Part shown: positions 1 through 64,000 of the stretch, piece after piece
Layout of the letters: every line of letters begins with the position of its first letter
How positions within the stretch are numbered: position 1 is the stretch's first letter
Source of the DNA: Paracoccaceae bacterium
Lineage (GTDB): Bacteria > Pseudomonadota > Alphaproteobacteria > Rhodobacterales > Rhodobacteraceae
Assembly: GCA_020832445.1 (NCBI GenBank)
Contig: JAFIEO010000039.1
Location: 1-64,000, forward strand
Length of the DNA stretch: 64,000 nucleotides
Direction: 5' to 3'
Program-made: the position numbers and the translations under genes
The notes under the pieces: model-generated
Database searches by the model: none
Seen by the model: only the letters and a program-made list of their open reading frames with translations
Told to the model about the DNA's origin: nothing

Positions 1-359
1 CGCTTGCGCCATCTGTGCCCCTGCACAAAGGACCAGACCTGCTGCCAATGCCTGCTTTGCTATCGCTGTCATTGCGTGCCACCTCTGGCTGCTGATCTAC
101 CCTGCACACGAGGCGGGTTCAACCCGCGCGGCCATCACACAAGCGGCAGTCTGCCCGCGGCGCCGTCACGCCCCACCCGCCCACCCATGCGCGCCGCCTA
201 CGCGGGCAGACTGCCGCTTGTGTGATGGCAGCGCGGGTTGAACCCGCCTCGTGTGCAGGGTAGATCAGCAGCCAGAGGTGGCACGCAATGACAGCGATAG
301 CAAAGCAGGCATTGGCAGCAGGTCTGGTCCTTTGTGCAGGGGCACAGATGGCGCAAGCG
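1..359. repeat. Large inverted repeat at the window edge (159-bp arms)
   Basis: Bases 1-159 are the reverse complement of 201-359, with one internal mismatch (130 against 230) and a 41-base centre. The right arm contains the upstream region and the first 24 codons of the gene at 288, so the left arm carries an inverted copy of that gene's start. The arm runs exactly to the window edge. Such fold-backs are common at contig ends or in amplified DNA, but a real inverted duplication cannot be excluded. Confidence 0.9.
233..247. promoter_or_regulatory. Perfect palindrome upstream of the zevA-like gene
   Basis: GCGGGTT-G-AACCCGC is a 7-bp-arm palindrome about 40 bases before the start codon at 288, a suitable place for an operator. 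A second copy lies at 113-127 in the inverted arm. Metal-responsive control (for example by a Zur-like repressor) would fit the gene's predicted role, but the sequence does not match a site I can name with certainty. Confidence 0.35.
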
Positions 360-956
360 CACCCGCATATCTTTGTCGATGCGCAACTGGAGGTGCTTTT
401 CGACGCGAATGGTGCCCCGCAGGCCTTGCGCATTTTCTGGACCTATGACCCGTTCTTTTCGATGCTTCTGGTCAGTGACATGGGGCTTGATCCGGATTTC
501 AGCGGAACCGTGACGCCAGACGAGCAGCCGCTTCTGGACGGGTTCGACATGAACTGGATACCCGATTACCACGGTGACACCCATGTTATGCAAAACGGCC
601 AGTCCCTGCCCTTAAGCGGGCCGGTGGAATGGACATCCGATTATGTGGACGGGCAGCTGCAATCGTCGCATTTGCGTGAATTTCAGGAACTGCCGGACCC
701 GACAACGGAATGGACCGTGTCAATCCATGATCCAAGCTATTACACCAGTTATACCATCACCGATATGCCGCAGATCACCGGTCGGGATGATTGCAGTGCG
801 CGTATATTCGAACCGGATTGGGACGCGGCAGGCGCGCAGCTGGATGCGGCACTGGATGAAGTGCTGGCCTCTGGCGGGGATATAGAGGCCGAATTTCCGC
901 CCGTCGGCGCCCTGTTTTCGGAGGAGGTTCGCATCATATGCGCGCAGCCATCGTAA
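288..956 (+). CDS. zevA: DUF1007 family periplasmic protein, ZevA-like
   Basis: This is a 222-residue exported protein. Residues 1-24 form a signal peptide, and the mature chain begins with HPHIFVDA, the N-terminal signature of the DUF1007 family. That histidine-rich start is thought to bind metal. In Haemophilus, the DUF1007 protein ZevA works with the NicO-type transporter ZevB in zinc acquisition. Here the next gene, overlapping by 19 bases, is exactly such a transporter, so a two-gene metal-transport operon is likely. Direction and metal (zinc, nickel or cobalt) are inferred. The first 24 codons also occur inverted at the window edge. Confidence 0.8.
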   Translation: MTAIAKQALAAGLVLCAGAQMAQAHPHIFVDAQLEVLFDANGAPQALRIFWTYDPFFSMLLVSDMGLDPDFSGTVTPDEQPLLDGFDMNWIPDYHGDTHVMQNGQSLPLSGPVEWTSDYVDGQLQSSHLREFQELPDPTTEWTVSIHDPSYYTSYTITDMPQITGRDDCSARIFEPDWDAAGAQLDAALDEVLASGGDIEAEFPPVGALFSEEVRIICAQPS

Positions 957-1852
957 GCGTTTCGGCCCTTGTTGCGATTGCGCTGCTAGGCCTGTGGGCG
1001 GCAGGCGGGCTGAACGGGCTGGCCGATTGGGCGCAGGCGGCGCAGCGCAGTTTTCAGGCACAGCTTGCAGGCGGATTGCGCGCGTTGCATGCAGGCCATC
1101 CCGGTGCGCTTCTGGCATTGTGGGGGATGTGCTTTGCCTACGGGTTTGTCCATGCGGTCGGGCCGGGGCATGGGAAGTTTTTGTTGGGCGCATATGGCGC
1201 GGGCACGCAAGTGCCACTGGGCCGGTTGATGGGCGTGGGCCTTGCTGCATCGCTGGCGCAAGGGATCTGCGCCATTTTGCTGGTGTATGGCGGTGTGCTG
1301 ATCTTCAACGCCTCGCGCGAGGGGATGCAACATGCCGGTGATGTCTGGCTGGATCAGGCCAGCCTTGTGGCGATTGCAGCGGTCGGGTTGTGGCTGGTCT
1401 GGCGCGGTGCGCGCCGGCTGAATGTGAACTGGCATGTCCGGCCCGTCCCCACATATGCCCATGACCATACCCATGACGATGGCGGGGTGTGCGAAAGTTG
1501 CGGGCACCGTCACGGGCCAACTGTGTCCGAGGTGGCGCAACTGCATGACTGGCGCGACACCACAGCGCTGATCGGTGCGATTGCCATTCGCCCCTGCACG
1601 GGCGCATTGTTTCTGCTGATCCTGACATGGCGCATGGGTCTGGTCTGGCAGGGCATTGCCGGGGTAGTGATCATGGCGCTTGGCACCGCGTCGGTGACAA
1701 TGGCGGTTGCCGCCCTGGCCGTCATGGCACGCGAGGGCGCGCTGGGATGGGCGCAGCGCATCGGGCGGCTGACAGGTATTATGCCGGTGTTCGAGGTGGT
1801 GGCGGGGCTGATCATCGTGATTTCGGCACTGAACATGTTAAAAATATTCTGA
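938..1852 (+). CDS. zevB: NicO/RcnA-family metal transporter, ZevB-like
   Basis: A 304-residue inner-membrane protein of the nickel/cobalt transporter (NicO) superfamily. The helix at residues 62-80 carries the VHAVGPGHGK motif that typifies this family. A hydrophilic loop at about residues 171-193 is rich in histidine and cysteine (HDHTHDD, CESCGHRHG) and looks like a metal-binding loop. The C-terminal half has four more hydrophobic segments. The start ATG at 938 lies inside the upstream gene and is preceded by GGAGG, which suggests translational coupling. Zinc transport is inferred from ZevAB; nickel or cobalt remains possible. Confidence 0.8.
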   Translation: MRAAIVSVSALVAIALLGLWAAGGLNGLADWAQAAQRSFQAQLAGGLRALHAGHPGALLALWGMCFAYGFVHAVGPGHGKFLLGAYGAGTQVPLGRLMGVGLAASLAQGICAILLVYGGVLIFNASREGMQHAGDVWLDQASLVAIAAVGLWLVWRGARRLNVNWHVRPVPTYAHDHTHDDGGVCESCGHRHGPTVSEVAQLHDWRDTTALIGAIAIRPCTGALFLLILTWRMGLVWQGIAGVVIMALGTASVTMAVAALAVMAREGALGWAQRIGRLTGIMPVFEVVAGLIIVISALNMLKIF

Positions 1853-1895
1853 CCCCCCTTGCCGTTTGTATTGCCGCGCGCGTAAAGCGTGAAAC

Positions 1896-3278
1896 ATGAA
1901 AATACGGACACACCCATTCGGAAAAGATTTGCGTGCGGTGCTGGCGCTTGGGCTGCCATTGGCGGGCAGTCATCTGGCGCAGTTCCTGTTGGCGGTCACA
2001 GATACCATCATGCTGGGTTGGTATGGTGTGCTGGACCTTGCAGCAGGTGTCATCGGGGCGGCATTGTTTTTCACGGTGTTCATTTTTGGCACCGGTTTTG
2101 CCAATGCCGTTATGCCGATGGTGGCCACGGCGGCCGCATCTGATGATGATACCATGGTGCGGCGCAGCACACGCATGGGGCTGTGGCTGTCCATTGCATT
2201 CGGGATCGCCGTGCTGCCGTTTTTCTGGTTTTCAGGCGCGTTTCTGACGCTGGTGCAACAGCCCGAGGATGTCGTGCCATTGGCCGAGGTGTATTTGCGC
2301 ATCATCGGCCTGTCGCTGGTGCCCGCGCTGGCTGTTATGGTGCTGAAGAATTATCTTGCCGCACTGGGGCGCACGCAGATAGCGCTATGGCTGACACTGG
2401 GCGCTGTGGTGCTGAATATCGGGCTGAACTGGATTTTGATATTCGGCAATCTGGGCGCGCCGGAACTTGGGGTGCGCGGCGCGGCGCTGGCATCCATCGC
2501 GGTGCAAGTTGCCACGGTTCTGGGGCTGGCGTTTTACTGTGCGTTATTGCCGTCCTTGCGGCGCTATGCGCTGTTCCAGCGCTTCTGGCGGCCCGATTGG
2601 GTGGCCATGGGGCTTGTCTGGCGGTTGGGCTGGCCGATTGGTGTGGCGCTGGTTGCAGAAACCGCGCTGTTTTCGGCGGCCGCCATCATGGTGGGCTGGA
2701 TTGGCACGCATGAGTTGGCAGCCCACGGCATTGCACTGGAAATTACGGCGCTGTTGTTCATGGTGCATCTGGGGTTTTCCAATGCGGGCACTGTGCTTGT
2801 GGGGCGGGCGCGGGGGCGGCAGGACCAACAGGCGCTGCGCGGTGTCGCGCGGGCGGCAAGTTTTGTGTCGATCAGTTTCGCGCTGGCCACGATGGTGGTG
2901 TATATTGGTTTTGGACCGCAGCTTGTGGGGGTGTTTCTTGGCCCTGAGGAACCGGCGCGCGACACAATTATTGCCATAGGTGCGTCATTTCTGGTGATTG
3001 CCGCGTTCTTTCAGCTGGCAGATGGCGCGCAGGTCATGGGAATGGGGCTGTTGCGGGGTGTGCAGGACACGCGCGTTCCGATGTGGATTGCGGCGTTCAG
3101 TTATTGGGGGCTGGGCCTGCCTGTGGCCTATGTGTTCGGTATCCGGCTGGGCTGGGGCGGCGAGGGCATCTGGGCAGGTCTTGCCGTGGGGCTGAGTGCG
3201 GCTGCACTGGCGCTGATGTGGCGCTTCTGGCGTGGGCCGGGGCGCAGTGGTGCCAAACCGTGGGCGGTGGATTTGTAG
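1896..3278 (+). CDS. MATE family efflux transporter
   Basis: This 460-residue protein has about twelve hydrophobic segments and the two-fold pattern of multidrug and toxin extrusion (NorM/DinF) transporters. The first segment region contains LALPLAGSHLAQ-like residues and the second half repeats the fold from about residue 240. Such proteins export cationic drugs or metabolites in exchange for sodium or protons. It follows zevB by 43 bases on the same strand and may be cotranscribed. The substrate cannot be read from the sequence. The gene ends just before a family B repeat. Confidence 0.85.
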   Translation: MKIRTHPFGKDLRAVLALGLPLAGSHLAQFLLAVTDTIMLGWYGVLDLAAGVIGAALFFTVFIFGTGFANAVMPMVATAAASDDDTMVRRSTRMGLWLSIAFGIAVLPFFWFSGAFLTLVQQPEDVVPLAEVYLRIIGLSLVPALAVMVLKNYLAALGRTQIALWLTLGAVVLNIGLNWILIFGNLGAPELGVRGAALASIAVQVATVLGLAFYCALLPSLRRYALFQRFWRPDWVAMGLVWRLGWPIGVALVAETALFSAAAIMVGWIGTHELAAHGIALEITALLFMVHLGFSNAGTVLVGRARGRQDQQALRGVARAASFVSISFALATMVVYIGFGPQLVGVFLGPEEPARDTIIAIGASFLVIAAFFQLADGAQVMGMGLLRGVQDTRVPMWIAAFSYWGLGLPVAYVFGIRLGWGGEGIWAGLAVGLSAAALALMWRFWRGPGRSGAKPWAVDL

Positions 3279-3321
3279 GCTTGTGAAACCCTGCGGCGCG
3301 GTTTTGGCATTTTGCGGTTAT

Positions 3322-3412
3322 TCGCGCTTGGATAAAGCCCGCGCCATCGGCAGGCCGCGGGACGGCCAGACCTATGGCGTGGGCCACCTGCGGCCTTTGC
3401 ACCGCGCCTTGG
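3322..3412 (-). repeat. Family B intergenic repeat, internally deleted copy
   Basis: Read on the minus strand this ~90-bp stretch matches the repeat at 48321-48516, first its AAGGCGCGG to GGCCTGCCGAT part and then directly its GGCGCGGGCTTT part, so the middle of the element is missing. It lies between the convergent ends of the MATE gene and the gene at 3442. Confidence 0.7.
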
Positions 3413-3441
3413 AATCTTCCCTTCAGGTCGGAAACCACCCG

Positions 3442-3825
3442 CTACTCGCGACTGCGCCGTGCCAGTTTGCGCACCAGAACCTCGCGCAGGTCCTGCATCG
3501 CCCAAAGCAACTCATCGGTTGCCGCGTCCAGTTCTTCGGGTGTTGCGCGAAACTGTGCCCAATGTGCGATGTGGCCAATCTCTGTCACCGCACGGGCCGC
3601 GCGCCCGTCCAGCCCGTTGCCGCATGCCAGCCAATCCGCAATCAGCGCGTGTTCTTCATCGCTCAGGGTGTGGTTTTCGGCCGCGCGCACATCGCCTGTC
3701 GTCGTATCAATGCCCGCGATCCGGTGCATTTCCGTGCGCCGCAAGCGCGGATCGTGGCGGATTTGCAGCAGCATCGCGCCATTGGGGCGCGGGCGAAAGT
3801 AGTATCCGCGCGCGCCCTTCGTCAT
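3442..3825 (-). CDS. Conserved hypothetical protein next to aspartate aminotransferase
   Basis: A 127-residue predicted soluble protein that begins one base after the aspartate aminotransferase stop codon on the same strand, so the two are almost certainly cotranscribed. The N-terminal half is rich in basic and aromatic residues. The C-terminal half (about residues 70-120) is predicted helical, with acidic stretches followed by the basic tail KLARRSRE. There is no signal peptide or membrane segment. I do not recognise a named family. Confidence 0.7.
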   Translation of the reverse strand: MTKGARGYYFRPRPNGAMLLQIRHDPRLRRTEMHRIAGIDTTTGDVRAAENHTLSDEEHALIADWLACGNGLDGRAARAVTEIGHIAHWAQFRATPEELDAATDELLWAMQDLREVLVRKLARRSRE

Positions 3826-3826
3826 G

Positions 3827-5077
<1,251 letters not shown>

Positions 5078-5143
5078 TCATAGGTTGCCCGCGACACCCG
5101 TTCAAGCGTTAATACAGAACATTCAAATCCTGAAGGAAATGAT

Positions 5144-5545
5144 ATGACCGAAGAGACGCAGGCAAATGACTGGTATGCGCCTGATCAGGCAACATTCGGC
5201 GACCGGCTGACCGCCGCGAGAGAGGCGCAGGGCCTTACGCCATCACAACTGGCGGGCCGGTTGGGGATCAAGCTGCAAACCTTGCAGGGCTGGGAAAACG
5301 ACCGGTCAGAGCCGCGCGCCAACAAGTTGCAGATGGTCGCAGGGCTGCTGAACGTATCCATGGGCTGGTTGCTGACCGGCGAAGGCGAAGGCGTGTCCGA
5401 CCCCGCCACCCCCGAAGAACTGGCCGAGGATGCGCAGGCGCTGATGAAAGACCTGCGTGCCATGCGTGCCGAGACGATGCGCCTTGCAAACCGCATGGGA
5501 AAAGCCGAGAAACGGTTGCGGATGATCCTGAAAGAGACAATCTGA
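5144..5545 (+). CDS. XRE-family helix-turn-helix regulator
   Basis: A 133-residue protein with an HTH_3/Cro-CI domain at about residues 18-75 (FGDRLTAAREAQGLT, SQLAGRLGI, WENDRSEPRA). The C-terminal tail (about residues 90-133) is charged, predicted helical and may mediate dimer formation. The SdhE gene starts directly after its stop codon, so the two are cotranscribed. This regulator-SdhE pairing suggests a housekeeping rather than a phage role. The target is unknown. Confidence 0.85.
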   Translation: MTEETQANDWYAPDQATFGDRLTAAREAQGLTPSQLAGRLGIKLQTLQGWENDRSEPRANKLQMVAGLLNVSMGWLLTGEGEGVSDPATPEELAEDAQALMKDLRAMRAETMRLANRMGKAEKRLRMILKETI

Positions 5546-5815
5546 ATGACCCTTACCCCAGAACAGGCCCGGTTGAAAATGTTGCGCATGCGGTCATGGC
5601 GGCGCGGCATGAAGGAAATGGATCTGATCCTTGGCCCCTATGCGGATGCCCATCTGGCGACCCTTTCGGGGGCGGAGCTGGATGCGTATGACAAGGTTTT
5701 GTCGGAAAACGATCAGGACCTTTATCTGTGGGTCACTGGGGCGCAGGATGCCCCTGAATGGCTACAGCCAATGCTGCGCAAGATCGCGCTTGCGGCGGGT
5801 GTTACAAAAACATAG
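5546..5815 (+). CDS. sdhE: FAD assembly factor SdhE (succinate dehydrogenase)
   Basis: This 89-residue protein matches the SdhE/Sdh5 family, which promotes covalent attachment of FAD to the flavoprotein subunit of succinate dehydrogenase and fumarate reductase. The hallmark RGMKEMD (RGxxE) motif is at residues 20-26 in SWRRGMKEMDLILGPY. The following helices (LSGAELDAYDKVL, DLYLWVTG) fit the five-helix bundle. Length is typical. It starts on the base after the XRE regulator's stop. Confidence 0.9.
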   Translation: MTLTPEQARLKMLRMRSWRRGMKEMDLILGPYADAHLATLSGAELDAYDKVLSENDQDLYLWVTGAQDAPEWLQPMLRKIALAAGVTKT

Positions 5816-5834
5816 TGGCCCTGCCGCCGGATTA

Positions 5835-5849
5835 ACCCAATATTTGGGT
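5835..5849. promoter_or_regulatory. Inverted repeat before the MarR-type gene, probable operator
   Basis: ACCCAA-TAT-TTGGGT is a perfect 6-bp-arm inverted repeat about 30 bases before the first possible start of the MarR-family gene. MarR proteins usually bind short palindromes in their own promoter, so autoregulation is a reasonable inference. Confidence 0.45.
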
Positions 5850-5878
5850 GTTGCTGTCATTCTTGCCATCTATACCGA

Positions 5879-6391
5879 ATGATGGAGAAGATGGTGAGTG
5901 TTCAGCAAAACCTAGGAACGGCACTGCGGTCGGAATATATGCGCCGCTATCTGGAAAACCTTGCATTGCTGGAGCGGTTGCACAGACTTATGCTTGATCT
6001 GATCAAGGATGAGTTCGAACGCCTTGGCGTCATGAATGTCAATCCGGTGCAGGCATTGCTGCTGTTCAACATCGGAGAGCATGAAGTAACGGCTGGCGAG
6101 TTGAAATCGCGCGGCTATTATCAAGGCTCCAACGTGTCCTATAACCTGAAAAAACTGGTAGAGCAGGGGTATATGCACCACCAGCGCTGCCCGGTGGACC
6201 GTCGCGCAGTCCGTGTGCGCCTGACATCCAAGGGGGTCGCAGTCCGCGACCGTGTCGCGGCGCTGTTTGAACGGCACGCGCAGGAATTACAGGCCGAAGG
6301 CATGGTTGATTTCGACGCGCTGGACGGCGTGGCCCGCAGTTTGCGCCGCATTGAGCGGTTCTGGGGTGAACAGATTCGCTATATTTACTGA
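5879..6391 (+). CDS. MarR-family winged-helix regulator, LdtR-like
   Basis: A protein of up to 170 residues with a winged-helix domain at about residues 50-125: recognition-helix region SRGYYQGSNVSYNLKKLVEQGY and wing CPVDRRAVRVRLTSKG. It resembles the LdtR regulators of alphaproteobacteria, which control cell-wall (L,D-transpeptidase) and stress genes; that assignment is from memory of the family. The start is uncertain: ATG at 5879, 5882 or 5891, or GTG at 5894, which is best spaced from the GGAG at 5884. A palindrome at 5835-5849 is a likely autoregulatory site. Confidence 0.8.
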   Translation: MMEKMVSVQQNLGTALRSEYMRRYLENLALLERLHRLMLDLIKDEFERLGVMNVNPVQALLLFNIGEHEVTAGELKSRGYYQGSNVSYNLKKLVEQGYMHHQRCPVDRRAVRVRLTSKGVAVRDRVAALFERHAQELQAEGMVDFDALDGVARSLRRIERFWGEQIRYIY

Positions 6392-6932
6392 ATGCGTCTG
6401 CGGTATGTGGCCCTGAATGGCAGTCTCGTGCATGCACGCAGCTTGAAGATATGGCATGCGCGCAAGCTGCAATATGGCAGGTTGCGCACAATGCTGCGAA
6501 TTCCGCCAGTTTTGACATGCCGGATCGTATGAAGAAGACGACCTGACAGGCCGTTTGCCTGCACGTCATGCGGCCGCGCGGGGCCGTAGGCAGTAAACTG
6601 CCACAAAATACATCACATCCCTGTTTTGTCGGCAATCTGTGATACGGATGACATAAGTTTCCCCCAGTGTTGGGGGCGGGTCTAATCGGTGCGTGAAATC
6701 AACAGTCTGTTCTGTGATACTGGGTGGAATGTTGCGACTTCGGGTGTGAATGCCCCCGCCTGATTTTTGTGGATGGGGGTATTTCTGCGCGGGGGTATGC
6801 GCATTCATTTAATGAGGCGGGACGTGTGGCTGTGGATGTGCAACCCGCTCTGGACAGGGGGCGCGTCGCAGGATAAACAGCCCATGATAGCGCTAACGCG
6901 GCCGAAATGTGCCGCAGGATCAGGAGGGGTTC
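6392..6932. other. Long intergenic region upstream of zwf
   Basis: About 540 bases without a convincing gene. It contains a CCCCCA/TGGGGG hairpin at 6661-6676 and a LacI-type operator near its right end (separate entry). It probably holds the promoter of the zwf operon. I see no RNA gene or repeat copy. Confidence 0.5.
6885..6898. promoter_or_regulatory. LacI-type operator, CceR (AkgR)-like, upstream of zwf
   Basis: TGATAGCGCTAACG is centred on the palindrome TAGCGCTA. In Rhodobacter sphaeroides the LacI-family regulator CceR binds sites built on TAGCGCTA and represses Entner-Doudoroff genes including zwf. The site lies 35 bases before the zwf start, the expected position for repression. The match is from memory of the motif. 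Confidence 0.55.
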
Positions 6933-8378
6933 ATGGTCGCTCGCGTCATTCCGGTAGAGTGTTTTGATCTGGTCATATTCGGCGCAACAGGCGATCTGGC
7001 GCGGCGCAAAATTCTGCCCGGCCTTTATCGCAGGTGGAAAGAAGGGCAGATCCCCGAAGGGTCCGCGATTATTGGCGCAGCGCGCAGCACCTTTTCGCGT
7101 GACGAATTCCGCACCCTTGTTCAGGACGCCCTGACCGAATTCCTGCCGGAACGCGAATTGCTACCCGCCAATGTCGACAGTTTTCTGGACCTGCTGGATT
7201 ATGTTGCCATTGATGCGCGCGGCACCGATGGCTGGGACGATCTGGCGGCCATGATGCGCGCAGACGTCGTGCGCGCGTTCTATTTTTCAGTGGCCCCTGC
7301 CTTGTTTGGTGATCTGGCGCAGCGGTTGCACGCGCGCGGCATTGCGCACCGGCAGTCGCGGATTGTCGTTGAAAAGCCCTTCGGCAATGATCTGGCCAGC
7401 GCACGCGCCCTGAACCAGATACTGGCGGAGTATTTCAACGAGGATCAGATCTACCGGATTGATCATTATCTGGGCAAGGAAACTGTGCAAAACCTGATGG
7501 CTGTGCGGTTTGCCAATATTCTGTTTGAACCGCTGTGGAATGCGCAATTCGTGGATCATGTGCAGATCACGGTTGCCGAAACGGTGGGCGTAGGCGGGCG
7601 CGGCGAATATTACGACAAATCCGGCGCGATGCGCGACATGGTGCAAAACCACCTGATGCAGCTTTTGTGCCTGATCGCGATGGAGCCGCCGCATTGTTTC
7701 GAACCCGATGCCATGCGCGACGAAAAGCTGAAGGTTATTCGCGCACTCGACCCTGTGACCCCTGCCGAAATCGTGCGCGGTCAATACAAGGGCAAGGGCA
7801 ATGATGACTATCTGACCGAATGCGGCAACCCCGCGTCGCGGACCGAAAGTTTTATCGCGCTGAAACTGCATGTGTCGAACTGGCGCTGGAAGGGCACGCC
7901 CTTCTATTTGCGCACCGGCAAGCGGCTGAAATCGCGTGCGTCGGAAATTGCGGTCAGCTTCAAGGAGCCGCCACATTCAATCTTCGGCGAATCAAATCAA
8001 TGGCGTGAAAACGTGCTTGTCATCAGGTTACAACCTGATGAAGGCATGGATCTGCGGGTGATGATCAAGGAACCGGGACCGGGCGGCATGCGGCTGAAGG
8101 ATGTGGCGCTGGACATGAGCTTTGCCGAAGCGTTGGGCAGCGATCTGGATATTCCCGATGCGTATGAGCGGTTGATTATGGATGTGATCCGCGGCAACCA
8201 GACCCTGTTCATGCGCGGCGACGAGGTCGAGGCCGCATGGGCCTGGGTTGATCCGGTGATCGGCGCATGGGAAAAGCGCGAGGACCAGCCCGAACCCTAT
8301 GAGCCCGGCTCCACCGGGCCGGAAGGGGCGCTGATGCTGATGCACAAGGACGGACGCCGCTGGCGGGAGATCAGATAA
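6933..8378 (+). CDS. zwf: Glucose-6-phosphate 1-dehydrogenase
   Basis: Oxidises glucose-6-phosphate to 6-phosphogluconolactone with NAD(P)+, the first step of the Entner-Doudoroff and pentose phosphate pathways. The protein has the Rossmann motif FGATGDLARRK near the N-terminus and the active-site signature RIDHYLGKE near residue 180. I chose ATG 6933 because it follows a strong GGAGGGG site; an in-frame GTG at 6909 would add eight residues. The 481-residue length is typical. It is the first gene of a zwf-pgl-pgi operon, with the pgl start directly after its stop codon. Confidence 0.95.
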   Translation: MVARVIPVECFDLVIFGATGDLARRKILPGLYRRWKEGQIPEGSAIIGAARSTFSRDEFRTLVQDALTEFLPERELLPANVDSFLDLLDYVAIDARGTDGWDDLAAMMRADVVRAFYFSVAPALFGDLAQRLHARGIAHRQSRIVVEKPFGNDLASARALNQILAEYFNEDQIYRIDHYLGKETVQNLMAVRFANILFEPLWNAQFVDHVQITVAETVGVGGRGEYYDKSGAMRDMVQNHLMQLLCLIAMEPPHCFEPDAMRDEKLKVIRALDPVTPAEIVRGQYKGKGNDDYLTECGNPASRTESFIALKLHVSNWRWKGTPFYLRTGKRLKSRASEIAVSFKEPPHSIFGESNQWRENVLVIRLQPDEGMDLRVMIKEPGPGGMRLKDVALDMSFAEALGSDLDIPDAYERLIMDVIRGNQTLFMRGDEVEAAWAWVDPVIGAWEKREDQPEPYEPGSTGPEGALMLMHKDGRRWREIR

Positions 8379-9050
8379 ATGGAATTTCACACATATCCTG
8401 ACCGTGAAATGATGATGTTGCGACTGGCGCAGCGCATTTCCTCGGAACTGGGCGAAACGCTGCGATCCAGCGGGCGGGCCAGCCTGTCAGTGCCCGGTGG
8501 CACCACGCCCGGCCCGGTATTCGACACGCTTTGCGGCGCTGAACTGGATTGGGCGAATGTGGCGGTCATGCTGAATGATGAACGCTGGGTGGACGAGGAC
8601 AGCCCGCGGTCGAACACACGCCTGCTGCGCGAACGGCTGCTGACGGGGCGGGCCGCGGCGGCGACACTGGTGCCGCTTTATGCAGATGCCCCTACGCCCG
8701 AGCATGCGATGGCGGATCTGACCGAAGGTGTGTCCGCGCATTTGCCGATTTCGGTGTTGTTGCTGGGAATGGGGGCGGACATGCACACGGCCAGCCTGTT
8801 TCCGGGGGCGGATAATCTGGCGCAAGCGCTGCAAAAAGATGCGCCCCCCCTGATGGCCATGCGCGCCGACGCCGCAGGCGAGCCGCGTATCACCCTGACC
8901 GCGCCGGTGCTGAAATCGGCGCTGCGGGTGCATATACTGATTACGGGCGCTGAAAAACGCGCAGCCCTTGAACGCGCCCTGAAGCTGTCGCCACAGGACG
9001 CGCCGGTTGCCTGTGTTCTGGATCAGGCACAGGTGCATTGGGCTGAATGA
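8379..9050 (+). CDS. pgl: 6-phosphogluconolactonase
   Basis: A 223-residue DevB/Pgl-type enzyme that hydrolyses 6-phosphogluconolactone to 6-phosphogluconate. Visible family motifs are [15 protein letters not shown] (residues 33-47), the [15 protein letters not shown] block near 66-80, and [18 protein letters not shown] near 127-144. The start codon directly follows the zwf stop codon, so the two are translationally coupled and make consecutive enzymes of one pathway. Confidence 0.94.
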
Positions 9051-9078
9051 AAACCGGCGGGGCGGATGCCCCGATTTT

Positions 9079-9102
9079 GAGTATTTGCGGCAAGATGAAA
9101 CC
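9079..9102 (+). repeat. Dispersed 24-bp motif, copy 1
   Basis: GAGTATTT, two variable bases, GGCAAGATGAA, then ACC. It lies in the 85-base gap between pgl and pgi. Other copies are at 21972, 25325 and 44575. Confidence 0.7.
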
Positions 9103-9135
9103 TGTTTCATCGGCAGGGGCAACAAGGGGCAGGCT

Positions 9136-10755
9136 ATGAGTGTGTGGAGCGAGCTGGCAAAGAATCAGCGATTTGCGGAAGGGCGGCATATTCTGGATTT
9201 GTTTGCCGCGGATGACGCCCGCGCCAGCGATTTCAGTGTGCGTGTGGGCGACATGGTGCTGGATTATTCCAAGACCAATATAGACACGGGCGCGCGCGAT
9301 TTGCTGGTGCAGCTTGCGCAGGAATGCGGGGTCGAGGGGCGCCGTAGCGCCATGTTCGGCGGCGAGCGTATCAACGAGACGGAAGGGCGCGCCGTTTTGC
9401 ATGTGGCGCACCGCGCGGGCGATGATGCGGTCATTACTGTTGACGGCGCCGATGTCATGCCACAATTGCGCGAAATTCGCGCGCGCGCCTATGCATTTGC
9501 CGAAGATGTGCGGCAGGGCCGGTATCCGGGGCAGGGCGGCGCGATTACCGATGTCGTCAATATCGGCATTGGCGGGTCCGACCTTGGCCCGGCGATGGCC
9601 ACACTGGCGCTGGCCCCATGGCATGACGGGCCACGGGTGCATTATGTGTCCAATGTGGACGGGGCGCATATTGCCGACACGCTGAAGGGGCTGAACCCCG
9701 AAACCACGCTGGTGATCGTGGCATCCAAGACCTTTACCACCATCGAGACGATGACCAATGCGCGCACCGCGCGCGACTGGATGGCGGGGCGGGTTGCAGA
9801 CCCTGCGGCGCAATTTGTGGCCGTGTCGACCGCGCAGGACAAAACGGCAGCGTTCGGGATTGCCCCTGAACGTGTGTTTGGTTTCGAAGATTGGGTCGGC
9901 GGGCGCTATTCGATGTGGGGGCCGATCGGGCTGGGCGTGATGCTGGCCGTGGGCGCGCAGAATTTTGATGCGATGTTGCGCGGGGCGCGCGACATGGACC
10001 AGCATTTCTGCGACGCGCCGCTGGATCGCAACATGCCCGTGTTGCTGGCATTGGTGGGGCTGTGGCACAACCAGATTTGCGGCCATGCAACCCGCGCTGT
10101 GCTGCCCTATGACCAGCGCCTTGCGCGGCTGCCCGCCTATTTGCAGCAGTTGGAGATGGAATCGAACGGCAAGCGCGTGGATATGGCAGGGCGCGATCTG
10201 GATCGCCAGTCGGGGCCGGTTGTCTGGGGTGAACCGGGCACGAATGGCCAGCATGCGTTTTACCAGCTTATCCATCAGAGCACCCGCGTGGTCCCGTGTG
10301 AATTCCTGCTGGCGGCGCAGGGGCATGAACGGGATCTGGCGCATCAGCACAAGCTGCTGGTTGTGAATTGTCTGGCGCAGTCAGAGGCGCTGCTGCAAGG
10401 CCGTTCGCTGCAGGATGCGCGCGCGCTTATGGCGGCAAAAGGGTTGGACGGGGATGAATTGGACCGGCAGGCCCGCCACCGTGTTTTCCCCGGAAACCGC
10501 CCGTCGAGCACGTTGATTTACCCGCAGCTTACCCCGTTTACACTGGGTCAGATCATCGCACTTTATGAACACCGCGTGTTTGTCGAAGGGGTGGTTCTGG
10601 GCATCAATTCCTTTGATCAATGGGGGGTTGAACTGGGCAAGGAACTGGCCGTGGCACTGGCCCCGCTGCTGGACGGCGATGATGCGGCGGCGGCGTCAAA
10701 AGACCCGTCAACGCGGCAATTGCTGGACTATCTGCGCGCGCATCAGAACGGCTGA
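9136..10755 (+). CDS. pgi: Glucose-6-phosphate isomerase
   Basis: Interconverts glucose-6-phosphate and fructose-6-phosphate. The 539-residue protein contains the PGI signatures [10 protein letters not shown] near residue 144, the SKTFTTIET phosphate-binding loop near 198, and [17 protein letters not shown] near 365 with the catalytic histidine. The C-terminal [12 protein letters not shown] is the second family signature. I chose ATG 9136 because homologous sequence starts there; the open frame runs back to 9007 through the pgl end. Third gene of the zwf-pgl-pgi operon. Confidence 0.94.
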
Positions 10756-10761
10756 AGCATA

Positions 10762-10794
10762 GTGCAGCACAGGCGCAAACTGCCTGTGCTGCAC
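10762..10794. terminator. Hairpin between convergent pgi and lipoprotein genes
   Basis: A perfect 13-bp stem (GTGCAGCACAGGC with its complement) and a 7-base loop sit seven bases after pgi and nine before the end of the opposing gene. There is no long T run, so its strength as a terminator is uncertain; it could serve both strands. Confidence 0.6.
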
Positions 10795-10802
10795 CTGTTG
10801 GT

Positions 10803-11381
10803 TCAGAATTCCACAATCGTGTCGAAATCGCCCGGCGCTTCGGCTGCGGGTGCGAAATAGCTGTCGACATCCAGTGTGATGGTTGCGCGGGTGCCGTCAT
10901 CAGAAATCACCCCGCTGGAGCTTTCGATGCGCGCACCGGTGACCGACAGGTTGATCGACATGCCCGCAAGCATCTGGCGCATCATGGCCATCATGGCGGG
11001 GTCTGCATCCTCTCCTGCCAGATCTTCGGCGATGGTGCTGAGGGGCAGCAGAACCTGCGTGCGGTTATCCCCCAGATAGGTGATGGAGCCTTGCATGTCA
11101 TCTGCGGGCGCATCGACGCCATCAGGGCGCATGATTTCTTCATATGTGCCGGTCTGGTCGAAATCGCAGCGCGCATGGGTGTCGGTGACCGTCAGGGTGC
11201 CGCCGTCTTCTTCCGCGCAGAAGGAGTCGTCGCCCCCGCTCATGTCATAAAACTGGCGTTGCATTTGCATGAACCCTGTCATGCGGGCGGTGTCCTCGTC
11301 CAGAATTTCAAGGGACAAATCCACCTCTATGCAGGCGGACAGGGCCAGGGCGGCAGGCAGGGTGAACAGGATTTTGCGCAT
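10803..11381 (-). CDS. Predicted lipoprotein of unknown function
   Basis: A 192-residue exported protein. The N-terminal MRKILFTLPAALALSAC is a lipoprotein signal with lipobox LSAC, so Cys17 is likely acylated and the protein membrane-anchored. The mature part is acidic and mostly predicted beta strand, starting IEVDLSLEILDEDTARMTG. Two further cysteines (in FCAEE and RCDFD) could form a disulfide. The middle has a methionine-rich helix (PAMMAMMRQML). I do not recognise a functional family. It is monocistronic between two hairpins. Confidence 0.75.
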   Translation of the reverse strand: MRKILFTLPAALALSACIEVDLSLEILDEDTARMTGFMQMQRQFYDMSGGDDSFCAEEDGGTLTVTDTHARCDFDQTGTYEEIMRPDGVDAPADDMQGSITYLGDNRTQVLLPLSTIAEDLAGEDADPAMMAMMRQMLAGMSINLSVTGARIESSSGVISDDGTRATITLDVDSYFAPAAEAPGDFDTIVEF

Positions 11382-11449
11382 GGCGTGTCCTTTTGGGTTT
11401 GGAATTGTGTGGCCTCAGGAAAACAGAAAATACGGGTGCGGGCCAGATC

Positions 11450-11484
11450 AAACTGAAAACGGCACTGTCTGCACAGTGCCGTTT
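11450..11484 (-). terminator. Rho-independent terminator of the sulfur operon
   Basis: A 12-bp stem (AAACGGCACTGT and complement) with a CTGC loop is followed on the minus strand by TTTT and a T-rich stretch. It lies 27 bases after the stop of the small gene at 11512. Confidence 0.75.
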
Positions 11485-11511
11485 GGATGGGCCAAATACT
11501 ACCGTGCTGTT

Positions 11512-11691
11512 TCAGCCGCCTGTGCAATGCGCGCCCGTCGGTGCCTCGCCTGATCCTAATGCGAAGGGCGCGGGGGCGGCAAACAGGTCGGGTGCCCCGC
11601 TGCGCGACAGGTCCAGTGCCAGAATGGCCAGCACAAGACCTAGGGCCAAGCCGCCCACTGCGGGGCGTGACATCGTGCGAAACCCGTTCAT
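11512..11691 (-). CDS. Small membrane protein (59 aa) coupled to YeeE/YedE transporter
   Basis: A 59-codon frame. Its ATG overlaps the stop of the YeeE-type transporter gene as ATGA, a typical coupled arrangement. The start MNGFRTMSRPAVGG leads into one hydrophobic helix (about residues 11-28, LALGLVLAILALDL). A proline/alanine-rich stretch follows, ending in HCTGG with a lone cysteine three residues from the terminus. A terminator follows directly. I know no named family. Position and topology suggest a partner of the transporter or rhodanese in sulfur handling; this is inference. Confidence 0.6.
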   Translation of the reverse strand: MNGFRTMSRPAVGGLALGLVLAILALDLSRSGAPDLFAAPAPFALGSGEAPTGAHCTGG

Positions 11692-12803
11692 GCTGCCACC
11701 CCGCGCCCCAGTGCAGGCCGCAGGATATGCGGGCGCAGCCTGATCCCCAGAATGGAGCCAGCAAAGGCCGCAACCAGCCAGACCCAGCCATGTAGCGATC
11801 CTGTGGAAATGCCGCTGAAAAACGCCCCGACATTGCAGCCAAAGGCCAGCCGCGCCGAATAGCCCAGCACCACGCCCGCCAACAGCACCCAGCCATAGGT
11901 GCCAAAGGTCAGCGCCTGCGCGGGGGCGCCCGCGTCACGGCGCCAGCGCATGACCGCGAATGCCCCCACCAGAAGTCCGATATTGGTCAGTGATGTCACA
12001 TCCGTCAGAATGGACGCATTCAGCCGTTCCGCATTGCCGCTCGCGGCCCAGAACGCAATGCCGCCCAGATCCGCGCCGCCCGCCTGCGCAACTTTTGCCC
12101 CCCACAGGCCCAGCCCGTAAACAATGCCCCATGGCTGGCCTGCAACCACCAGATTGGCCAGCGCCAGCGCCGCAATCAGCGCCGCCGCCCACCACAGACG
12201 CGCAGGCGGCAGGCGTTTGCCGGGTGCGGCGCGCAGCGCTGTCACCAGCGCCAGCGCGGCCAGACCGGCAAGCGTGACAATCAGCCCGCCCTGTGCACCC
12301 AGCACCCCCTGAAATGAGATGACAGGCAGCGTGGCGATATCTGTCCACCAGCCCAGATGCACGGTGCCCGCGAAACTGCCAATGATGAACCCCGCAAGTG
12401 CGATCAGCCCGACCAGATTGCCGCTGCCCGCGTTTATCAACGTGCCCGACCCGCAGCCCATGACCAGTTGCATGGCCGCCCCGAAGACAAAGGCCCCAAG
12501 GATCATGGCAAATCCCACAGGGGCATGTGCCCCGTTCAGTTCCTGCGGGTTCGCGGCCATCAGCGGGAATGCCACGGCGGCCACAAGCGCAATGGCAACA
12601 AACTGCGCGATCAGCCCGCGCCCGTCACGGTCGGTGACAATCATACGCCATGGCCCCGCAAAGCCGAAGCGCAACCCTTCGAGCACCAGCCCGAAACCAA
12701 GGCCAATCATGACCAGAAGCCCCGCGCGCGGACCAGCCATGATGAATGTGAAACCTGTCAGGCCAAGCAACAGCACGATCACGGAAAACCGGCGCATGAA
12801 CAT
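11688..12803 (-). CDS. YeeE/YedE family sulfur-compound transporter
   Basis: A 371-residue membrane protein with about nine hydrophobic segments. It has the YeeE/YedE hallmarks: MGCGSGTLINAGSGN near the middle of the first half and FGCNVGAFFSGISTGSLHGW near the C-terminus, each with a conserved cysteine. Characterised YeeE members import thiosulfate. ATG 12803 follows AAAGG; ORF extension to 12839 is possible but lacks a ribosome site. It lies between a periplasmic rhodanese gene and a small membrane protein on the same strand, supporting a role in thiosulfate or persulfide uptake. Confidence 0.85.
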   Translation of the reverse strand: MFMRRFSVIVLLLGLTGFTFIMAGPRAGLLVMIGLGFGLVLEGLRFGFAGPWRMIVTDRDGRGLIAQFVAIALVAAVAFPLMAANPQELNGAHAPVGFAMILGAFVFGAAMQLVMGCGSGTLINAGSGNLVGLIALAGFIIGSFAGTVHLGWWTDIATLPVISFQGVLGAQGGLIVTLAGLAALALVTALRAAPGKRLPPARLWWAAALIAALALANLVVAGQPWGIVYGLGLWGAKVAQAGGADLGGIAFWAASGNAERLNASILTDVTSLTNIGLLVGAFAVMRWRRDAGAPAQALTFGTYGWVLLAGVVLGYSARLAFGCNVGAFFSGISTGSLHGWVWLVAAFAGSILGIRLRPHILRPALGRGVAA

Positions 12804-12830
12804 CTGGTCAGACCTTTCTGAATGGCGTGA

Positions 12831-12851
12831 CGCGCGCAAGGTTTGCGCGCG
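12831..12851 (-). other. Stem-loop between rhodanese and transporter genes
   Basis: A 9-bp stem CGCGCGCAA/TTGCGCGCG with a 3-base loop lies just upstream of the transporter start. It has no T run. It may terminate or stabilise part of the transcript and so set different levels for the two genes. Confidence 0.45.
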
Positions 12852-12882
12852 CCCTCAAAAGAACGAAAATGCCGGCGTAAGC

Positions 12883-13815
12883 TTAGAACAGCCCGTCAAC
12901 CCAACGTTTGGTCGACATCCACAAGTAGGCGATGCGGCTTGGCTCGTTATCCAGCGAATTTCCGCTTTCAGCATATTCAGCCATGCTTTCGGCGTAAAGC
13001 CGTGTGTTTTCGACCTGCGCCAGTTCATGTAGCGCAAACCAGTTCAGCGCGGCCCAGTGACCGGTGTTGCAAAACGACACGGTGACCGGCGCTTCATCCA
13101 GCCCTTGTTGGGCGGCTATTTCGCGGGCGCGGTTGGCATCAACCATGCGGTTGCCCTCGAAAAAGTCTGAAAATTCAAGGTTTTCTGCACCGCGAACGGT
13201 GCCGGGGCGCGCGATGGACCATGTCAGGCCCTGAAAGAACCCTTCGGGGCGGCTGTCAACAAGGCGCGCATCGCCGCTTTCGACCAGTTCGGCCACTTCC
13301 GCGGTCGAGATATACCATTCATCCGACCATTCGCCCACAAAATCGGAAATGGCGGGTTCGGTCACTTCGGTGGAAACCGGCAGGCCCGCTTGCGCCCAGG
13401 CAGCAAAGCCCCCGTTCAGAAGCGCCAGATCCTGAACGCCCAATGATTTCAGCGTCCAGTAGACGCGCGCAGCGGCGCCCATATCGGACGGGTTGGTGCC
13501 TGCATGGACAATCACAGTGGGAACATCGACTTCAATACCGACGCGTGTTGCTTCCATTTCATAGTCAAGTTCAGCGCGCAGCGCACCGGGATTGTTTGGC
13601 CCGCCCCGCCATTCGGCATAGGGTGAAAAGGCCGCACCGGGAATATGCCCTTCGGCAAATTCACCCGTGACATGGATCACGCGGATGTCCTGATTGCTGT
13701 CAAGATATGCAGCAAGCTGGTCGGGTTCCAGCAGCGGCGACCAGCCTTGCGGGGTGGCAAAGGCAAGCGTGGGCAGCGTAGCAAGGGTCAGTGTCAATGC
13801 AGTTTGGCGCAGCAT
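12883..13815 (-). CDS. Periplasmic sulfurtransferase (two rhodanese domains)
   Basis: A 310-residue protein with signal peptide (residues 1-20, cut after LAFA) and two rhodanese domains. The first (about 30-150) has a degenerate active loop, HAGTNPSD, without cysteine. The second (about 170-300) carries SFCNTGHWAA with the presumed catalytic cysteine. Rhodaneses move sulfane sulfur from thiosulfate or similar donors to acceptors. It is the first gene of an operon with a YeeE/YedE transporter, so it may hand sulfur to that transporter or process thiosulfate in the periplasm. Confidence 0.85.
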   Translation of the reverse strand: MLRQTALTLTLATLPTLAFATPQGWSPLLEPDQLAAYLDSNQDIRVIHVTGEFAEGHIPGAAFSPYAEWRGGPNNPGALRAELDYEMEATRVGIEVDVPTVIVHAGTNPSDMGAAARVYWTLKSLGVQDLALLNGGFAAWAQAGLPVSTEVTEPAISDFVGEWSDEWYISTAEVAELVESGDARLVDSRPEGFFQGLTWSIARPGTVRGAENLEFSDFFEGNRMVDANRAREIAAQQGLDEAPVTVSFCNTGHWAALNWFALHELAQVENTRLYAESMAEYAESGNSLDNEPSRIAYLWMSTKRWVDGLF

Positions 13816-14208
13816 GTGCAGGCTCCTGTGAAATCAAACGGGGATGGTCATCCATCCGACATGCGCATCAGCTAGGATGCCATGTGACGCAGGGCAAGGC
13901 GAAGTGCTGCTGAGGTTGGGCGTCCGGCATGGCGGATTTTCACGATTGCACGGCCAAAACGGAACAGGGTCCGGCGCTATGGGGCCATGCGGGAATAATT
14001 CCCGAAGGCTTGGGGTTGGCAGTGAATTTGTTTTAATTTGCAGCGGTCATGGTGCTGATATGGAAAGATGCGTTCTGTGGCCCCGCCGCTGACGGGCATA
14101 TATGGCAGTGATTCGCCCGCCAATAATCGCACGGCTTGCGGGGGCATTGGGGTTGTCATCATATGAACGGCAGTCTAGCTGGTTTTCGGTATTACAGGAG
14201 TAGCTGCT
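13816..14208. other. Intergenic region between divergent rhodanese and SseB-like genes
   Basis: About 390 bases holding both divergent promoters. It contains a perfect palindrome CGGGAAT-A-ATTCCCG at 13990-14004, about in the middle, that could be an operator. A GGAG ribosome site precedes the gene at 14209. I see no RNA gene or ORF I would support. Confidence 0.45.
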
Positions 14209-14997
14209 ATGGCGGACACATTGCTGGATCAGGCCTATGTCGCATCAGAGGGCGCGCCCGATGATGTGGCCGCGCGGTTGCGGTTCTATTCCCGTCTGGT
14301 CGAAGGGGAATTGTATCTGCTGCTGGAAACCGAAGCGGCCGGTGACAGCATTACCCCCAAAGTGTTCGATCTGGAAGACGGGCCTATTGTCGTGGCCTTC
14401 GATCTGGAACAGCGGCTGACGGAATTTACCGGCATACCCGCGCCCTATGCCGCACTTCCGGGGCGGGCATTGGTGGAAATGCTGGCGGGCAGCACGCCGC
14501 CATTGGGGTTGGGGCTTAATCTGGGGGTTGCCCCGTCGGCGCGCCTGTTGCCGCCCGAAATCATGGACTGGCTGGCGCAAACCCTGTCCGAACGCCCAGA
14601 AGAATTGCAGGAACGCGCGACAGCCCTGCTGCCGCCCAAGGGGCTGCCGGATGCGTTGCTGACCGCCCTTGACCAACGCCTTGCGCGCATGGAAGGGCTG
14701 GCCGACATGGCTTATCTGGTTGTTGCCGAATATGAAGGTGGCAGGCGGGGGCATATGCTGGCATTTGTCGATGCGGTGGACGGGGCAGAAGCTGCACTTG
14801 CGCGCGCGGTTCACGGCGCGCTTAGCTTTTCGGGGGTCGAGGCGGGCATGCTGGATGTGACCTTCATTTCCGCATCGGACGGGCGGGCGGCGGAATTTGC
14901 CCGCGTGGGCCTGCGGTTCGATTTGCCGCGCGTGCAGGCACCCGCAGCGCCCAAACCCCCCGGAATGGACCCGAATGCACCCCCGAATTTGCGCTAG
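14209..14997 (+). CDS. SseB-family protein
   Basis: A 262-residue predicted cytosolic protein. Residues 1-110 match the SseB N-terminal domain: MADTLLDQAYVASEG-type start, LYLLLETEAAG, VVAFDLEQRLTEF, and GLGLNLG. The C-terminal half resembles the SseB C-terminal domain and ends in a proline-rich tail (APAAPKPPGMDPNAPP). In this family the biochemical role is not settled; E. coli SseB is described as an enhancer of serine sensitivity. It has a GGAG site before the ATG and stands alone upstream of rplM. Confidence 0.7.
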   Translation: MADTLLDQAYVASEGAPDDVAARLRFYSRLVEGELYLLLETEAAGDSITPKVFDLEDGPIVVAFDLEQRLTEFTGIPAPYAALPGRALVEMLAGSTPPLGLGLNLGVAPSARLLPPEIMDWLAQTLSERPEELQERATALLPPKGLPDALLTALDQRLARMEGLADMAYLVVAEYEGGRRGHMLAFVDAVDGAEAALARAVHGALSFSGVEAGMLDVTFISASDGRAAEFARVGLRFDLPRVQAPAAPKPPGMDPNAPPNLR

Positions 14998-15163
14998 GGC
15001 ATCAAAATTTTGGGGTATTATTATACCTAAATACTAAGCATATGAAATTGCTTGTATTTTTGAGCAAGTTCGCACTTGACCTGACTGCTGAAACCCCTAA
15101 AACGCAGCAATCCCGCATGCAGTCCGCATGCGGCCCTGTTTAATCTCTCTGCAAGGTCTCATG

Positions 15164-15625
15164 ATGAAAACCTATACAGCCAAACCGGCGGAGATCGAAA
15201 AGAAATGGATCCTGATTGATGCAGAAGGCATCGTTCTGGGCCGTCTTGCTTCGATCATCGCAATGCGCCTGCGCGGCAAGCACAAGGCAACTTTCACCCC
15301 GCATATGGATATGGGCGACAATATTATTGTCATCAATGCCGACAAAATCCAGCTGACGGGCAACAAGCGCAACAAGCCAAACTACTGGCACACCGGCTAT
15401 CCCGGCGGGATCAAGTCGCGCACCACCGGCCAGATTCTGGAAGGCAAGTTTCCCGAACGTGTCGTGACGCAGGCTGTCAAGCGCATGCTGCCCGGCGGCC
15501 CGCTGTCGCGTCAGCAAATGACCAATTTGCGCGTTTATGCCGGTGCCGAGCATCCGCATGAAGCACAACAGCCCGAAGTGCTGGATGTGCGCGTGATGAA
15601 CACCAAGAATACGCGGAGTGCTTGA
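15164..15625 (+). CDS. rplM: 50S ribosomal protein L13
   Basis: A 153-residue protein with the L13 start [20 protein letters not shown] and the family core [26 protein letters not shown] and [14 protein letters not shown] start it at ATG 15164; an immediately preceding ATG (15161) adds one residue. It makes an operon with rpsI, which begins three bases after its stop. The 165-base leader has an AT-rich region and short inverted repeats (for example CCGCATGC near 15112) that could be regulatory; I cannot assign a known leader. Confidence 0.96.
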
Positions 15626-15627
15626 TC

Positions 15628-16107
15628 ATGTCTGAAGATCTGAAAACCCTGGACGATCTGAAATCCGCCATCACCCCCGAGGTTGACGCGGCACCTGTGC
15701 GTGAACCCATGCGCGACGATCTGGGCCGCGCTTATGCGACCGGCAAGCGCAAGGATGCGGTCGCCCGTGTCTGGATCCGCCCCGGTTCCGGCAAGGTTGT
15801 GGTGAACGGCAAGGAAATGGGTGTGTATTTCGCACGCCCCGTGCTGCAAATGATTCTGCGCCAGCCATTTCAGGTTGCCGGTGTCGTTGACCAGTTCGAT
15901 GTGATGGCAACTGTTGCCGGTGGTGGCCTTTCGGGGCAGGCCGGTGCAGTCAAGCACGGCATTTCCAAGGCGCTGCAACTCTATGATCCCAGCTTGCGCG
16001 CACCGCTGAAGGCAGCAGGGTTCCTGACCCGCGACAGCCGTGTTGTGGAACGTAAGAAATACGGCAAGCCCAAAGCACGCCGCAGCTTCCAGTTCTCGAA
16101 GCGCTAA
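15628..16107 (+). CDS. rpsI: 30S ribosomal protein S9
   Basis: A 159-residue S9. The first ~30 residues are an acidic extension common in alphaproteobacteria, followed by the conserved [40 protein letters not shown] and the basic tail [17 protein letters not shown] that reaches the ribosomal P site. It follows rplM by two bases and is closed by a strong terminator at 16133. Confidence 0.96.
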
Positions 16108-16132
16108 GACGTTTCGGACCGAATGCGAACAG

Positions 16133-16166
16133 CCGCCCGGACATCATGTCCGGGCGGTTTGCTTTT
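16133..16166 (+). terminator. Rho-independent terminator of rplM-rpsI
   Basis: A perfect 12-bp stem CCGCCCGGACAT/ATGTCCGGGCGG with a single-base centre is followed by TTTGCTTTT. It starts 25 bases after the rpsI stop. Confidence 0.85.
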
Positions 16167-16224
16167 GCCCCTTTCCCTTTCCGTTCGGGCTTGATTTACT
16201 GGGCGGGAACCAAAGGAGCGTCTG

Positions 16225-16638
16225 ATGTATAAGCATATTCTGGTGACTGTCGCATATGATGAGGGCCATGATGCAGGCCCGTCCTTGCAGGTGGCGCAAA
16301 CACTGGCCGATGAAAGGGCGCAGATCAGCCTGATCCATGTGATGGACCCGCCGCCCAGTTTCGCCCTAAGCTACATGCCCGAAGGCTGGCGTGATGAAAT
16401 GCGCAATGCCATAGAGGCGGATTTGACCACCCTTGCAGGCGATTGGGACAATACGGCCGTGCATGTCACCGAAGGGGATGCCGCCCAGCAAATTCTGGAT
16501 ATTGCGCAGCTTCAGGCGGTGGATTGCATTGTCATTGCGTCGCACAGGCCGGGCACGCAGGGGCTGTTTCTGGGGTCCACCGCAACCAAAGTGGTGTCGC
16601 GCGCGCAATGTGCGGTGCATGTGGTGCGGCGCGCATGA
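16225..16638 (+). CDS. Universal stress protein (UspA family)
   Basis: A 137-residue single-domain UspA protein. It starts MYKHILVTVAYDEGHD, and the C-terminal SHRPGTQGLFLGSTATKVV is the ATP-binding G-x2-G-x9-G-S/T motif, so it is probably of the nucleotide-binding class. These cytosolic proteins accumulate under stress or growth arrest. GGAG lies before the ATG. Its stop codon overlaps the next start as ATGA, so translation of the nucleosidase gene is coupled. Confidence 0.9.
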   Translation: MYKHILVTVAYDEGHDAGPSLQVAQTLADERAQISLIHVMDPPPSFALSYMPEGWRDEMRNAIEADLTTLAGDWDNTAVHVTEGDAAQQILDIAQLQAVDCIVIASHRPGTQGLFLGSTATKVVSRAQCAVHVVRRA

Positions 16639-17279
16639 CAACAACACCGCTGGCAGGGCATCGGGTGTTGTTCCTGATGGCGGTGCAGGCGGAATATGGC
16701 CCGCATCTGCGCGCGCGGTTTTCGCCGGTTCTGACAGGCGTGGGACCGGTCGAGGCCGGTGTGGTTACAGCCGCCACCCTGGCCGCGCTGCAAGATGCAG
16801 GTGGTCTGCCTGATCTGGTGGTGTCATTGGGGTCGGCCGGGTCTGCACGGCTGGCGCATTGCGGGGTGTATCAGGCCCGCGCGATTGCTTACCGCGACAT
16901 GGATGCATCGCCGCTGGGGTTTGCGCGCGGCGTAACCCCGTTTCTGGACGCGCCTGCGGAAATTCCGCTGCCCCACCAGATACCCGACATCCCGCAGGCC
17001 AGCCTGTCCACTGGCGGGGCTGTCATTTCGGGGGCGATGTATGATGCGGTGGCGCAGGATATGGTCGATATGGAAAGCTATGCCGTGCTGCGCGCCTGCC
17101 AGCGCTTCTGCGTGCCCCTGGTTGCGCTGCGTGGCATTTCAGACGGCAAGGCGCCGCTGGGCGGTTTGCATGACTGGACCGCCTATCTGCACATCATTGA
17201 CGAAGGGCTGGCGCAAGCTGTGGACAAGCTGGAATACGCCCTTGATGCAGGTGCGGTAAATCTTCGCGTGACGCATTAA
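16635..17279 (+). CDS. mtnN: 5'-methylthioadenosine/S-adenosylhomocysteine nucleosidase-like protein
   Basis: A 214-residue protein of the nucleoside phosphorylase fold. LFLMAVQAEYGPHLR and LTGVGPVEAGVVTAATL match the MTAN N-terminus, and VDMESYAVLRAC near residue 155 is the substrate-binding motif (VxMExA-like). RGISDGKAPL carries the catalytic aspartate. It should cleave adenine from methylthioadenosine or S-adenosylhomocysteine, recycling by-products of methylation. ATG 16635 overlaps the usp stop; longer frames to 16443 are just open sequence. Confidence 0.8.
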   Translation: MTTTPLAGHRVLFLMAVQAEYGPHLRARFSPVLTGVGPVEAGVVTAATLAALQDAGGLPDLVVSLGSAGSARLAHCGVYQARAIAYRDMDASPLGFARGVTPFLDAPAEIPLPHQIPDIPQASLSTGGAVISGAMYDAVAQDMVDMESYAVLRACQRFCVPLVALRGISDGKAPLGGLHDWTAYLHIIDEGLAQAVDKLEYALDAGAVNLRVTH

Positions 17280-17280
17280 A

Positions 17281-17305
17281 TAATATCTCTAATGTGTAGA
17301 TATTA
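17281..17305. terminator. AT-rich inverted repeat between convergent genes
   Basis: TAATATCT and AGATATTA are perfect 8-bp arms around a 9-base loop. The right arm covers the alr stop codon. It may end transcripts from mtnN and alr, but the stem is weak and lacks GC. Confidence 0.4.
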
Positions 17306-18340
17306 AACGTAAACCTTATTATATCGCTGACCCAGTGATGTCAGTATTTCATACCCGATTGTCCCAATTTGGTCCGCGATGTCATCGACACCTTGATGCG
17401 GGCATAGCAGGTCCAGCGTGTCGGGTGTCGCGTCCAGCGCGCTGACATCAATCGTCAACAGATCCATCGACACCCGCCCGACCAGCGGACAGGGCGTCGC
17501 CCCATGCCACAGGGTTGCCTTGCCCGACAGCGCGCGATGAATCCCGTCGGCATAGCCCGCAGCAATGGTGGCCACACGCATATCCTGCGGCGCGGTGAAA
17601 CTGTTGCCATAGCCTACGGTTTCGCCTTTGGTCACGATCCGCGTCTGGATTACAGGGATCGACAGGCGCACAACCGCGCGCGCATCGCCATAGGGTTGCC
17701 CGCCATAAAGCCCGATGCCGGGGCGCGTCATGTCGAAATGATAGTCCCGTCCCATCAGCACGCCGCCTGTGGCCGAAAGCGAGCGTGCAATGCCGGTTCC
17801 GTCGGTCATGCGCCGGAATTCCGCCAGTTGTTGCGCATTCATCGGGTGGTCGGGGTCATCCGCGCAGGCCAGATGCGACATGACCAAGGCGCAGGGACCG
17901 GCCAGCAGATCAGGCGCAAGCGCTGCCCAGTCCTGTGCTTCCATGCCCAGCCTGTTCATGCCGGTATCAAGCTGCACGCCATAAGGGTGGTCGGGCAGGG
18001 CGGCACGGTGGCGCTGCACCTGTTCGGGGGCGTTGAGCATGGGAATCAGGTTCGCGCCGGAAATCAGGCCCGCATCGCCCTGCATATGCCCGCCATAGAC
18101 GTGAATGGGCAGATCGGGGCCAAGCGCTGCGCGCAATACTGCCCCCTCTTCGGCGATGGCCACAAAGAACCGCCGCGCCCCTGCTGCTGCCAGCGCTTTC
18201 GCAACCGGACCCACGCCAAGGCCATAGCCATTGGCCTTGACGGTCGCTGCGGTTTCAACGCCCTGACCCGAGGATGCGTCGAGTCCGGTCCAGTTGGCTT
18301 GAAGGGCGGATAAATCAATATGAAGCTGTGCTTGTCCCAT
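17303..18340 (-). CDS. alr: Alanine racemase
   Basis: A 345-residue fold-type III PLP enzyme that makes D-alanine for peptidoglycan. The PLP lysine is in [10 protein letters not shown] near residue 34, and the catalytic tyrosine region is ETVGYGNSF near 240. [11 protein letters not shown] near 291 is the second family block. I chose ATG 18340 because [16 protein letters not shown] matches the family start. Convergent with mtnN; tRNA-Thr lies upstream on the same strand. Confidence 0.93.
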
Positions 18341-18398
18341 GACTGCGCGATTGCGCCAAGCCTGCGCCAAGGTCAAGACCAAAAAACCGCGAAAGTGA

Positions 18399-18473
<75 letters not shown>

Positions 18474-18695
18474 CTGTCAGTTTCCAGACAGCTGCCCGGG
18501 CCAATGCCCTGATGCAAGCAGGCTCCGGAAAAGCCTATGTCGTTTTCGTCACCTGACGCGGCCCCTTGCGCGGCCTGTCCTGACCCTGCCCGCGGCAGCA
18601 TCAAACGGTGGCGATGGGCGGCTAGGTAGTCCGAAAATTTTGCGCACGCAACCCCCAATCTGGACGCTTTTCCAAACTTCGGATACCAAGGGCGC

Positions 18696-18878
18696 ATGAG
18701 TGAGCACAAACCCAAGCCCGAGCGCAGCACCAAAACCCCGCCCGACCCGCGTGCAGCGCGGTTGAAAGCGGCGCTGAAAGCGAATATCGCCAGACGCAAG
18801 GCACAGGCGCGCGCGCGTGATGGCCATAACAGTCAATCCGGTCACCCCGCGCAGGATACAGACCAATATAACGAATAA
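18696..18878 (+). CDS. Small basic protein upstream of murA
   Basis: A 60-residue hydrophilic protein, [18 protein letters not shown] at the start, then an arginine/lysine/alanine-rich predicted helix (about residues 20-42) and a polar tail. It ends 11 bases before murA on the same strand and is probably cotranscribed. It has no membrane segment. Its codon use resembles the neighbours, which supports it being real. I do not know its function. Confidence 0.6.
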
Positions 18879-18889
18879 GGGCAAGCAGT

Positions 18890-20158
18890 ATGGATTCAAT
18901 CGTCATTACCGGCAATGGCCCCCTGAACGGGGTGATCCCCATTGCAGGGGCCAAGAATGCGTGTCTTACGCTGATGCCTGCCACACTGCTGACGGACCAG
19001 CCGCTGACGCTGACCAACGCGCCGCGCCTGTCCGACATCCGCACCATGACGGAATTGCTGGAATCACTTGGCGCGGAAGTGGCCAGCCTGCAAGATGGGC
19101 AGGTTCTGGCGCTGTCCAGCCATGAGTTGAGCAGCCACCGCGCCGATTATGACATTGTGCGCAAGATGCGCGCATCCATTCTGGTGCTTGGGCCGATGCT
19201 GGCGCGTGACGGGCACGCGGTTGTGTCACTGCCCGGCGGGTGCGCCATTGGGGCGCGGCCGGTGGATTTGCACCTGCGCGCATTGGAAGCGCTGGGGGCA
19301 GAACTGGACCTGCGCGACGGCTATGTCCATGCCAAAGCGGTGGGCGGGCTGCGGGGCGCGCGATTCGAATTTCCCATCGTGTCGGTGGGTGCTACGGAAA
19401 ACGCGCTTATGGCGGCCACGCTGGCACGCGGCACCACAATTCTGGCAAATGCCGCGCGTGAACCCGAAATCGTGGATCTTGCGCAATGTTTGCGGCGCAT
19501 GGGCGCACAGATCGAGGGCGAGGGGACAAGCACAATCACCATTCAGGGCGTGTCCACACTGGGCGCGGCCACCCATCCGGTCGTGACCGACCGGATTGAG
19601 CTGGGCACCTATATGCTGGCCCCCGCGATTGCGGGCGGTTCGGTAGAATGCCTTGGCGGGCGGCTGGATCTGGTGCAGGCGTTTGTCGACAAACTGCGAG
19701 AGGCCGGCGTAGAGGTCGAGGAAACTCCGCGCGGCCTGCGGGTCACGCGCAAAACCGACCGGCTGCGCGCGGTGAATGTGTCGACAGAGCCGTTCCCGGG
19801 TTTCCCGACTGATTTGCAGGCGCAGTTCATGGCCGCGATGTGCACGGCAGACGGCGAATCGGTGCTGGAAGAGCATATTTTTGAAAACCGCTTCATGCAT
19901 GCGCCCGAACTGGCGCGCATGGGGGCCAGGATTGACGTGCATGGCGGCACGGCGCGGGTTACAGGGGTGGAACGGCTGCGCGGCGCGCCGGTCATGGCCA
20001 CTGATTTACGCGCATCGGTGTCGTTGATTCTGGCTGGGCTGGCGGCCGAAGGGGAAACCGTTGTCAGCCGCGTCTATCATCTGGATCGCGGGTATGAACG
20101 GGTCGAGGAAAAACTGGGCGCGTGCGGTGCGAAAATCGAACGGGTCAGCGCACCATGA
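18890..20158 (+). CDS. murA: UDP-N-acetylglucosamine 1-carboxyvinyltransferase
   Basis: Transfers enolpyruvate from PEP to UDP-GlcNAc, the first committed step of peptidoglycan synthesis, in the cytosol. The 422-residue protein has [15 protein letters not shown] near residue 20 (catalytic lysine), and the loop [15 protein letters not shown] near 114 holds the fosfomycin-target cysteine. [14 protein letters not shown] near 302 is the C-terminal signature. Its stop overlaps the next start as ATGA. Confidence 0.96.
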
Positions 20159-20640
20159 GTGATGCCCGGTTCGAGGATGGCGCGGACAAACCGCTGCGGG
20201 TGCAGGCGCTGGATGCGGATGATCTGAAAATCCTGTCTGCACTGGTGCAGGATGCCGTGTTGCCAGTGTCGGAAATGGCATGGGACCGCAAGAAACGCCG
20301 CTTTGCCATGTTGGTGAACCGCTTTCGCTGGGAAGATCACGCGCACGCCAACGCTGGCCATGCGCATGAGCGCGTTCAGTCCCTGTTGGTCGTTTCTGAT
20401 GTGATGGGCGTGGCCAGTCAGGGGGGGTCGCGCAATGACACCGATCTGGTGCTGTCCATCCTGTCGATCGGGTTTGACGCGGGCGAAGATGGCAGCGGGC
20501 ATGTGTCCCTTATTCTGGCGGGGGACGGCGAAATTCGGCTGGCAGTTGAATGTCTGGATGTCGCGCTATCTGACGTGACGCGGCCCTACCGCGCGCCTTC
20601 GGGCAAGGTGCCGCACCACCCGTTAGACAAGGATAACTGA
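20155..20640 (+). CDS. DUF2948 family protein
   Basis: A 161-residue protein matching DUF2948, an alphaproteobacterial family of unknown function. Recognisable blocks are [43 protein letters not shown], and [19 protein letters not shown] near the C-terminus. It is predicted cytosolic. It is translationally coupled on both sides: ATGA with murA and TGATG with hisD, the usual place for this family. Confidence 0.85.
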
Positions 20641-21941
20641 TGCCTGTGTATCTCGACAGCCGCGATGCGGGATTTGAAACAGCCTTTCGTGACTTGCTGA
20701 ATGCCAAGCGCGAAGATGCGGTGGATGTGGATGACACGGTCGCCGCGATTATTGCGGATGTGCGCGCACGCGGCGATGCGGCGGTGATCGATCTGACCGC
20801 GAAATTCGACAAGCTGGACCTGACGCCCGACACGCTGGCTTTTTCCCGCGATGAAATCGACGCCGAATGCGCCCGCGTGCCCGATGTGGAACGCGCGGCG
20901 CTGGAACTGGCGGCGGCGCGCATTCGCGCCTATCACGACCGCCAGCGCCCGACAGATATGCGCTGGACCGATGACAGCGGCGCGGAACTGGGCTGGCGCT
21001 GGGGGCCTGTGGCGGCAGCGGGCCTGTATGTGCCGGGGGGGCTGGCCAGCTATCCGTCCTCGGTCCTGATGAACGCCATTCCCGCGCAGGTGGCAGGCGT
21101 GCAGCGTCTGGTCATGTGCGCGCCCACACCAGCGGGCAAGGTCAACCCGTTGGTGCTGCTGGCCGCGAAACTGTCGGGGGTTGAAACGGTTTACCGCATT
21201 GGTGGCGCGCAGGCGATTGCGGCCATGGCATATGGCACACAAAACATTGCGCCGGTGGACAAGATCACGGGGCCGGGCAACGCGTTTGTGGCGGCCGCCA
21301 AGCGCCGTGTCTTTGGCCGTGTGGGCATTGACATGATCGCAGGCCCGTCCGAAATTCTGGTTATCGCGGATGGCCAGTCAGACCCGGACTGGATTGCGCT
21401 TGATCTGTTGTCACAGGCCGAACATGACGAAAGCGCCCAGTCCATCCTGATCACCACAGATGCGGAATTCGGAAAATCCGTCGCGCAAGCGGTGGACAAA
21501 CGCCTTGAAACACTGGAACGGCGCGCAATTGCGGGGGCAAGCTGGCGCGATTACGGCGCAATCATCACAGTGCGCGATCTGGCGGAAGCGGCGGCCCTGT
21601 CCGACCGGATTGCGCCGGAACATCTGGAATTATGCGTGGCCGACGCGGACGCGCTGCTGGCGCAGATTACCCATGCGGGCGCGGTGTTTCTGGGCCATTG
21701 GACACCTGAAGCCATTGGTGACTATATCGGCGGGCCGAACCATGTGCTGCCCACAGCGCGATCAGCGCGGTTTTCATCGGGCCTGTCGGTGCTGGATTTC
21801 ATGAAACGCACCACATTGGCACGCATGACACCCGCGGCGCTGGCGGTAATCGGACCGGCGGCAGAACAACTGGCGATGTCCGAGAGCCTGGAGGCGCATG
21901 GGTTAAGTGTGCGTGCAAGGCTGGACCGGCTGAACCGCTGA
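20640..21941 (+). CDS. hisD: Histidinol dehydrogenase
   Basis: Catalyses the last two steps of histidine synthesis, histidinol to histidine with NAD+. The 433-residue zinc enzyme shows the family signature near residues 225-260 (IDMIAGPSEILVIADGQSDP, then DLLSQAEHDESAQS) with the metal-binding Gln and His, and GPNHVLPTARSARFSSGLSV near 362. Length is typical. The start codon overlaps the DUF2948 stop. Confidence 0.96.
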   Translation: MPVYLDSRDAGFETAFRDLLNAKREDAVDVDDTVAAIIADVRARGDAAVIDLTAKFDKLDLTPDTLAFSRDEIDAECARVPDVERAALELAAARIRAYHDRQRPTDMRWTDDSGAELGWRWGPVAAAGLYVPGGLASYPSSVLMNAIPAQVAGVQRLVMCAPTPAGKVNPLVLLAAKLSGVETVYRIGGAQAIAAMAYGTQNIAPVDKITGPGNAFVAAAKRRVFGRVGIDMIAGPSEILVIADGQSDPDWIALDLLSQAEHDESAQSILITTDAEFGKSVAQAVDKRLETLERRAIAGASWRDYGAIITVRDLAEAAALSDRIAPEHLELCVADADALLAQITHAGAVFLGHWTPEAIGDYIGGPNHVLPTARSARFSSGLSVLDFMKRTTLARMTPAALAVIGPAAEQLAMSESLEAHGLSVRARLDRLNR

Positions 21942-21971
21942 TGCGGGGTGAAAAGATGGCGTTGTGCGGTT

Positions 21972-21995
21972 GAGTATTTTTGGCAAGATGAAACC
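21972..21995 (+). repeat. Dispersed 24-bp motif, copy 2
   Basis: GAGTATTT followed by TTGGCAAGATGAA and ACC, 30 bases after the hisD stop and before the dehalogenase gene. Same orientation relative to flanking genes as copy 1. Confidence 0.7.
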
Positions 21996-22048
21996 TGCAC
22001 GGGGGTAGAACATCTTTGCAGGTTGTATCGAAAAACAAGGAGACGCGC

Positions 22049-22735
22049 GTGACCATCCGCCTGTGTGTGTTTGATGCCTATGGCACGTTGTTTGACGTGG
22101 ACGGGGCTGCGCGCAGTGCCGCCAGCGGGCCGGACGGGCAGGAATTGGCGGATAGCTGGCCGCAGTTATCCGCCAGCTGGCGGCGCAAGCAGTTGGAATA
22201 TACATGGCTGCGCGCGGCAACGGGCCATCATGCCGATTTCGCAGCAGTGACGCGCGACGCGCTGGACTGGGCGATGGAAGATGCGGGGCTTGCGGATGAC
22301 CGCCTGCGCGCGCGGCTTCTGGCGCTGTATCAGGAATTGCCTGTCTTTGCGGAAGTTCCCGACACATTGCGCGCGCTGGCAGATCAGGGCATGGCGTGTG
22401 CGATCCTGTCCAATGGCACGCCTGACATGCTGGCCAGTGCGGTGCGCGCGGCGGGGTTGCAGGACATGTTTCAGGCGGTTTTGTCGGTCGAGGATGTGGG
22501 CGTGTTCAAACCCGCCGGCGCTGTTTACGACATGGTCGGCGCGAAACTGGGCGTTGCGCGCCAGGATGTGCTGTTCATCTCGTCCAACGGGTGGGATATC
22601 TGTGCAGGGGCGGCCTACGGGTTTCGCACGCTATGGGTCAACCGTGCGGGCGCGCCCCCGGACCGGCTGTTCGGGCGCCCTGATGCGAGTGTCCGCGACC
22701 TGCAAGGCCTGCTGGCGCAACTGGGGGATTTCTAG
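22049..22735 (+). CDS. Haloacid dehalogenase, type II (HAD superfamily)
   Basis: A 228-residue HAD hydrolase. The nucleophile motif is CVFDAYGTLFDVDG (residues 6-19); motif II is ILSNGT near 118; VGVFKPAGAVYDM near 149 holds the conserved lysine; FISSNGWDICAGAAYG near 172 is the L-2-haloacid dehalogenase version of motif IV. It likely hydrolyses (S)-2-haloacids to hydroxyacids, though natural substrates are unknown. I chose GTG 22049 because AAGGAGA lies just upstream. It begins a four-gene run with ATGA or zero-gap junctions. Confidence 0.85.
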   Translation: MTIRLCVFDAYGTLFDVDGAARSAASGPDGQELADSWPQLSASWRRKQLEYTWLRAATGHHADFAAVTRDALDWAMEDAGLADDRLRARLLALYQELPVFAEVPDTLRALADQGMACAILSNGTPDMLASAVRAAGLQDMFQAVLSVEDVGVFKPAGAVYDMVGAKLGVARQDVLFISSNGWDICAGAAYGFRTLWVNRAGAPPDRLFGRPDASVRDLQGLLAQLGDF

Positions 22736-23557
22736 ATGCCGTTTTTCACCGCGTCCGACGGGGCGCAGTTGCACTACACAGATAGCGGACATGGGCGCGC
22801 GCTTTTGTGCCTGTCGGGCCTGACGCGCAATGGCAGCGATTTCGACTATCTGGCACCGCACCTGCCGCCGCTGCGCATGGTGCGGCTGGATTACCGTGGG
22901 CGCGGGCAGTCGGAGTGGACGGGTGCCGAAAGCTATACGGTGCCGCGTGAGGGTGCGGATGCGCTGGAATTGCTGGACCATCTGGGGCTGGAACAGGTGG
23001 CAGTTCTGGGCACATCGCGCGGCGGGATCATTGGCATGTATCTGGCGGCAGTGGCGCATGACAGGTTGCGCGGCATCTGTCTGAATGATGTGGGTCCGGT
23101 GATTGATATGGACGGGCTTGACCGGATTTCCGACTATATCGGGCGCACGCCTGCGGCGCGCAGCCATGCCGAGGCCGCGATGGCCCTTGCGCGCGCGCAT
23201 CCTGAATTCACGGATGTGCCCGCAGAGCGCTGGATGGAAGAGGCGCGAAAGCATTTCATCCAGACCGATCAGGGGCTAGATCTGAACTATGACCCCGCGC
23301 TGCGCGATGCCTTTCTGGCGGCGATGGACGGGGGCGGTGGGGATTTATGGCCGTTGTTCGAGGCCTGCGCCGGTCTGCCGCTGGCGGTCATTCGGGGCGC
23401 AAATTCCAACCTGCTGAGCGAGGCCACAGTGCAGCAGATGCAAGCGCGCCGCCCGGATATGATCGTTGAGGAGGTACCCGCACGCGGGCATATACCGTTT
23501 CTGGACGAGGCAGAATCGCTGCGCGCGATTCATCAATGGTTAGGAATGTGCCTGTGA
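22736..23557 (+). CDS. Alpha/beta hydrolase
   Basis: A 273-residue alpha/beta hydrolase. The nucleophile elbow is LGTSRGG near residue 92, the oxyanion strand is LLCLSGLTRNGSDFDYL, and the catalytic histidine is in PARGHIPFLDEAE near the C-terminus. Related enzymes include haloalkane and ester hydrolases; the substrate is unknown. It starts on the base after the dehalogenase stop and ends in overlap with the dehydratase start region. Confidence 0.85.
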   Translation: MPFFTASDGAQLHYTDSGHGRALLCLSGLTRNGSDFDYLAPHLPPLRMVRLDYRGRGQSEWTGAESYTVPREGADALELLDHLGLEQVAVLGTSRGGIIGMYLAAVAHDRLRGICLNDVGPVIDMDGLDRISDYIGRTPAARSHAEAAMALARAHPEFTDVPAERWMEEARKHFIQTDQGLDLNYDPALRDAFLAAMDGGGGDLWPLFEACAGLPLAVIRGANSNLLSEATVQQMQARRPDMIVEEVPARGHIPFLDEAESLRAIHQWLGMCL

Positions 23558-23577
23558 ATATTGTGCCTGTGAATATT
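23548..23577 (+). repeat. 15-bp tandem duplication at a gene junction
   Basis: GTGCCTGTGAATATT occurs twice in a row. The first copy contains the hydrolase stop codon overlapping a GTG; the second copy repeats the candidate GTG starts of the dehydratase (VPVNI twice). Confidence 0.9.
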
Positions 23578-24534
23578 GACATGATCGAAGCTGCGAATCT
23601 GCGCCTGCAAGGCCATGCGCGGCGCACGCCGTTGCTGTCATCGCCGTTTCTGGATGAAATTGCGGGGCGCCGGGTGTTCGTCAAGGCGGAATGCCTGCAA
23701 CATACCGGCAGTTTCAAGTTTCGCGGTGCGTGGTCCGCTGTCACCGCGCTGCCTGATGATGTGCGCGGGGTGATTGCCTTTTCATCGGGCAACCATGCGC
23801 AGGGCGTTGCCTGTGCGGCGGGTCTGCGCGGGCTGTCGGCGGTTATCATTATGCCGCGCGATGCGCCCGCCATCAAGATCGCCAATACCCGCGCGCTGGG
23901 GGCCGAGGTGGTTCTGTATGACCGCGCGTCCGAGGATCGTGATGCATTGGGTGCGAAACTTGCCGCCGAACGCGGGCTAAGCCTGATCCAGCCGTTTGAT
24001 CATCCGCAGGTCATCGCGGGGCAGGGCACAACGGGGCTGGAAATCGCCGAACAAGCCGCCCGACAGGGCGTGACATCGGCACAGGTGCTGGTGTGTTGCG
24101 GTGGCGGCGGGCTGACATCGGGGATTGCGCTGGCGCTGGAGCAACACGCGCCCGACATGCAGGTGCGCACGGTCGAACCCGAGGGCTTTGACGATGTGGC
24201 CAAATCGCTGGCATCCGGGCATGTGGTGACGCATCCGCAGCGCTCGGGGCTGTGTGATGCGATTGTCACGCCTGCGCCCGGCAAGCTGACATGGCCGGTG
24301 CTGAAGCGCCTGTGCGGGGCGGGGCTTGTGGTCAGTGATGCGCAGGTGCTGGCGGCAATGGCGCTGGCGTTTGAGCGGCTGAAGATCGTGGTGGAACCGG
24401 GCGGCGCGGTGGCGCTGGCCGCCGCATTGTTCCTGCCTGAACAGATTGACGGGGACAGCGTGATTGTGACGGTTTCCGGCGGGAATGTGGACCGCGACGT
24501 TTTCCAACGCGCGTTGAACGAAGCGCGCGCATGA
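23554..24534 (+). CDS. Threonine/serine dehydratase (PLP-dependent)
   Basis: A fold-type II PLP enzyme of about 326 residues. The PLP lysine is in HTGSFKFRGAWSA near residue 51, SSGNHAQGVA near 76 is the substrate loop, and CCGGGGLTSG near 180 binds the PLP phosphate. It lacks the regulatory ACT domain of biosynthetic IlvA, so it is a catabolic threonine/serine dehydratase or serine racemase-like enzyme. The start is uncertain because a 15-bp duplication gives two GTG choices (23554 and 23569). It overlaps the next gene as ATGA. Confidence 0.85.
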   Translation: MNIVPVNIDMIEAANLRLQGHARRTPLLSSPFLDEIAGRRVFVKAECLQHTGSFKFRGAWSAVTALPDDVRGVIAFSSGNHAQGVACAAGLRGLSAVIIMPRDAPAIKIANTRALGAEVVLYDRASEDRDALGAKLAAERGLSLIQPFDHPQVIAGQGTTGLEIAEQAARQGVTSAQVLVCCGGGGLTSGIALALEQHAPDMQVRTVEPEGFDDVAKSLASGHVVTHPQRSGLCDAIVTPAPGKLTWPVLKRLCGAGLVVSDAQVLAAMALAFERLKIVVEPGGAVALAAALFLPEQIDGDSVIVTVSGGNVDRDVFQRALNEARA

Positions 24535-25325
24535 CAATCCTGGCCGGTGGCTTGCACTATCAGCTTTCCGGTCCGCCGGACGGGCCGGTTCTGGTGCTGT
24601 CTGCAAGCCTTGGATGTGATGCGCGGGTCTGGTCCCCGCTTTTGCCGCATTTACCCAGCCAATTGCGGATTATCCGCTATGATCATCGCGGGCATGGGGC
24701 ATCGCCTGCGCCGGATGGGCCTTATACGATGGGCCAGTTGGTGCGTGACACGGAATCCCTGCTGGACAGTCTGGGCGTGGGGGCGTGTGTCTTTCTGGGG
24801 CAGGGGCTTGGCGGGCTGATCGCACAGGCCCTTGCCACCAAACGCCCTGATCTGGTGCGTGCACTGGTGCTGTCGGGCACAGGCGCACGGCTGGACACGG
24901 CAGCGATATGGGACGCGCGCGCAGATATGGTGCAGGCCCGCGGCATGGCGGCGATTGCCGCGCAAATGCTGAAAGGGTGGTTTGCCCCTGCGTTTTTGCG
25001 CAGCGCTGATGTGAATATCTGGCGCGACATGCTGCTGGACTGCCCGCCGCAGGGCTGGGCGGGTTGCGCCCGCGCGATTGCGGGCAGCGATTTCTATACC
25101 ACCACCGCCGGCCTGAGTTTGCCCACCCTTGGGCTGACCGGCGACCGCGACGCGCTGACACCCCCTGATCTGGTGCGCGAGACGACGGAACTGGTCGCAG
25201 GGTCACATTTTGCGATTCTGCGCCGCGCGGGCCATCTGGCGCAGATTGAGCAGCCCGAAAGATTCGCGCAGCTCGTAACCGGGTTTTTGCAAGACCATGG
25301 CGTGCTTGCGCACAAAACCGGTTGA
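24531..25325 (+). CDS. Alpha/beta hydrolase lacking the nucleophile serine (PcaD-like)
   Basis: A 264-residue protein closest in layout to 3-oxoadipate enol-lactonase (PcaD): YDHRGHGASPAP near residue 45, and catalytic acid and histidine candidates in LTGDRDALTPPDL and RRAGHLAQIEQPERF. The nucleophile elbow reads FLGQGLGG, so the usual G-x-S-x-G has glycine (codon GGG) in place of serine. Hydrolysis by the normal mechanism is therefore unlikely; a non-catalytic or altered role is possible. No other pca genes are nearby. Confidence 0.8.
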   Translation: MTILAGGLHYQLSGPPDGPVLVLSASLGCDARVWSPLLPHLPSQLRIIRYDHRGHGASPAPDGPYTMGQLVRDTESLLDSLGVGACVFLGQGLGGLIAQALATKRPDLVRALVLSGTGARLDTAAIWDARADMVQARGMAAIAAQMLKGWFAPAFLRSADVNIWRDMLLDCPPQGWAGCARAIAGSDFYTTTAGLSLPTLGLTGDRDALTPPDLVRETTELVAGSHFAILRRAGHLAQIEQPERFAQLVTGFLQDHGVLAHKTG

Positions 25326-25347
25326 TTTCATCTTGCCAGAAATACTC
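25325..25347 (-). repeat. Dispersed 24-bp motif, copy 3
   Basis: On the minus strand: GAGTATTT, CT, GGCAAGATGAAAT. It starts at the stop codon of the hydrolase gene and is inverted relative to the flanking genes, unlike copies 1 and 2. Confidence 0.65.
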
Positions 25348-25451
25348 AAATCGCACCCTTGCACGCAGCGTATCACAGGAAAGGCGAAAACCCGTTTCCC
25401 ATCGCGCCCGCAGCGCGTTAGGGTATGGGCACATAACCAAGGCTCGGACAC

Positions 25452-27221
25452 ATGACTGACAGCCAAACCCCCTATCAGGTTCTGGCGCGCAAATACCGCC
25501 CCGAAAGTTTTGCCGATCTGATCGGGCAGGACGCGATGGTGCGCACGCTGCGCAATGCCTTTGCGGCAGACCGTATCCACCATGCCTTCGTGATGACGGG
25601 CATTCGCGGCACCGGCAAAACCACAACAGCGCGGATCATTGCCAAGGGGCTGAACTGCATCGGCACCGACGGGCACGGCGGGCCGACCACCGAACCCTGT
25701 GGGCAGTGCGAACATTGCCGCGCCATCACCGACGGCCGCCATGTCGATGTCATGGAAATGGATGCGGCATCGCGCACCGGTGTGGGCGATATTCGTGAAA
25801 TCATTGACAGTGTGGCCTATCGCGCGGCGTCTGCGCGCTACAAGATTTATATCATCGACGAAGTTCACATGTTGTCGAATTCGGCCTTCAACGCGTTGTT
25901 GAAAACACTGGAAGAACCGCCTGCGCATGTGAAATTCATCTTTGCCACAACTGAGATTCGCAAAGTGCCCGTCACGGTTCTGTCGCGGTGCCAGCGCTTC
26001 GATCTGCGAAGGGTCGAACCGGAGGTGATGATTGCGCATCTGGCCCGTGTGGCCAAGGCCGAAGGCGGGCAGGTCGCGGATGATGCGCTGGCCCTGATCA
26101 CGCGTGCCGCCGAAGGGTCCGTGCGCGATGCCATGTCGCTGCTGGATCAGGCGATCAGCCATGGCGCGGGTGAAACCAGCGCCGATCAGGTGCGCGCCAT
26201 GCTGGGGCTTGCAGACCGTGCGCGGGTGCTGGACCTGTTTGACCAGATCATGCGCGGCGATGCGGGGGCGGCACTTGCGGAATTGTCGGCGCAATATGCC
26301 GACGGGGCCGACCCGATGGCCGTGCTGCGTGATCTGGCCGAAATTACCCATTGGCTAAGTGTTACCAAAGTGACACCTGATGCGGGCAATGACCCCACCA
26401 TCAGCCCTGAAGAACGCGATCGCGGCATGGTCATGGCGCAGACCTTGCCGATGCGGGTGTTGACGCGGGCATGGCAGATGTTGCTGAAAGCGCTGGAAGA
26501 AGTGGCCGCCGCCCCCAATGCGATGATGGCCGCTGAAATGGCGATTATCCGTCTGACCCATGTGGCCGATCTGCCCAGCCCTGAAGAAGTGCTGCGCAAA
26601 TGGCATGACCAGACCCCGCCATCGCCGACCCCCGGTGGCGGGACCACCACGCGCGCCCCTGCCGCGGCGGGAAGCACTGGCCGCATGGGTGGCGGCGCGG
26701 CATCGTCTGGTCCCTCATCATCCGGCCACGCAGGCGCGCCGCAAGCGGCCCTTTCAGGTGCCGCGCCCGCATTGGGCTACTACCCGCAATTTGATGATGT
26801 TGTGTCCCTGATCCGCGAGAAGCGTGACATGGCCCTGCTGGTCGAGGTGGAAACCTGTCTGCGCCTGGTGCGCTACAGCCCCGGCCGTATTGAATTCGCG
26901 CCGACACCGGACGCCACACCCGATCTGGCATCGCGGCTTGCAGGGCGCTTGCAGACATGGACAGGGGTGCGCTGGGGCGTGTCGGTCACATCGACAGGTG
27001 GCGCGCCGACGCTGGCCGAGACCCGCGCGCGCGAACGCAGCGCGCAAGAAGCCGAAGCCATGGAAAATACATTGGTTGCGGCGGTTATTCAGGCATTCCC
27101 ACAGGCACGAATTGCCGATATCCGGGATCTTAACCCGCCGGATGCGCAGATCGAAAGCGAAGCGCTGGCACCGGTCGAGGATGAACTGGACCCCGACTGG
27201 GATCCGTTTGACGACACATGA
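25452..27221 (+). CDS. dnaX: DNA polymerase III subunits tau/gamma
   Basis: The 589-residue clamp-loader ATPase. Walker A GIRGTGKTT is near residue 50, the zinc cysteines CGQCEHC follow near 83, IIDEVHML is Walker B near 136, and ATTEIRKVPVTVLSRCQRFDLRR contains the arginine finger. After about residue 390 comes a Pro/Gly/Ser/Ala-rich linker (TPPSPTPGGGTTT) and a tau-specific C-terminal domain ending DPDWDPFDDT. I see no A-rich slippery site for a programmed frameshift. First gene of dnaX-ybaB-recR. Confidence 0.95.
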   Translation: MTDSQTPYQVLARKYRPESFADLIGQDAMVRTLRNAFAADRIHHAFVMTGIRGTGKTTTARIIAKGLNCIGTDGHGGPTTEPCGQCEHCRAITDGRHVDVMEMDAASRTGVGDIREIIDSVAYRAASARYKIYIIDEVHMLSNSAFNALLKTLEEPPAHVKFIFATTEIRKVPVTVLSRCQRFDLRRVEPEVMIAHLARVAKAEGGQVADDALALITRAAEGSVRDAMSLLDQAISHGAGETSADQVRAMLGLADRARVLDLFDQIMRGDAGAALAELSAQYADGADPMAVLRDLAEITHWLSVTKVTPDAGNDPTISPEERDRGMVMAQTLPMRVLTRAWQMLLKALEEVAAAPNAMMAAEMAIIRLTHVADLPSPEEVLRKWHDQTPPSPTPGGGTTTRAPAAAGSTGRMGGGAASSGPSSSGHAGAPQAALSGAAPALGYYPQFDDVVSLIREKRDMALLVEVETCLRLVRYSPGRIEFAPTPDATPDLASRLAGRLQTWTGVRWGVSVTSTGGAPTLAETRARERSAQEAEAMENTLVAAVIQAFPQARIADIRDLNPPDAQIESEALAPVEDELDPDWDPFDDT

Positions 27222-27236
27222 CGAAAGGACACGGAC

Positions 27237-27581
27237 ATGTTCAAAGGAATGGGCGGGCTTGGCGATATGGCCAAGATGATGAAAACCGCGCAGGAAATGC
27301 AGGGCAAGATGGCACAGCTTCAGGAAGAGCTGAACGCCATCATTGTCACCGGCGAATCCGGCGCGGGGCTGGTCAAGGCCACAGCGACAGCCAAGGGCGA
27401 ATTGACGGGGCTGGAAATCGACCCCTCGATCTTCAACGCCGATGAAAAGGAAGTGGTCGAAGATCTAATTCTTGCGGCCATCAAGGATGCACAGGCCAAG
27501 GCCGATGCGCGGTCCAAGGAAGAAATGGGCGCGATGGCCGAAAGCCTTGGGCTGCCGCGCGATATGAACCTGCCGTTCTAG
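27237..27581 (+). CDS. ybaB: YbaB/EbfC nucleoid-associated protein
   Basis: A 114-residue DNA-binding protein that forms a tweezer-like dimer. It has [22 protein letters not shown], the [24 protein letters not shown] strand region, and an acidic helix [21 protein letters not shown]. It sits in its classical place between dnaX and recR with gaps of about 10-15 bases. Confidence 0.93.
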
Positions 27582-27591
27582 CCGCAGCCAC

Positions 27592-28194
27592 ATGGACCGT
27601 GCCCCCAATGAAATAGAGGCGCTGATCGCACAGATGGCGCGGCTGCCCGGTCTGGGGCCGCGGTCTGCGCGGCGTTTGGTGCTGCACCTGATCCAGCGCC
27701 GCGACCAAAGCCTGCGCCCGCTGCTGGCCGCGCTGGACCGCGTGACGCAAACAGCGCAGACCTGCACCCAATGCGGCAATATCTCGACCGCGCCGGTTTG
27801 CGCGATCTGCACCGATGATGCCCGCCGCGCGAGTGCGGAAATCTGTGTGGTCGAAGATGTCGCCGATCTATGGGCCATGGAACGCGGGGGCGTGTTCAAG
27901 GGGCAGTATCATGTATTGGGCGGCACGCTGTCTGCGCTGGACGCAATCGGGCCGGAAGACCTGCGCATTCCCGAACTTGTGGCGCGGATCAATGACATTG
28001 GCGCACGCGAAGTGATCCTTGCATTGGGGGCCACTGTCGACGGCCAGACAACTGCGCATTACATCGCGGACGCGCTTGGCCCGACCGGCGTGAAGGTCAC
28101 AGCACTTGCACAGGGTGTGCCCATGGGCGGAGAGTTGGACTACCTTGACGACGGCACGATCGGTGCGGCGCTTCGGGCGCGCAAATCGTTCTAA
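27592..28194 (+). CDS. recR: Recombination protein RecR
   Basis: A 200-residue protein of the RecFOR recombination-repair path. The N-terminal helix-hairpin-helix is [16 protein letters not shown], the zinc finger is [16 protein letters not shown] (residues 59-74), and the Toprim domain begins [15 protein letters not shown]. The C-terminal Walker-like region [23 protein letters not shown] is conserved. It ends the dnaX operon; a family A repeat follows about 30 bases later. Confidence 0.95.
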
Positions 28195-28225
28195 AGGTGC
28201 ATGTCAGATGGAGCCAGAAGGCTGG

Positions 28226-28332
28226 TTAGAGCATGTTGCTCAAAAGTGGGAACCGGTTTGAGCTTCCCGGACATGCGAAGTCAATAAGTCAGAGCATGTC
28301 GCGTGAATGCGAATGAACGTGATATGCTCTAA
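28226..28332 (+). repeat. Family A palindromic element, copy 1
   Basis: A 107-bp element bounded by TTAGAGCAT and its complement ATGCTCTAA. Inside are AAAAGTGGGAACCGGTTT and AGTCAATAAGTCAGAGCATG, shared with copies at 34386 and 48517. The core resembles the GAGCATG / GTGGGAACCGGTTTT palindromes scattered through Rhizobiales genomes. It lies downstream of recR. Confidence 0.85.
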
Positions 28333-28375
28333 TTCTGGTCTGAAGGGATTCATTGGCGCTTGGATCAAGCCCGCG
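28333..28375 (-). repeat. Family B repeat, truncated copy
   Basis: Directly after the family A element, TCTGAAGGG and GCGCTTGGATCAAGCCCGCGCTG match, in reverse, the end of the family B element at 48321-48516. Only the terminal ~40 bases remain. The following bases to 28448 show nothing I can name. Confidence 0.55.
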
Positions 28376-28448
28376 CTGCCGGATATGTGCCCATATTATT
28401 CAGGCCGGTTTCACCTGTCTTGCGCGGGTGGTGCAATGGTAGTGTGCT

Positions 28449-28832
28449 TCAGTCAATATCAGTCGCATATCGCTGCAACACAACAAGCGGGACAATATCC
28501 AGCGTTTTCTGATGTGTTGATCTTAGATTGACCAGCGGCGCCACGTTTTCTTCATGCGCCTGCAAGAACCGTGCGGCACACAGGCACCATTGATCCCCCG
28601 GTTTCAACCCCGGAAAGGCATGCTCGGGGCGCGGTGTTGACAGGTCATTGCCCAGATATTTGGAATAGGCCAGAAATTCAGCAGTCATTCTGGCACAGAC
28701 CGTGTGCCTGCCCTGATCTTCTTCGCAGGTGTCGCAGGCCCCGTTTCGGAAGAAACCTGTCATAGGGTCGCGTGAGCACGGCTCCAGGGTGCCGCCCAGC
28801 ACATTTACCGATGGCTCCATTCTGATTGTCAT
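28449..28832 (-). CDS. DUF2237 family protein
   Basis: A 127-residue protein of the DUF2237 family. The sequence has VNVLGGTLEPCSRDPMTGFFRNGACDTCEEDQGRHTVCA with conserved cysteines, then YSKYLGNDLSTPRPEHAFPGLKPGDQWCLCAARF, the family signature. Cysteine placement suggests metal or redox chemistry, but the function is unknown. ATG 28832 follows AGGAGAG; the longer frame to 28964 is open sequence only. Confidence 0.88.
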   Translation of the reverse strand: MTIRMEPSVNVLGGTLEPCSRDPMTGFFRNGACDTCEEDQGRHTVCARMTAEFLAYSKYLGNDLSTPRPEHAFPGLKPGDQWCLCAARFLQAHEENVAPLVNLRSTHQKTLDIVPLVVLQRYATDID

Positions 28833-28908
28833 GATGCTCTCCTGATTGCGGGGGTGTTTGGGGGTAGCGTGACAGAAATAAAGCTTAGGGCAAGCCCGAC
28901 CAGTGCTT

Positions 28909-29952
28909 TCAGGCAGGAAGTGTTGGTGCGCGCCAGTCGACCCATGCGCCATGAAAATCTGCACGCCCCAAATCTATGCAATCGCCTGCTGGCCAAAGGG
29001 TCAGGGTCAGTTTCGCGCCCGGGCCGTTGCCATCATCTTCCATCGACAGATGCGCCAGCGGTTCGTCCTGACGCAGCCTTGCGCCTGTGCGGGCCAGCGC
29101 CATTTGCCCGCGTTCTTGCAGGGCAGGGTCAAGATACTGCCAGACGATTGTATGATACACCAGATGCACGGCTTGGGGCAGGGGGCGCGACAGGCGCTTC
29201 TCCAGCCAGTCAATCGCGCATCCGCGCGTGATTTCAGGACGCAGTGTTGCAGCAAGGTCCAGTGCGTGTGCGGTCCGGTTCAGGCGGTCGTGCTGGTCTG
29301 CCCAGATATAGCTTAGCAGCCGCAACCGGTCTGTTTCAGGGTCCAGCGGGTTCAGATCGACGCCCGCGCGCGCGCGAATGACGGGTGTTGCCAGCGGCGG
29401 GGGGGCGCCGTGCCAATCTGGTGTCAGTGTCAACGCGGCATCATCCGGCCCGTAATCATGACCGCCTGCCTGCAAGGCGTATTGATCCCATATCAGGTTC
29501 AGCCCTGCGCTGCTGCCCAGCTCCGACAGGACCAGCGGGCGGTTAAACGCAGCAGTCAGCCATTGCGCGGCTGCGATAATGACGCTTGATCGGCGAAATT
29601 CATTGGTCTGGGGGGCAAAATCCAGCGTTGCCAGAATTGCGCTTTCATGCAGGCGCAACAATGCTTCTATCGCGCGCCATAGCTGGATGTCGGGAACCGT
29701 GTCCGGCGCGTTATATAGCCGCGACAGAATAGGGGCCTGCCCGCACAGCACCAGATGATGCAACGCGCCCGCAAGGCGCAGGGCCACCGCGTCGGGTTTC
29801 AGCCGGTCTTCGGGCCAATATAGCAACCTGTCCGCCACAGCACGCCCCGGCAGCAGCCGGTCGGCGACAAGTCCCAGAACCCGCGCGGTTAATGGAGAGC
29901 CGAGCGCAGCACAGGCGGCGGCTTGCCTGCGCGCATGATCCCGAAATGTCAT
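28909..29952 (-). CDS. DUF2332 family protein
   Basis: A 347-residue protein of the DUF2332 family. LVLSELGSSAGLNLIWDQY near residue 140 resembles the SAM-binding motif I of class I methyltransferases, and LVYHTIVWQYL near 266 and the terminal LGRADFHGAWVDW are typical. A methyltransferase-like role is inferred, not shown. Its ATG overlaps the pth stop codon, so it is coupled to peptidyl-tRNA hydrolase. Confidence 0.85.
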   Translation of the reverse strand: MTFRDHARRQAAACAALGSPLTARVLGLVADRLLPGRAVADRLLYWPEDRLKPDAVALRLAGALHHLVLCGQAPILSRLYNAPDTVPDIQLWRAIEALLRLHESAILATLDFAPQTNEFRRSSVIIAAAQWLTAAFNRPLVLSELGSSAGLNLIWDQYALQAGGHDYGPDDAALTLTPDWHGAPPPLATPVIRARAGVDLNPLDPETDRLRLLSYIWADQHDRLNRTAHALDLAATLRPEITRGCAIDWLEKRLSRPLPQAVHLVYHTIVWQYLDPALQERGQMALARTGARLRQDEPLAHLSMEDDGNGPGAKLTLTLWPAGDCIDLGRADFHGAWVDWRAPTLPA

Positions 29953-30653
29953 TTGAAGCGGTCCATCAGCCTTTGCAGCGGCGTGCGTGTTTCTACGGGT
30001 GCGGGATCGTCCTTCGGGGCAGACTGTCGTGCCGGTTCAGGTTTCGGGGCGCCCGGCGCGGGTTTGGCCGATGGACCTTTGCGTTGGGGCGTTGTGCGCT
30101 GCGCGACCATGCTTGAAAACCGCGCCCCGTCGCCTTGCGCCAAGGCGTCAGCACCATCGGCAATGCCCTGAAGCAGGGGGTCCAGCCAGTCCTGATCCGA
30201 TTTTGCAAAATCGGACAACACATAGGCCGACACGCGATCCTTGTGGCCCGGATGCCCGATGCCCAGACGCACGCGCGAATAATCCGGCCCCGCATGGGCA
30301 TGAATTGATCGCAGCCCGTTATGGCCCGCATGCCCGCCGCCTTGCTTCAGGCGCAGTTTTCCGGGTGCCAGGTCCAATTCGTCATGAAAGACCACCAGAT
30401 CGGCAAGGTCCAGCTTGTAAAAGCGCAGCGCTTCGCCCACGGATTGCCCGGACAGGTTCATGAATGTTTCCGGTTTCAGCAAGACCAGCTTTTCGCGACC
30501 AATCCGGCCTTCTATCATGCAGCCCTGAAATTTGCTGCGCCACGGTGCAAACCCGTGTTCGCTGGCAATACGGTCCAGCGCCATGAACCCGATATTATGC
30601 CTGTTTGCGGCGTATTTTGTTCCAGGGTTTCCCAGACCAACAAATAGCTTCAT
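29949..30653 (-). CDS. pth: Peptidyl-tRNA hydrolase
   Basis: Releases peptides from prematurely dropped peptidyl-tRNAs. The 234-residue protein starts MKLFVGLGNPGTKYAANRHN with the catalytic His20 region, and has KPETFMNLSGQSV and HDELDLAPGKLRLKQGGGHAGHNGLRS. A proline/lysine-rich tail of about 45 residues extends beyond the usual ~190-residue core, as in other Rhodobacteraceae. ATG 30653 matches the family start. It follows rplY on the same strand. Confidence 0.95.
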   Translation of the reverse strand: MKLFVGLGNPGTKYAANRHNIGFMALDRIASEHGFAPWRSKFQGCMIEGRIGREKLVLLKPETFMNLSGQSVGEALRFYKLDLADLVVFHDELDLAPGKLRLKQGGGHAGHNGLRSIHAHAGPDYSRVRLGIGHPGHKDRVSAYVLSDFAKSDQDWLDPLLQGIADGADALAQGDGARFSSMVAQRTTPQRKGPSAKPAPGAPKPEPARQSAPKDDPAPVETRTPLQRLMDRFK

Positions 30654-30805
30654 GTGACATGTCCCCTGTGTGCGGTGCAGCATAAAGGTCCGGCGCATTT
30701 GTGAAAAGCGCTGAGTGTGCGAATTCGACACTACCCGCCCTGAATTGGCCGTGATGCGGGGTTGCAGGAAAACGCATACGCGTCGCGGCAAGCTACCGCC
30801 CCAAA

Positions 30806-30836
30806 TGAAAACGGGGCACCTGTCTGGGTGCCCCGT
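30806..30836 (-). terminator. Rho-independent terminator after rplY
   Basis: A 9-bp stem CGGGGCACC/GGTGCCCCG with loop TGTCT is followed on the minus strand by TTTTCATTT. It sits about 30 bases after the rplY stop and before pth. Confidence 0.8.
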
Positions 30837-30865
30837 AAACGTTGTGCGTTGCTGTCAGGAAATAC

Positions 30866-31489
30866 TTATTCCTCGGTAGCAGATTCTTCGTCACCGTCCT
30901 CGTTGTCGGATGCAACCAGTGCGCGGGGCGCAGAGATGTTTGCAATCACGAAATCGCGGTCGATTGTAGGTTTGGTGCCTTCGGGCAGTTTGATGGCCGA
31001 AATCGTGATGGTGTCGCCAATTTGCAGGCCAGCCAGATCAAAGACCAGCTTTTCAGGAATGTCACCGGCCAACACGTTCAACTCCACCTCGGGGCGCACG
31101 ACGGACAGCATGCCGCCGCGTTTCAGGCCGACGCATTTTTCATGGTTGATGAATTCAACCGGAATGAACAGATTGATACGGCTGGTGCGGCGCAGGCGCA
31201 TCAGGTCGACATGTTCGGGCAGGCCATTCACAACATGGCGCTGAATGCCACGGCAGATAACGCGCACATCTTCCTGACCTTCAACCTTCAGGTTGAACAA
31301 TGTCGATACAAAGCGACCCGCTTTCAGCATCTTGATCAGGTAGTGATAGTTGAAGTTCACGGCCAGGGGGTCGGAACCACCGCCATAAACCACACCGGGT
31401 ACTTTATGCTCACGACGAGCTTGACGAGCGGCCCCCTTGCCTGTCCCCGTCCGTACCTCGGCCAAAAGATCCGGGATCTCACCAGCCAT
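30866..31489 (-). CDS. rplY: 50S ribosomal protein L25 (CTC/TL5 type)
   Basis: A 207-residue long-form L25 that binds 5S rRNA. The N-terminal 5S-binding domain has the [20 protein letters not shown] motif and PGVVYGG; the C-terminal TL5 domain follows, ending in an acidic tail [16 protein letters not shown] 31489 is preceded by GGAGAATT. It is closed by its own terminator and stands upstream of pth, the usual pairing. Confidence 0.93.
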
Positions 31490-31665
31490 TGGAATTCTCC
31501 ATTTTCTACAAGTTGAAATGCCCGCCTCCAAGGGTGCGGGCTGTAAGTCTGGCGGCTATAGGGCAGATTCGGGTTATTGAAAAGGGAAAAAGGCGATTTC
31601 ACCCCCGCCAATACCCCCGCGAAGGCCATTTCAGTGCCCGAAATGCGCCCAAGGCCGCCGTGGCG

Positions 31666-32835
31666 TTACAACAATACTGTCGGGTCGCCGAAGCCCTGCG
31701 GCACATACAGGTTCTGCGGTCCAAGGTTGCGGACATCGGTTTCGCCGCATAGCGCCATGGTGATGTCCAGTTCCTTATGGATGATTTCCAGTGCTTTGGT
31801 GACACCGGCCTGACCCATTGCACCCAACCCGTAAGTAAAGGCGCGGCCGATATAAGTGCCGGTTGCCCCCAGCGCCAGCGCCTTCAGCACATCCTGACCG
31901 GACCTTATGCCGCTATCAAGATGCACCTCCACCTTGTCGCCCACCGCATCCATGATCGCGGGCAGCATACGGATGGAACTGACAGCCCCGTCCAGCTGGC
32001 GCCCGCCATGGTTGGACACGATGATGGCATCTGCGCCAATCTCTACCGCGCGGCGGGCATCTTCGGCGTCCATGATGCCTTTGATAAGCAGTTTGCCGCC
32101 CCACCAGTCCTTGAATTGTGCAATGCGCGTCCAGTCCAGTGCCACATCAAACGCTTCCGCGGTCCATGTCGACAGCGATGAGGGGTCCGTCACTCCCTTG
32201 GCATGGCCCACGATATTGCCAAAGAAGCGCCGCTTGGTGCCCAGCATTTCAAGGCCCCACGGAATTTTCGTCATCATATTGGCGATGGATTTTGGTGTCA
32301 GTTTCGGCGGCGCGGACAGGCCGTTTTTCAAATCCTTGTGGCGTTGGCCCAGAACCTGCAAATCCACAGTGACAACGATGGCCGAACAGTTTGCTGCGCG
32401 GGCGCGTTCAATCAGGCGGCGCATGAAGTCGTCGTCTTTCAATGTGTAGACCTGAAACCAGAAGGGCTTGGTCGTGTGTTCCGCGACATCCTCGATCGAG
32501 CAGATTGACATGGTTGACAGGGTGAAGGGCACGCCGAACGCTTCGGCGGCGCGGGCGGCCTTGATTTCGCCATCGGCGGATTGCATGCCCGTCAGCCCGA
32601 CCGGTGCTAGCGCCACAGGCATGGACACGTCCTGCCCGATCATCTTTGATGCGGTGCTGCGGCCCGACATGTCGACGGCAACACGCTGTTTCAGCCGGAT
32701 ATGTCTGAAATCGCTGATATTTTCGCGAAATGTCTGTTCGGTCCAACTGCCGGATTCCGCATAATCATAGAACATGCGCGGGGTGCGTTTTTCATAGATG
32801 CGGCGCAAGTCTTCGATATTGGTAATTACCGGCAT
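31666..32835 (-). CDS. lldD: FMN-dependent L-lactate dehydrogenase
   Basis: A 389-residue member of the alpha-hydroxy-acid oxidase family. It oxidises L-lactate to pyruvate and passes electrons to the respiratory chain at the inner membrane. ALAPVGLTGMQSADGE near residue 94 binds FMN. Near residue 270, IIVSNHGGRQLDGA holds the catalytic histidine and substrate arginine, followed by LDSGIRSGQDVLKALALGATGTYIGR. Glycolate or other hydroxyacids are possible substrates. It is monocistronic. Confidence 0.88.
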   Translation of the reverse strand: MPVITNIEDLRRIYEKRTPRMFYDYAESGSWTEQTFRENISDFRHIRLKQRVAVDMSGRSTASKMIGQDVSMPVALAPVGLTGMQSADGEIKAARAAEAFGVPFTLSTMSICSIEDVAEHTTKPFWFQVYTLKDDDFMRRLIERARAANCSAIVVTVDLQVLGQRHKDLKNGLSAPPKLTPKSIANMMTKIPWGLEMLGTKRRFFGNIVGHAKGVTDPSSLSTWTAEAFDVALDWTRIAQFKDWWGGKLLIKGIMDAEDARRAVEIGADAIIVSNHGGRQLDGAVSSIRMLPAIMDAVGDKVEVHLDSGIRSGQDVLKALALGATGTYIGRAFTYGLGAMGQAGVTKALEIIHKELDITMALCGETDVRNLGPQNLYVPQGFGDPTVLL

Positions 32836-32967
32836 GGCAGCCCCCCTGAAATTGGTAAAATTTTGTTACCTGATCGCGGGGGGGCGTGCAAGCTGCGCCA
32901 CGGCGTTGCGCCCGGGCCTGTAGCGTGCCCGCGTTCGTGTGCCATTCACGAAACCCACTCAACCCTC

Positions 32968-33022
32968 TTTAGAACGCATGCTCAGGACGCGCAAAGCGGG
33001 TTCCCACTTTTGCGCGGCTGCT
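32968..33022 (-). repeat. Partial family A element
   Basis: On the minus strand GCGCAAAAGTGGGAACCCGC is followed by GCGTCCTGAGCATGCGTTCTAAA, matching the left core and right end of family A with the middle missing. It lies between the ends of the CoxG gene and the lactate dehydrogenase start. Confidence 0.6.
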
Positions 33023-33556
33023 TTATCCAAGGATACGCTTGACCCAGCCCTTGCGCGGCTGATCGCTGTCTTGTGCGGCTTCGGGGGCGGCGGTGTCTGG
33101 CGCGGGCGTGTCCGGCCCTTCGATCTGTTCCTGAAAACGGGTGAAGAATTCTGTGGCCATGCGGCGTGCAAACCCGTCCACGATGCGGCTGCCAAGCTGG
33201 GCCAGTTTGCCGCCGACATTGGCATCAACGTCATAATGCAGCAGGGTTCCGCCATCGTCGGTTGGCTCCAGCCGGACGCGCGCCTGCCCTTTGGCAAAAC
33301 CGGCGGCGCCGCCTTTGCCCTCTCCGACCAGGGTGCAGCTTTCGCCTTCTATGACATCGGCCATGGTCACCATGCCTTTGAATGTCGCTTTAACGGGGCC
33401 GACCTTCTGAACGACGACGGCCTCATAGCCTTGCTCGGGGTTGCCGGACAGGTCCTGACATCCCGGCACACAGGCTTTCAGGACATCGGGATCGAACAGG
33501 GCAGTCCAGACCTGTTGCGGGGGGGCCGCGATCTGGCGGGTGTCATTCATTTGCAT
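33023..33556 (-). CDS. coxG: CoxG/SRPBCC family protein (CO dehydrogenase subunit G-like)
   Basis: A 177-residue protein with a START/SRPBCC fold at residues 1-150: MNDTRQIAAPPQQVWTALFDPDVLKACVPGCQDL at the start and GGKLAQLGSRIVDGFARRMATEFF near 115-140, both family marks. A linker rich in Pro/Ala/Asp precedes a basic C-terminal end (PRKGWVKRILG). CoxG recruits CO dehydrogenase to the membrane in carboxidotrophs, but no coxMSL genes are here. ATG 33556 follows AGGAA. Confidence 0.85.
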   Translation of the reverse strand: MQMNDTRQIAAPPQQVWTALFDPDVLKACVPGCQDLSGNPEQGYEAVVVQKVGPVKATFKGMVTMADVIEGESCTLVGEGKGGAAGFAKGQARVRLEPTDDGGTLLHYDVDANVGGKLAQLGSRIVDGFARRMATEFFTRFQEQIEGPDTPAPDTAAPEAAQDSDQPRKGWVKRILG

Positions 33557-33718
33557 TGGCGGTGTTCCTATATCCCTAAGTTCTGGCGCATAGGTTAGGA
33601 CATTCGCAGATGACATGAAATCACGCTTTGGTCGTATCTACCTTGGTCGCCCCGAACCCGCCCCAAAACCCGCACTGAATACATTGACGGGAGTGGGAAT
33701 TTGTGATCACAATTTCGG

Positions 33719-34384
33719 ATGCAGAAATCTGTCTTGCGCCCGTCTGTTGCCGCTGAAACTGCGCCCTTGTCAGCACATGACAGGGTGTATCGCGGCTTGC
33801 GCCAGCAAATCATGCATGGGGAATTGCCGCCCGGACATGCGCTGACGCTGCGCGGGATCGGCAAGTCCTTCGGGGTCAGTATGACACCTGCGCGCGAATC
33901 CGTGCGCCGCCTGTCGGCGGAAGGGGCGCTGACGTTGTCTGCGTCAGGCCGTGTCACCACGCCGGAACTGAGCAATGAACGCATCGAGGAGTTGGCCTCG
34001 ATCCGCGCGCTTTTGGAGCCGGAACTGGGAAGTCGTGCGCTGCGGCGGGCGCATCTGGCCTTGATTGACCGGATGGACATTATCAACGAAGCCAATGCAC
34101 GCGCGGTCAACCAGCAAAATCCGGTCGAGTATATTCGCACGAATCTGGAATTTCATCGCACTCTGTATCTGCGCGCCCAAAGCCCTGCGATGCTGGGGTT
34201 GCTGGAAACGGTGTGGTTGCAGCTTGGCCCGACCATGCGTGCATTATACACGCGTTTGCGCCGCACCACGGCCCCGCCGCACCATCGCCTGATCCTTGAA
34301 GCGCTGCGTGCAGGTGACGATGCCGCGCTACGACTGGCCTTGCGCACCGATGTGACCCAAGGGCTGCGGCATCTTCAGGCGTGA
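33719..34384 (+). CDS. GntR-family (FadR/FCD) regulator
   Basis: A 221-residue transcriptional regulator. The winged helix is at about residues 18-85 (VYRGLRQQIMHGELPPGHALTLRGIGKSFGVSMTPARESVRRL), and an all-helical FCD ligand-binding domain follows, with FHRTLYLRAQSPAMLGLLETVW. It is divergent from coxG with a shared 160-base promoter region, so it may regulate coxG or itself. The ligand is unknown. A family A element follows its stop codon by one base. Confidence 0.88.
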   Translation: MQKSVLRPSVAAETAPLSAHDRVYRGLRQQIMHGELPPGHALTLRGIGKSFGVSMTPARESVRRLSAEGALTLSASGRVTTPELSNERIEELASIRALLEPELGSRALRRAHLALIDRMDIINEANARAVNQQNPVEYIRTNLEFHRTLYLRAQSPAMLGLLETVWLQLGPTMRALYTRLRRTTAPPHHRLILEALRAGDDAALRLALRTDVTQGLRHLQA

Positions 34385-34385
34385 T

Positions 34386-34493
34386 TTAGAGCATTTTTCT
34401 CAGAACTGGGAACTGATTTTGAGCTTCTCGAACCCTCGAAATCAATAAGTTAGAGCATGTCTCGTGAATGCGAATGAACGTGATATACTTTAA
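34386..34493 (+). repeat. Family A palindromic element, copy 2
   Basis: A 108-bp copy that begins TTAGAGCAT one base after the GntR stop and ends ATACTTTAA, a degenerate form of ATGCTCTAA. The inner AATCAATAAGTTAGAGCATG and GAATGCGAATGAACGTGATAT match the other copies. Confidence 0.8.
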
Positions 34494-34538
34494 TCAGGTC
34501 AAAGCATTCTGGCTGCGGGATGGCCTGAAGCCGACCGC

Positions 34539-34750
34539 GAAGGCGCGGGGCAAAGGGCGTAGCTGGCCCACGCCATCGGCGGGCTGTCCCACAGGCTGCC
34601 GATTTGGCTGATGGCAATCCAAGCCCTTGAGCACAGGAAATATGCAGCCTGCATAAAGTGCATTCCTACAATGTCGGATCGGCAGACCCCGGCCCACCGA
34701 CAGCGCGGGCCTTGTCCAAGCACGAACGCACCCTTCAGGCCAGAATTGGG
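34539..34750 (+). repeat. Family B repeat, full copy
   Basis: Starts AGGCGCGGGGCAAAG, continues TGGCCCACGCCATCGG, ATGTCGGATCGGCAGACC and GCGCGGGCCTTGTCCAAG, and ends near CCCTTCAGGC. It matches 48321-48516 along its whole length with scattered differences. A family A element lies immediately to its left. The 34385-34840 gap thus holds A, B and a terminator, with no gene. Confidence 0.75.
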
Positions 34751-34794
34751 AGCATCGCGTTTCCTGCACATGACCGGGCACTGCCGCCCAGCAA

Positions 34795-34822
34795 AAAGCC
34801 CCGGCACAGGGCCGGGGCTTTT
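34795..34822. terminator. Rho-independent terminator of the ftsH end of the block
   Basis: AAAGCCCCGGC and GCCGGGGCTTT form a strong stem with a short loop, flanked by A and T runs on both sides. It lies about 20 bases after the ftsH stop and can act on both strands. Confidence 0.85.
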
Positions 34823-34840
34823 GTCTTATATCGCCGGTAT

Positions 34841-36763
34841 TTACGCGGACGGTTCGGGTTCCATGCCGTCCCCGCTTTCGTCGCCACGTTTGCGGCCACG
34901 CGTCTTGGGGATGGCGGCAACCGACGGGGTGCCGCTGCCGGGCGTGTCTGCATCATCATCGCCGCGGTTCAAGGGTTCACCGCGCATGACGCGCGCGATT
35001 TCAGGCCCTGTCAGGGTCTCGTATTCCAGCAAGCCCTGCGCAAGGTTTTCCAGATCATCAGCATGTTCGGTCAGGATTTTCTTGGCTGTGTCATAACCTT
35101 CCTGAACCAGTTGCCGCACCTTGTCGTCGATCATCTTCTGGGTCATGCCGGAATGGTTGGACCCACCCCCGTAAGCGCCCAGATAGCTTTGCTGTTCATT
35201 GGCGTAATCGACATACCCCAATTCAGGGTCAAAGCCGAATTGCGTGACCATGGCGCGCGCAATCTTGGTGACCTGCTGAATGTCGCTTGCCGCACCGGAT
35301 GTGACCGCATCTTCACCGAAGGTCAGTTCTTCGGCCACACGCCCACCCATCGCCATGGCGATCTTGGATTTGTATTTGCGATAGCTGACAGACAACTGGT
35401 CGCGTTCGGGCAGCGACAGCACCAGACCCAGCGCGCGACCGCGCGGGATGATGGTTGCCTTGTGGATGGGGTCGTGTTCGGGCACATGCAGGCCCACGAC
35501 CGCGTGACCGGCTTCGTGATAGGCGGTCAGTTTCTTCTCATCTTCGGACATGACCATGGACCGGCGTTCGGCCCCCATCATGACCTTGTCCTTGGCCGAC
35601 TCAAAGTCTTCCATGGTGACAAAACGACGGTTTGACCGCGCCGCCATCAATGCCGCTTCATTCACAAGGTTCGCCAGATCAGCACCCGAAAAGCCCGGTG
35701 TGCCGCGTGCGATGATGCGCAGATCCACATTCGGACCCAGCGGCACCTTGCGCGCATGCACACCCAAAATGCGTTCGCGTCCCTTGATGTCGGGGTTGGG
35801 CACCTGCACCTGACGGTCAAAACGGCCCGGACGCAGCAGCGCGGGGTCCAGCACGTCGGGGCGGTTGGTGGCCGCCACGATGATGATGCCCTCATTGGCT
35901 TCGAACCCGTCCATTTCGACCAGAAGCTGGTTCAATGTCTGTTCGCGTTCGTCATTGCCGCCGCCATAGCCCACGCCACGCGACCGGCCGACGGCGTCAA
36001 TCTCGTCGATAAAGACAATGCAGGGGGCGTTTTTCTTGGCTTGCTCGAACATGTCACGCACACGGCTGGCACCGACACCCACGAACATTTCCACAAAATC
36101 GGACCCCGAAATCGTGAAGAACGGAACGCCCGCTTCGCCTGCGATAGCGCGTGCAAGCAGCGTTTTACCCGTGCCGGGAGGGCCGACCAGAAGCGCGCCT
36201 TTGGGGATTTTGCCACCGAGGCGGCTGAACTTCTGGGGATTGCGCAGAAACTCGACAATCTCCTCCAGTTCGTCCTTGGCTTCATCAATGCCCGCAACAT
36301 CGTCAAACGTCACACGGCCGCTTTTTTCAGTCAACAATTTGGCCTTGGATTTGCCAAACCCCATTGCGCCGCCTTTGCCACCGCCCTGCATGCGGTTCAT
36401 GAAGTAGATCCAGACGCCGATCAGCAGCAGGAATGGCAGCCACAGCATAAGCGTGGACAGGAAACCGGATTGCTGTTGGGGCCGTGCCTCGATGGGGATG
36501 CCTGCGTCCAGCAGCCGCTCGGTCAGGCCTGTGTCATCTGGTCGCACGGTCGAATATTGCTGGCCGTCACTGCCCACGAACACAATGCGTTCGCCATCAA
36601 TGGTGACCCTGCTGACAGTGCCCGAATCGACCCGCTGGACGAAATCAGAATAATTCACGCTGCGCGCTGATGATGTGCCCTGATTGTTGCTGAACATGTT
36701 GAAAAGCATGATCATCAACAAAAACAGCACGATCCAGAAAGCGAAATTCCGTGCGTTGCCCAC
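34841..36763 (-). CDS. ftsH: ATP-dependent zinc metalloprotease FtsH
   Basis: A 640-residue membrane protease that degrades unassembled or misfolded membrane proteins and regulators. It has membrane helices at about residues 7-25 and 103-121, Walker A GPPGTGKT near 195, the SRH region with arginine fingers near 300-315, and the zinc site HEAGHAVVG near 416. The C-terminus is rich in charged residues. It is the last gene of a leftward block after tilS, a common order in proteobacteria. Confidence 0.97.
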
Positions 36764-36914
36764 GGGCGTCTCCTTTGGTTTCGATCAGGTGCGCGGCGTA
36801 TAGTGCTGCCCGAAAGCGCAGTATCGCGCACCGTTCGTGGTGTTATCACGCACAAAAGCGTGCTTCTTACCCTTGTTACATAGCGATCAGAGTTCTGCAA
36901 TCAATCTGCACGTA

Positions 36915-38189
36915 TCAAGAAATGCGCATGCGTGGCCAAATATGGTAAGTTTCCGCCTGCCAGCCGCAATTTTGCATCGCCAAAGGGGCCGCAACAAGTG
37001 TTGTGCCCTGCCAGATTGCGGGGCTGGCCAGAAGCGATGCATAGGGCACACGCCAGTCGCTGCGGGGGCGGCACTGGTTGGCCCCGTCCGGTCCCAGCGC
37101 GGCAATGTGCAGATCGTGCGCATTCTCGGGCGGCGCAGACACGGGCTGAACACGCCAGCGCCCGTCCCATGTCGCACCAAGCGGCGTGCGCAGGCGGGCG
37201 ACGGCGCTGTATTCGCGCGCAATCCTAAGCGTGCCTTTGCTGCGCGACAATATGCAGCCATGCAGTGTGGCGCGCGATGTGCTGTGCAGTGCGGCGTGCA
37301 AGGCGTCCAGACGCGGCCTGTAGGCGTTGCCTGATATCGCCTGAAGGGCGTGGGCGACAAGTCTTGTGCGTGTGTCTTGTGGCAGGGCGTCCAGTTCCAG
37401 GGCATCAAAAACAAAATCGCCATGTTCCACGGTCAGGATTTTTGCGGCCTGCGCATCGGCCAGAAACTCCAGACTTGTGCGGGCCGCGCGCATGCGGTCG
37501 GCGGTTTGCGCCAGCCGCTTTGCATCCAGTCCCAAAGGTGCCAGATAGTCCAGCGCCTGCCGTGCCTTGACCCTGTCAAAGCTGGTATCGTGATTTGACG
37601 GGTCATCCACCCATGTTTCCCGCAATGCGCGCAAATAGGCGCGCAATTGTGCGCGGCCCATTCCCAGAAGCGGGCGCAGCCATGTGGTGCCTTGCGCGAC
37701 ATGGTGTGCCGCCATCCCCGACAACCCTTCGACACCTGATCCGCGTGCAAGGCGCATCAACAAGGTTTCGGCCTGATCATCGAGTGTGTGGCCAAGGGCA
37801 ACGGCATCAAGTGCATGGGCCTGTGCCCATTGTGACAACAGCCGCTTTCGGGCCTCACGCGCGTGATCTTGCAGGTTGCCATGCCCGTCCCAGCCCCGCC
37901 ATTCAAGCGTTTGATGGGGCAGGCCAAGTCGGGTCGCGCAGCGGGCGACCATTGCAGCCTCGTCCGCTGCTTGCGGCCGCAGCCCGTGATCGACGGTTGC
38001 AACCAGCAGGGTCTTTTGGTGGCGCTGCGCCCAGTCCTGCGCCAGCCGCAGCAGGGCCATGGAATCCCCGCCGCCCGAAACCGCCACCCCAAGCCGCTGG
38101 ATGGGGGCCCTGGTGCCTACCGCGTGCATCTGCGCGGCAAAACCGGTCTGAAGGGCGCCCACGTCGCTATGCGGCGTGCCTAGGGGCAT
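36915..38189 (-). CDS. tilS: tRNA(Ile)-lysidine synthetase
   Basis: Converts the wobble C of tRNA-Ile(CAU) to lysidine so it reads AUA. The 424-residue protein has the PP-loop motif VAVSGGGDSMALLRL (residues 34-48), DHGLRPQAADEA, and LGHTLDDQAETLLMRLARGSG. The C-terminal domain is less conserved, as usual. Its start overlaps the end of cpoB, so it belongs to the Tol-Pal transcription block. ftsH follows after a 150-base gap with probable own promoter. Confidence 0.93.
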   Translation of the reverse strand: MPLGTPHSDVGALQTGFAAQMHAVGTRAPIQRLGVAVSGGGDSMALLRLAQDWAQRHQKTLLVATVDHGLRPQAADEAAMVARCATRLGLPHQTLEWRGWDGHGNLQDHAREARKRLLSQWAQAHALDAVALGHTLDDQAETLLMRLARGSGVEGLSGMAAHHVAQGTTWLRPLLGMGRAQLRAYLRALRETWVDDPSNHDTSFDRVKARQALDYLAPLGLDAKRLAQTADRMRAARTSLEFLADAQAAKILTVEHGDFVFDALELDALPQDTRTRLVAHALQAISGNAYRPRLDALHAALHSTSRATLHGCILSRSKGTLRIAREYSAVARLRTPLGATWDGRWRVQPVSAPPENAHDLHIAALGPDGANQCRPRSDWRVPYASLLASPAIWQGTTLVAAPLAMQNCGWQAETYHIWPRMRIS

Positions 38190-39025
38190 TCTTGGCGGCT
38201 ATGGGCGTCGCGCGCATCCGGTGCCTGTGGCGCATCGGGGAAGCGTGTGAACAGTTCCTCGAACATAACGCAGGCCTCGGCTTGTTGCCCCAGCTGCGCC
38301 AGACTGTTGCCCAGTTCCAGCAGGGCATGGGGGGCATCAGGCCCTTCAGGATTGGCCAGATACAGGTTCAGCCATGTGCGCGCGGCATCGGATTCGGCGC
38401 CGCTGCCGCGCTGTGCCTGTGCCAGCAACGTGCTGGCCTGCGCCGCAAGCGGGCTGCCCGGATATGTTTCCAGAAAGACGGACAGGGCGGATTTGCCCGC
38501 GTCGGTGTCCCCGTCGTCCAGCAACGCGCGCGCGGCATCAAAGGCGGATTGTTCGCCTGCGGCAAGTTGGGGGGCCGGCACGGGGTCACTGACCCCGCCA
38601 CTGGTCGCGCCATTTTCACCACCAAGCGGGGGCGTGGGCGGCAGGGCGGATGTATCCCCGCCTTCCAGTTCGGTCAGGCGGAATTCCATATCCCCGATCC
38701 GGTTCGATGCATCATCAACAACGCTGCGAATGCGAAATTCCAATGCTTCGGCGCGCGCGGTCAGACTTGCCAGTTCTTCGCGGATGCGTTCCACCTGGTC
38801 AATCATGCTGCCGTCGAAACCTTGCGTTTGCGCGGCCCCGCCCGAACCTGACGACAGGTTCGCCGCCAGATCTGCGACCAGCGCACTGAGGGCGCTGATT
38901 TCACTGCGCAACTGGGCAAGGCTGTCGCCTTGCTCTGCCGTGGGTGCTGCCTCTTGTGCCAGTGCCGGGGCCGAAACCGGCCCCAGCATCAGAATGGCGA
39001 TGGTCGTGATCCGCAACAAACGCAT
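38180..39025 (-). CDS. cpoB: Cell division coordinator CpoB (YbgF)
   Basis: A 281-residue periplasmic protein. A signal peptide covers residues 1-23 (cut after PALA), a coiled-coil region follows at about 30-110, then a Gly/Pro-rich linker, and C-terminal TPR repeats from about residue 160 (FDAARALLDDGDTDAGKSALSVFLETYPGSP and later copies). CpoB links the Tol-Pal machine to peptidoglycan synthesis at division. It follows pal by four bases and overlaps the tilS start by ten. Confidence 0.9.
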   Translation of the reverse strand: MRLLRITTIAILMLGPVSAPALAQEAAPTAEQGDSLAQLRSEISALSALVADLAANLSSGSGGAAQTQGFDGSMIDQVERIREELASLTARAEALEFRIRSVVDDASNRIGDMEFRLTELEGGDTSALPPTPPLGGENGATSGGVSDPVPAPQLAAGEQSAFDAARALLDDGDTDAGKSALSVFLETYPGSPLAAQASTLLAQAQRGSGAESDAARTWLNLYLANPEGPDAPHALLELGNSLAQLGQQAEACVMFEELFTRFPDAPQAPDARDAHSRQECP

Positions 39026-39029
39026 AATG

Positions 39030-39569
39030 TTACCCCGACAGACCGCCGGAAATCACCGTGACAGAGCGGCGGTTGATATCCCAGCATCGTTGTGCGGCAC
39101 AGGCCTCGACTGGGCGTTCCTTGCCATAGCTGACGGTGCGCATGCGTCCGGAGCTTACGCCCTGGCTGACCAGATATTGCAGAACGGCGTTTGCCCGACG
39201 TTCGCCCAGGGCCACGTTATACTCACGCGTGCCGCGTTCATCGGCATGGCCTTCGACCACAATCGCATATTGCGGGTTCGCGTTCAGCCAGCGGGCCTGC
39301 GCGTTCAGTGTCTCGCGCCCTTCAGATGTCAGGCTGGAACTGTCCACAGTGAAGAATACGCGATCCCCGATGCGCTGGTTGAAATGCGCAATGGAACGGG
39401 GGTCATTGGGGTCGCCCAGCTCGCCCGTGCTGATGCCCGCGCCAAAGCCCCCGTCGCTGCCGAAGCCGTCAGCGCCCCCACCGCCGAACGTGTCGCCGGG
39501 TCGCGGGTTGTTGCAGGCTGCCAGCGCCAGCGCGCCCAGCAAAAGCAGTGTTTTTGTTGTCAGTGTCAT
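39030..39569 (-). CDS. pal: Peptidoglycan-associated lipoprotein Pal
   Basis: A 179-residue outer-membrane lipoprotein. The lipobox is LALAAC near residue 19, followed by a glycine-rich stretch, and then the OmpA-like domain with VFFTVDSSSLT and VVEGHADERGTREYNVALGERRA, which binds peptidoglycan diaminopimelate. ATG 39569 gives a normal signal peptide; a longer frame to 39599 lacks a ribosome site. Part of tolQRAB-pal-cpoB. Confidence 0.95.
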   Translation of the reverse strand: MTLTTKTLLLLGALALAACNNPRPGDTFGGGGADGFGSDGGFGAGISTGELGDPNDPRSIAHFNQRIGDRVFFTVDSSSLTSEGRETLNAQARWLNANPQYAIVVEGHADERGTREYNVALGERRANAVLQYLVSQGVSSGRMRTVSYGKERPVEACAAQRCWDINRRSVTVISGGLSG

Positions 39570-39626
39570 GGGTCTATCCCTTGGTCTTGTTGATGTCATG
39601 TGTTGGTGGTGCAGGTGTGATCTTGA

Positions 39627-40952
39627 TCAGGGGCGCAACGGTCCCCAGGCGGGGTCTGATGCGGCGCCTTGTGTTGTCACCCGTCGCAGATTTCGCCCTG
39701 TAATATCAACCGAATATATAGACGGATCACCGCCTTGTGCTTCGCGGGTAAACATGACGACGCGGCCATTAGGTGCCCATGTCGGCCCTTCGTCAAGGAA
39801 GGACGCCGTAAGCAGCCGCTCTTCCGACCCGTCCGTGCGCATGACCCCGATGTGAAAGCGGCCCGCATTCGATTTGGTAAAGGCGATCAGGTCGCCACGC
39901 GGGGACCAGACAGGGGTTGAATACCGGCCTTGACCAAAGCTGATGCGCCGTGCTTCGCCGCCGCCTGCTGGCATGACATAGATCTGGCTGGTGCCGGAAC
40001 GGTCGGATTCAAACGTGATGAATCGCCCGTCAGGCGAAAAGCTGGGCGCGGTGGCGATTGATGGCGAATTGGTAAGCTGGGTTTGCTGGCCATTGCGCAA
40101 GTCCATCCGGTACAGGTCCGTGTTCCCGCCGCGCGCCAGTGAATAGACCAGCGATTGACCGTCCGGTGCGAAACGTGGCGAAAAGGTCATTGCACCCGGT
40201 TGGTCACCGACCATCTGGCGCTGTCCGCTGGCAAGGTTCAGCAACACAATGCGCGGGCTGCCGGAATCGTAGCTGGTATACACAACCCGGTCGCCGGTGG
40301 GCGACATGCGCGGCGCAATCACCAACGCGCGCCCGTCCGACAGGTATTCAGTATTCTCGCCGTCCTGATCCATGATCGCCAGCCGTTTGTTGCGGTTGTC
40401 GCGCGGACCGGTTTCGGCCACGAACACAACGCGGCTGTCGAAATAGCCATCCTCGCCGGTGATGCGGCTATAAACAGCGTCAGAGACTTTATGCCCCATC
40501 CGCCGCCAGTCATCGACTGTGCCTGCGAATTGCAGCCCCTGACCCAGTTGCTGGCCGGACACCACATCATAGACGCGGAATTTCACATTCATCCGGTTGC
40601 CGGATACCGACACCGCGCCGGTGATCAGCGCCTGAACATTGACCGCGCGCCAGTCAGCGAAGCTGATGCCCGCATCAAAACTGGTGATCCGCGCAATGTG
40701 GGCATTGGGGGGCACTTCGCGGAACAATCCGGTGCCGGTCAGGTTGGCAACCACCACGCGTGCCAGCGCATCGGTATAGCGCGCCCCGCCGCTGTCTTCG
40801 GCCACGAAGGCGGGAACGGCAATCGGCATCGGGTCGATCACGCCTTCGGTAATCTGAAGTCGCAATGGCTGCGCTTGCGCGGGGGCCGGGGCTAGGAACA
40901 CTGTCATGCATGTCAGGGCAAGCAGGGGCAGAATCTGGAAAATCCGTGTCAT
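39627..40952 (-). CDS. tolB: Tol-Pal translocation protein TolB
   Basis: A 441-residue periplasmic protein with signal peptide (residues 1-27, cut after AQA), an N-terminal alpha/beta domain and a six-bladed beta propeller. Repeated WD40-like blades include [41 protein letters not shown] and [19 protein letters not shown]. It binds Pal and is pulled by TolA. Its ATG overlaps the tolA stop codon. Confidence 0.96.
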
Positions 40953-42145
40953 CTGAGTCTCATGCCTTCAGGGTTGAATGTAATCTCTATATCACGCCAT
41001 GCATCATATTGCTCGGTGGGAAGGCCATATCCGTCCCCTGCACAGCGAATGATTGCGCGGCGCGCCACTTCGAATGCCTGATTCACCGCCGCTTCCGACC
41101 CGCCAGATGCGCCAACGACGCGAATCGTGCCCTGTTCGGGCATGGCAGACGGGGTCATCGAAAAGCCGACAGTCACGGTGACTTGCAGCGCTTCGGTCGA
41201 CAGCGACACAATATTCCAGCATTGCTGGATTGCCAGACGCAGCGCATCGGCCTGACTGGCCGACAGGCCGGCACTGACGGGGGCTGACGGTGCGGCGCTT
41301 TCGGCCAGGGCGGCCGCCAGCGCATCATTGATGGCATCCGCAGGCGCGTCTGCGGGTTCGGGGTCGGGTTGTGGTGTCGGCGTAGGTGTCGGTGTCGGTT
41401 CGGGCGTGGGGGCGGGTGCTGCGGCTGTTTGCGCGGGTTCCGGTTCCGGCGCGGGCGTCGGGCGGTCGGGCCGCGGGCGCGGGCGCTGGCTGATATTGGG
41501 GGCCGCTGCCGCGCGTTCGGTCGAACTGTCGTCGGTTTCGGTCGCTTCGGTCACGATTTCGGTCGTGGCTTCGGGCGGCGCGGTTTCCGGCTGCTCTTCT
41601 ACCGGCGCAGATTGTTCTTCACCCGGATCGGGTGTTGTTGCAGGTTGCGCGGCCAGATCTGTCTGCGCGTCCTCGGGCGGGGCTTCGGTGGGGGTAGGGG
41701 CCACGCGGTCCACAGGGCGCGGGCGGGGGCGCTGGCTGGCCCCCGGTGTGGTTTGTGGCGAAAAGATCACCCCCGTCGACGGTGCGGCGGGTTCCGGTTC
41801 GGGTTGGGGCGCCGGTTCGGGTGTTGGTTCTGGTGTTGGCGGCGGCGGTGTTGGTTCCGGTGCGGGTTCGGGTGTGGGTTGCGGCACAATCGGGGCAGGT
41901 GCCGCGATTTCGGGTTGCGGTTCGGGTTCCGGCGCAGGCGGTGGCGGGGCACTTGCGGGCGCGGACAGTGCCGCAAATTCTTCTGAGGAAATCAGTGCAA
42001 CATCGGTCACCGGAATGCTGGATGCAGTGTCGGGGGCCTGAAACAGGTCAAACAGCATAACCCACGCGATCAGCGCAATATGAGCTACGCCCGAGACTTT
42101 CTGCCCCGTGTCCAACCGTGAAATGATGTCTGTTGCGACTGCCAT
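40949..42145 (-). CDS. tolA: TolA-like energy transducer, proline-rich
   Basis: A 398-residue inner-membrane protein. A single membrane helix lies at residues 19-38. The long middle (about 65-290) is low-complexity, dominated by Pro, Glu, Ala and Thr (repeated PxPEP and RPRPRP units, including [12 protein letters not shown]), unlike the alanine-lysine helix of E. coli TolA. The C-terminal domain from about 300 has the TonB/TolA-type [21 protein letters not shown]. It couples the proton motor TolQR to TolB-Pal. The repeats may cause assembly or alignment trouble. Confidence 0.85.
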
Positions 42146-42162
42146 GTGCCTGACCGGCTCTC

Positions 42163-42633
42163 TCAGTTTGGCTGCCCGTCGAAGCGCGGGCCGCCTTGTT
42201 CGGTCACCAGACCAATATTGTTGAATCCCCCCGAATTCAGCGCGCCCATCACCTGAACGACACGTTCATAGGGAATGGACCCGTCCGCACGCAGATACAC
42301 GCGGTTGTCACGCCGTTCCGCGGCAATCGCACGCAGTTGCGGGATCAGGTCATTCAGGCTGACCTCGGATGACATGATCATCACTGTCCCGTCGGTGCTA
42401 AGGGTGACTGACAGCGGTTCTTCCTGCTCGGCAGGCAATGCGCCCGCCGATGTGCGCGGCAATTCCACCGGCACGCCGACAGTCAGCATGGGGGCAGCGA
42501 CCATGAAGATGATCAGCAAAACCAGCATCACATCCACAAAGGGGGTGACGTTGATTTCAGACATGCGCGCGGCCCCGCCGCGGCGTCTGCGCCGCCCCGT
42601 CCCGCCGCCTTTTTTCAGAAATTGCGCACCCAT
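42163..42633 (-). CDS. tolR: Tol-Pal subunit TolR (ExbD family)
   Basis: A 156-residue inner-membrane protein. The ExbD/TolR signature EINVTPFVDVMLVLLIIFMVAAPML (about residues 26-50) contains the motor aspartate in a single helix. The N-terminal 20 residues are rich in Gly, Arg and Lys. The periplasmic domain follows. It is three bases from tolQ. Confidence 0.94.
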   Translation of the reverse strand: MGAQFLKKGGGTGRRRRRGGAARMSEINVTPFVDVMLVLLIIFMVAAPMLTVGVPVELPRTSAGALPAEQEEPLSVTLSTDGTVMIMSSEVSLNDLIPQLRAIAAERRDNRVYLRADGSIPYERVVQVMGALNSGGFNNIGLVTEQGGPRFDGQPN

Positions 42634-42636
42634 GGA

Positions 42637-43335
42637 TCAGGCTGCGTCCATCTGGCGCGACAGGATGGTGTTGAATTCGTCTGCGAAGGCTTCATATCCC
42701 GAGATGATCTCGTCTGAATCATCGGTAAGTTTGTTGTAGAAGATCGTCGCGGGAATGGCGGCCAGCAGGCCCAGCCCTGTGGCCAGAAGTGCTTCGGCAA
42801 TGCCGGGGGCGACAACAGCCAGATTGGTGGATTGCGCCAGCGCGATTTCTTCAAACGCGTGCTTGATCCCCCAGACCGTGCCAAACAACCCGATAAAGGG
42901 CGATGCAGACCCGACAGAGGCCAGAAAGGTAAGTCCCTGGGTCAGTTCGCGCGATTCCTTGCTGATGGCCACATCCATGGAACGATCAATGCGCGCCACT
43001 GCACCGGGAATAAGCGCCCCGTCCGCACGGTGCGACCGGCGCCATTCGGTCATCCCTGACGCGAACACCCGTTGCGGTGACGTGGCGGGTGCAGGGCCGA
43101 TCTGGTCATACAACTCGTCCAGCGGTTCACCCGACCAGAATGCGGCTTCAAATTCTTCGGCTTCCGCACGGGCACGCCGGTAGCGGATATGCTTTTGCAC
43201 GATAATGCCCCATGACCAGAAAGAGGCAAGGATCAGGCTGATCATCACCAGTTGCACGGTCAGGGTGGCGCGGGCAAATAACGCAACGAGCGAGAAATCG
43301 ATCTCTTGCGTCACGCTCAGAGTTTGTGGGTCCAT
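42637..43335 (-). CDS. tolQ: Tol-Pal subunit TolQ (ExbB family)
   Basis: A 232-residue proton-channel protein with three membrane helices: about residues 25-45, and the conserved pair near 135-155 and 175-200 (ASVGSASPFIGLFGTVWGI and APGIAEALLATGLGLLAAIPATIFYN). ATG 43335 gives the normal start MDPQTLSVTQEIDFSLVALF; the frame is open to 43386. It begins the Tol operon, with ybgC about 100 bases upstream. Confidence 0.95.
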   Translation of the reverse strand: MDPQTLSVTQEIDFSLVALFARATLTVQLVMISLILASFWSWGIIVQKHIRYRRARAEAEEFEAAFWSGEPLDELYDQIGPAPATSPQRVFASGMTEWRRSHRADGALIPGAVARIDRSMDVAISKESRELTQGLTFLASVGSASPFIGLFGTVWGIKHAFEEIALAQSTNLAVVAPGIAEALLATGLGLLAAIPATIFYNKLTDDSDEIISGYEAFADEFNTILSRQMDAA

Positions 43336-43438
43336 GGTCTGCTCACTCAAAATGCGCCGCTTCTCGGGCGGCTTGCTTTGACGCAAAGCATACAGGAATA
43401 AAAGCGCCTTACCAACACAAGCGCGTTATACCTTGGGT

Positions 43439-43843
43439 TTAATTTGCAACATTTTCGCCTAAACAGGCAAGCAACCGCGCGGGAAGCGGCTGCGGGCGGC
43501 CCGTATCGGCCAGACACACCAGCGTGACCTGTGCTTCAAACAGCAATTTGGCGTCGCGCAGCACGCATTGGCGCAACTCCAGCCGCGCACCGGAATGCGA
43601 CAAATAGTCCGTCGTGACATCCAGCATATCATCGAAACGGGCAGGGGCGCGGTAATCGGCCACCACGCGGCGCACGGCGAACACACCGCCGCCATCGGCC
43701 TTCAGTTTTGTCTGATCAATACCCAGATCACGCACCCATTCCGACCGCGCCCGTTCGATGAATTTCAGGTAATTCGCGTAATAGACAATGCCCGCAAGGT
43801 CAGTGTCTTCATAATAGACGCGAAGGCGAAATGAATGCGGCAT
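43439..43843 (-). CDS. ybgC: Acyl-CoA thioesterase YbgC
   Basis: A 134-residue hotdog-fold thioesterase of the YbgC/4-hydroxybenzoyl-CoA type. RVYYEDTDLAGIVYYANYLKFIERARSE carries the active-site Asp in the family motif. It hydrolyses short acyl-CoA or acyl-ACP and is usually the first gene of the tol-pal cluster, as here. Confidence 0.93.
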   Translation of the reverse strand: MPHSFRLRVYYEDTDLAGIVYYANYLKFIERARSEWVRDLGIDQTKLKADGGGVFAVRRVVADYRAPARFDDMLDVTTDYLSHSGARLELRQCVLRDAKLLFEAQVTLVCLADTGRPQPLPARLLACLGENVAN

Positions 43844-43861
43844 TTTCCCTGCCTGTTGCTG

Positions 43862-44530
43862 TCAGCTTGCAGCCCAGTCGCGGGGGGCGCGCAAGAACCC
43901 CTCGACCGCATCAAGGGTTTCGGTGTCGAAATCGCCCCCGCGACGCGCTTCTGCCAGAACATCCCACCATGTGCACAGGTAGTGCAGTTTGACGCCATGT
44001 TCGGCCAGCCGGGGTTCGGTTTCGGGGAAGATGCCGTAATAGAAAATCACCGCCGTATGCGCACATTCCGCGCCTGTTTCGCGGATGGCGTCCACGAAAC
44101 TAAGTTTTGATCCGCCATCGGTTGTCAGGTCTTCGACCAGCAGCACGCGCTGCCCTTCGGACATGGCCCCTTCAATGCGGGCATTGCGCCCGTAGCCCTT
44201 GGGCTTCTTGCGCACATAGGTCATGGGCAGCGCCATGCGTTCGGCCACAAGTGCTGCAAAGGGAATGCCCGCCGTTTCGCCGCCTGCGATATTGTCAAAT
44301 GCCTCGAATCCCGCATCTTCCAACACACGGCAGGTCAGAAAATCCATCAGCGCGCTGCGAATGCGCGCAAAGCTGATCAGCTTGCGGCAGTCGATATAGG
44401 TAGGGGCCTGTAACCCGCTGGCAAATGTGAAGGGTTCGCGCGCATTGAAATGCACGGCCTTGATGTCCAGCAGCATGCGTGCGGTCAGGCGGGCGACAGT
44501 CTGGCGGTCGGGATAGGTGGCGGGGATCAT
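43862..44530 (-). CDS. pyrE: Orotate phosphoribosyltransferase
   Basis: Makes orotidine-5-phosphate from orotate and PRPP. The 222-residue protein has the PRPP-binding motif [14 protein letters not shown] near residue 132 and the phosphate loop [16 protein letters not shown] near 80, plus [16 protein letters not shown]. Length is typical. It follows pyrC on the same strand, with a 24-bp motif in the 75-base gap. Confidence 0.94.
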
Positions 44531-44574
44531 GGCTGTCCTCTGAGGCGTCTGGCCCGTGGCGCGGGGGTGGAAAT

Positions 44575-44598
44575 GAGTATTTTTGGCAAGATGAAGCC
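44575..44598 (+). repeat. Dispersed 24-bp motif, copy 4
   Basis: GAGTATTT, TT, GGCAAGATGAAGCC on the plus strand, eight bases from the end of pyrC and 45 from the start of pyrE. It is inverted relative to these leftward genes, as copy 3 is to its neighbours. Confidence 0.7.
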
Positions 44599-44605
44599 GG
44601 GTGCG

Positions 44606-45655
44606 TTACGCTGGCGCGTCCTGAGCCACCCGCCAATAGAGGGGGAAGCCCGGGTCAAAGACCGTGACCGGGCCGGTGCCGGTGTCGATCCTGGCGGGAT
44701 AGGTGACAGGGGTATCGCCGCGTTCCAGCGTCAATGTATCGTCATTGACGGGCAGGCGGTAGAATGCAGGACCGTTGCGCGAGGCGAACCCTTCAAGTTT
44801 GTCCAGCGCACCCGCATCTTCAAACACATGCGCCAGAATGGACATAGTGTTTGTCGCGGTGAAACACCCCGCGCAGCCGCAGGCGGATTCCTTGGCGTCA
44901 TCCGTGTGGGGGGCGCTGTCGGTGCCAAGGAAAAACCGCGCATCGCCAGATGTGGCAGCCCCCACCAGCGCCAGCCGGTGGCTTTCGCGTTTGGCCACGG
45001 GCAGGCAATAGTAATGCGGCTTGATCCCGCCCACCAGAATATGATTGCGGTTGATCACCAGATGGTGGGTCGTGATCGTAGCCCCCAGATTTTCCGGCTG
45101 ACTTTGGACATAGGCCACAGCATCGGCGGTGGTAATATGCTCCATCACGACACGCAGTTCAGGCGTTGCGCGGCGGATCGGGTCCAGCACACGGTCAATG
45201 AACACGGCTTCGCGGTCGAAAATGTCAATTGCGGGGTCGGTCACCTCGCCATGTGTCAGAAGGGGAATTCCAGCCTGCGCCATGGCGTCCAGCACAGGGC
45301 GCACGCGGTCGAAATTCTGCACGCCCGATGCCGAATTCGTGGTGGCGCCCGCAGGATACAGCTTGACCGCCGTGATTATGCCTGCCGCATGGGCGGCAAC
45401 GACATCTGCGGGATCGGTGTCTTCGGTCAGGTATAAGGTCATCAGCGGGGTGAAGCCGCTGCCAGTCACGTCTGTGATACGCGTCCGGTAGGCGCTGGCC
45501 TGCGTGCCGGTCACCACCGGCGGCACCAGATTGGGCATGATGATAGCACGCGCAAAATGGCGGGCGGTTTCCGGGGCCACGGCCTGCAACATCGCGCCAT
45601 CGCGCAAATGCAGATGCCAGTCATCAGGGCGGGGTATGGTCAGGGTCTGCTGCAT
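44606..45655 (-). CDS. pyrC: Dihydroorotase (class II, PyrC type)
   Basis: A 349-residue zinc amidohydrolase that cyclises carbamoyl aspartate to dihydroorotate. [12 protein letters not shown] near residue 11 contains the HxH metal motif, [10 protein letters not shown] near 135 and [10 protein letters not shown] near 170 supply other ligands, and [16 protein letters not shown] near 243 holds the catalytic aspartate. It precedes pyrE on the same strand, giving a small pyrimidine operon. Confidence 0.95.
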
Positions 45656-45749
45656 GCATGTTCCCTAGCCAAAACCAGCACGCAGTTCCAGCCCGAATGC
45701 GCAGGTCAGTGCGGGATTTTGCGGGGCTGCGGAATTGGCAGGCAGGCCG

Positions 45750-46754
45750 TCAGCGCGACAATTGCTTTTCGGCCTTGCTCAGGCACTTGCGCAGCTTGCG
45801 GCTGTCGGACTGCGCCAGCGCATGTCGCGCGGCCGCAAGTGTCAGTGCGGGATGGCGGCCCAGTTTGGCACAGCGTCTGGTCAGCCGTTCCAGATAGGCC
45901 CCGTCATTGCGCCGTGCGCGCATCAGGGTGTGAAACACCGCTGGTGTCAGTTTTCCCTGCGCAGCGGCGTCAATCATGGGGGCCAACGTGCCCATCCGCG
46001 CCAGTGCGGCGGCCGTGTCCCGGCCCAGATCGGGGCTGCGCAACAGGGTCACGAAGGGGCGGCGGAACAGGGTTGCGTGCATCAGGTCCAGCCGGCGTGC
46101 AGGGTCATGCACGATAAACGCGTTGCGCCCCCCGTCCAGCATGGCGGGCGCAAATCCGAAACGGCTGTTGAAATCCAGCCGCCGCGCATGCATATAGCGG
46201 CGGTCCCAGCCTGCGATCATGGGATCAAGTGTCGCCTGCGGGGCAACGGCCAGCACTGTGGCACCGGCAGCCGCCAGACTATAGGCGCAAGCGGCATAGC
46301 CACACATCCCTTCACCGTAGAACAGCACGCGGCGGAACCCGTCGAAAAAGCCTGCGTCGATCTGTGCGTCGAAATAGTCGGCAATTTCGGGATCGCGGAA
46401 CCAGCGCGGCTGCCGGGCCATGATGGACAGGCTGGACCAGCCCCGCGCCTGTGCATGCGTAAACCCCATTGGCCGGTGGTCGGGCTGGCGTTCGCGGATT
46501 GTGGTGATGGTTTCGAATGTTACCAGCAAGGTGTCGTCGCCATCACTGTAGAGCGCTGCATGATGGGCGCCAAGCGGGGAAAACCCGCCATCGACAGGAT
46601 CCAGCTCGTCGCCGATTTCATCAAGACGCGCCAGCCACTCGGCCTCGGTCCCGGCGCTTGCCAGGTCAATTTCATGTGCGACACGCGACACTGGCGTGTC
46701 GGTCGCAACAGGTGTGTCAAGAAGTTGCAGGTCGTCTTGATCTTGGTCTGACAT
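45750..46754 (-). CDS. Conserved hypothetical protein
   Basis: A 334-residue predicted cytosolic protein without signal or membrane segments. The acidic N-terminus (MSDQDQDDLQLLDTP) leads to an alpha/beta region. FYGEGMCGYAACAYSLAAAGATVLAVAPQATLDP near residues 147-180 looks like an alpha/beta-hydrolase-type elbow with cysteine or glutamate in place of serine, so an enzyme fold is possible. The C-terminal part is helical with basic residues. Such proteins are sometimes labelled PAPS reductases; I see no basis for that here. It lies just upstream of pyrC. Confidence 0.75.
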   Translation of the reverse strand: MSDQDQDDLQLLDTPVATDTPVSRVAHEIDLASAGTEAEWLARLDEIGDELDPVDGGFSPLGAHHAALYSDGDDTLLVTFETITTIRERQPDHRPMGFTHAQARGWSSLSIMARQPRWFRDPEIADYFDAQIDAGFFDGFRRVLFYGEGMCGYAACAYSLAAAGATVLAVAPQATLDPMIAGWDRRYMHARRLDFNSRFGFAPAMLDGGRNAFIVHDPARRLDLMHATLFRRPFVTLLRSPDLGRDTAAALARMGTLAPMIDAAAQGKLTPAVFHTLMRARRNDGAYLERLTRRCAKLGRHPALTLAAARHALAQSDSRKLRKCLSKAEKQLSR

Positions 46755-47231
46755 ATCTGCTTTTTCCGCAAATCAGGGGCATGGTGCACAGTCTGCACGA
46801 TAGGCGAAACGCCGTTGTTTCAAAAGCCCTTGCAGGTGATTTTGCGTGTGCCTGCGCAAAAGACCTGCGGTCTGTTGTCCGGTTGGGCGACAATTCGGGT
46901 TGCGCGCGGCCATTGCACGAAACGGGGAAACAAAAATGAGATTGTGCAGGGTCAGGTATTTTTCATCACGAACCGGATTGCAGCTTCGACAATCCCTCAA
47001 TAGGGTGGCGCGGTGTTGGTTTGAATGCCCCTGTCCTGTTCGTGCTTTCGTTGGTTATGCCACATAGCCAGCCCGGATTTGGGTATATTTCTGTTGTATC
47101 CTTTTATAAAATACTGCTTGTTGCAGCGGCTGGGCAGGGATGGCAGTGATGTTCTGTCTGCCGGATCGACATGCGTGTCGGTCAGCGTTCCGGCATGTGA
47201 CTGAGCAGCGTGAACCGAAACGGGAGGCTAA
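46755..47231. other. Intergenic region between divergent hypothetical genes
   Basis: About 480 bases with no supportable gene, RNA or repeat copy. It must hold the promoter for the gene at 47232, whose ribosome site GGGAGG lies at 47220-47226, and for the leftward gene at 45750. Confidence 0.4.
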
Positions 47232-48254
47232 ATGAGGCAACAGGATATGCCGTTGCGTGTCTTGCGCCAACTGGGCAAACAGGTTCTGTTTGGTGCGCTG
47301 GTTGTCGCTTGGGCCGGATATGGCACTGCGACAGATGCAGACAGCATACCCGGCAGGGCAGACCCGAATTTTGACAGCGCTTTTGAAAGCTGGCTGAGCG
47401 ATGAAGAGCAGGACGCCTTGCCCGCACTTTCGCGGCTGGCCCATGACGGAAATGGTGCGGCGCGCGTCTTGCTGGGTGTGATCGACAAGAAATCCGCCTT
47501 GCAGGGGCCATGGGTCACAGCATTGTCCCGACAGGACAGAATTTCCGTTTTGCGCGCGCCCGGTGGCCTGTCTGGCCAGAACTGGATGACGATTGCCGCC
47601 CCCGATATTGCCTATGCACAGCTTTGGAGCAGGCTTTGGCATGTGGATGGTGGTCTGGATATCGCGCAGGGTTTCGCGGATAAAGGCGATACCCGCGCCG
47701 TGCGCGAAGCCTTGCTGGTGATTTCCAGCCGTCGCGAAAGCGGCTTTCCCGCCGAACTGCTGGCCGCAGAGTGGTTCCCCGCGACATTGTCCTATCTGGC
47801 GGCAGACTGGCCTGCCTTGCCCGATGAACTTGGCACCGGCGATCAAGGTGATCCGCAGTTGCGTATGTCGGGGCAATACGTTGATGATGCTGATCTGCGC
47901 GGCTGGCTGGGGCAGTCCGATCTGGGCGCACCTTTGCGCAATGTCTGCGATCAGCAATGCCCTGGCGAGGTGTCGGAATGCAGCCTTGCATTGTATAAGG
48001 GTCTGGGCAGTTACCCCGCCCTTGCCATGCTGGGCAGTCCGGTGCCTGATCTGGTGTCATCAGACGAATTTTATCAATCCCCCCGCGGGCGCGCCAGCCT
48101 TGCGCGCCGTATCATGCTGACCCGTTCGGCGCGGATGCGTGAAGCGGATCTTGTGCGGTTGGGCGATGTCAGCACTTGTGCGGCGGATTGGTTGCGCGAC
48201 GAATATGGCCGCTACGCATATTCCCTGCCGACTGTGCCTTTATCCCCGCAATAG
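47232..48254 (+). CDS. Predicted periplasmic protein of unknown function
   Basis: A 340-residue protein with a signal-peptide-like N-terminus (hydrophobic stretch VLFGALVVAWAGY at residues 18-30, then a likely cut near ATA/DAD). The rest is largely helical with a Sel1/TPR-like flavour (FESWLSDEEQDALPALSRLAHDGNGAARVLLG). Cysteines in CDQQCPGEVSEC and STCAADW could form disulfides in the periplasm. The end SLPTVPLSPQ is proline-rich. I recognise no named family. It is monocistronic, followed by family B and A repeats. Confidence 0.7.
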   Translation: MRQQDMPLRVLRQLGKQVLFGALVVAWAGYGTATDADSIPGRADPNFDSAFESWLSDEEQDALPALSRLAHDGNGAARVLLGVIDKKSALQGPWVTALSRQDRISVLRAPGGLSGQNWMTIAAPDIAYAQLWSRLWHVDGGLDIAQGFADKGDTRAVREALLVISSRRESGFPAELLAAEWFPATLSYLAADWPALPDELGTGDQGDPQLRMSGQYVDDADLRGWLGQSDLGAPLRNVCDQQCPGEVSECSLALYKGLGSYPALAMLGSPVPDLVSSDEFYQSPRGRASLARRIMLTRSARMREADLVRLGDVSTCAADWLRDEYGRYAYSLPTVPLSPQ

Positions 48255-48320
48255 GCGCCGGGGGGGCGCACCGCCGATATGCCCGGCGGTGCTGGCGTGG
48301 CGAGAGCGTTGGACTTTCCC

Positions 48321-48516
48321 AAGGCGCGGAGCAAAGGCCGCAGGTGGCCCACGCCATAGGTCTGGCCGTCCCGCGGCCTGCCGATTCGGCTGGTGGCAGG
48401 TCAAGCTTTTGAAGTAAGTTTGCATAAACTGCGCGTCTCAAATGTCGGTCCGGCAGACCCAGGCCCACCGCTGGCGCGGGCTTTGTCCATGCCCCAACGC
48501 CCCCTTCAGCCCTGAA
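48321..48516 (+). repeat. Family B repeat, full copy
   Basis: A GC-rich ~195-bp element that starts AAGGCGCGGAGCAAAGG, with GTGGCCCACGCCATAGG, CGGTCCGGCAGACCCAGGCC and GCGCGGGCTTTGTCCATG, ending at CCCCTTCAGCCCTGAA. A family A element follows with no gap. Together they fill the 458-base gap before rsmA. Confidence 0.75.
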
Positions 48517-48624
48517 TGAGAGCATGTTGCCCAAAAGTGGGAACCGGTTTTGAGCTTCTCGAACATACGAAATCAATAAGTCAGAGCATGTCTCGTGAAT
48601 GCGAATGAACGTGATATGCTCTAA
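48517..48624 (+). repeat. Family A palindromic element, copy 3
   Basis: Begins TGAGAGCATG, ends ATGCTCTAA, and includes CCAAAAGTGGGAACCGG and AATCAATAAGTCAGAGCATG. It is nearly identical to copies 1 and 2 over about 107 bases. Confidence 0.85.
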
Positions 48625-48712
48625 CCAGCCTTGTGATTCTGTCTGACATGGCAATGCTTCAGGGAATCTTGCAAAATCTGGGCGCGCGCCTGCACATGAA
48701 CGCGGGCACGTC

Positions 48713-49558
48713 CTACGATTTACGCGCCGCAGAAAGGGCGCGCGCAAGGGCGCAGAACCCTTCCAGGCCGATTTCTTCGGCGCGGGCCGTGGGCGCAATG
48801 CCCACTTGTTGCAGCAAATCTTCGATTTGTGGATGCAGCCCGCGCAAGGCGGCGCGCAGCATTTTGCGCCGCTGGTTGAACGCGGCCGCAACCACCGTTT
48901 CCAGCACGCGCGCATCCGCCGGATAGCGCGGGCTTGACAGCCGCGTGATATGCACAACGGCCGAGCTGACCTTGGGCGGGGGCGTAAACGCTTCGGGCGG
49001 CAGATGCAGCACCACGCGGGCATCTGCGCGCCACTGCACCATCAGCGCCAGCCGTCCATATGCCTTGGAACCGGGGCGCGCGACAATGCGTTCGGCGACT
49101 TCGCGCTGGAACATCAGTGTCAGGCTGTCCCAGAAGGGTGGCCATTGCGCGGGCGTCATCCAGCGGATCAGCAGTTCGGTGCCCACATTATAGGGCAGGT
49201 TGGCCACCACTTTGACCGGCGAGTTCAGATAGGCCAGCGGGTCCACTGCCAGCGCGTCCCCTTCGATGATCTGCAACCGGCCCGGATAGGCATCTGCAAT
49301 TTCCGCCAGCGCGGGCATGCAACGGGGGTCTTTTTCAATGGCCAGAACCTTGCGCGCCCCTTCGGCCAGCAAGCCGCGCGTCAAACCGCCGGGGCCGGGG
49401 CCGACCTCCAGAATGTCAGCGCCGTGCAGATCGCCTGCTGCGCGCGCGATCCGTGCGGTCAGGTTCAGGTCCAGCAGAAAGTTCTGACCAAAGCTTTTCC
49501 TGGCGCGCAGATCATGGGTGCGGATCACATCGCGCAAGGGGGGCAGGGCGTCGATCAT
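48713..49558 (-). CDS. rsmA: 16S rRNA dimethyladenosine transferase RsmA (KsgA)
   Basis: Dimethylates two adjacent adenines of 16S helix 45 during ribosome maturation. The 281-residue SAM enzyme has [20 protein letters not shown] near residue 21, the SAM motif [16 protein letters not shown] near 49, and the catalytic [17 protein letters not shown] near 117. Its ATG overlaps the pdxA stop, giving a pdxA-rsmA pair typical of proteobacteria. Confidence 0.95.
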
Positions 49559-50520
49559 GCGGCGCGCCTTGCGGCCATGCTGCGCGCCATTTTCAATGCC
49601 GCAATCAGCGATGTGGCATCGGCCTTGCCCTGACCGGCAATATCATAGGCCGTGCCATGGTCCGGCGATGTGCGGATAAAGGGCAGGCCCAGTGTCACAT
49701 TCACGCCGCCTGCAAAATCAATCGTCTTGATGGGGATCAGCGCCTGATCATGATACATCGCCACCGCCGCATCATACTGCGCGCGCGCACCTGCATGAAA
49801 CATGGTATCGGCAGACAGCGGCCCTGAAATCACCATGCCTTCGGCGCGCAGTCTTTGCAGAACGGGCGCTATTACTGTGATTTCTTCTTGTCCCATGGTG
49901 CCGCTTTCGCCTGCATGGGGGTTCAGACCCGCAACCGCCAGTCGCGGTGTTGCCACCCCGAAATCGCGCATCAGGCCCGCATGGGTGATGCGCAGACTGC
50001 GTTCCAGCAGGTCTTGTGTCAGTCGTGCGGGCACGTCTGACAGCGGAATATGAATTGTCACGGGGACCACGCGCAGCCCGTCGCAGGCCAGCATCATCAC
50101 CACATCGGCACCACCCGCCAGATCGGCCAGAAATTCGGTATGGCCGGGAAAGGCAAAGCCCGCACCGGCCTTCAGTGCGGCCTTGTTTATGGGGCAGGTG
50201 ACAAGCCCGCAGGCCGCCCCCGACTGAACCAGTGCCACGCCCTGACGAATGGCATCGATCACGCCTGCGGCATTGGCAGGGTCGGGCTGGCCCGGACCGG
50301 CATCTGCCGCGAAATCAACCTGAAGCACCGGAAATTTGTGGCCGGTCATCTGGTCGGGCAGGGACACCAGTTCAAATTCCGCGCCGTCGGGCAAATGGCG
50401 CGGATCGCCCAGCCACACGAAAGGGCAGCTTGGCCCCATGGCGCGCCATGCCTTCATTGCGATTTCAGGACCAACCCCGGACGGGTCGCCGCAACTCATG
50501 ACCAGTGGTGCCAACGCCAT
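49555..50520 (-). CDS. pdxA: 4-hydroxythreonine-4-phosphate dehydrogenase
   Basis: A 321-residue metal- and NAD-dependent enzyme of pyridoxal phosphate synthesis. Family marks are [17 protein letters not shown] near residue 8, [28 protein letters not shown] near 110-137 with the metal-binding histidine, [16 protein letters not shown] near 195, and [40 protein letters not shown] near 245-285. The start and length are typical. It leads into rsmA. Confidence 0.94.
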
Positions 50521-50604
50521 GCGCGTGCCTGTCCTTTTGTTAGTTCCTGACTTCCCTATCCCCTAGCGGGGGGCAAGGGCAAGGCCAACAGGCGCAAGCC
50601 CCGC

Positions 50605-51744
50605 TCAACGTCCCTTCCATATCCAGCCGCCGCCCATCACACGGCTGCCTTCGGGGGCGTAGAACACACAGGCCTGACCGGGGCTGACGCCTTCTTCGGG
50701 GGTCAGCAATTCCACCTCTGCCTCTGTCTCCGAGATGGGCCGCAGTATGGCCGGTGCCGGCGGGCGGGTCGAGCGCAGCTTGACCGACATTTCCCATTCG
50801 GCCTGCGCCGTGAAGGGCTGGTCGCCCAACCAGTTGATTTCGCGCACCGGAACGGTTCGGGTGGCAAGCGCGGCTTTTGGCCCCACAATCACCCGCCGCG
50901 CGTCAGGGTCCAGTTTCACGACATAAAGCGGCTCTGCCAGCCCGCCAATGCCCAGGCCGCGCCGCTGGCCGATGGTATAATGAATCACGCCCTCATGCAG
51001 TCCCAGCACATGGCCTTGCATGTCCACAATTTCGCCCGGGTCGGCCGCACCGGGGCGCAGCTTTTCAATGACAGCGGCGTAATTGCCATCAGGGACAAAA
51101 CAGATATCCTGACTGTCCGGCTTGTCGGCCACGCTTAGCCCGTGCCTGACAGCAAGGGCGCGTGTTTCGGCCTTGGTGCGCAGGTGCCCCAGGGGGAAGC
51201 GCAGATAGTCCAGCTGTTCGCGCGTGGTCGAGAACAAAAAGTAGCTTTGGTCGCGCACAGGGTCGGCGGCGCGGTGCAGCTCCGCACCATTATCGCCCTG
51301 CATGCGCTGGATATAATGCCCCGTCGCCATGCAATCGGCACCCAGATCGCGCGCGGTTTCCAGCAGGTCGCGGAATTTTACCCGTTCGTTGCAGCGAATG
51401 CAGGGCACAGGTGTCGCGCCCGCCAGATAGGCATCTGCGAATTCGTCTATGACGGAATCGCGGAATTTGGATTCGTAATCCAGCACATAATGCGGGAACC
51501 CCATCGCCTCGGCCACGCGGCGGGCATCATGGATGTCACGGCCCGCGCAACAGGCCCCCTTTTTCGCCAGTGCGGCCCCGTGATCATAAAGCTGCAATGT
51601 CACGCCGACCACGTCATAGCCTTCGGCGGCCAGTTCGGCGGCGACGACAGAACTGTCGACACCACCCGACATGGCAACGACCACCCGTGTTTGCGCAGGC
51701 GTTTTCGGAAAGCCCATTGAATTCAAGGGCGGGTCAAAGGGCAT
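50605..51744 (-). CDS. mnmA: tRNA-specific 2-thiouridylase MnmA
   Basis: Adds sulfur to the wobble uridine of tRNA Lys, Glu and Gln. The 379-residue protein has the P-loop [18 protein letters not shown] near residue 16, the [16 protein letters not shown] cysteine site near 60, [11 protein letters not shown] near 108, and [18 protein letters not shown] near 205. I chose ATG 51744 because GGAG lies upstream; a Met at 51718 is possible. The open frame extends to 52212 but overlaps sciP on the other strand. Confidence 0.95.
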
Positions 51745-51882
51745 TTGGGAACTCCGGCAAGATTGCCGACAAAATATAGGAAAATGCAACGTATTCTCAA
51801 GGGGGCATCCGCAGTTTCGTAAACCCGCCATTAAGACAGGCGCGCGATCATCGCCGCGAAACGAAGCTGGAAAGGGGTCAAT

Positions 51883-52161
51883 ATGTATATCAAGAAGGTC
51901 GAGGGACCGCGCGCCGTCACGTTGCCGGATGGGCGCGTTCTGACTTTGGCCGACCTGCCCCCGGCGAATACGCGGCGATGGGTTGCCAGTCGAAAAGCCC
52001 TTGTGGTGCTGGCGGTTCAGCATGGATTGATGACCCGCAAATCGGCGCAGGATCGCTATGACCTTAGCGAGGAAGAATTCATCTTGTGGGAAACTGCGGT
52101 ATCCCTGCACGGAATCGAGGCGTTGAAGGTCACAAGCTTGCAAAAGTATCGACAACCTTAG
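51883..52161 (+). CDS. sciP: CtrA inhibitor SciP (DUF1153)
   Basis: A 92-residue helix-turn-helix protein of the DUF1153/SciP family. The sequence [40 protein letters not shown] and [25 protein letters not shown] is diagnostic. In Caulobacter, SciP binds CtrA or its promoters and lowers CtrA-dependent transcription after division. The ctrA gene lies about 90 bases downstream on the same strand, so the regulator and its target are linked. Confidence 0.93.
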
Positions 52162-52198
52162 GTTGATGGTGCTATTTTCCTCTATCGGTAATAGAGAA

Positions 52199-52215
52199 TT
52201 AACGAATTTCATTAA
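52199..52215. promoter_or_regulatory. TTAA-N9-TTAA motif before ctrA
   Basis: Two TTAA half sites flank nine bases 33 bases before the ctrA start. CtrA's canonical full site is TTAA-N7-TTAA, so this spacing is off by two; it may still be a weak autoregulatory site. A short CTCTAT/ATAGAG inverted repeat lies next to it. Confidence 0.35.
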
Positions 52216-52247
52216 AGGTGGTGAAAGCTGCGATAAAGGAGAACCTC

Positions 52248-52964
52248 ATGCGCGTTTTGCTCGTTGAAGACGATCCCACCACATCAAGAAGTATTGAATT
52301 GATGTTAACCCATTCAAATTTCAATGTATATTGCACAGATATGGGGGAAGAAGCGATCGAACTCAGCAAGATTTATGATTATGATCTGATTTTGCTGGAT
52401 CTGAACCTGCCTGATCTTGGCGGCCTTGATGTGCTGCGCCAGATACGGCTGTCACGGGTGGACACACCGATCCTGATCCTGACCGGGGAAACAGATACCG
52501 ATACCAAATTGCGCGGGTTCGGGGGCGGGGCTGATGATTATCTGACCAAACCCTTTCATCGCGAAGAACTGGTCGCGCGCATTCACGCGATCGTCCGCCG
52601 CAGTCAGGGGCATGCGCAATCTGTCATTTGCACCGGCAAGGTGGCGGTTAATCTGGATGCCAAAACCGTCGAGGTTGACAACAAGATCGTGCATCTGACC
52701 GGCAAGGAATATCAGATGATTGAATTGCTGAGTCTGCGCAAGGGCACGACACTGACCAAGGAAATGTTCCTCAATCACCTTTATGGCGGAATGGACGAAC
52801 CGGAACTGAAAATCATCGACGTATTTATCTGCAAATTGCGCAAGAAGCTGGCGGAAGCGACAGCAGGCGAAAACTACATCGAAACCGTCTGGGGCCGTGG
52901 ATATGTCCTGCGCGACCCTGCTGTGGCCACTGAACCCGCACCGGTAAGGATCATGTCAGCATAG
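52248..52964 (+). CDS. ctrA: Cell-cycle response regulator CtrA
   Basis: A 238-residue OmpR-family response regulator that controls cell cycle, motility and gene-transfer-agent genes in alphaproteobacteria. The receiver domain (residues 1-120) has [20 protein letters not shown], the phospho-acceptor aspartate in [13 protein letters not shown] near 51, and [11 protein letters not shown]. The winged-helix DNA-binding domain (about 125-225) has [33 protein letters not shown] and WGRGYVL. ATG 52248 follows AAAGGAGA. It lies beside its inhibitor gene sciP. Confidence 0.95.
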
Positions 52965-53000
52965 CGGCATTAAGATACGGCGTCTTCGGGCTGGACCTGA

Positions 53001-55202
<2,202 letters not shown>

Positions 55203-55203
55203 C

Positions 55204-57294
55204 ATGGCGGCGCGCCCTGAAATTCTGTTCCCGTTATTTGCAGGACTGGATGTGCTGGACGGTATTGGCCCGAAATCCGCGCGGAATTTCGCGGCCTTGC
55301 ATGTGGAAACGCCGCGCGATCTGATATTCCACCTGCCGCATGCGCTTGTGGACCGCTCGCGGCGCGCGTCCATTCAGGGCTTGGAATTTCCCGCCACCGC
55401 CACGGTTGAAGTGACGGTCCTGACCCATCAGCCGCCAACGGGGCGAGGCAGGCCGCATCGGGTGAATGTGCGCGATGATGCGCTGGAATTTCAGTTGGTG
55501 TTTTTCCATGCGCGCGGCGAATACCTGCAAAAGCTGTTGCCAACCGGGCAAAAGCGGCTGGTATCGGGCAAGTTGGAACTGTTCGATGGCATGGCCCAGA
55601 TGGTGCATCCGGATCATATTCTGCACCCGGATGATGCGACAACCCTGCCTGCGGCTGAACCGGTTTATGCCTTATGTGCCGGCGTCAGCCAAAAGCTGAT
55701 GATCAAGGCGGTTGCAGGCGCTTTGGCGCGCGCCCCACGTTTGATGGAATGGATTGATCCCGCACTGATGGCCCGCGAAGGCTGGCCGGATTGGCACAGT
55801 GCAATTCTGGCAGCGCATGCGCCCGACACTGTGGCTGATGTGCTGCCGGGCGCACCGGCGCGGGCACGTCTGGCCTATGACGAATTTTTTGCCCATCAGA
55901 TGACACTGGCGCTGGCGCGTCTGCGTCAGCGGCGCAAGCCCGGCCGCGCCAGCAATGGCGATGGCCGGTTGCGCGAAAGCGTTTTGTCCGCGCTGGATTA
56001 TAGCCCCACCAATGCGCAGCGTCGCGCCGTGGCCGAGATCGCGGCAGATATGGCCGCTCCCGCGCGCATGAACCGCCTGTTGCAGGGCGATGTTGGTGCG
56101 GGCAAGACGCTTGTGGCCCTGATGGCGCTGCTGATCGCGGTCGAGGCGGGCGGGCAGGGCGTGATGATGGCGCCCACCGAAATTCTGGCACGCCAGCATC
56201 TGGAAAGCCTGCGGCCCCTTGCGGATATGGCGGGGGTGCATCTTGCGCTGCTGACAGGGCGCGACAAGGCGTCTGATCGCGCGCAAAAGCTGGCTGCGCT
56301 GGCCGATGGCCGCATCCAGATTCTGGTTGGCACGCATGCGGTGTTTCAAAAAGGGGTCGAATTCGCGGATCTGCGCCTTGCCGTCGTTGATGAACAGCAC
56401 CGCTTCGGCGTGGCCCAGCGTGCGGCGCTTGCGGCCAAAGGTGTGGGTGCGGATGTGCTGGTCATGACGGCCACACCGATTCCACGTTCGCTGGCGTTGG
56501 CGCAATATGGCGATATGGATGTGTCTGTGCTGGATGAAAAGCCGCCCGGGCGCAAACCTGTCCAGACCGCGCTGGTGTCGACGGCGCGCATGGATGAAGT
56601 GGTGGCACATCTGCGGCAGGCCATAGATGCGGGGCGGCAGGCCTATTGGGTTTGCCCGCTGGTCGAGGAGTCAGAGCTGGTAAACCTGACTGCGGCGCAG
56701 TCGCGGTTCGAACATTTGCGTGCCGCATTGGGCGAGGGGGTGGTCGGGTTGGTCCATGGCCAGCTTCCCCCGAATGAAAAAGACACCGCAATGTCGGATT
56801 TCGTCGCGGGGCGCACCAAACTTCTTGTGGCCACGACCGTAATCGAGGTAGGGGTGAATGTGCCCAACGCCTCTATCATGGTGATAGAACGCGCCGAGAG
56901 CTTTGGACTGGCGCAGTTGCACCAGCTGCGCGGGCGTGTCGGGCGCGGGAGTGCGGCATCCACCTGTTTGCTGATGTATGAGGCCCCTTTGGGGGAAACA
57001 GCCGCGCGCCGCCTGAAATTGTTGCGCGATACCGAAGACGGATTTCGAATCGCCGAAGAGGACATGGCCATTCGCGGGGCCGGTGACCTGATTGGAACCG
57101 CGCAATCCGGGCTGCCACGGTTTCGCGTCGCAGATCTGGAACGGCAGGCCGCATTGATGGCCGTGGCCCAAACCGATGTGCGGAAATTGCTGTCGGATGA
57201 TCCCGATTTGCGCAGCCCGCGCGGGCTGGCCGCGCGAACAGCGCTTTGGCTGATGGAGCAGGACAAGGCGATAAAATACCTTTCTGTTGGTTGA
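55204..57294 (+). CDS. recG: ATP-dependent DNA helicase RecG
   Basis: A 696-residue helicase that remodels stalled forks and Holliday junctions. The N-terminal wedge (OB-fold) domain starts with LDGIGPKSARNFAALH. Walker A LLQGDVGAGKTLVALMAL is near residue 295, DEQHRFGVAQR is Walker B near 395, MTATPIPRSLAL is motif III, and QLRGRVGRGSAASTCLLMY is motif VI. The start ATG lies one base after the ligA stop. An SOS-box promoter begins right at its stop codon. Confidence 0.95.
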   Translation: MAARPEILFPLFAGLDVLDGIGPKSARNFAALHVETPRDLIFHLPHALVDRSRRASIQGLEFPATATVEVTVLTHQPPTGRGRPHRVNVRDDALEFQLVFFHARGEYLQKLLPTGQKRLVSGKLELFDGMAQMVHPDHILHPDDATTLPAAEPVYALCAGVSQKLMIKAVAGALARAPRLMEWIDPALMAREGWPDWHSAILAAHAPDTVADVLPGAPARARLAYDEFFAHQMTLALARLRQRRKPGRASNGDGRLRESVLSALDYSPTNAQRRAVAEIAADMAAPARMNRLLQGDVGAGKTLVALMALLIAVEAGGQGVMMAPTEILARQHLESLRPLADMAGVHLALLTGRDKASDRAQKLAALADGRIQILVGTHAVFQKGVEFADLRLAVVDEQHRFGVAQRAALAAKGVGADVLVMTATPIPRSLALAQYGDMDVSVLDEKPPGRKPVQTALVSTARMDEVVAHLRQAIDAGRQAYWVCPLVEESELVNLTAAQSRFEHLRAALGEGVVGLVHGQLPPNEKDTAMSDFVAGRTKLLVATTVIEVGVNVPNASIMVIERAESFGLAQLHQLRGRVGRGSAASTCLLMYEAPLGETAARRLKLLRDTEDGFRIAEEDMAIRGAGDLIGTAQSGLPRFRVADLERQAALMAVAQTDVRKLLSDDPDLRSPRGLAARTALWLMEQDKAIKYLSVG

Positions 57295-57340
57295 TGTTCT
57301 CATTTGTTCTTGACATGTTCCAGATAAAATGAGAACAAAT
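57295..57340 (+). promoter_or_regulatory. SOS (LexA) box and promoter of a small gene
   Basis: GTTCTTGACATGTTC at 57306-57320 is an exact GTTC-N7-GTTC, the alphaproteobacterial LexA consensus. It contains a perfect -35 TTGACA (57310-57315). TAAAAT at 57325-57330 is a possible -10 for a slightly upstream -35. The box sits inside an inverted repeat: TGTTCTCATTT (57295-57305) with AAATGAGAACA (57327-57337). Another GTTC is at 57296 and a GAAC at 57333, so several LexA contacts are possible. It lies 47 bases before the ORF at 57367. Confidence 0.7.
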
Positions 57341-57366
57341 CGTTAACAAACCGGATGGAGGGTGTC

Positions 57367-57480
57367 ATGTTCTACTTTCAGTCTAAATTTGATCGCCACG
57401 CCTTCTGGCAAGATCTGGCGGGCGGCGTTGCGCTGACGGTTCTGGTTCTTGCCACGCTTCATCTGCCACTTTTTGCCTGA
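57367..57480 (+). CDS. Candidate SOS-induced small membrane protein (37 aa)
   Basis: A 37-codon ORF with GGATGGAGG just before its ATG. The N-terminal part MFYFQSKFDRHAFWQDLAGG is polar and aromatic; residues 20-36 (VALTVLVLATLHLPLF) form one membrane helix that ends at the C-terminus. It has its own LexA-box promoter and terminator, so it is transcribed alone. SOS-induced single-helix proteins are known: SidA in Caulobacter blocks division, TisB in E. coli depolarises the membrane. Sharing that role is inference; I cannot say it is homologous. Confidence 0.65.
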   Translation: MFYFQSKFDRHAFWQDLAGGVALTVLVLATLHLPLFA

Positions 57481-57549
57481 ACTGCCTGCGGGTCAGTCCG
57501 CCACGCGTTTTGTGCACCGTCCCGTGCCCGCGCTTTCTGACCCCCACTT

Positions 57550-57587
57550 CCGCCGCCATGGTCGCCCCATGAGCGGCGGTTTTTTTT
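57550..57587 (+). terminator. Rho-independent terminator of the small SOS gene
   Basis: CCGCCGC and GCGGCGG form a 7-bp GC stem (with an inner CAT/ATG pairing) followed by eight T. It ends a transcript of about 250 bases starting near the LexA box. Confidence 0.8.
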
Positions 57588-57884
57588 ATGATGGGCAAAT
57601 ATTGCGTTTTCTTTGGGCAGTATCGGCCCCCTGATGCAGCAGGTTTCGTCGTTTGGATTGAATGCTGTGCGGTTTGAAAAGTTCAACCGCACTTTGACCT
57701 GAAAACCGGTCGGTTTTCAGGCAGTTGATCTTAATTGCAGACATATGGCCATTTACAGGCTTGACCGGTTTGCGATTATCGGCGCAAACTTGCCGGCAGT
57801 GAGGGCCAGTTTTGGTTTATGCACTACACCCCGGGACAACGCGGGGCAGACCGCCGCGAAGGCGGCGACAACAGAGAGGTAAAC
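57588..57884 (+). promoter_or_regulatory. Leader region of the aap operon with paired hairpins
   Basis: About 300 bases before aapJ. It holds an imperfect inverted repeat GCGGTTTGAA/TTCAACCGC at 57669-57690, then a perfect 10-bp one, CCTGAAAACC-GGTC-GGTTTTCAGG, at 57698-57721. Nearer the start are two GC hairpins, CCCC/GGGG around 57829 and CCGCC/GGCGG around 57851. GAGAGG is the ribosome site. The repeats could be operators or leader structures; I cannot match them to a known riboswitch. Confidence 0.5.
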
Positions 57885-58904
57885 ATGAAGAAATCCGTAT
57901 TTCTCGGCGCTTTTGCCGCGACATCACTCGTTGCAGGGCTAGCTCAGGCCCAGTCGACACTTGAAACAGTGCAAACCCGTGGGGAATTGAACTGCGGCGT
58001 CTCCACCGGCCTTGCAGGGTTTTCTGCCCCTGATGGGAACGGCGTTTGGCAAGGCTTTGACGTTGCGGTGTGCCGCGCCGTTGCAGCTGCCGTTCTGGAA
58101 GATCCCATGGCGGTCAACTTTGTTCCGACAACCGGGCAAACGCGCTTTTCGGCACTGGCATCTGGCGAAGTGGATGTTCTGGCGCGCAACACCACCTGGA
58201 CCTTCTCGCGTGATGTTGACCTGAACTTCACCTTTGTCGGGACCAACTACTATGATGGTCAGGGCTTCATGGTCACGCGTGATCTGGGTGTCGGCTCGGC
58301 GCTGGAACTGGACGGCGCGACTGTCTGTATCCAGACGGGCACCACGACCGAACTGAACCTTGCTGACTATTTCCGTGTCAACGGCATGTCCTACGAGCCG
58401 GTTCCAATTGAAACCAATGCCGAAGCACAGCAGCAATACCTTGCCGGTGCATGTGACGTGTACACCACTGATGTGTCCGGTCTGGCCGCAACGCGGGCAT
58501 CTTTTGCCAGCCCGTCCGACCATGTGATCTTGCCGGAAGTCATTTCCAAAGAGCCACTTGGGCCAGCAGTGCGTCACGGTGATGACCAGTGGGCAGATAT
58601 TGTTCAATGGACATTGTTTGCATTGATCGCGGCTGAAGAACTGGGTGTCACATCTGCCAATATCGACGAGATGAAGGCAGGGACCGACAACCCGGAGATC
58701 AACCGCATGCTTGGCAGCGAAGGTGATCTGGGCGCAATGTTCGGGCTGGACAGCGAATGGGCTGTTCGTGCAATCGCCGCCGGTGGCAACTATGGCGAAA
58801 TCTTCTCGGCCACGATTGGCGAGCAGACGCCGATTGGCCTTGCGCGTGGTCTGAACGCACAATGGACACAGGGCGGCCTGCTATACGCGCCACCGTTCCG
58901 TTAA
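57885..58904 (+). CDS. aapJ: General amino-acid ABC transporter, substrate-binding protein
   Basis: A 339-residue periplasmic binding protein of the AapJ/BztA type, which binds glutamate, glutamine, aspartate and other L-amino acids. Signal peptide residues 1-22 are cut after AQA. The mature part starts QSTLETVQTRGELNCGVSTGLAGFSAPD, with the family signature GFDVAVCRAVAAAVLEDP, and ends LLYAPPFR. ATG 57885 was chosen for the signal peptide and GAGAGG. Three transporter genes follow on the same strand. Confidence 0.93.
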   Translation: MKKSVFLGAFAATSLVAGLAQAQSTLETVQTRGELNCGVSTGLAGFSAPDGNGVWQGFDVAVCRAVAAAVLEDPMAVNFVPTTGQTRFSALASGEVDVLARNTTWTFSRDVDLNFTFVGTNYYDGQGFMVTRDLGVGSALELDGATVCIQTGTTTELNLADYFRVNGMSYEPVPIETNAEAQQQYLAGACDVYTTDVSGLAATRASFASPSDHVILPEVISKEPLGPAVRHGDDQWADIVQWTLFALIAAEELGVTSANIDEMKAGTDNPEINRMLGSEGDLGAMFGLDSEWAVRAIAAGGNYGEIFSATIGEQTPIGLARGLNAQWTQGGLLYAPPFR

Positions 58905-58913
58905 TATAACAGC

Positions 58914-58942
58914 AAACGCGCGCCCTTGTGGCGCGCGTTTTT
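58914..58942 (+). terminator. Stem-loop between aapJ and aapQ (partial terminator)
   Basis: AAACGCGCGCC and GGCGCGCGTTT form a perfect 11-bp stem followed by TT. Such a structure after the binding-protein gene often stabilises or terminates part of the transcript, giving more AapJ than permease. Confidence 0.75.
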
Positions 58943-59017
58943 CCTGCATCAGTCCAATTTGTTATCTGATCATGCTTTGGCTGCGCCATCACGCGCGACC
59001 GGGGACGGGAGTATATT

Positions 59018-60289
59018 ATGTCCACCTCTGATGATCTGCGCATCAAGACGACAGCGCCGAAACCGGCCTTTCGGTTGAGTATGCTGCTTTATGATCAGCG
59101 CTATCGTTCAATTACGATTCAGGTATTCTTCCTGTTCATGCTTATGCTTGGCGCGGCGTGGCTGATTGACAACACGGTCAATAACCTGCGTGCCTTGGGC
59201 CGCGATTTCAGTTTTGCCTTTCTGAATGCGCCTGCCGGATATGATATCAACCAGCGCCCGATTGAATATAACAGCCAGATGACGCATGGCCGTGCGGCAT
59301 TGGTGGGTTTTCTGAATACGTTGATTCTGGCCGTGCTTGCCTGTATGCTGGCAACGGTCCTTGGGGTTATTGCCGGTGTGCTGCGGCTGTCCAATAACTG
59401 GATCGTGGGCCGGTTGATGACGGTCTATATCGAAGTGTTCCGCAATATCCCGACATTGTTGTGGATTTTGATTTTTGGCGCCATCATGACCGAGGCCATG
59501 CCAGCGCCAAGCGCGTTTCGCGGGGATGACCCTGCTGCAAGCATGCTGTTTAATGATGCTGTCGCGGTCACAAACCGCGGTGTCTATGTGCCGTCCATTA
59601 TGTTCCTGCGTGATCTGGGTGATTTACGTCTTGGGCCGGTTGCACCGTCGTTGAACTGGCTGCTGGTCTTTCTTGTTCTTATTGTTGGCGTTTATGCGAA
59701 TAAACGGCTGATTGAACATGCGACAGCGGTGCAAAACGCGACCGGCGTGCGCCCGAAGACATGGTGGAAAAGCATCCTTATCCTGCTTGGTCCGGTGGTT
59801 GTTATCTTCATCGCCCTTGGCGCATATCTGGAGTATCCCGAACTTCGCGGCTTCAACTTCGCGGGGGGCACGCATCTGCGCAATTCCCTGATTGCGATGT
59901 GGCTGGGGCTTGGAATTTACACCGGCGCATTCGTGGCCGAGAATGTGCGCGCAGGCATTCTGGCGATTTCCAAGGGGCAGACTGAAGCTGCCTTTGCCCT
60001 TGGCATGCAACCGGGCAAGACGATGCGGCTTGTCATTTTGCCACAGGCGCTGCGTGTGATCATTCCACCGCTGATTTCGCAATATCTGAACATTACCAAA
60101 AACACATCTCTGGGTCTGGCTGTCGGGTATATGGACCTGCGTTCGACGCTGGGGGGAATCACGATCAACCAGACCGGACGCGAGCTGGAAGGTATGCTTT
60201 TGATGATGCTGATATATCTGGCAATCAGCCTGACGATATCAGGGGCAATGAATGTCTATAATTCCCGCGTCAAACTGAAGGAGCGGTAG
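59018..60289 (+). CDS. aapQ: General amino-acid ABC transporter, permease AapQ
   Basis: A 423-residue inner-membrane permease of the HisM type with about eight membrane segments. The C-terminal half has the EAA loop region AFALGMQPGKTMRLVILPQALRVIIPP, which contacts the ATPase, and GAFVAENVRAGILAISKGQTEAA. The N-terminal extension and inserted loop (about residues 55-90 and 170-270) are typical of AapQ/BztB. It pairs with AapM, which starts two bases after its stop. Confidence 0.93.
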   Translation: MSTSDDLRIKTTAPKPAFRLSMLLYDQRYRSITIQVFFLFMLMLGAAWLIDNTVNNLRALGRDFSFAFLNAPAGYDINQRPIEYNSQMTHGRAALVGFLNTLILAVLACMLATVLGVIAGVLRLSNNWIVGRLMTVYIEVFRNIPTLLWILIFGAIMTEAMPAPSAFRGDDPAASMLFNDAVAVTNRGVYVPSIMFLRDLGDLRLGPVAPSLNWLLVFLVLIVGVYANKRLIEHATAVQNATGVRPKTWWKSILILLGPVVVIFIALGAYLEYPELRGFNFAGGTHLRNSLIAMWLGLGIYTGAFVAENVRAGILAISKGQTEAAFALGMQPGKTMRLVILPQALRVIIPPLISQYLNITKNTSLGLAVGYMDLRSTLGGITINQTGRELEGMLLMMLIYLAISLTISGAMNVYNSRVKLKER

Positions 60290-60291
60290 AC

Positions 60292-61590
60292 ATGAGCGAT
60301 ACCCACGCACAGACCGTCGCCTATGTTCGTGACAGCATGCTTCCCGAAAAACCGCCACCCATCGCGGAAAAGGGTGCGATAAAATGGCTGCGCGAGAACC
60401 TGTTCTCGGGCTGGTTGAATACGGCGTTGACAGTGTTGTCGCTGCTTGCCGTCTGGTATGCGCTTATGGCCATTGGGCCTTGGCTGCTGAACACTGTGTG
60501 GAACGCGCAATCCTTGCGCGAATGCCGCGAAGTGCTGGATGGCGCAAGCGGGGCGTGTTTTGCGGTTATCAAGGACCGCTGGCACCAGTTGCTGTTCGGG
60601 TTCTATCCGCCGCAGCATTACTGGCGCCCGGTTCTGACACTGGTGCTGATGTTCGTGGCGCTGGCACCGGTTCTGTTCAGTCAGGTGCCGCGCAAGATGC
60701 TGGGCTTTTCGGCGCTTTACCCCTTTGTGGCCTATCATCTGCTTTGGGGCGGATCGATCTGGTTGCCGGTCTCAGTTATCCTTGGCTTCGTGCTGGGCTA
60801 TGTGGCTTATCGCCTGTTGGCCAGATTCGCACCACTGATCGCAATCGCGGGGGCGATTCTGGTGCCGGTGATCTGGTGGATCATGTTTGCGGCAGGGTTC
60901 ACATCTGCCATGACATCGGTGGCACCGATCGGGCTGGACTTTATACGTTCTGACCGGTTCGGGGGCTTTCTGATCTCCCTGGTTATCGGGGTTTCGGGGA
61001 TTTCGCTGTCGCTGCCTATCGGCGTTTTGCTGGCGTTGGGGCGGCAATCGGACATGGTGTTTGTGAAATCCGTCTGTGTGATGGTGATCGAATTCATCCG
61101 TGGTGTGCCGCTGATTACGCTTTTGTTCACGGCCTCCTTGCTGCTGAACTACTTTCTGCCGCCGGGCACAGCGTTCGATCTGATCCTGCGGGTGATCATC
61201 ATGGTGACGCTGTTCGCATCTGCCTATATGGCCGAGGTTATCCGCGGCGGGCTTGCCGCGCTGCCAAAGGGCCAGTACGAGGCTGCGGATGCGCTGGGTC
61301 TGGACTACTGGAAGGCACAGCGGCTGATCATCATGCCGCAGGCGCTGAAAATTTCCATCCCCGGCATCGTGAATACGTTTATCGGCCTGTTCAAGGACAC
61401 CACGCTGGTTGTCTTTATCGGCCTGCTGGACCCGATTGGCCTGTCAAATGCCATCCGCGCCGATACTGATTGGAACGGCATTTACTGGGAGCTGTTCATC
61501 TTTATCGGGGCATTGTTCTTCATCTTCTGTTTCGGCATGTCGCGCTATTCCATGTATCTGGAGCGCAAGCTGAAAACGGACCACAAGTAA
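60292..61590 (+). CDS. aapM: General amino-acid ABC transporter, permease AapM
   Basis: A 432-residue permease, partner of AapQ. The C-terminal part has YMAEVIRGGLAALPKGQYEAADALGLDYWKAQRLIIMPQALKISIPGIVNTFIGLFKDTTLV, a clear EAA loop region. The N-terminal half carries a helix pair and a periplasmic insertion rich in charged residues. RBS GGAG overlaps the aapQ end. Confidence 0.93.
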   Translation: MSDTHAQTVAYVRDSMLPEKPPPIAEKGAIKWLRENLFSGWLNTALTVLSLLAVWYALMAIGPWLLNTVWNAQSLRECREVLDGASGACFAVIKDRWHQLLFGFYPPQHYWRPVLTLVLMFVALAPVLFSQVPRKMLGFSALYPFVAYHLLWGGSIWLPVSVILGFVLGYVAYRLLARFAPLIAIAGAILVPVIWWIMFAAGFTSAMTSVAPIGLDFIRSDRFGGFLISLVIGVSGISLSLPIGVLLALGRQSDMVFVKSVCVMVIEFIRGVPLITLLFTASLLLNYFLPPGTAFDLILRVIIMVTLFASAYMAEVIRGGLAALPKGQYEAADALGLDYWKAQRLIIMPQALKISIPGIVNTFIGLFKDTTLVVFIGLLDPIGLSNAIRADTDWNGIYWELFIFIGALFFIFCFGMSRYSMYLERKLKTDHK

Positions 61591-61602
61591 GGGGGTCGTA
61601 GC

Positions 61603-62406
61603 ATGACCGAACCGACGATTGAACTTCCCGTAGATCGCGAAATCGACACCAGCAAGATGAAGGTCAGCGACGCTGTCGCCATCCAGATTACCGGCATGAA
61701 CAAGTGGTTCGGCACGTTTCATGTGCTGCGCGACATCAACATGACGGTCAATAGTGGCGAACGGATTGTCGTGTGTGGCCCGTCAGGGTCGGGCAAATCC
61801 ACGCTGATACGCTGCATCAACCGTCTGGAAGAACACCAGTCAGGGCAGATCATCGTTGATGGCACCGAACTGACAGGGGATCTGAAGAATATCGACAAGG
61901 TCCGGTCCGAAGTCGGCATGGTGTTTCAGCATTTCAACCTGTTCCCGCACCTGACCATTCTGGAAAACTGCACGCTGGCCCCGATCTGGGTGCGCAAGGT
62001 TCCCAAAAAGGAAGCCGAAGAAATCGCGATGCATTTTCTGGAAAAGGTGAAAATTCCCGAACAAGCGCTGAAATACCCCGGCCAGTTGTCGGGCGGACAG
62101 CAGCAGCGCGTGGCAATCGCGCGGTCGCTGTGCATGAAGCCGCGCATCATGCTGTTTGACGAACCCACTTCGGCGCTGGACCCAGAAATGATCAAGGAAG
62201 TGCTGGATACCATGATCGCGCTGGCCGAAGAAGGCATGACCATGCTGTGCGTCACGCATGAAATGGGCTTTGCGCAGGCGGTGGCAAACCGTGTGATCTT
62301 CATGGATCAGGGCCAGATTGTGGAGCAGAACGAACCAAGGGAGTTTTTCAACAACCCGAAATCAGAACGGACCAAACTGTTCCTAAGCCAGATTCTGGGG
62401 CATTGA
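61603..62406 (+). CDS. aapP: General amino-acid ABC transporter, ATPase AapP
   Basis: A 267-residue cytosolic ATPase (GlnQ/HisP type). Walker [13 protein letters not shown] near residue 59, Q-loop [13 protein letters not shown] near 105, signature [15 protein letters not shown] near 162, and Walker [15 protein letters not shown] near 183 with the switch histidine in [10 protein letters not shown] near 217. The ~25-residue N-terminal extension is usual for AapP. Last gene of the operon, closed by a terminator at 62426. Confidence 0.95.
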
Positions 62407-62425
62407 GTCTGCCGCTGTTGCACGG

Positions 62426-62453
62426 AAACGGGGGCCGCACTGGCCCCCGTTTT
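62426..62453. terminator. Bidirectional terminator between aapP and hemP
   Basis: AAACGGGGGCC and GGCCCCCGTTT form a strong 11-bp stem with a 5-base loop. It follows aapP and directly abuts the stop codon of the converging hemP gene. Confidence 0.85.
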
Positions 62454-62614
62454 CATTTGGTCAGGATCAGTTTTCCAGCGCGTGTAATCCGCAACTGGTA
62501 GGTCTTGCCGTCCAGAAGGATCTGCGCCAGCGTGCCGCCGCGTGTCAGGGAATAGACGTCATGAACAGGGGGCGTCTGGGTTTGTTGCGGTTCGAATCGG
62601 GTTATCGCATTCAT
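62453..62614 (-). CDS. hemP: Hemin uptake protein HemP
   Basis: A 53-residue protein of the HemP family, which supports heme uptake and in some bacteria acts as an activator of heme-uptake genes. The C-terminal block LLDGKTYQLRITRAGKLILTK is diagnostic, preceded by LTRGGTLAQI. ATG 62614 gives the family start; the frame is open to 62647. No TonB receptor or heme ABC genes are in the window, so it stands alone here. Confidence 0.88.
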   Translation of the reverse strand: MNAITRFEPQQTQTPPVHDVYSLTRGGTLAQILLDGKTYQLRITRAGKLILTK

Positions 62615-62684
62615 TTGCGGGGCCTTTCTGGTCGTTGAATCCGGCACGTTTGCTGACCTGTGGGCTGGCTGTTGATGTAATAGA

Positions 62685-62708
62685 TGACAAAAACACTTTG
62701 CTTTGTCA
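62685..62708. promoter_or_regulatory. Inverted repeat upstream of hemP
   Basis: TGACAAA and TTTGTCA are perfect 7-bp arms 10 bases apart, about 70 bases upstream of the hemP start. An iron-responsive operator (for Irr, Fur or RirA) would suit hemP, but the sequence does not match one I can state with confidence. Confidence 0.4.
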
Positions 62709-62837
62709 AATCCTGATTAATATGGTCGGGTAATATTGTGCAGATCAGCTTAATCTTGGTGCTTGCCCTTGCAACCGGCCCGGAATTCGGACCAATTGTC
62801 CCAAAGTTTCTTTTACGGCGGGCAGGGGGCCTTGGTC

Positions 62838-63812
62838 ATGGTCACGGTGGCGATAAACGGGTTCGGGCGTATCGGGCGCACAGTACTGCGCGCCTGGTTG
62901 CAGGGCGGGTGGCCTGATGTCCGTATCGTGGCGATAAACGACATCGCGAGCGCCGAAGATTGCGCCTATCTGTTTGAATACGATTCGGTTTTTGGCCCGT
63001 TTCGGGGCAGTGTCGAGTTGCGCGATGGCCAGATGATCGCCGCCGGACATTCGCTGCGCCTGACACATGCGGCAGATTTGTCGCAGGTGGACTTGTCAGA
63101 TGTTGATCTTGTCATGGAATGCACCGGTCACGCAAATACCACAGATATTGCCTGCCGGGGCATTCGTGCCGGCGCGCGCCGTGTCCTGATATCCGGTCCG
63201 TCGGATGCAGCGCAGGTGACGGTGGTTCTTGGGGCGAATGAAGATACCCTCAGGCCGGAGCATGACCTTATTTCTAACGCGTCCTGCACCACCAATGCGC
63301 TGGCACCGCTTGCAAAGCTGCTGGAGGGTTGCTGGGGCATTGAGACAGGATTTATGACCACAATCCACTGCTACACAGGCAGCCAGCCCACCACCGATGC
63401 CCCGCGCGGTGATCCGGCGCGTTCACGGGCGGCGGCGCTATCCATGGTGCCAACGACCACCAGTGCCCAGCATCTGGTCGAACATGTCCTGCCGCAGTTG
63501 ACGGGCCGTTTGCTGGGGGCAGCGGTGCGTGTGCCGACTGCGTCTGTGTCGGCGGTGGACTTGTCGGTCATGTTGTCGCGCCCCGCGACATTGGAGCAGG
63601 TGAATGATGCCTTGCGCAATGCGGGCGGCGTGATTGGCTGGACCGATCGCCCGCTTGTGTCCAGCGATCTGCGCGCCCGGCCCGAGAGTATTATCATGGC
63701 GTTGCCCGAAACCCGCATGACACAAAACGGCATGCTGCGCGTATTTGGCTGGTATGATAATGAGTGGGGTTTTTCATGTCGGATGCTGGATATGGCGACG
63801 CGGATTTTATGA
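62838..63812 (+). CDS. gap: Glyceraldehyde-3-phosphate dehydrogenase
   Basis: Converts glyceraldehyde-3-phosphate to 1,3-bisphosphoglycerate with NAD(P)+. The 324-residue protein has the Rossmann start VAINGFGRIGRTVLR (residues 4-18), the catalytic cysteine in SNASCTTNALAP near 152, and the C-terminal WYDNEWGFSCRMLD. The C-terminal half is somewhat divergent, with RPATLEQVNDALRNA, so it may be a secondary GAPDH or Epd-like; standard glycolytic use is most likely. ATG 62838 fits the family start. It stands alone before a cold-shock gene. Confidence 0.9.
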   Translation: MVTVAINGFGRIGRTVLRAWLQGGWPDVRIVAINDIASAEDCAYLFEYDSVFGPFRGSVELRDGQMIAAGHSLRLTHAADLSQVDLSDVDLVMECTGHANTTDIACRGIRAGARRVLISGPSDAAQVTVVLGANEDTLRPEHDLISNASCTTNALAPLAKLLEGCWGIETGFMTTIHCYTGSQPTTDAPRGDPARSRAAALSMVPTTTSAQHLVEHVLPQLTGRLLGAAVRVPTASVSAVDLSVMLSRPATLEQVNDALRNAGGVIGWTDRPLVSSDLRARPESIIMALPETRMTQNGMLRVFGWYDNEWGFSCRMLDMATRIL

Positions 63813-63983
63813 TGATAACTTCGATTTTAGTTGCATTTTCAGCGTGAATGCAGCAGATTATGGGCGCGACGTTACCACTATCGACCACTGTTCTCCGACT
63901 TCGGCCACAGTCACTTCGATCTTGCACTGACTGAGCCGGGCTGCCGCATAACGTGGGTAGCATAACTACTAGGAGACATCACT

Positions 63984-64000
63984 ATGGCCAACGGCACAGT
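63984..64000 (+). CDS. Cold-shock protein, 5' end (cut by window edge)
   Basis: Only the first codons are present: MANGTV, the typical start of CspA-family proteins in this group (usually continued by KWFN). AGGAG lies ten bases upstream. The 63813-63983 leader likely carries its promoter and long untranslated region. The call rests on six residues and the ribosome site. Confidence 0.6.

Follow-up and report, generated by a model that had tools for sequence, protein, structure and literature searches.

Most sampled genera of the Rhodobacteraceae, a large family, carry a short gene after recG whose LexA-type promoter has been kept at the base-pair level and which, judging from comparative sequence analysis, very probably is a LexA-repressed protein-coding gene. 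The gene, its frame, its conservation, the type of its box, the overlap of the box with the -35 element and the terminator are all read from the DNA itself, and by analogy with the SidA protein of Caulobacter we put the chance that the short protein acts as a division brake at about even. The fuller proposal, in which the protein is the SOS division inhibitor of the Rhodobacteraceae and founds a separate family of one-helix blockers of the divisome, with no relationship to those already described and with its gene kept behind recG under a LexA-type promoter in most genera, is offered tentatively and at a little under an even chance. In the literature searched (listed titles and abstract starts) no description of the short ORF was found, and the gene appears to be undescribed there; it may already be annotated in databases, perhaps as a hypothetical protein. 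The gene has probably been overlooked because it is only about 31–47 codons long. In addition, recG does not occur in the main text of the Dinoroseobacter shibae LexA paper (PMC6473078).

The window, i.e., the whole 64,000-nucleotide stretch of DNA that was analysed, holds the gene immediately behind a frame that we read as recG (Table 1). An earlier note on this DNA had placed a 37-codon ORF with a single membrane helix just after recG and had given it an exact GTTC-N7-GTTC box with an overlapping TTGACA, an 11-bp inverted repeat, a GGAGG site and a T8 terminator of its own; every one of these elements was located, and the helix was recovered both by hydropathy analysis and by structure prediction. 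An alternative in-frame ATG at 57355 would yield a product of 41 aa. The terminator hairpin has a calculated dG of -22.3 kcal/mol, with a z of -4.96 relative to dinucleotide shuffles. A simple scan for terminators between 57000 and 58000 gave 2 matches versus 2.0 by chance, and it found no sigma-70 consensus promoter at the site. The next gene in the window after the short ORF is an amino-acid-ABC-transporter-like frame (57819-58904).

Table 1. Features of the recG-linked locus, with positions counted from the first letter of the window.
Feature	Position	Strand	Remarks
recG	55192..57294	+	700 codons as listed; GTG start; named by reading of the sequence
recG stop codon	57292-57294		
Operator-promoter region	57295..57337	.	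includes the 11-bp inverted repeat
Inverted-repeat arms, 11 bp	57295-57305 / 57327-57337		TGTTCTCATTT / AAATGAGAACA
Ancestral LexA-type half-site pair GTTC-N6-GTTC	57296..57309	+	GTTC 57296-57299 and GTTC 57306-57309
Exact GTTC-N7-GTTC box	57306..57320	+	GTTCTTGACATGTTC; lineage-specific; overlaps the -35 element
-35 element TTGACA	57310..57315	+	relatives keep TTKAC after the second GTTC
Conserved GAGAACAAA	57331..57339	+	16 bases past TTGAC; by inference, probably the -10 region and/or an extra LexA half-site
Ribosome-binding site GGAGGG	57357..57362	+	
37-codon ORF, single-helix membrane protein	57367..57480	+	ATG at 57367; stop codon 57478-57480 included
Intrinsic terminator	57550..57587	+	hairpin 57550-57579, T8 57580-57587

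Relatives of the 37-aa protein were found in 33 of 35 same-genus genomes (E 7e-5 or better), or 34 of 36 when the window's genome is included, and the two genomes without a match have completeness values of 82% and 71%. Twenty-four genomes of other families gave three weak matches only (E 0.066 or worse). In a family sample of 394 genomes, one per genus, a profile of the genus matched 224 (E 0.1), and a family profile built from 33 sequences matched 334 (E 0.001), including 297 of the 347 good-quality genomes. The earlier note had named a lack of conservation of frame or box in related genomes as grounds for refutation, and its proposal withstood that check, both being conserved. The counts for the 60 profile-negative family genomes rest on 20 of them, of which 16 had a full-length-type recG match. 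At 12 of these 16 recG loci a diverged short hydrophobic ORF and a box were seen by eye in the gap, the box reading GTTC-N7-GTTC in 9 and occurring in reverse orientation only in 3. The remaining four recG loci belong to G076, G113 and G115, all of which have lexA, and to G067, where no lexA match was seen. In L303 (G076), L301 (G113) and L300 (G115) the 330 bases past recG contain no box and no short ORF, and these three genomes may have lost or replaced the gene; since they are lexA-positive and lack both box and ORF after recG, the gene is dispensable in some lineages. Four genomes (G073, G088, G118 and G154) gave weak matches of approximately 85–94 bit to the C-terminal half of recG, in Mfd-like frames of more than 1,100 aa; recG may be absent or unassembled in these, and a lexA match was not found in G088 and G118. 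In a class sample, 7 of 385 genomes were matched by the family profile, 5 of them from the family and 2 false; the two matches outside the family (L125, a 240-aa frame, and L126, which is pilin-like) were rejected on reading the sequence, leaving no credible match outside the family among the 385 class genomes.

The ORF frame is under purifying selection. In the 20-codon core, pN/pS was 0.335 in the genus, with pN below pS in 462 of 465 pairs, and 0.370 among other genera, with pN below pS in all 325 pairs; the shifted frames gave 1.30 and 3.07. The start codons were picked by the best ribosome-binding site, and therefore the ribosome-binding site is not independent evidence.

The place of the gene was examined from the protein and from the promoter separately. 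The earlier note had located the ORF downstream of recG and had suggested a tblastn search across relatives; among 59 loci fetched with the short protein, tblastn with the window's RecG placed recG directly upstream, in the same direction, in 57. When the promoter pattern GTTCTTKAC-N16-GAGAACAA was searched alone, at least 119 stretches were found in the genome collection, mostly from named Rhodobacteraceae among the matches listed. Among the 119 listed, recG lay within 700 bp upstream in 111, the ORF was present in 109, and both were present in 108. Three of the 111 (L180, L245 and L263) end 164 bases or less from the pattern, too early for the ORF, and L267 has the ORF in a sequence that begins too near the pattern for recG to be visible; the remaining 7 of the 119 look like chance. 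A GTTC exactly 11 bases upstream of the pattern, giving the N7 box, was present in 108 of the 111 recG-linked stretches listed. Viral contigs gave 23 pattern matches with no recG, no N7 pair and no ORF in any of them, and these matches were therefore taken as chance. A mobile origin was likewise rejected, the 40-aa relative at L043 having no plasmid or phage match at E 0.01. The gaps between recG and the ORF, which hold the promoter and leader, measure 70–171 nt, and a terminator-like hairpin follows the ORF in 54 of 56 loci versus 1.4 expected from shuffles. As to the downstream neighbour, in 36 of the 64 named loci (L157-L236) that have an ORF there it belongs to a single cluster of homologues, NifU-like as we read the sequence and encoded on the opposite strand.

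The box taken alone was rejected as evidence. The window contains 2 GTTC-N7-GTTC boxes versus 1.30 expected, a number reached by 37 of 100 shuffles, and the genome as a whole contains 122 versus 150 for the reversed control pattern; the second box of the window (35930-35944) falls within an ftsH-like frame and was discarded. Since the box occurs at chance frequency, its conservation across relatives was taken as the test. The results showed an exact GTTC-N7-GTTC in all of the 56 recG-ORF gaps, versus 0.015 expected from mononucleotide shuffles; these gaps, which exclude L032 and L055 (no ORF under the filter) and L059 (no recG), include 31 from the window's genus, with the window itself and its near twin G020 among them, and the loci are related, not independent. 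The exact box sits at the -35 position in 54 of the 56, as GTTC-N7-GTTCTTKAC in 51 and with a variant -35 element in 3, whereas the window and G020 have N6 there and form an N7 pair instead through a third GTTC (57317-57320), 11 bases further on. The earlier note had taken the pair at 57306-57320 as the LexA operator. That pair stands as an exact box, but not as the ancestral operator, since it is specific to this lineage and the pair that aligns with those of relatives starts 10 bp upstream. The replacement of the N7 pair by way of the third GTTC is a single event, yet selection for an N7 box would be expected to have just this outcome. Three half-sites are present in 23 of 25 other-genus gaps, an arrangement that fits none of the 31 genus gaps. 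In other-genus promoters (e.g., L040, L049 and L157) conservation extends past the box and the -35 element into GAGAACAAAG.GGCAACA, and contacts of LexA and RNA polymerase would not fully explain this conserved leader.

The protein has a simple plan. The 33-sequence alignment gave the consensus MxxxxKxxxxRSxxTLxQDxAGAxALxVxLxxxLHLPxxx, in which the D that opens the helix does not vary in either alignment, the G three residues past it is invariant in one alignment and conserved at 90% or more in the other, and the HLP motif is common and not universal. The best 19-residue Kyte-Doolittle mean of the window protein is 1.98, and a hydrophobic 19-mer (mean of at least 1.68) was present in all 57 called sequences; AlphaFold2 predicted one helix at residues 10-36 of the window protein (mean pLDDT 84.6, pTM 0.42). 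In the 26 sequences from other genera the N-terminal 18 residues are amphipathic, with 25 sequences above their own shuffle mean and a mean net charge of +1.35, and 2 of 26 have a charge past residue 20; genus sequences show weaker amphipathicity (22 of 31) and no charge after the conserved D. This pattern suggests an N-in, C-out topology. Flank charge counted by hydrophobic window was mixed, the N-side being higher in 25, equal in 19 (the window protein among them) and lower in 13 of 57, and the topology is therefore not fixed by charge. Searches of Pfam and NCBIfam with the window protein and four relatives gave sub-cut-off matches only (best E 0.092), those of PHROGs and PADLOC with the window protein and two relatives gave no match at E 1, and a PDB profile search gave matches at E above 1 only.

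Based on these features, we propose that a free-standing unit after recG would express a tiny inner-membrane protein whose short N-terminal part, which in most genera is basic and amphipathic, leads into one transmembrane helix that ends the chain. We infer that LexA bound to the GTTC repeats covering the -35 element would keep the gene off, and that DNA damage would turn it on through RecA-driven cleavage of LexA. The helix would then most likely bind a late divisome membrane protein (FtsW, FtsI or FtsN), and division would be delayed during repair in the manner of Caulobacter SidA; the sequence itself holds no pointer to a divisome target.

By lineage, size and control the closest precedent is SidA, a 29-aa SOS-induced inner-membrane inhibitor that acts on FtsW (PMC4211646), compared here by description and not by sequence. 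Like the recG-linked protein as proposed here, it has an alphaproteobacterial host, LexA/SOS control and a very small inner-membrane product (PMC4211646) as well as the operator type GTTCN7GTTC, and a Caulobacter strain deleted for lexA forms filaments because of sidA (PMC12700426). In contrast to SidA, the recG-linked family is marked by its conserved position behind recG and by a D-x-x-G ... LP core. YneA, SosA and ChiZ of Gram-positive bacteria and mycobacteria are also DNA-damage-induced small integral membrane proteins that act on late division, and FtsW has been proposed as the target of several small SOS inhibitors, for some of them by low-confidence models; YneA and ChiZ each have a LysM domain (PMC13396833), whereas the recG-linked protein is nearly all helix. 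If the gene encodes the SOS brake of the family, the holding of division during repair in these bacteria could be tested by a single deletion, and the finding would extend the idea that lineages have separately invented tiny membrane inhibitors for one job. If it does not, a core SOS gene is left without explanation.

TisB of Escherichia coli is an SOS-regulated peptide with a single transmembrane segment, and a membrane-active peptide of this kind, which would depolarise or stress the membrane and slow growth in place of blocking a specific divisome target, agrees with the size, the single helix and the SOS-type switch of the recG-linked protein; the amphipathic N-terminus of 25 of the 26 other-genus sequences also points this way. 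The same is true of DinQ of Escherichia coli, an SOS-regulated toxic inner-membrane peptide with one transmembrane segment that depolarises the membrane and has an antisense RNA partner (PMC3567139). TisB and DinQ are, in contrast, parts of type I toxin-antitoxin systems with an antisense RNA, and none was seen at the recG-linked locus, where no Rfam match occurs in 57200-57900 and where the gaps are too small for a second upstream gene; a cis-antisense RNA may exist. Vertical, place-conserved spread with no plasmid or phage match would, in addition, be unlike a mobile toxin module, and we regard this reading as unlikely.

Many small one-helix proteins serve as subunits or regulators, which would favor an SOS-controlled regulator of another membrane machine, such as an FtsH-type protease, a transporter, respiratory complexes, or a DNA uptake or gene-transfer-agent system. 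LexA is reported to link DNA stress to gene-transfer-agent control in this group of bacteria (PMC6473078), and this tie speaks for such a role. No neighbour other than recG suggests a partner, however, the largest downstream cluster covering those 36 of 64 named loci and lying on the opposite strand. We regard this role, too, as unlikely.

LexA control of the short gene was assessed against the known targets. Both lexA and recA were found in all 30 genomes searched, the window's own included, and an exact box lay 220 bp or less upstream of the matched domain in 30 of 30 cases for recA and 29 of 30 for lexA; ssb had no exact box in any of 30 loci (20 genomes), and was therefore kept as a negative control. 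The earlier note's view of the ORF as a small SOS effector is supported in part: box, frame, place and terminator are conserved and the box is of the type found before recA and lexA and not before ssb. LexA control and the function are predicted, and the box cited is not the ancestral operator. An operator serving a non-LexA regulator that also reads GTTC repeats would account for three observations: the box runs as GTTC-N7-GTTC along the short gene versus GAAC-N7-GAAC along lexA and recA, its spacers differ from theirs, and conservation reaches beyond the box to GAGAACAAA and GCAACA. Against this, the half-sites and N7 spacing are identical to those before lexA and recA of the same genomes, the LexA motif published for Caulobacter reads GTTCN7GTTC (PMC12700426), and the boxes of the diverged loci L296, L306 and L307 have the lexA/recA orientation; we rate a different regulator as highly improbable. 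A spacer matrix built from lexA and recA scored the orthologous boxes at a mean of -3.4, versus -3.9 for the genome background and 3.3 for lexA/recA, and ranked the window's box fourth among the 100 listed; as LexA evidence it was set aside as uninformative and mildly against. That box and ORF are both due to chance, as the chance-level frequency of the box in window and genome might suggest, is refuted by the conservation of ORF, box, place and terminator together with codon-level selection and has a negligible probability. In 5 of the 30 lexA promoters (L063, L064, L066, L068 and L078), two overlapping GAAC-N7-GAAC boxes were observed, 11 bases apart and with a shared half-site.
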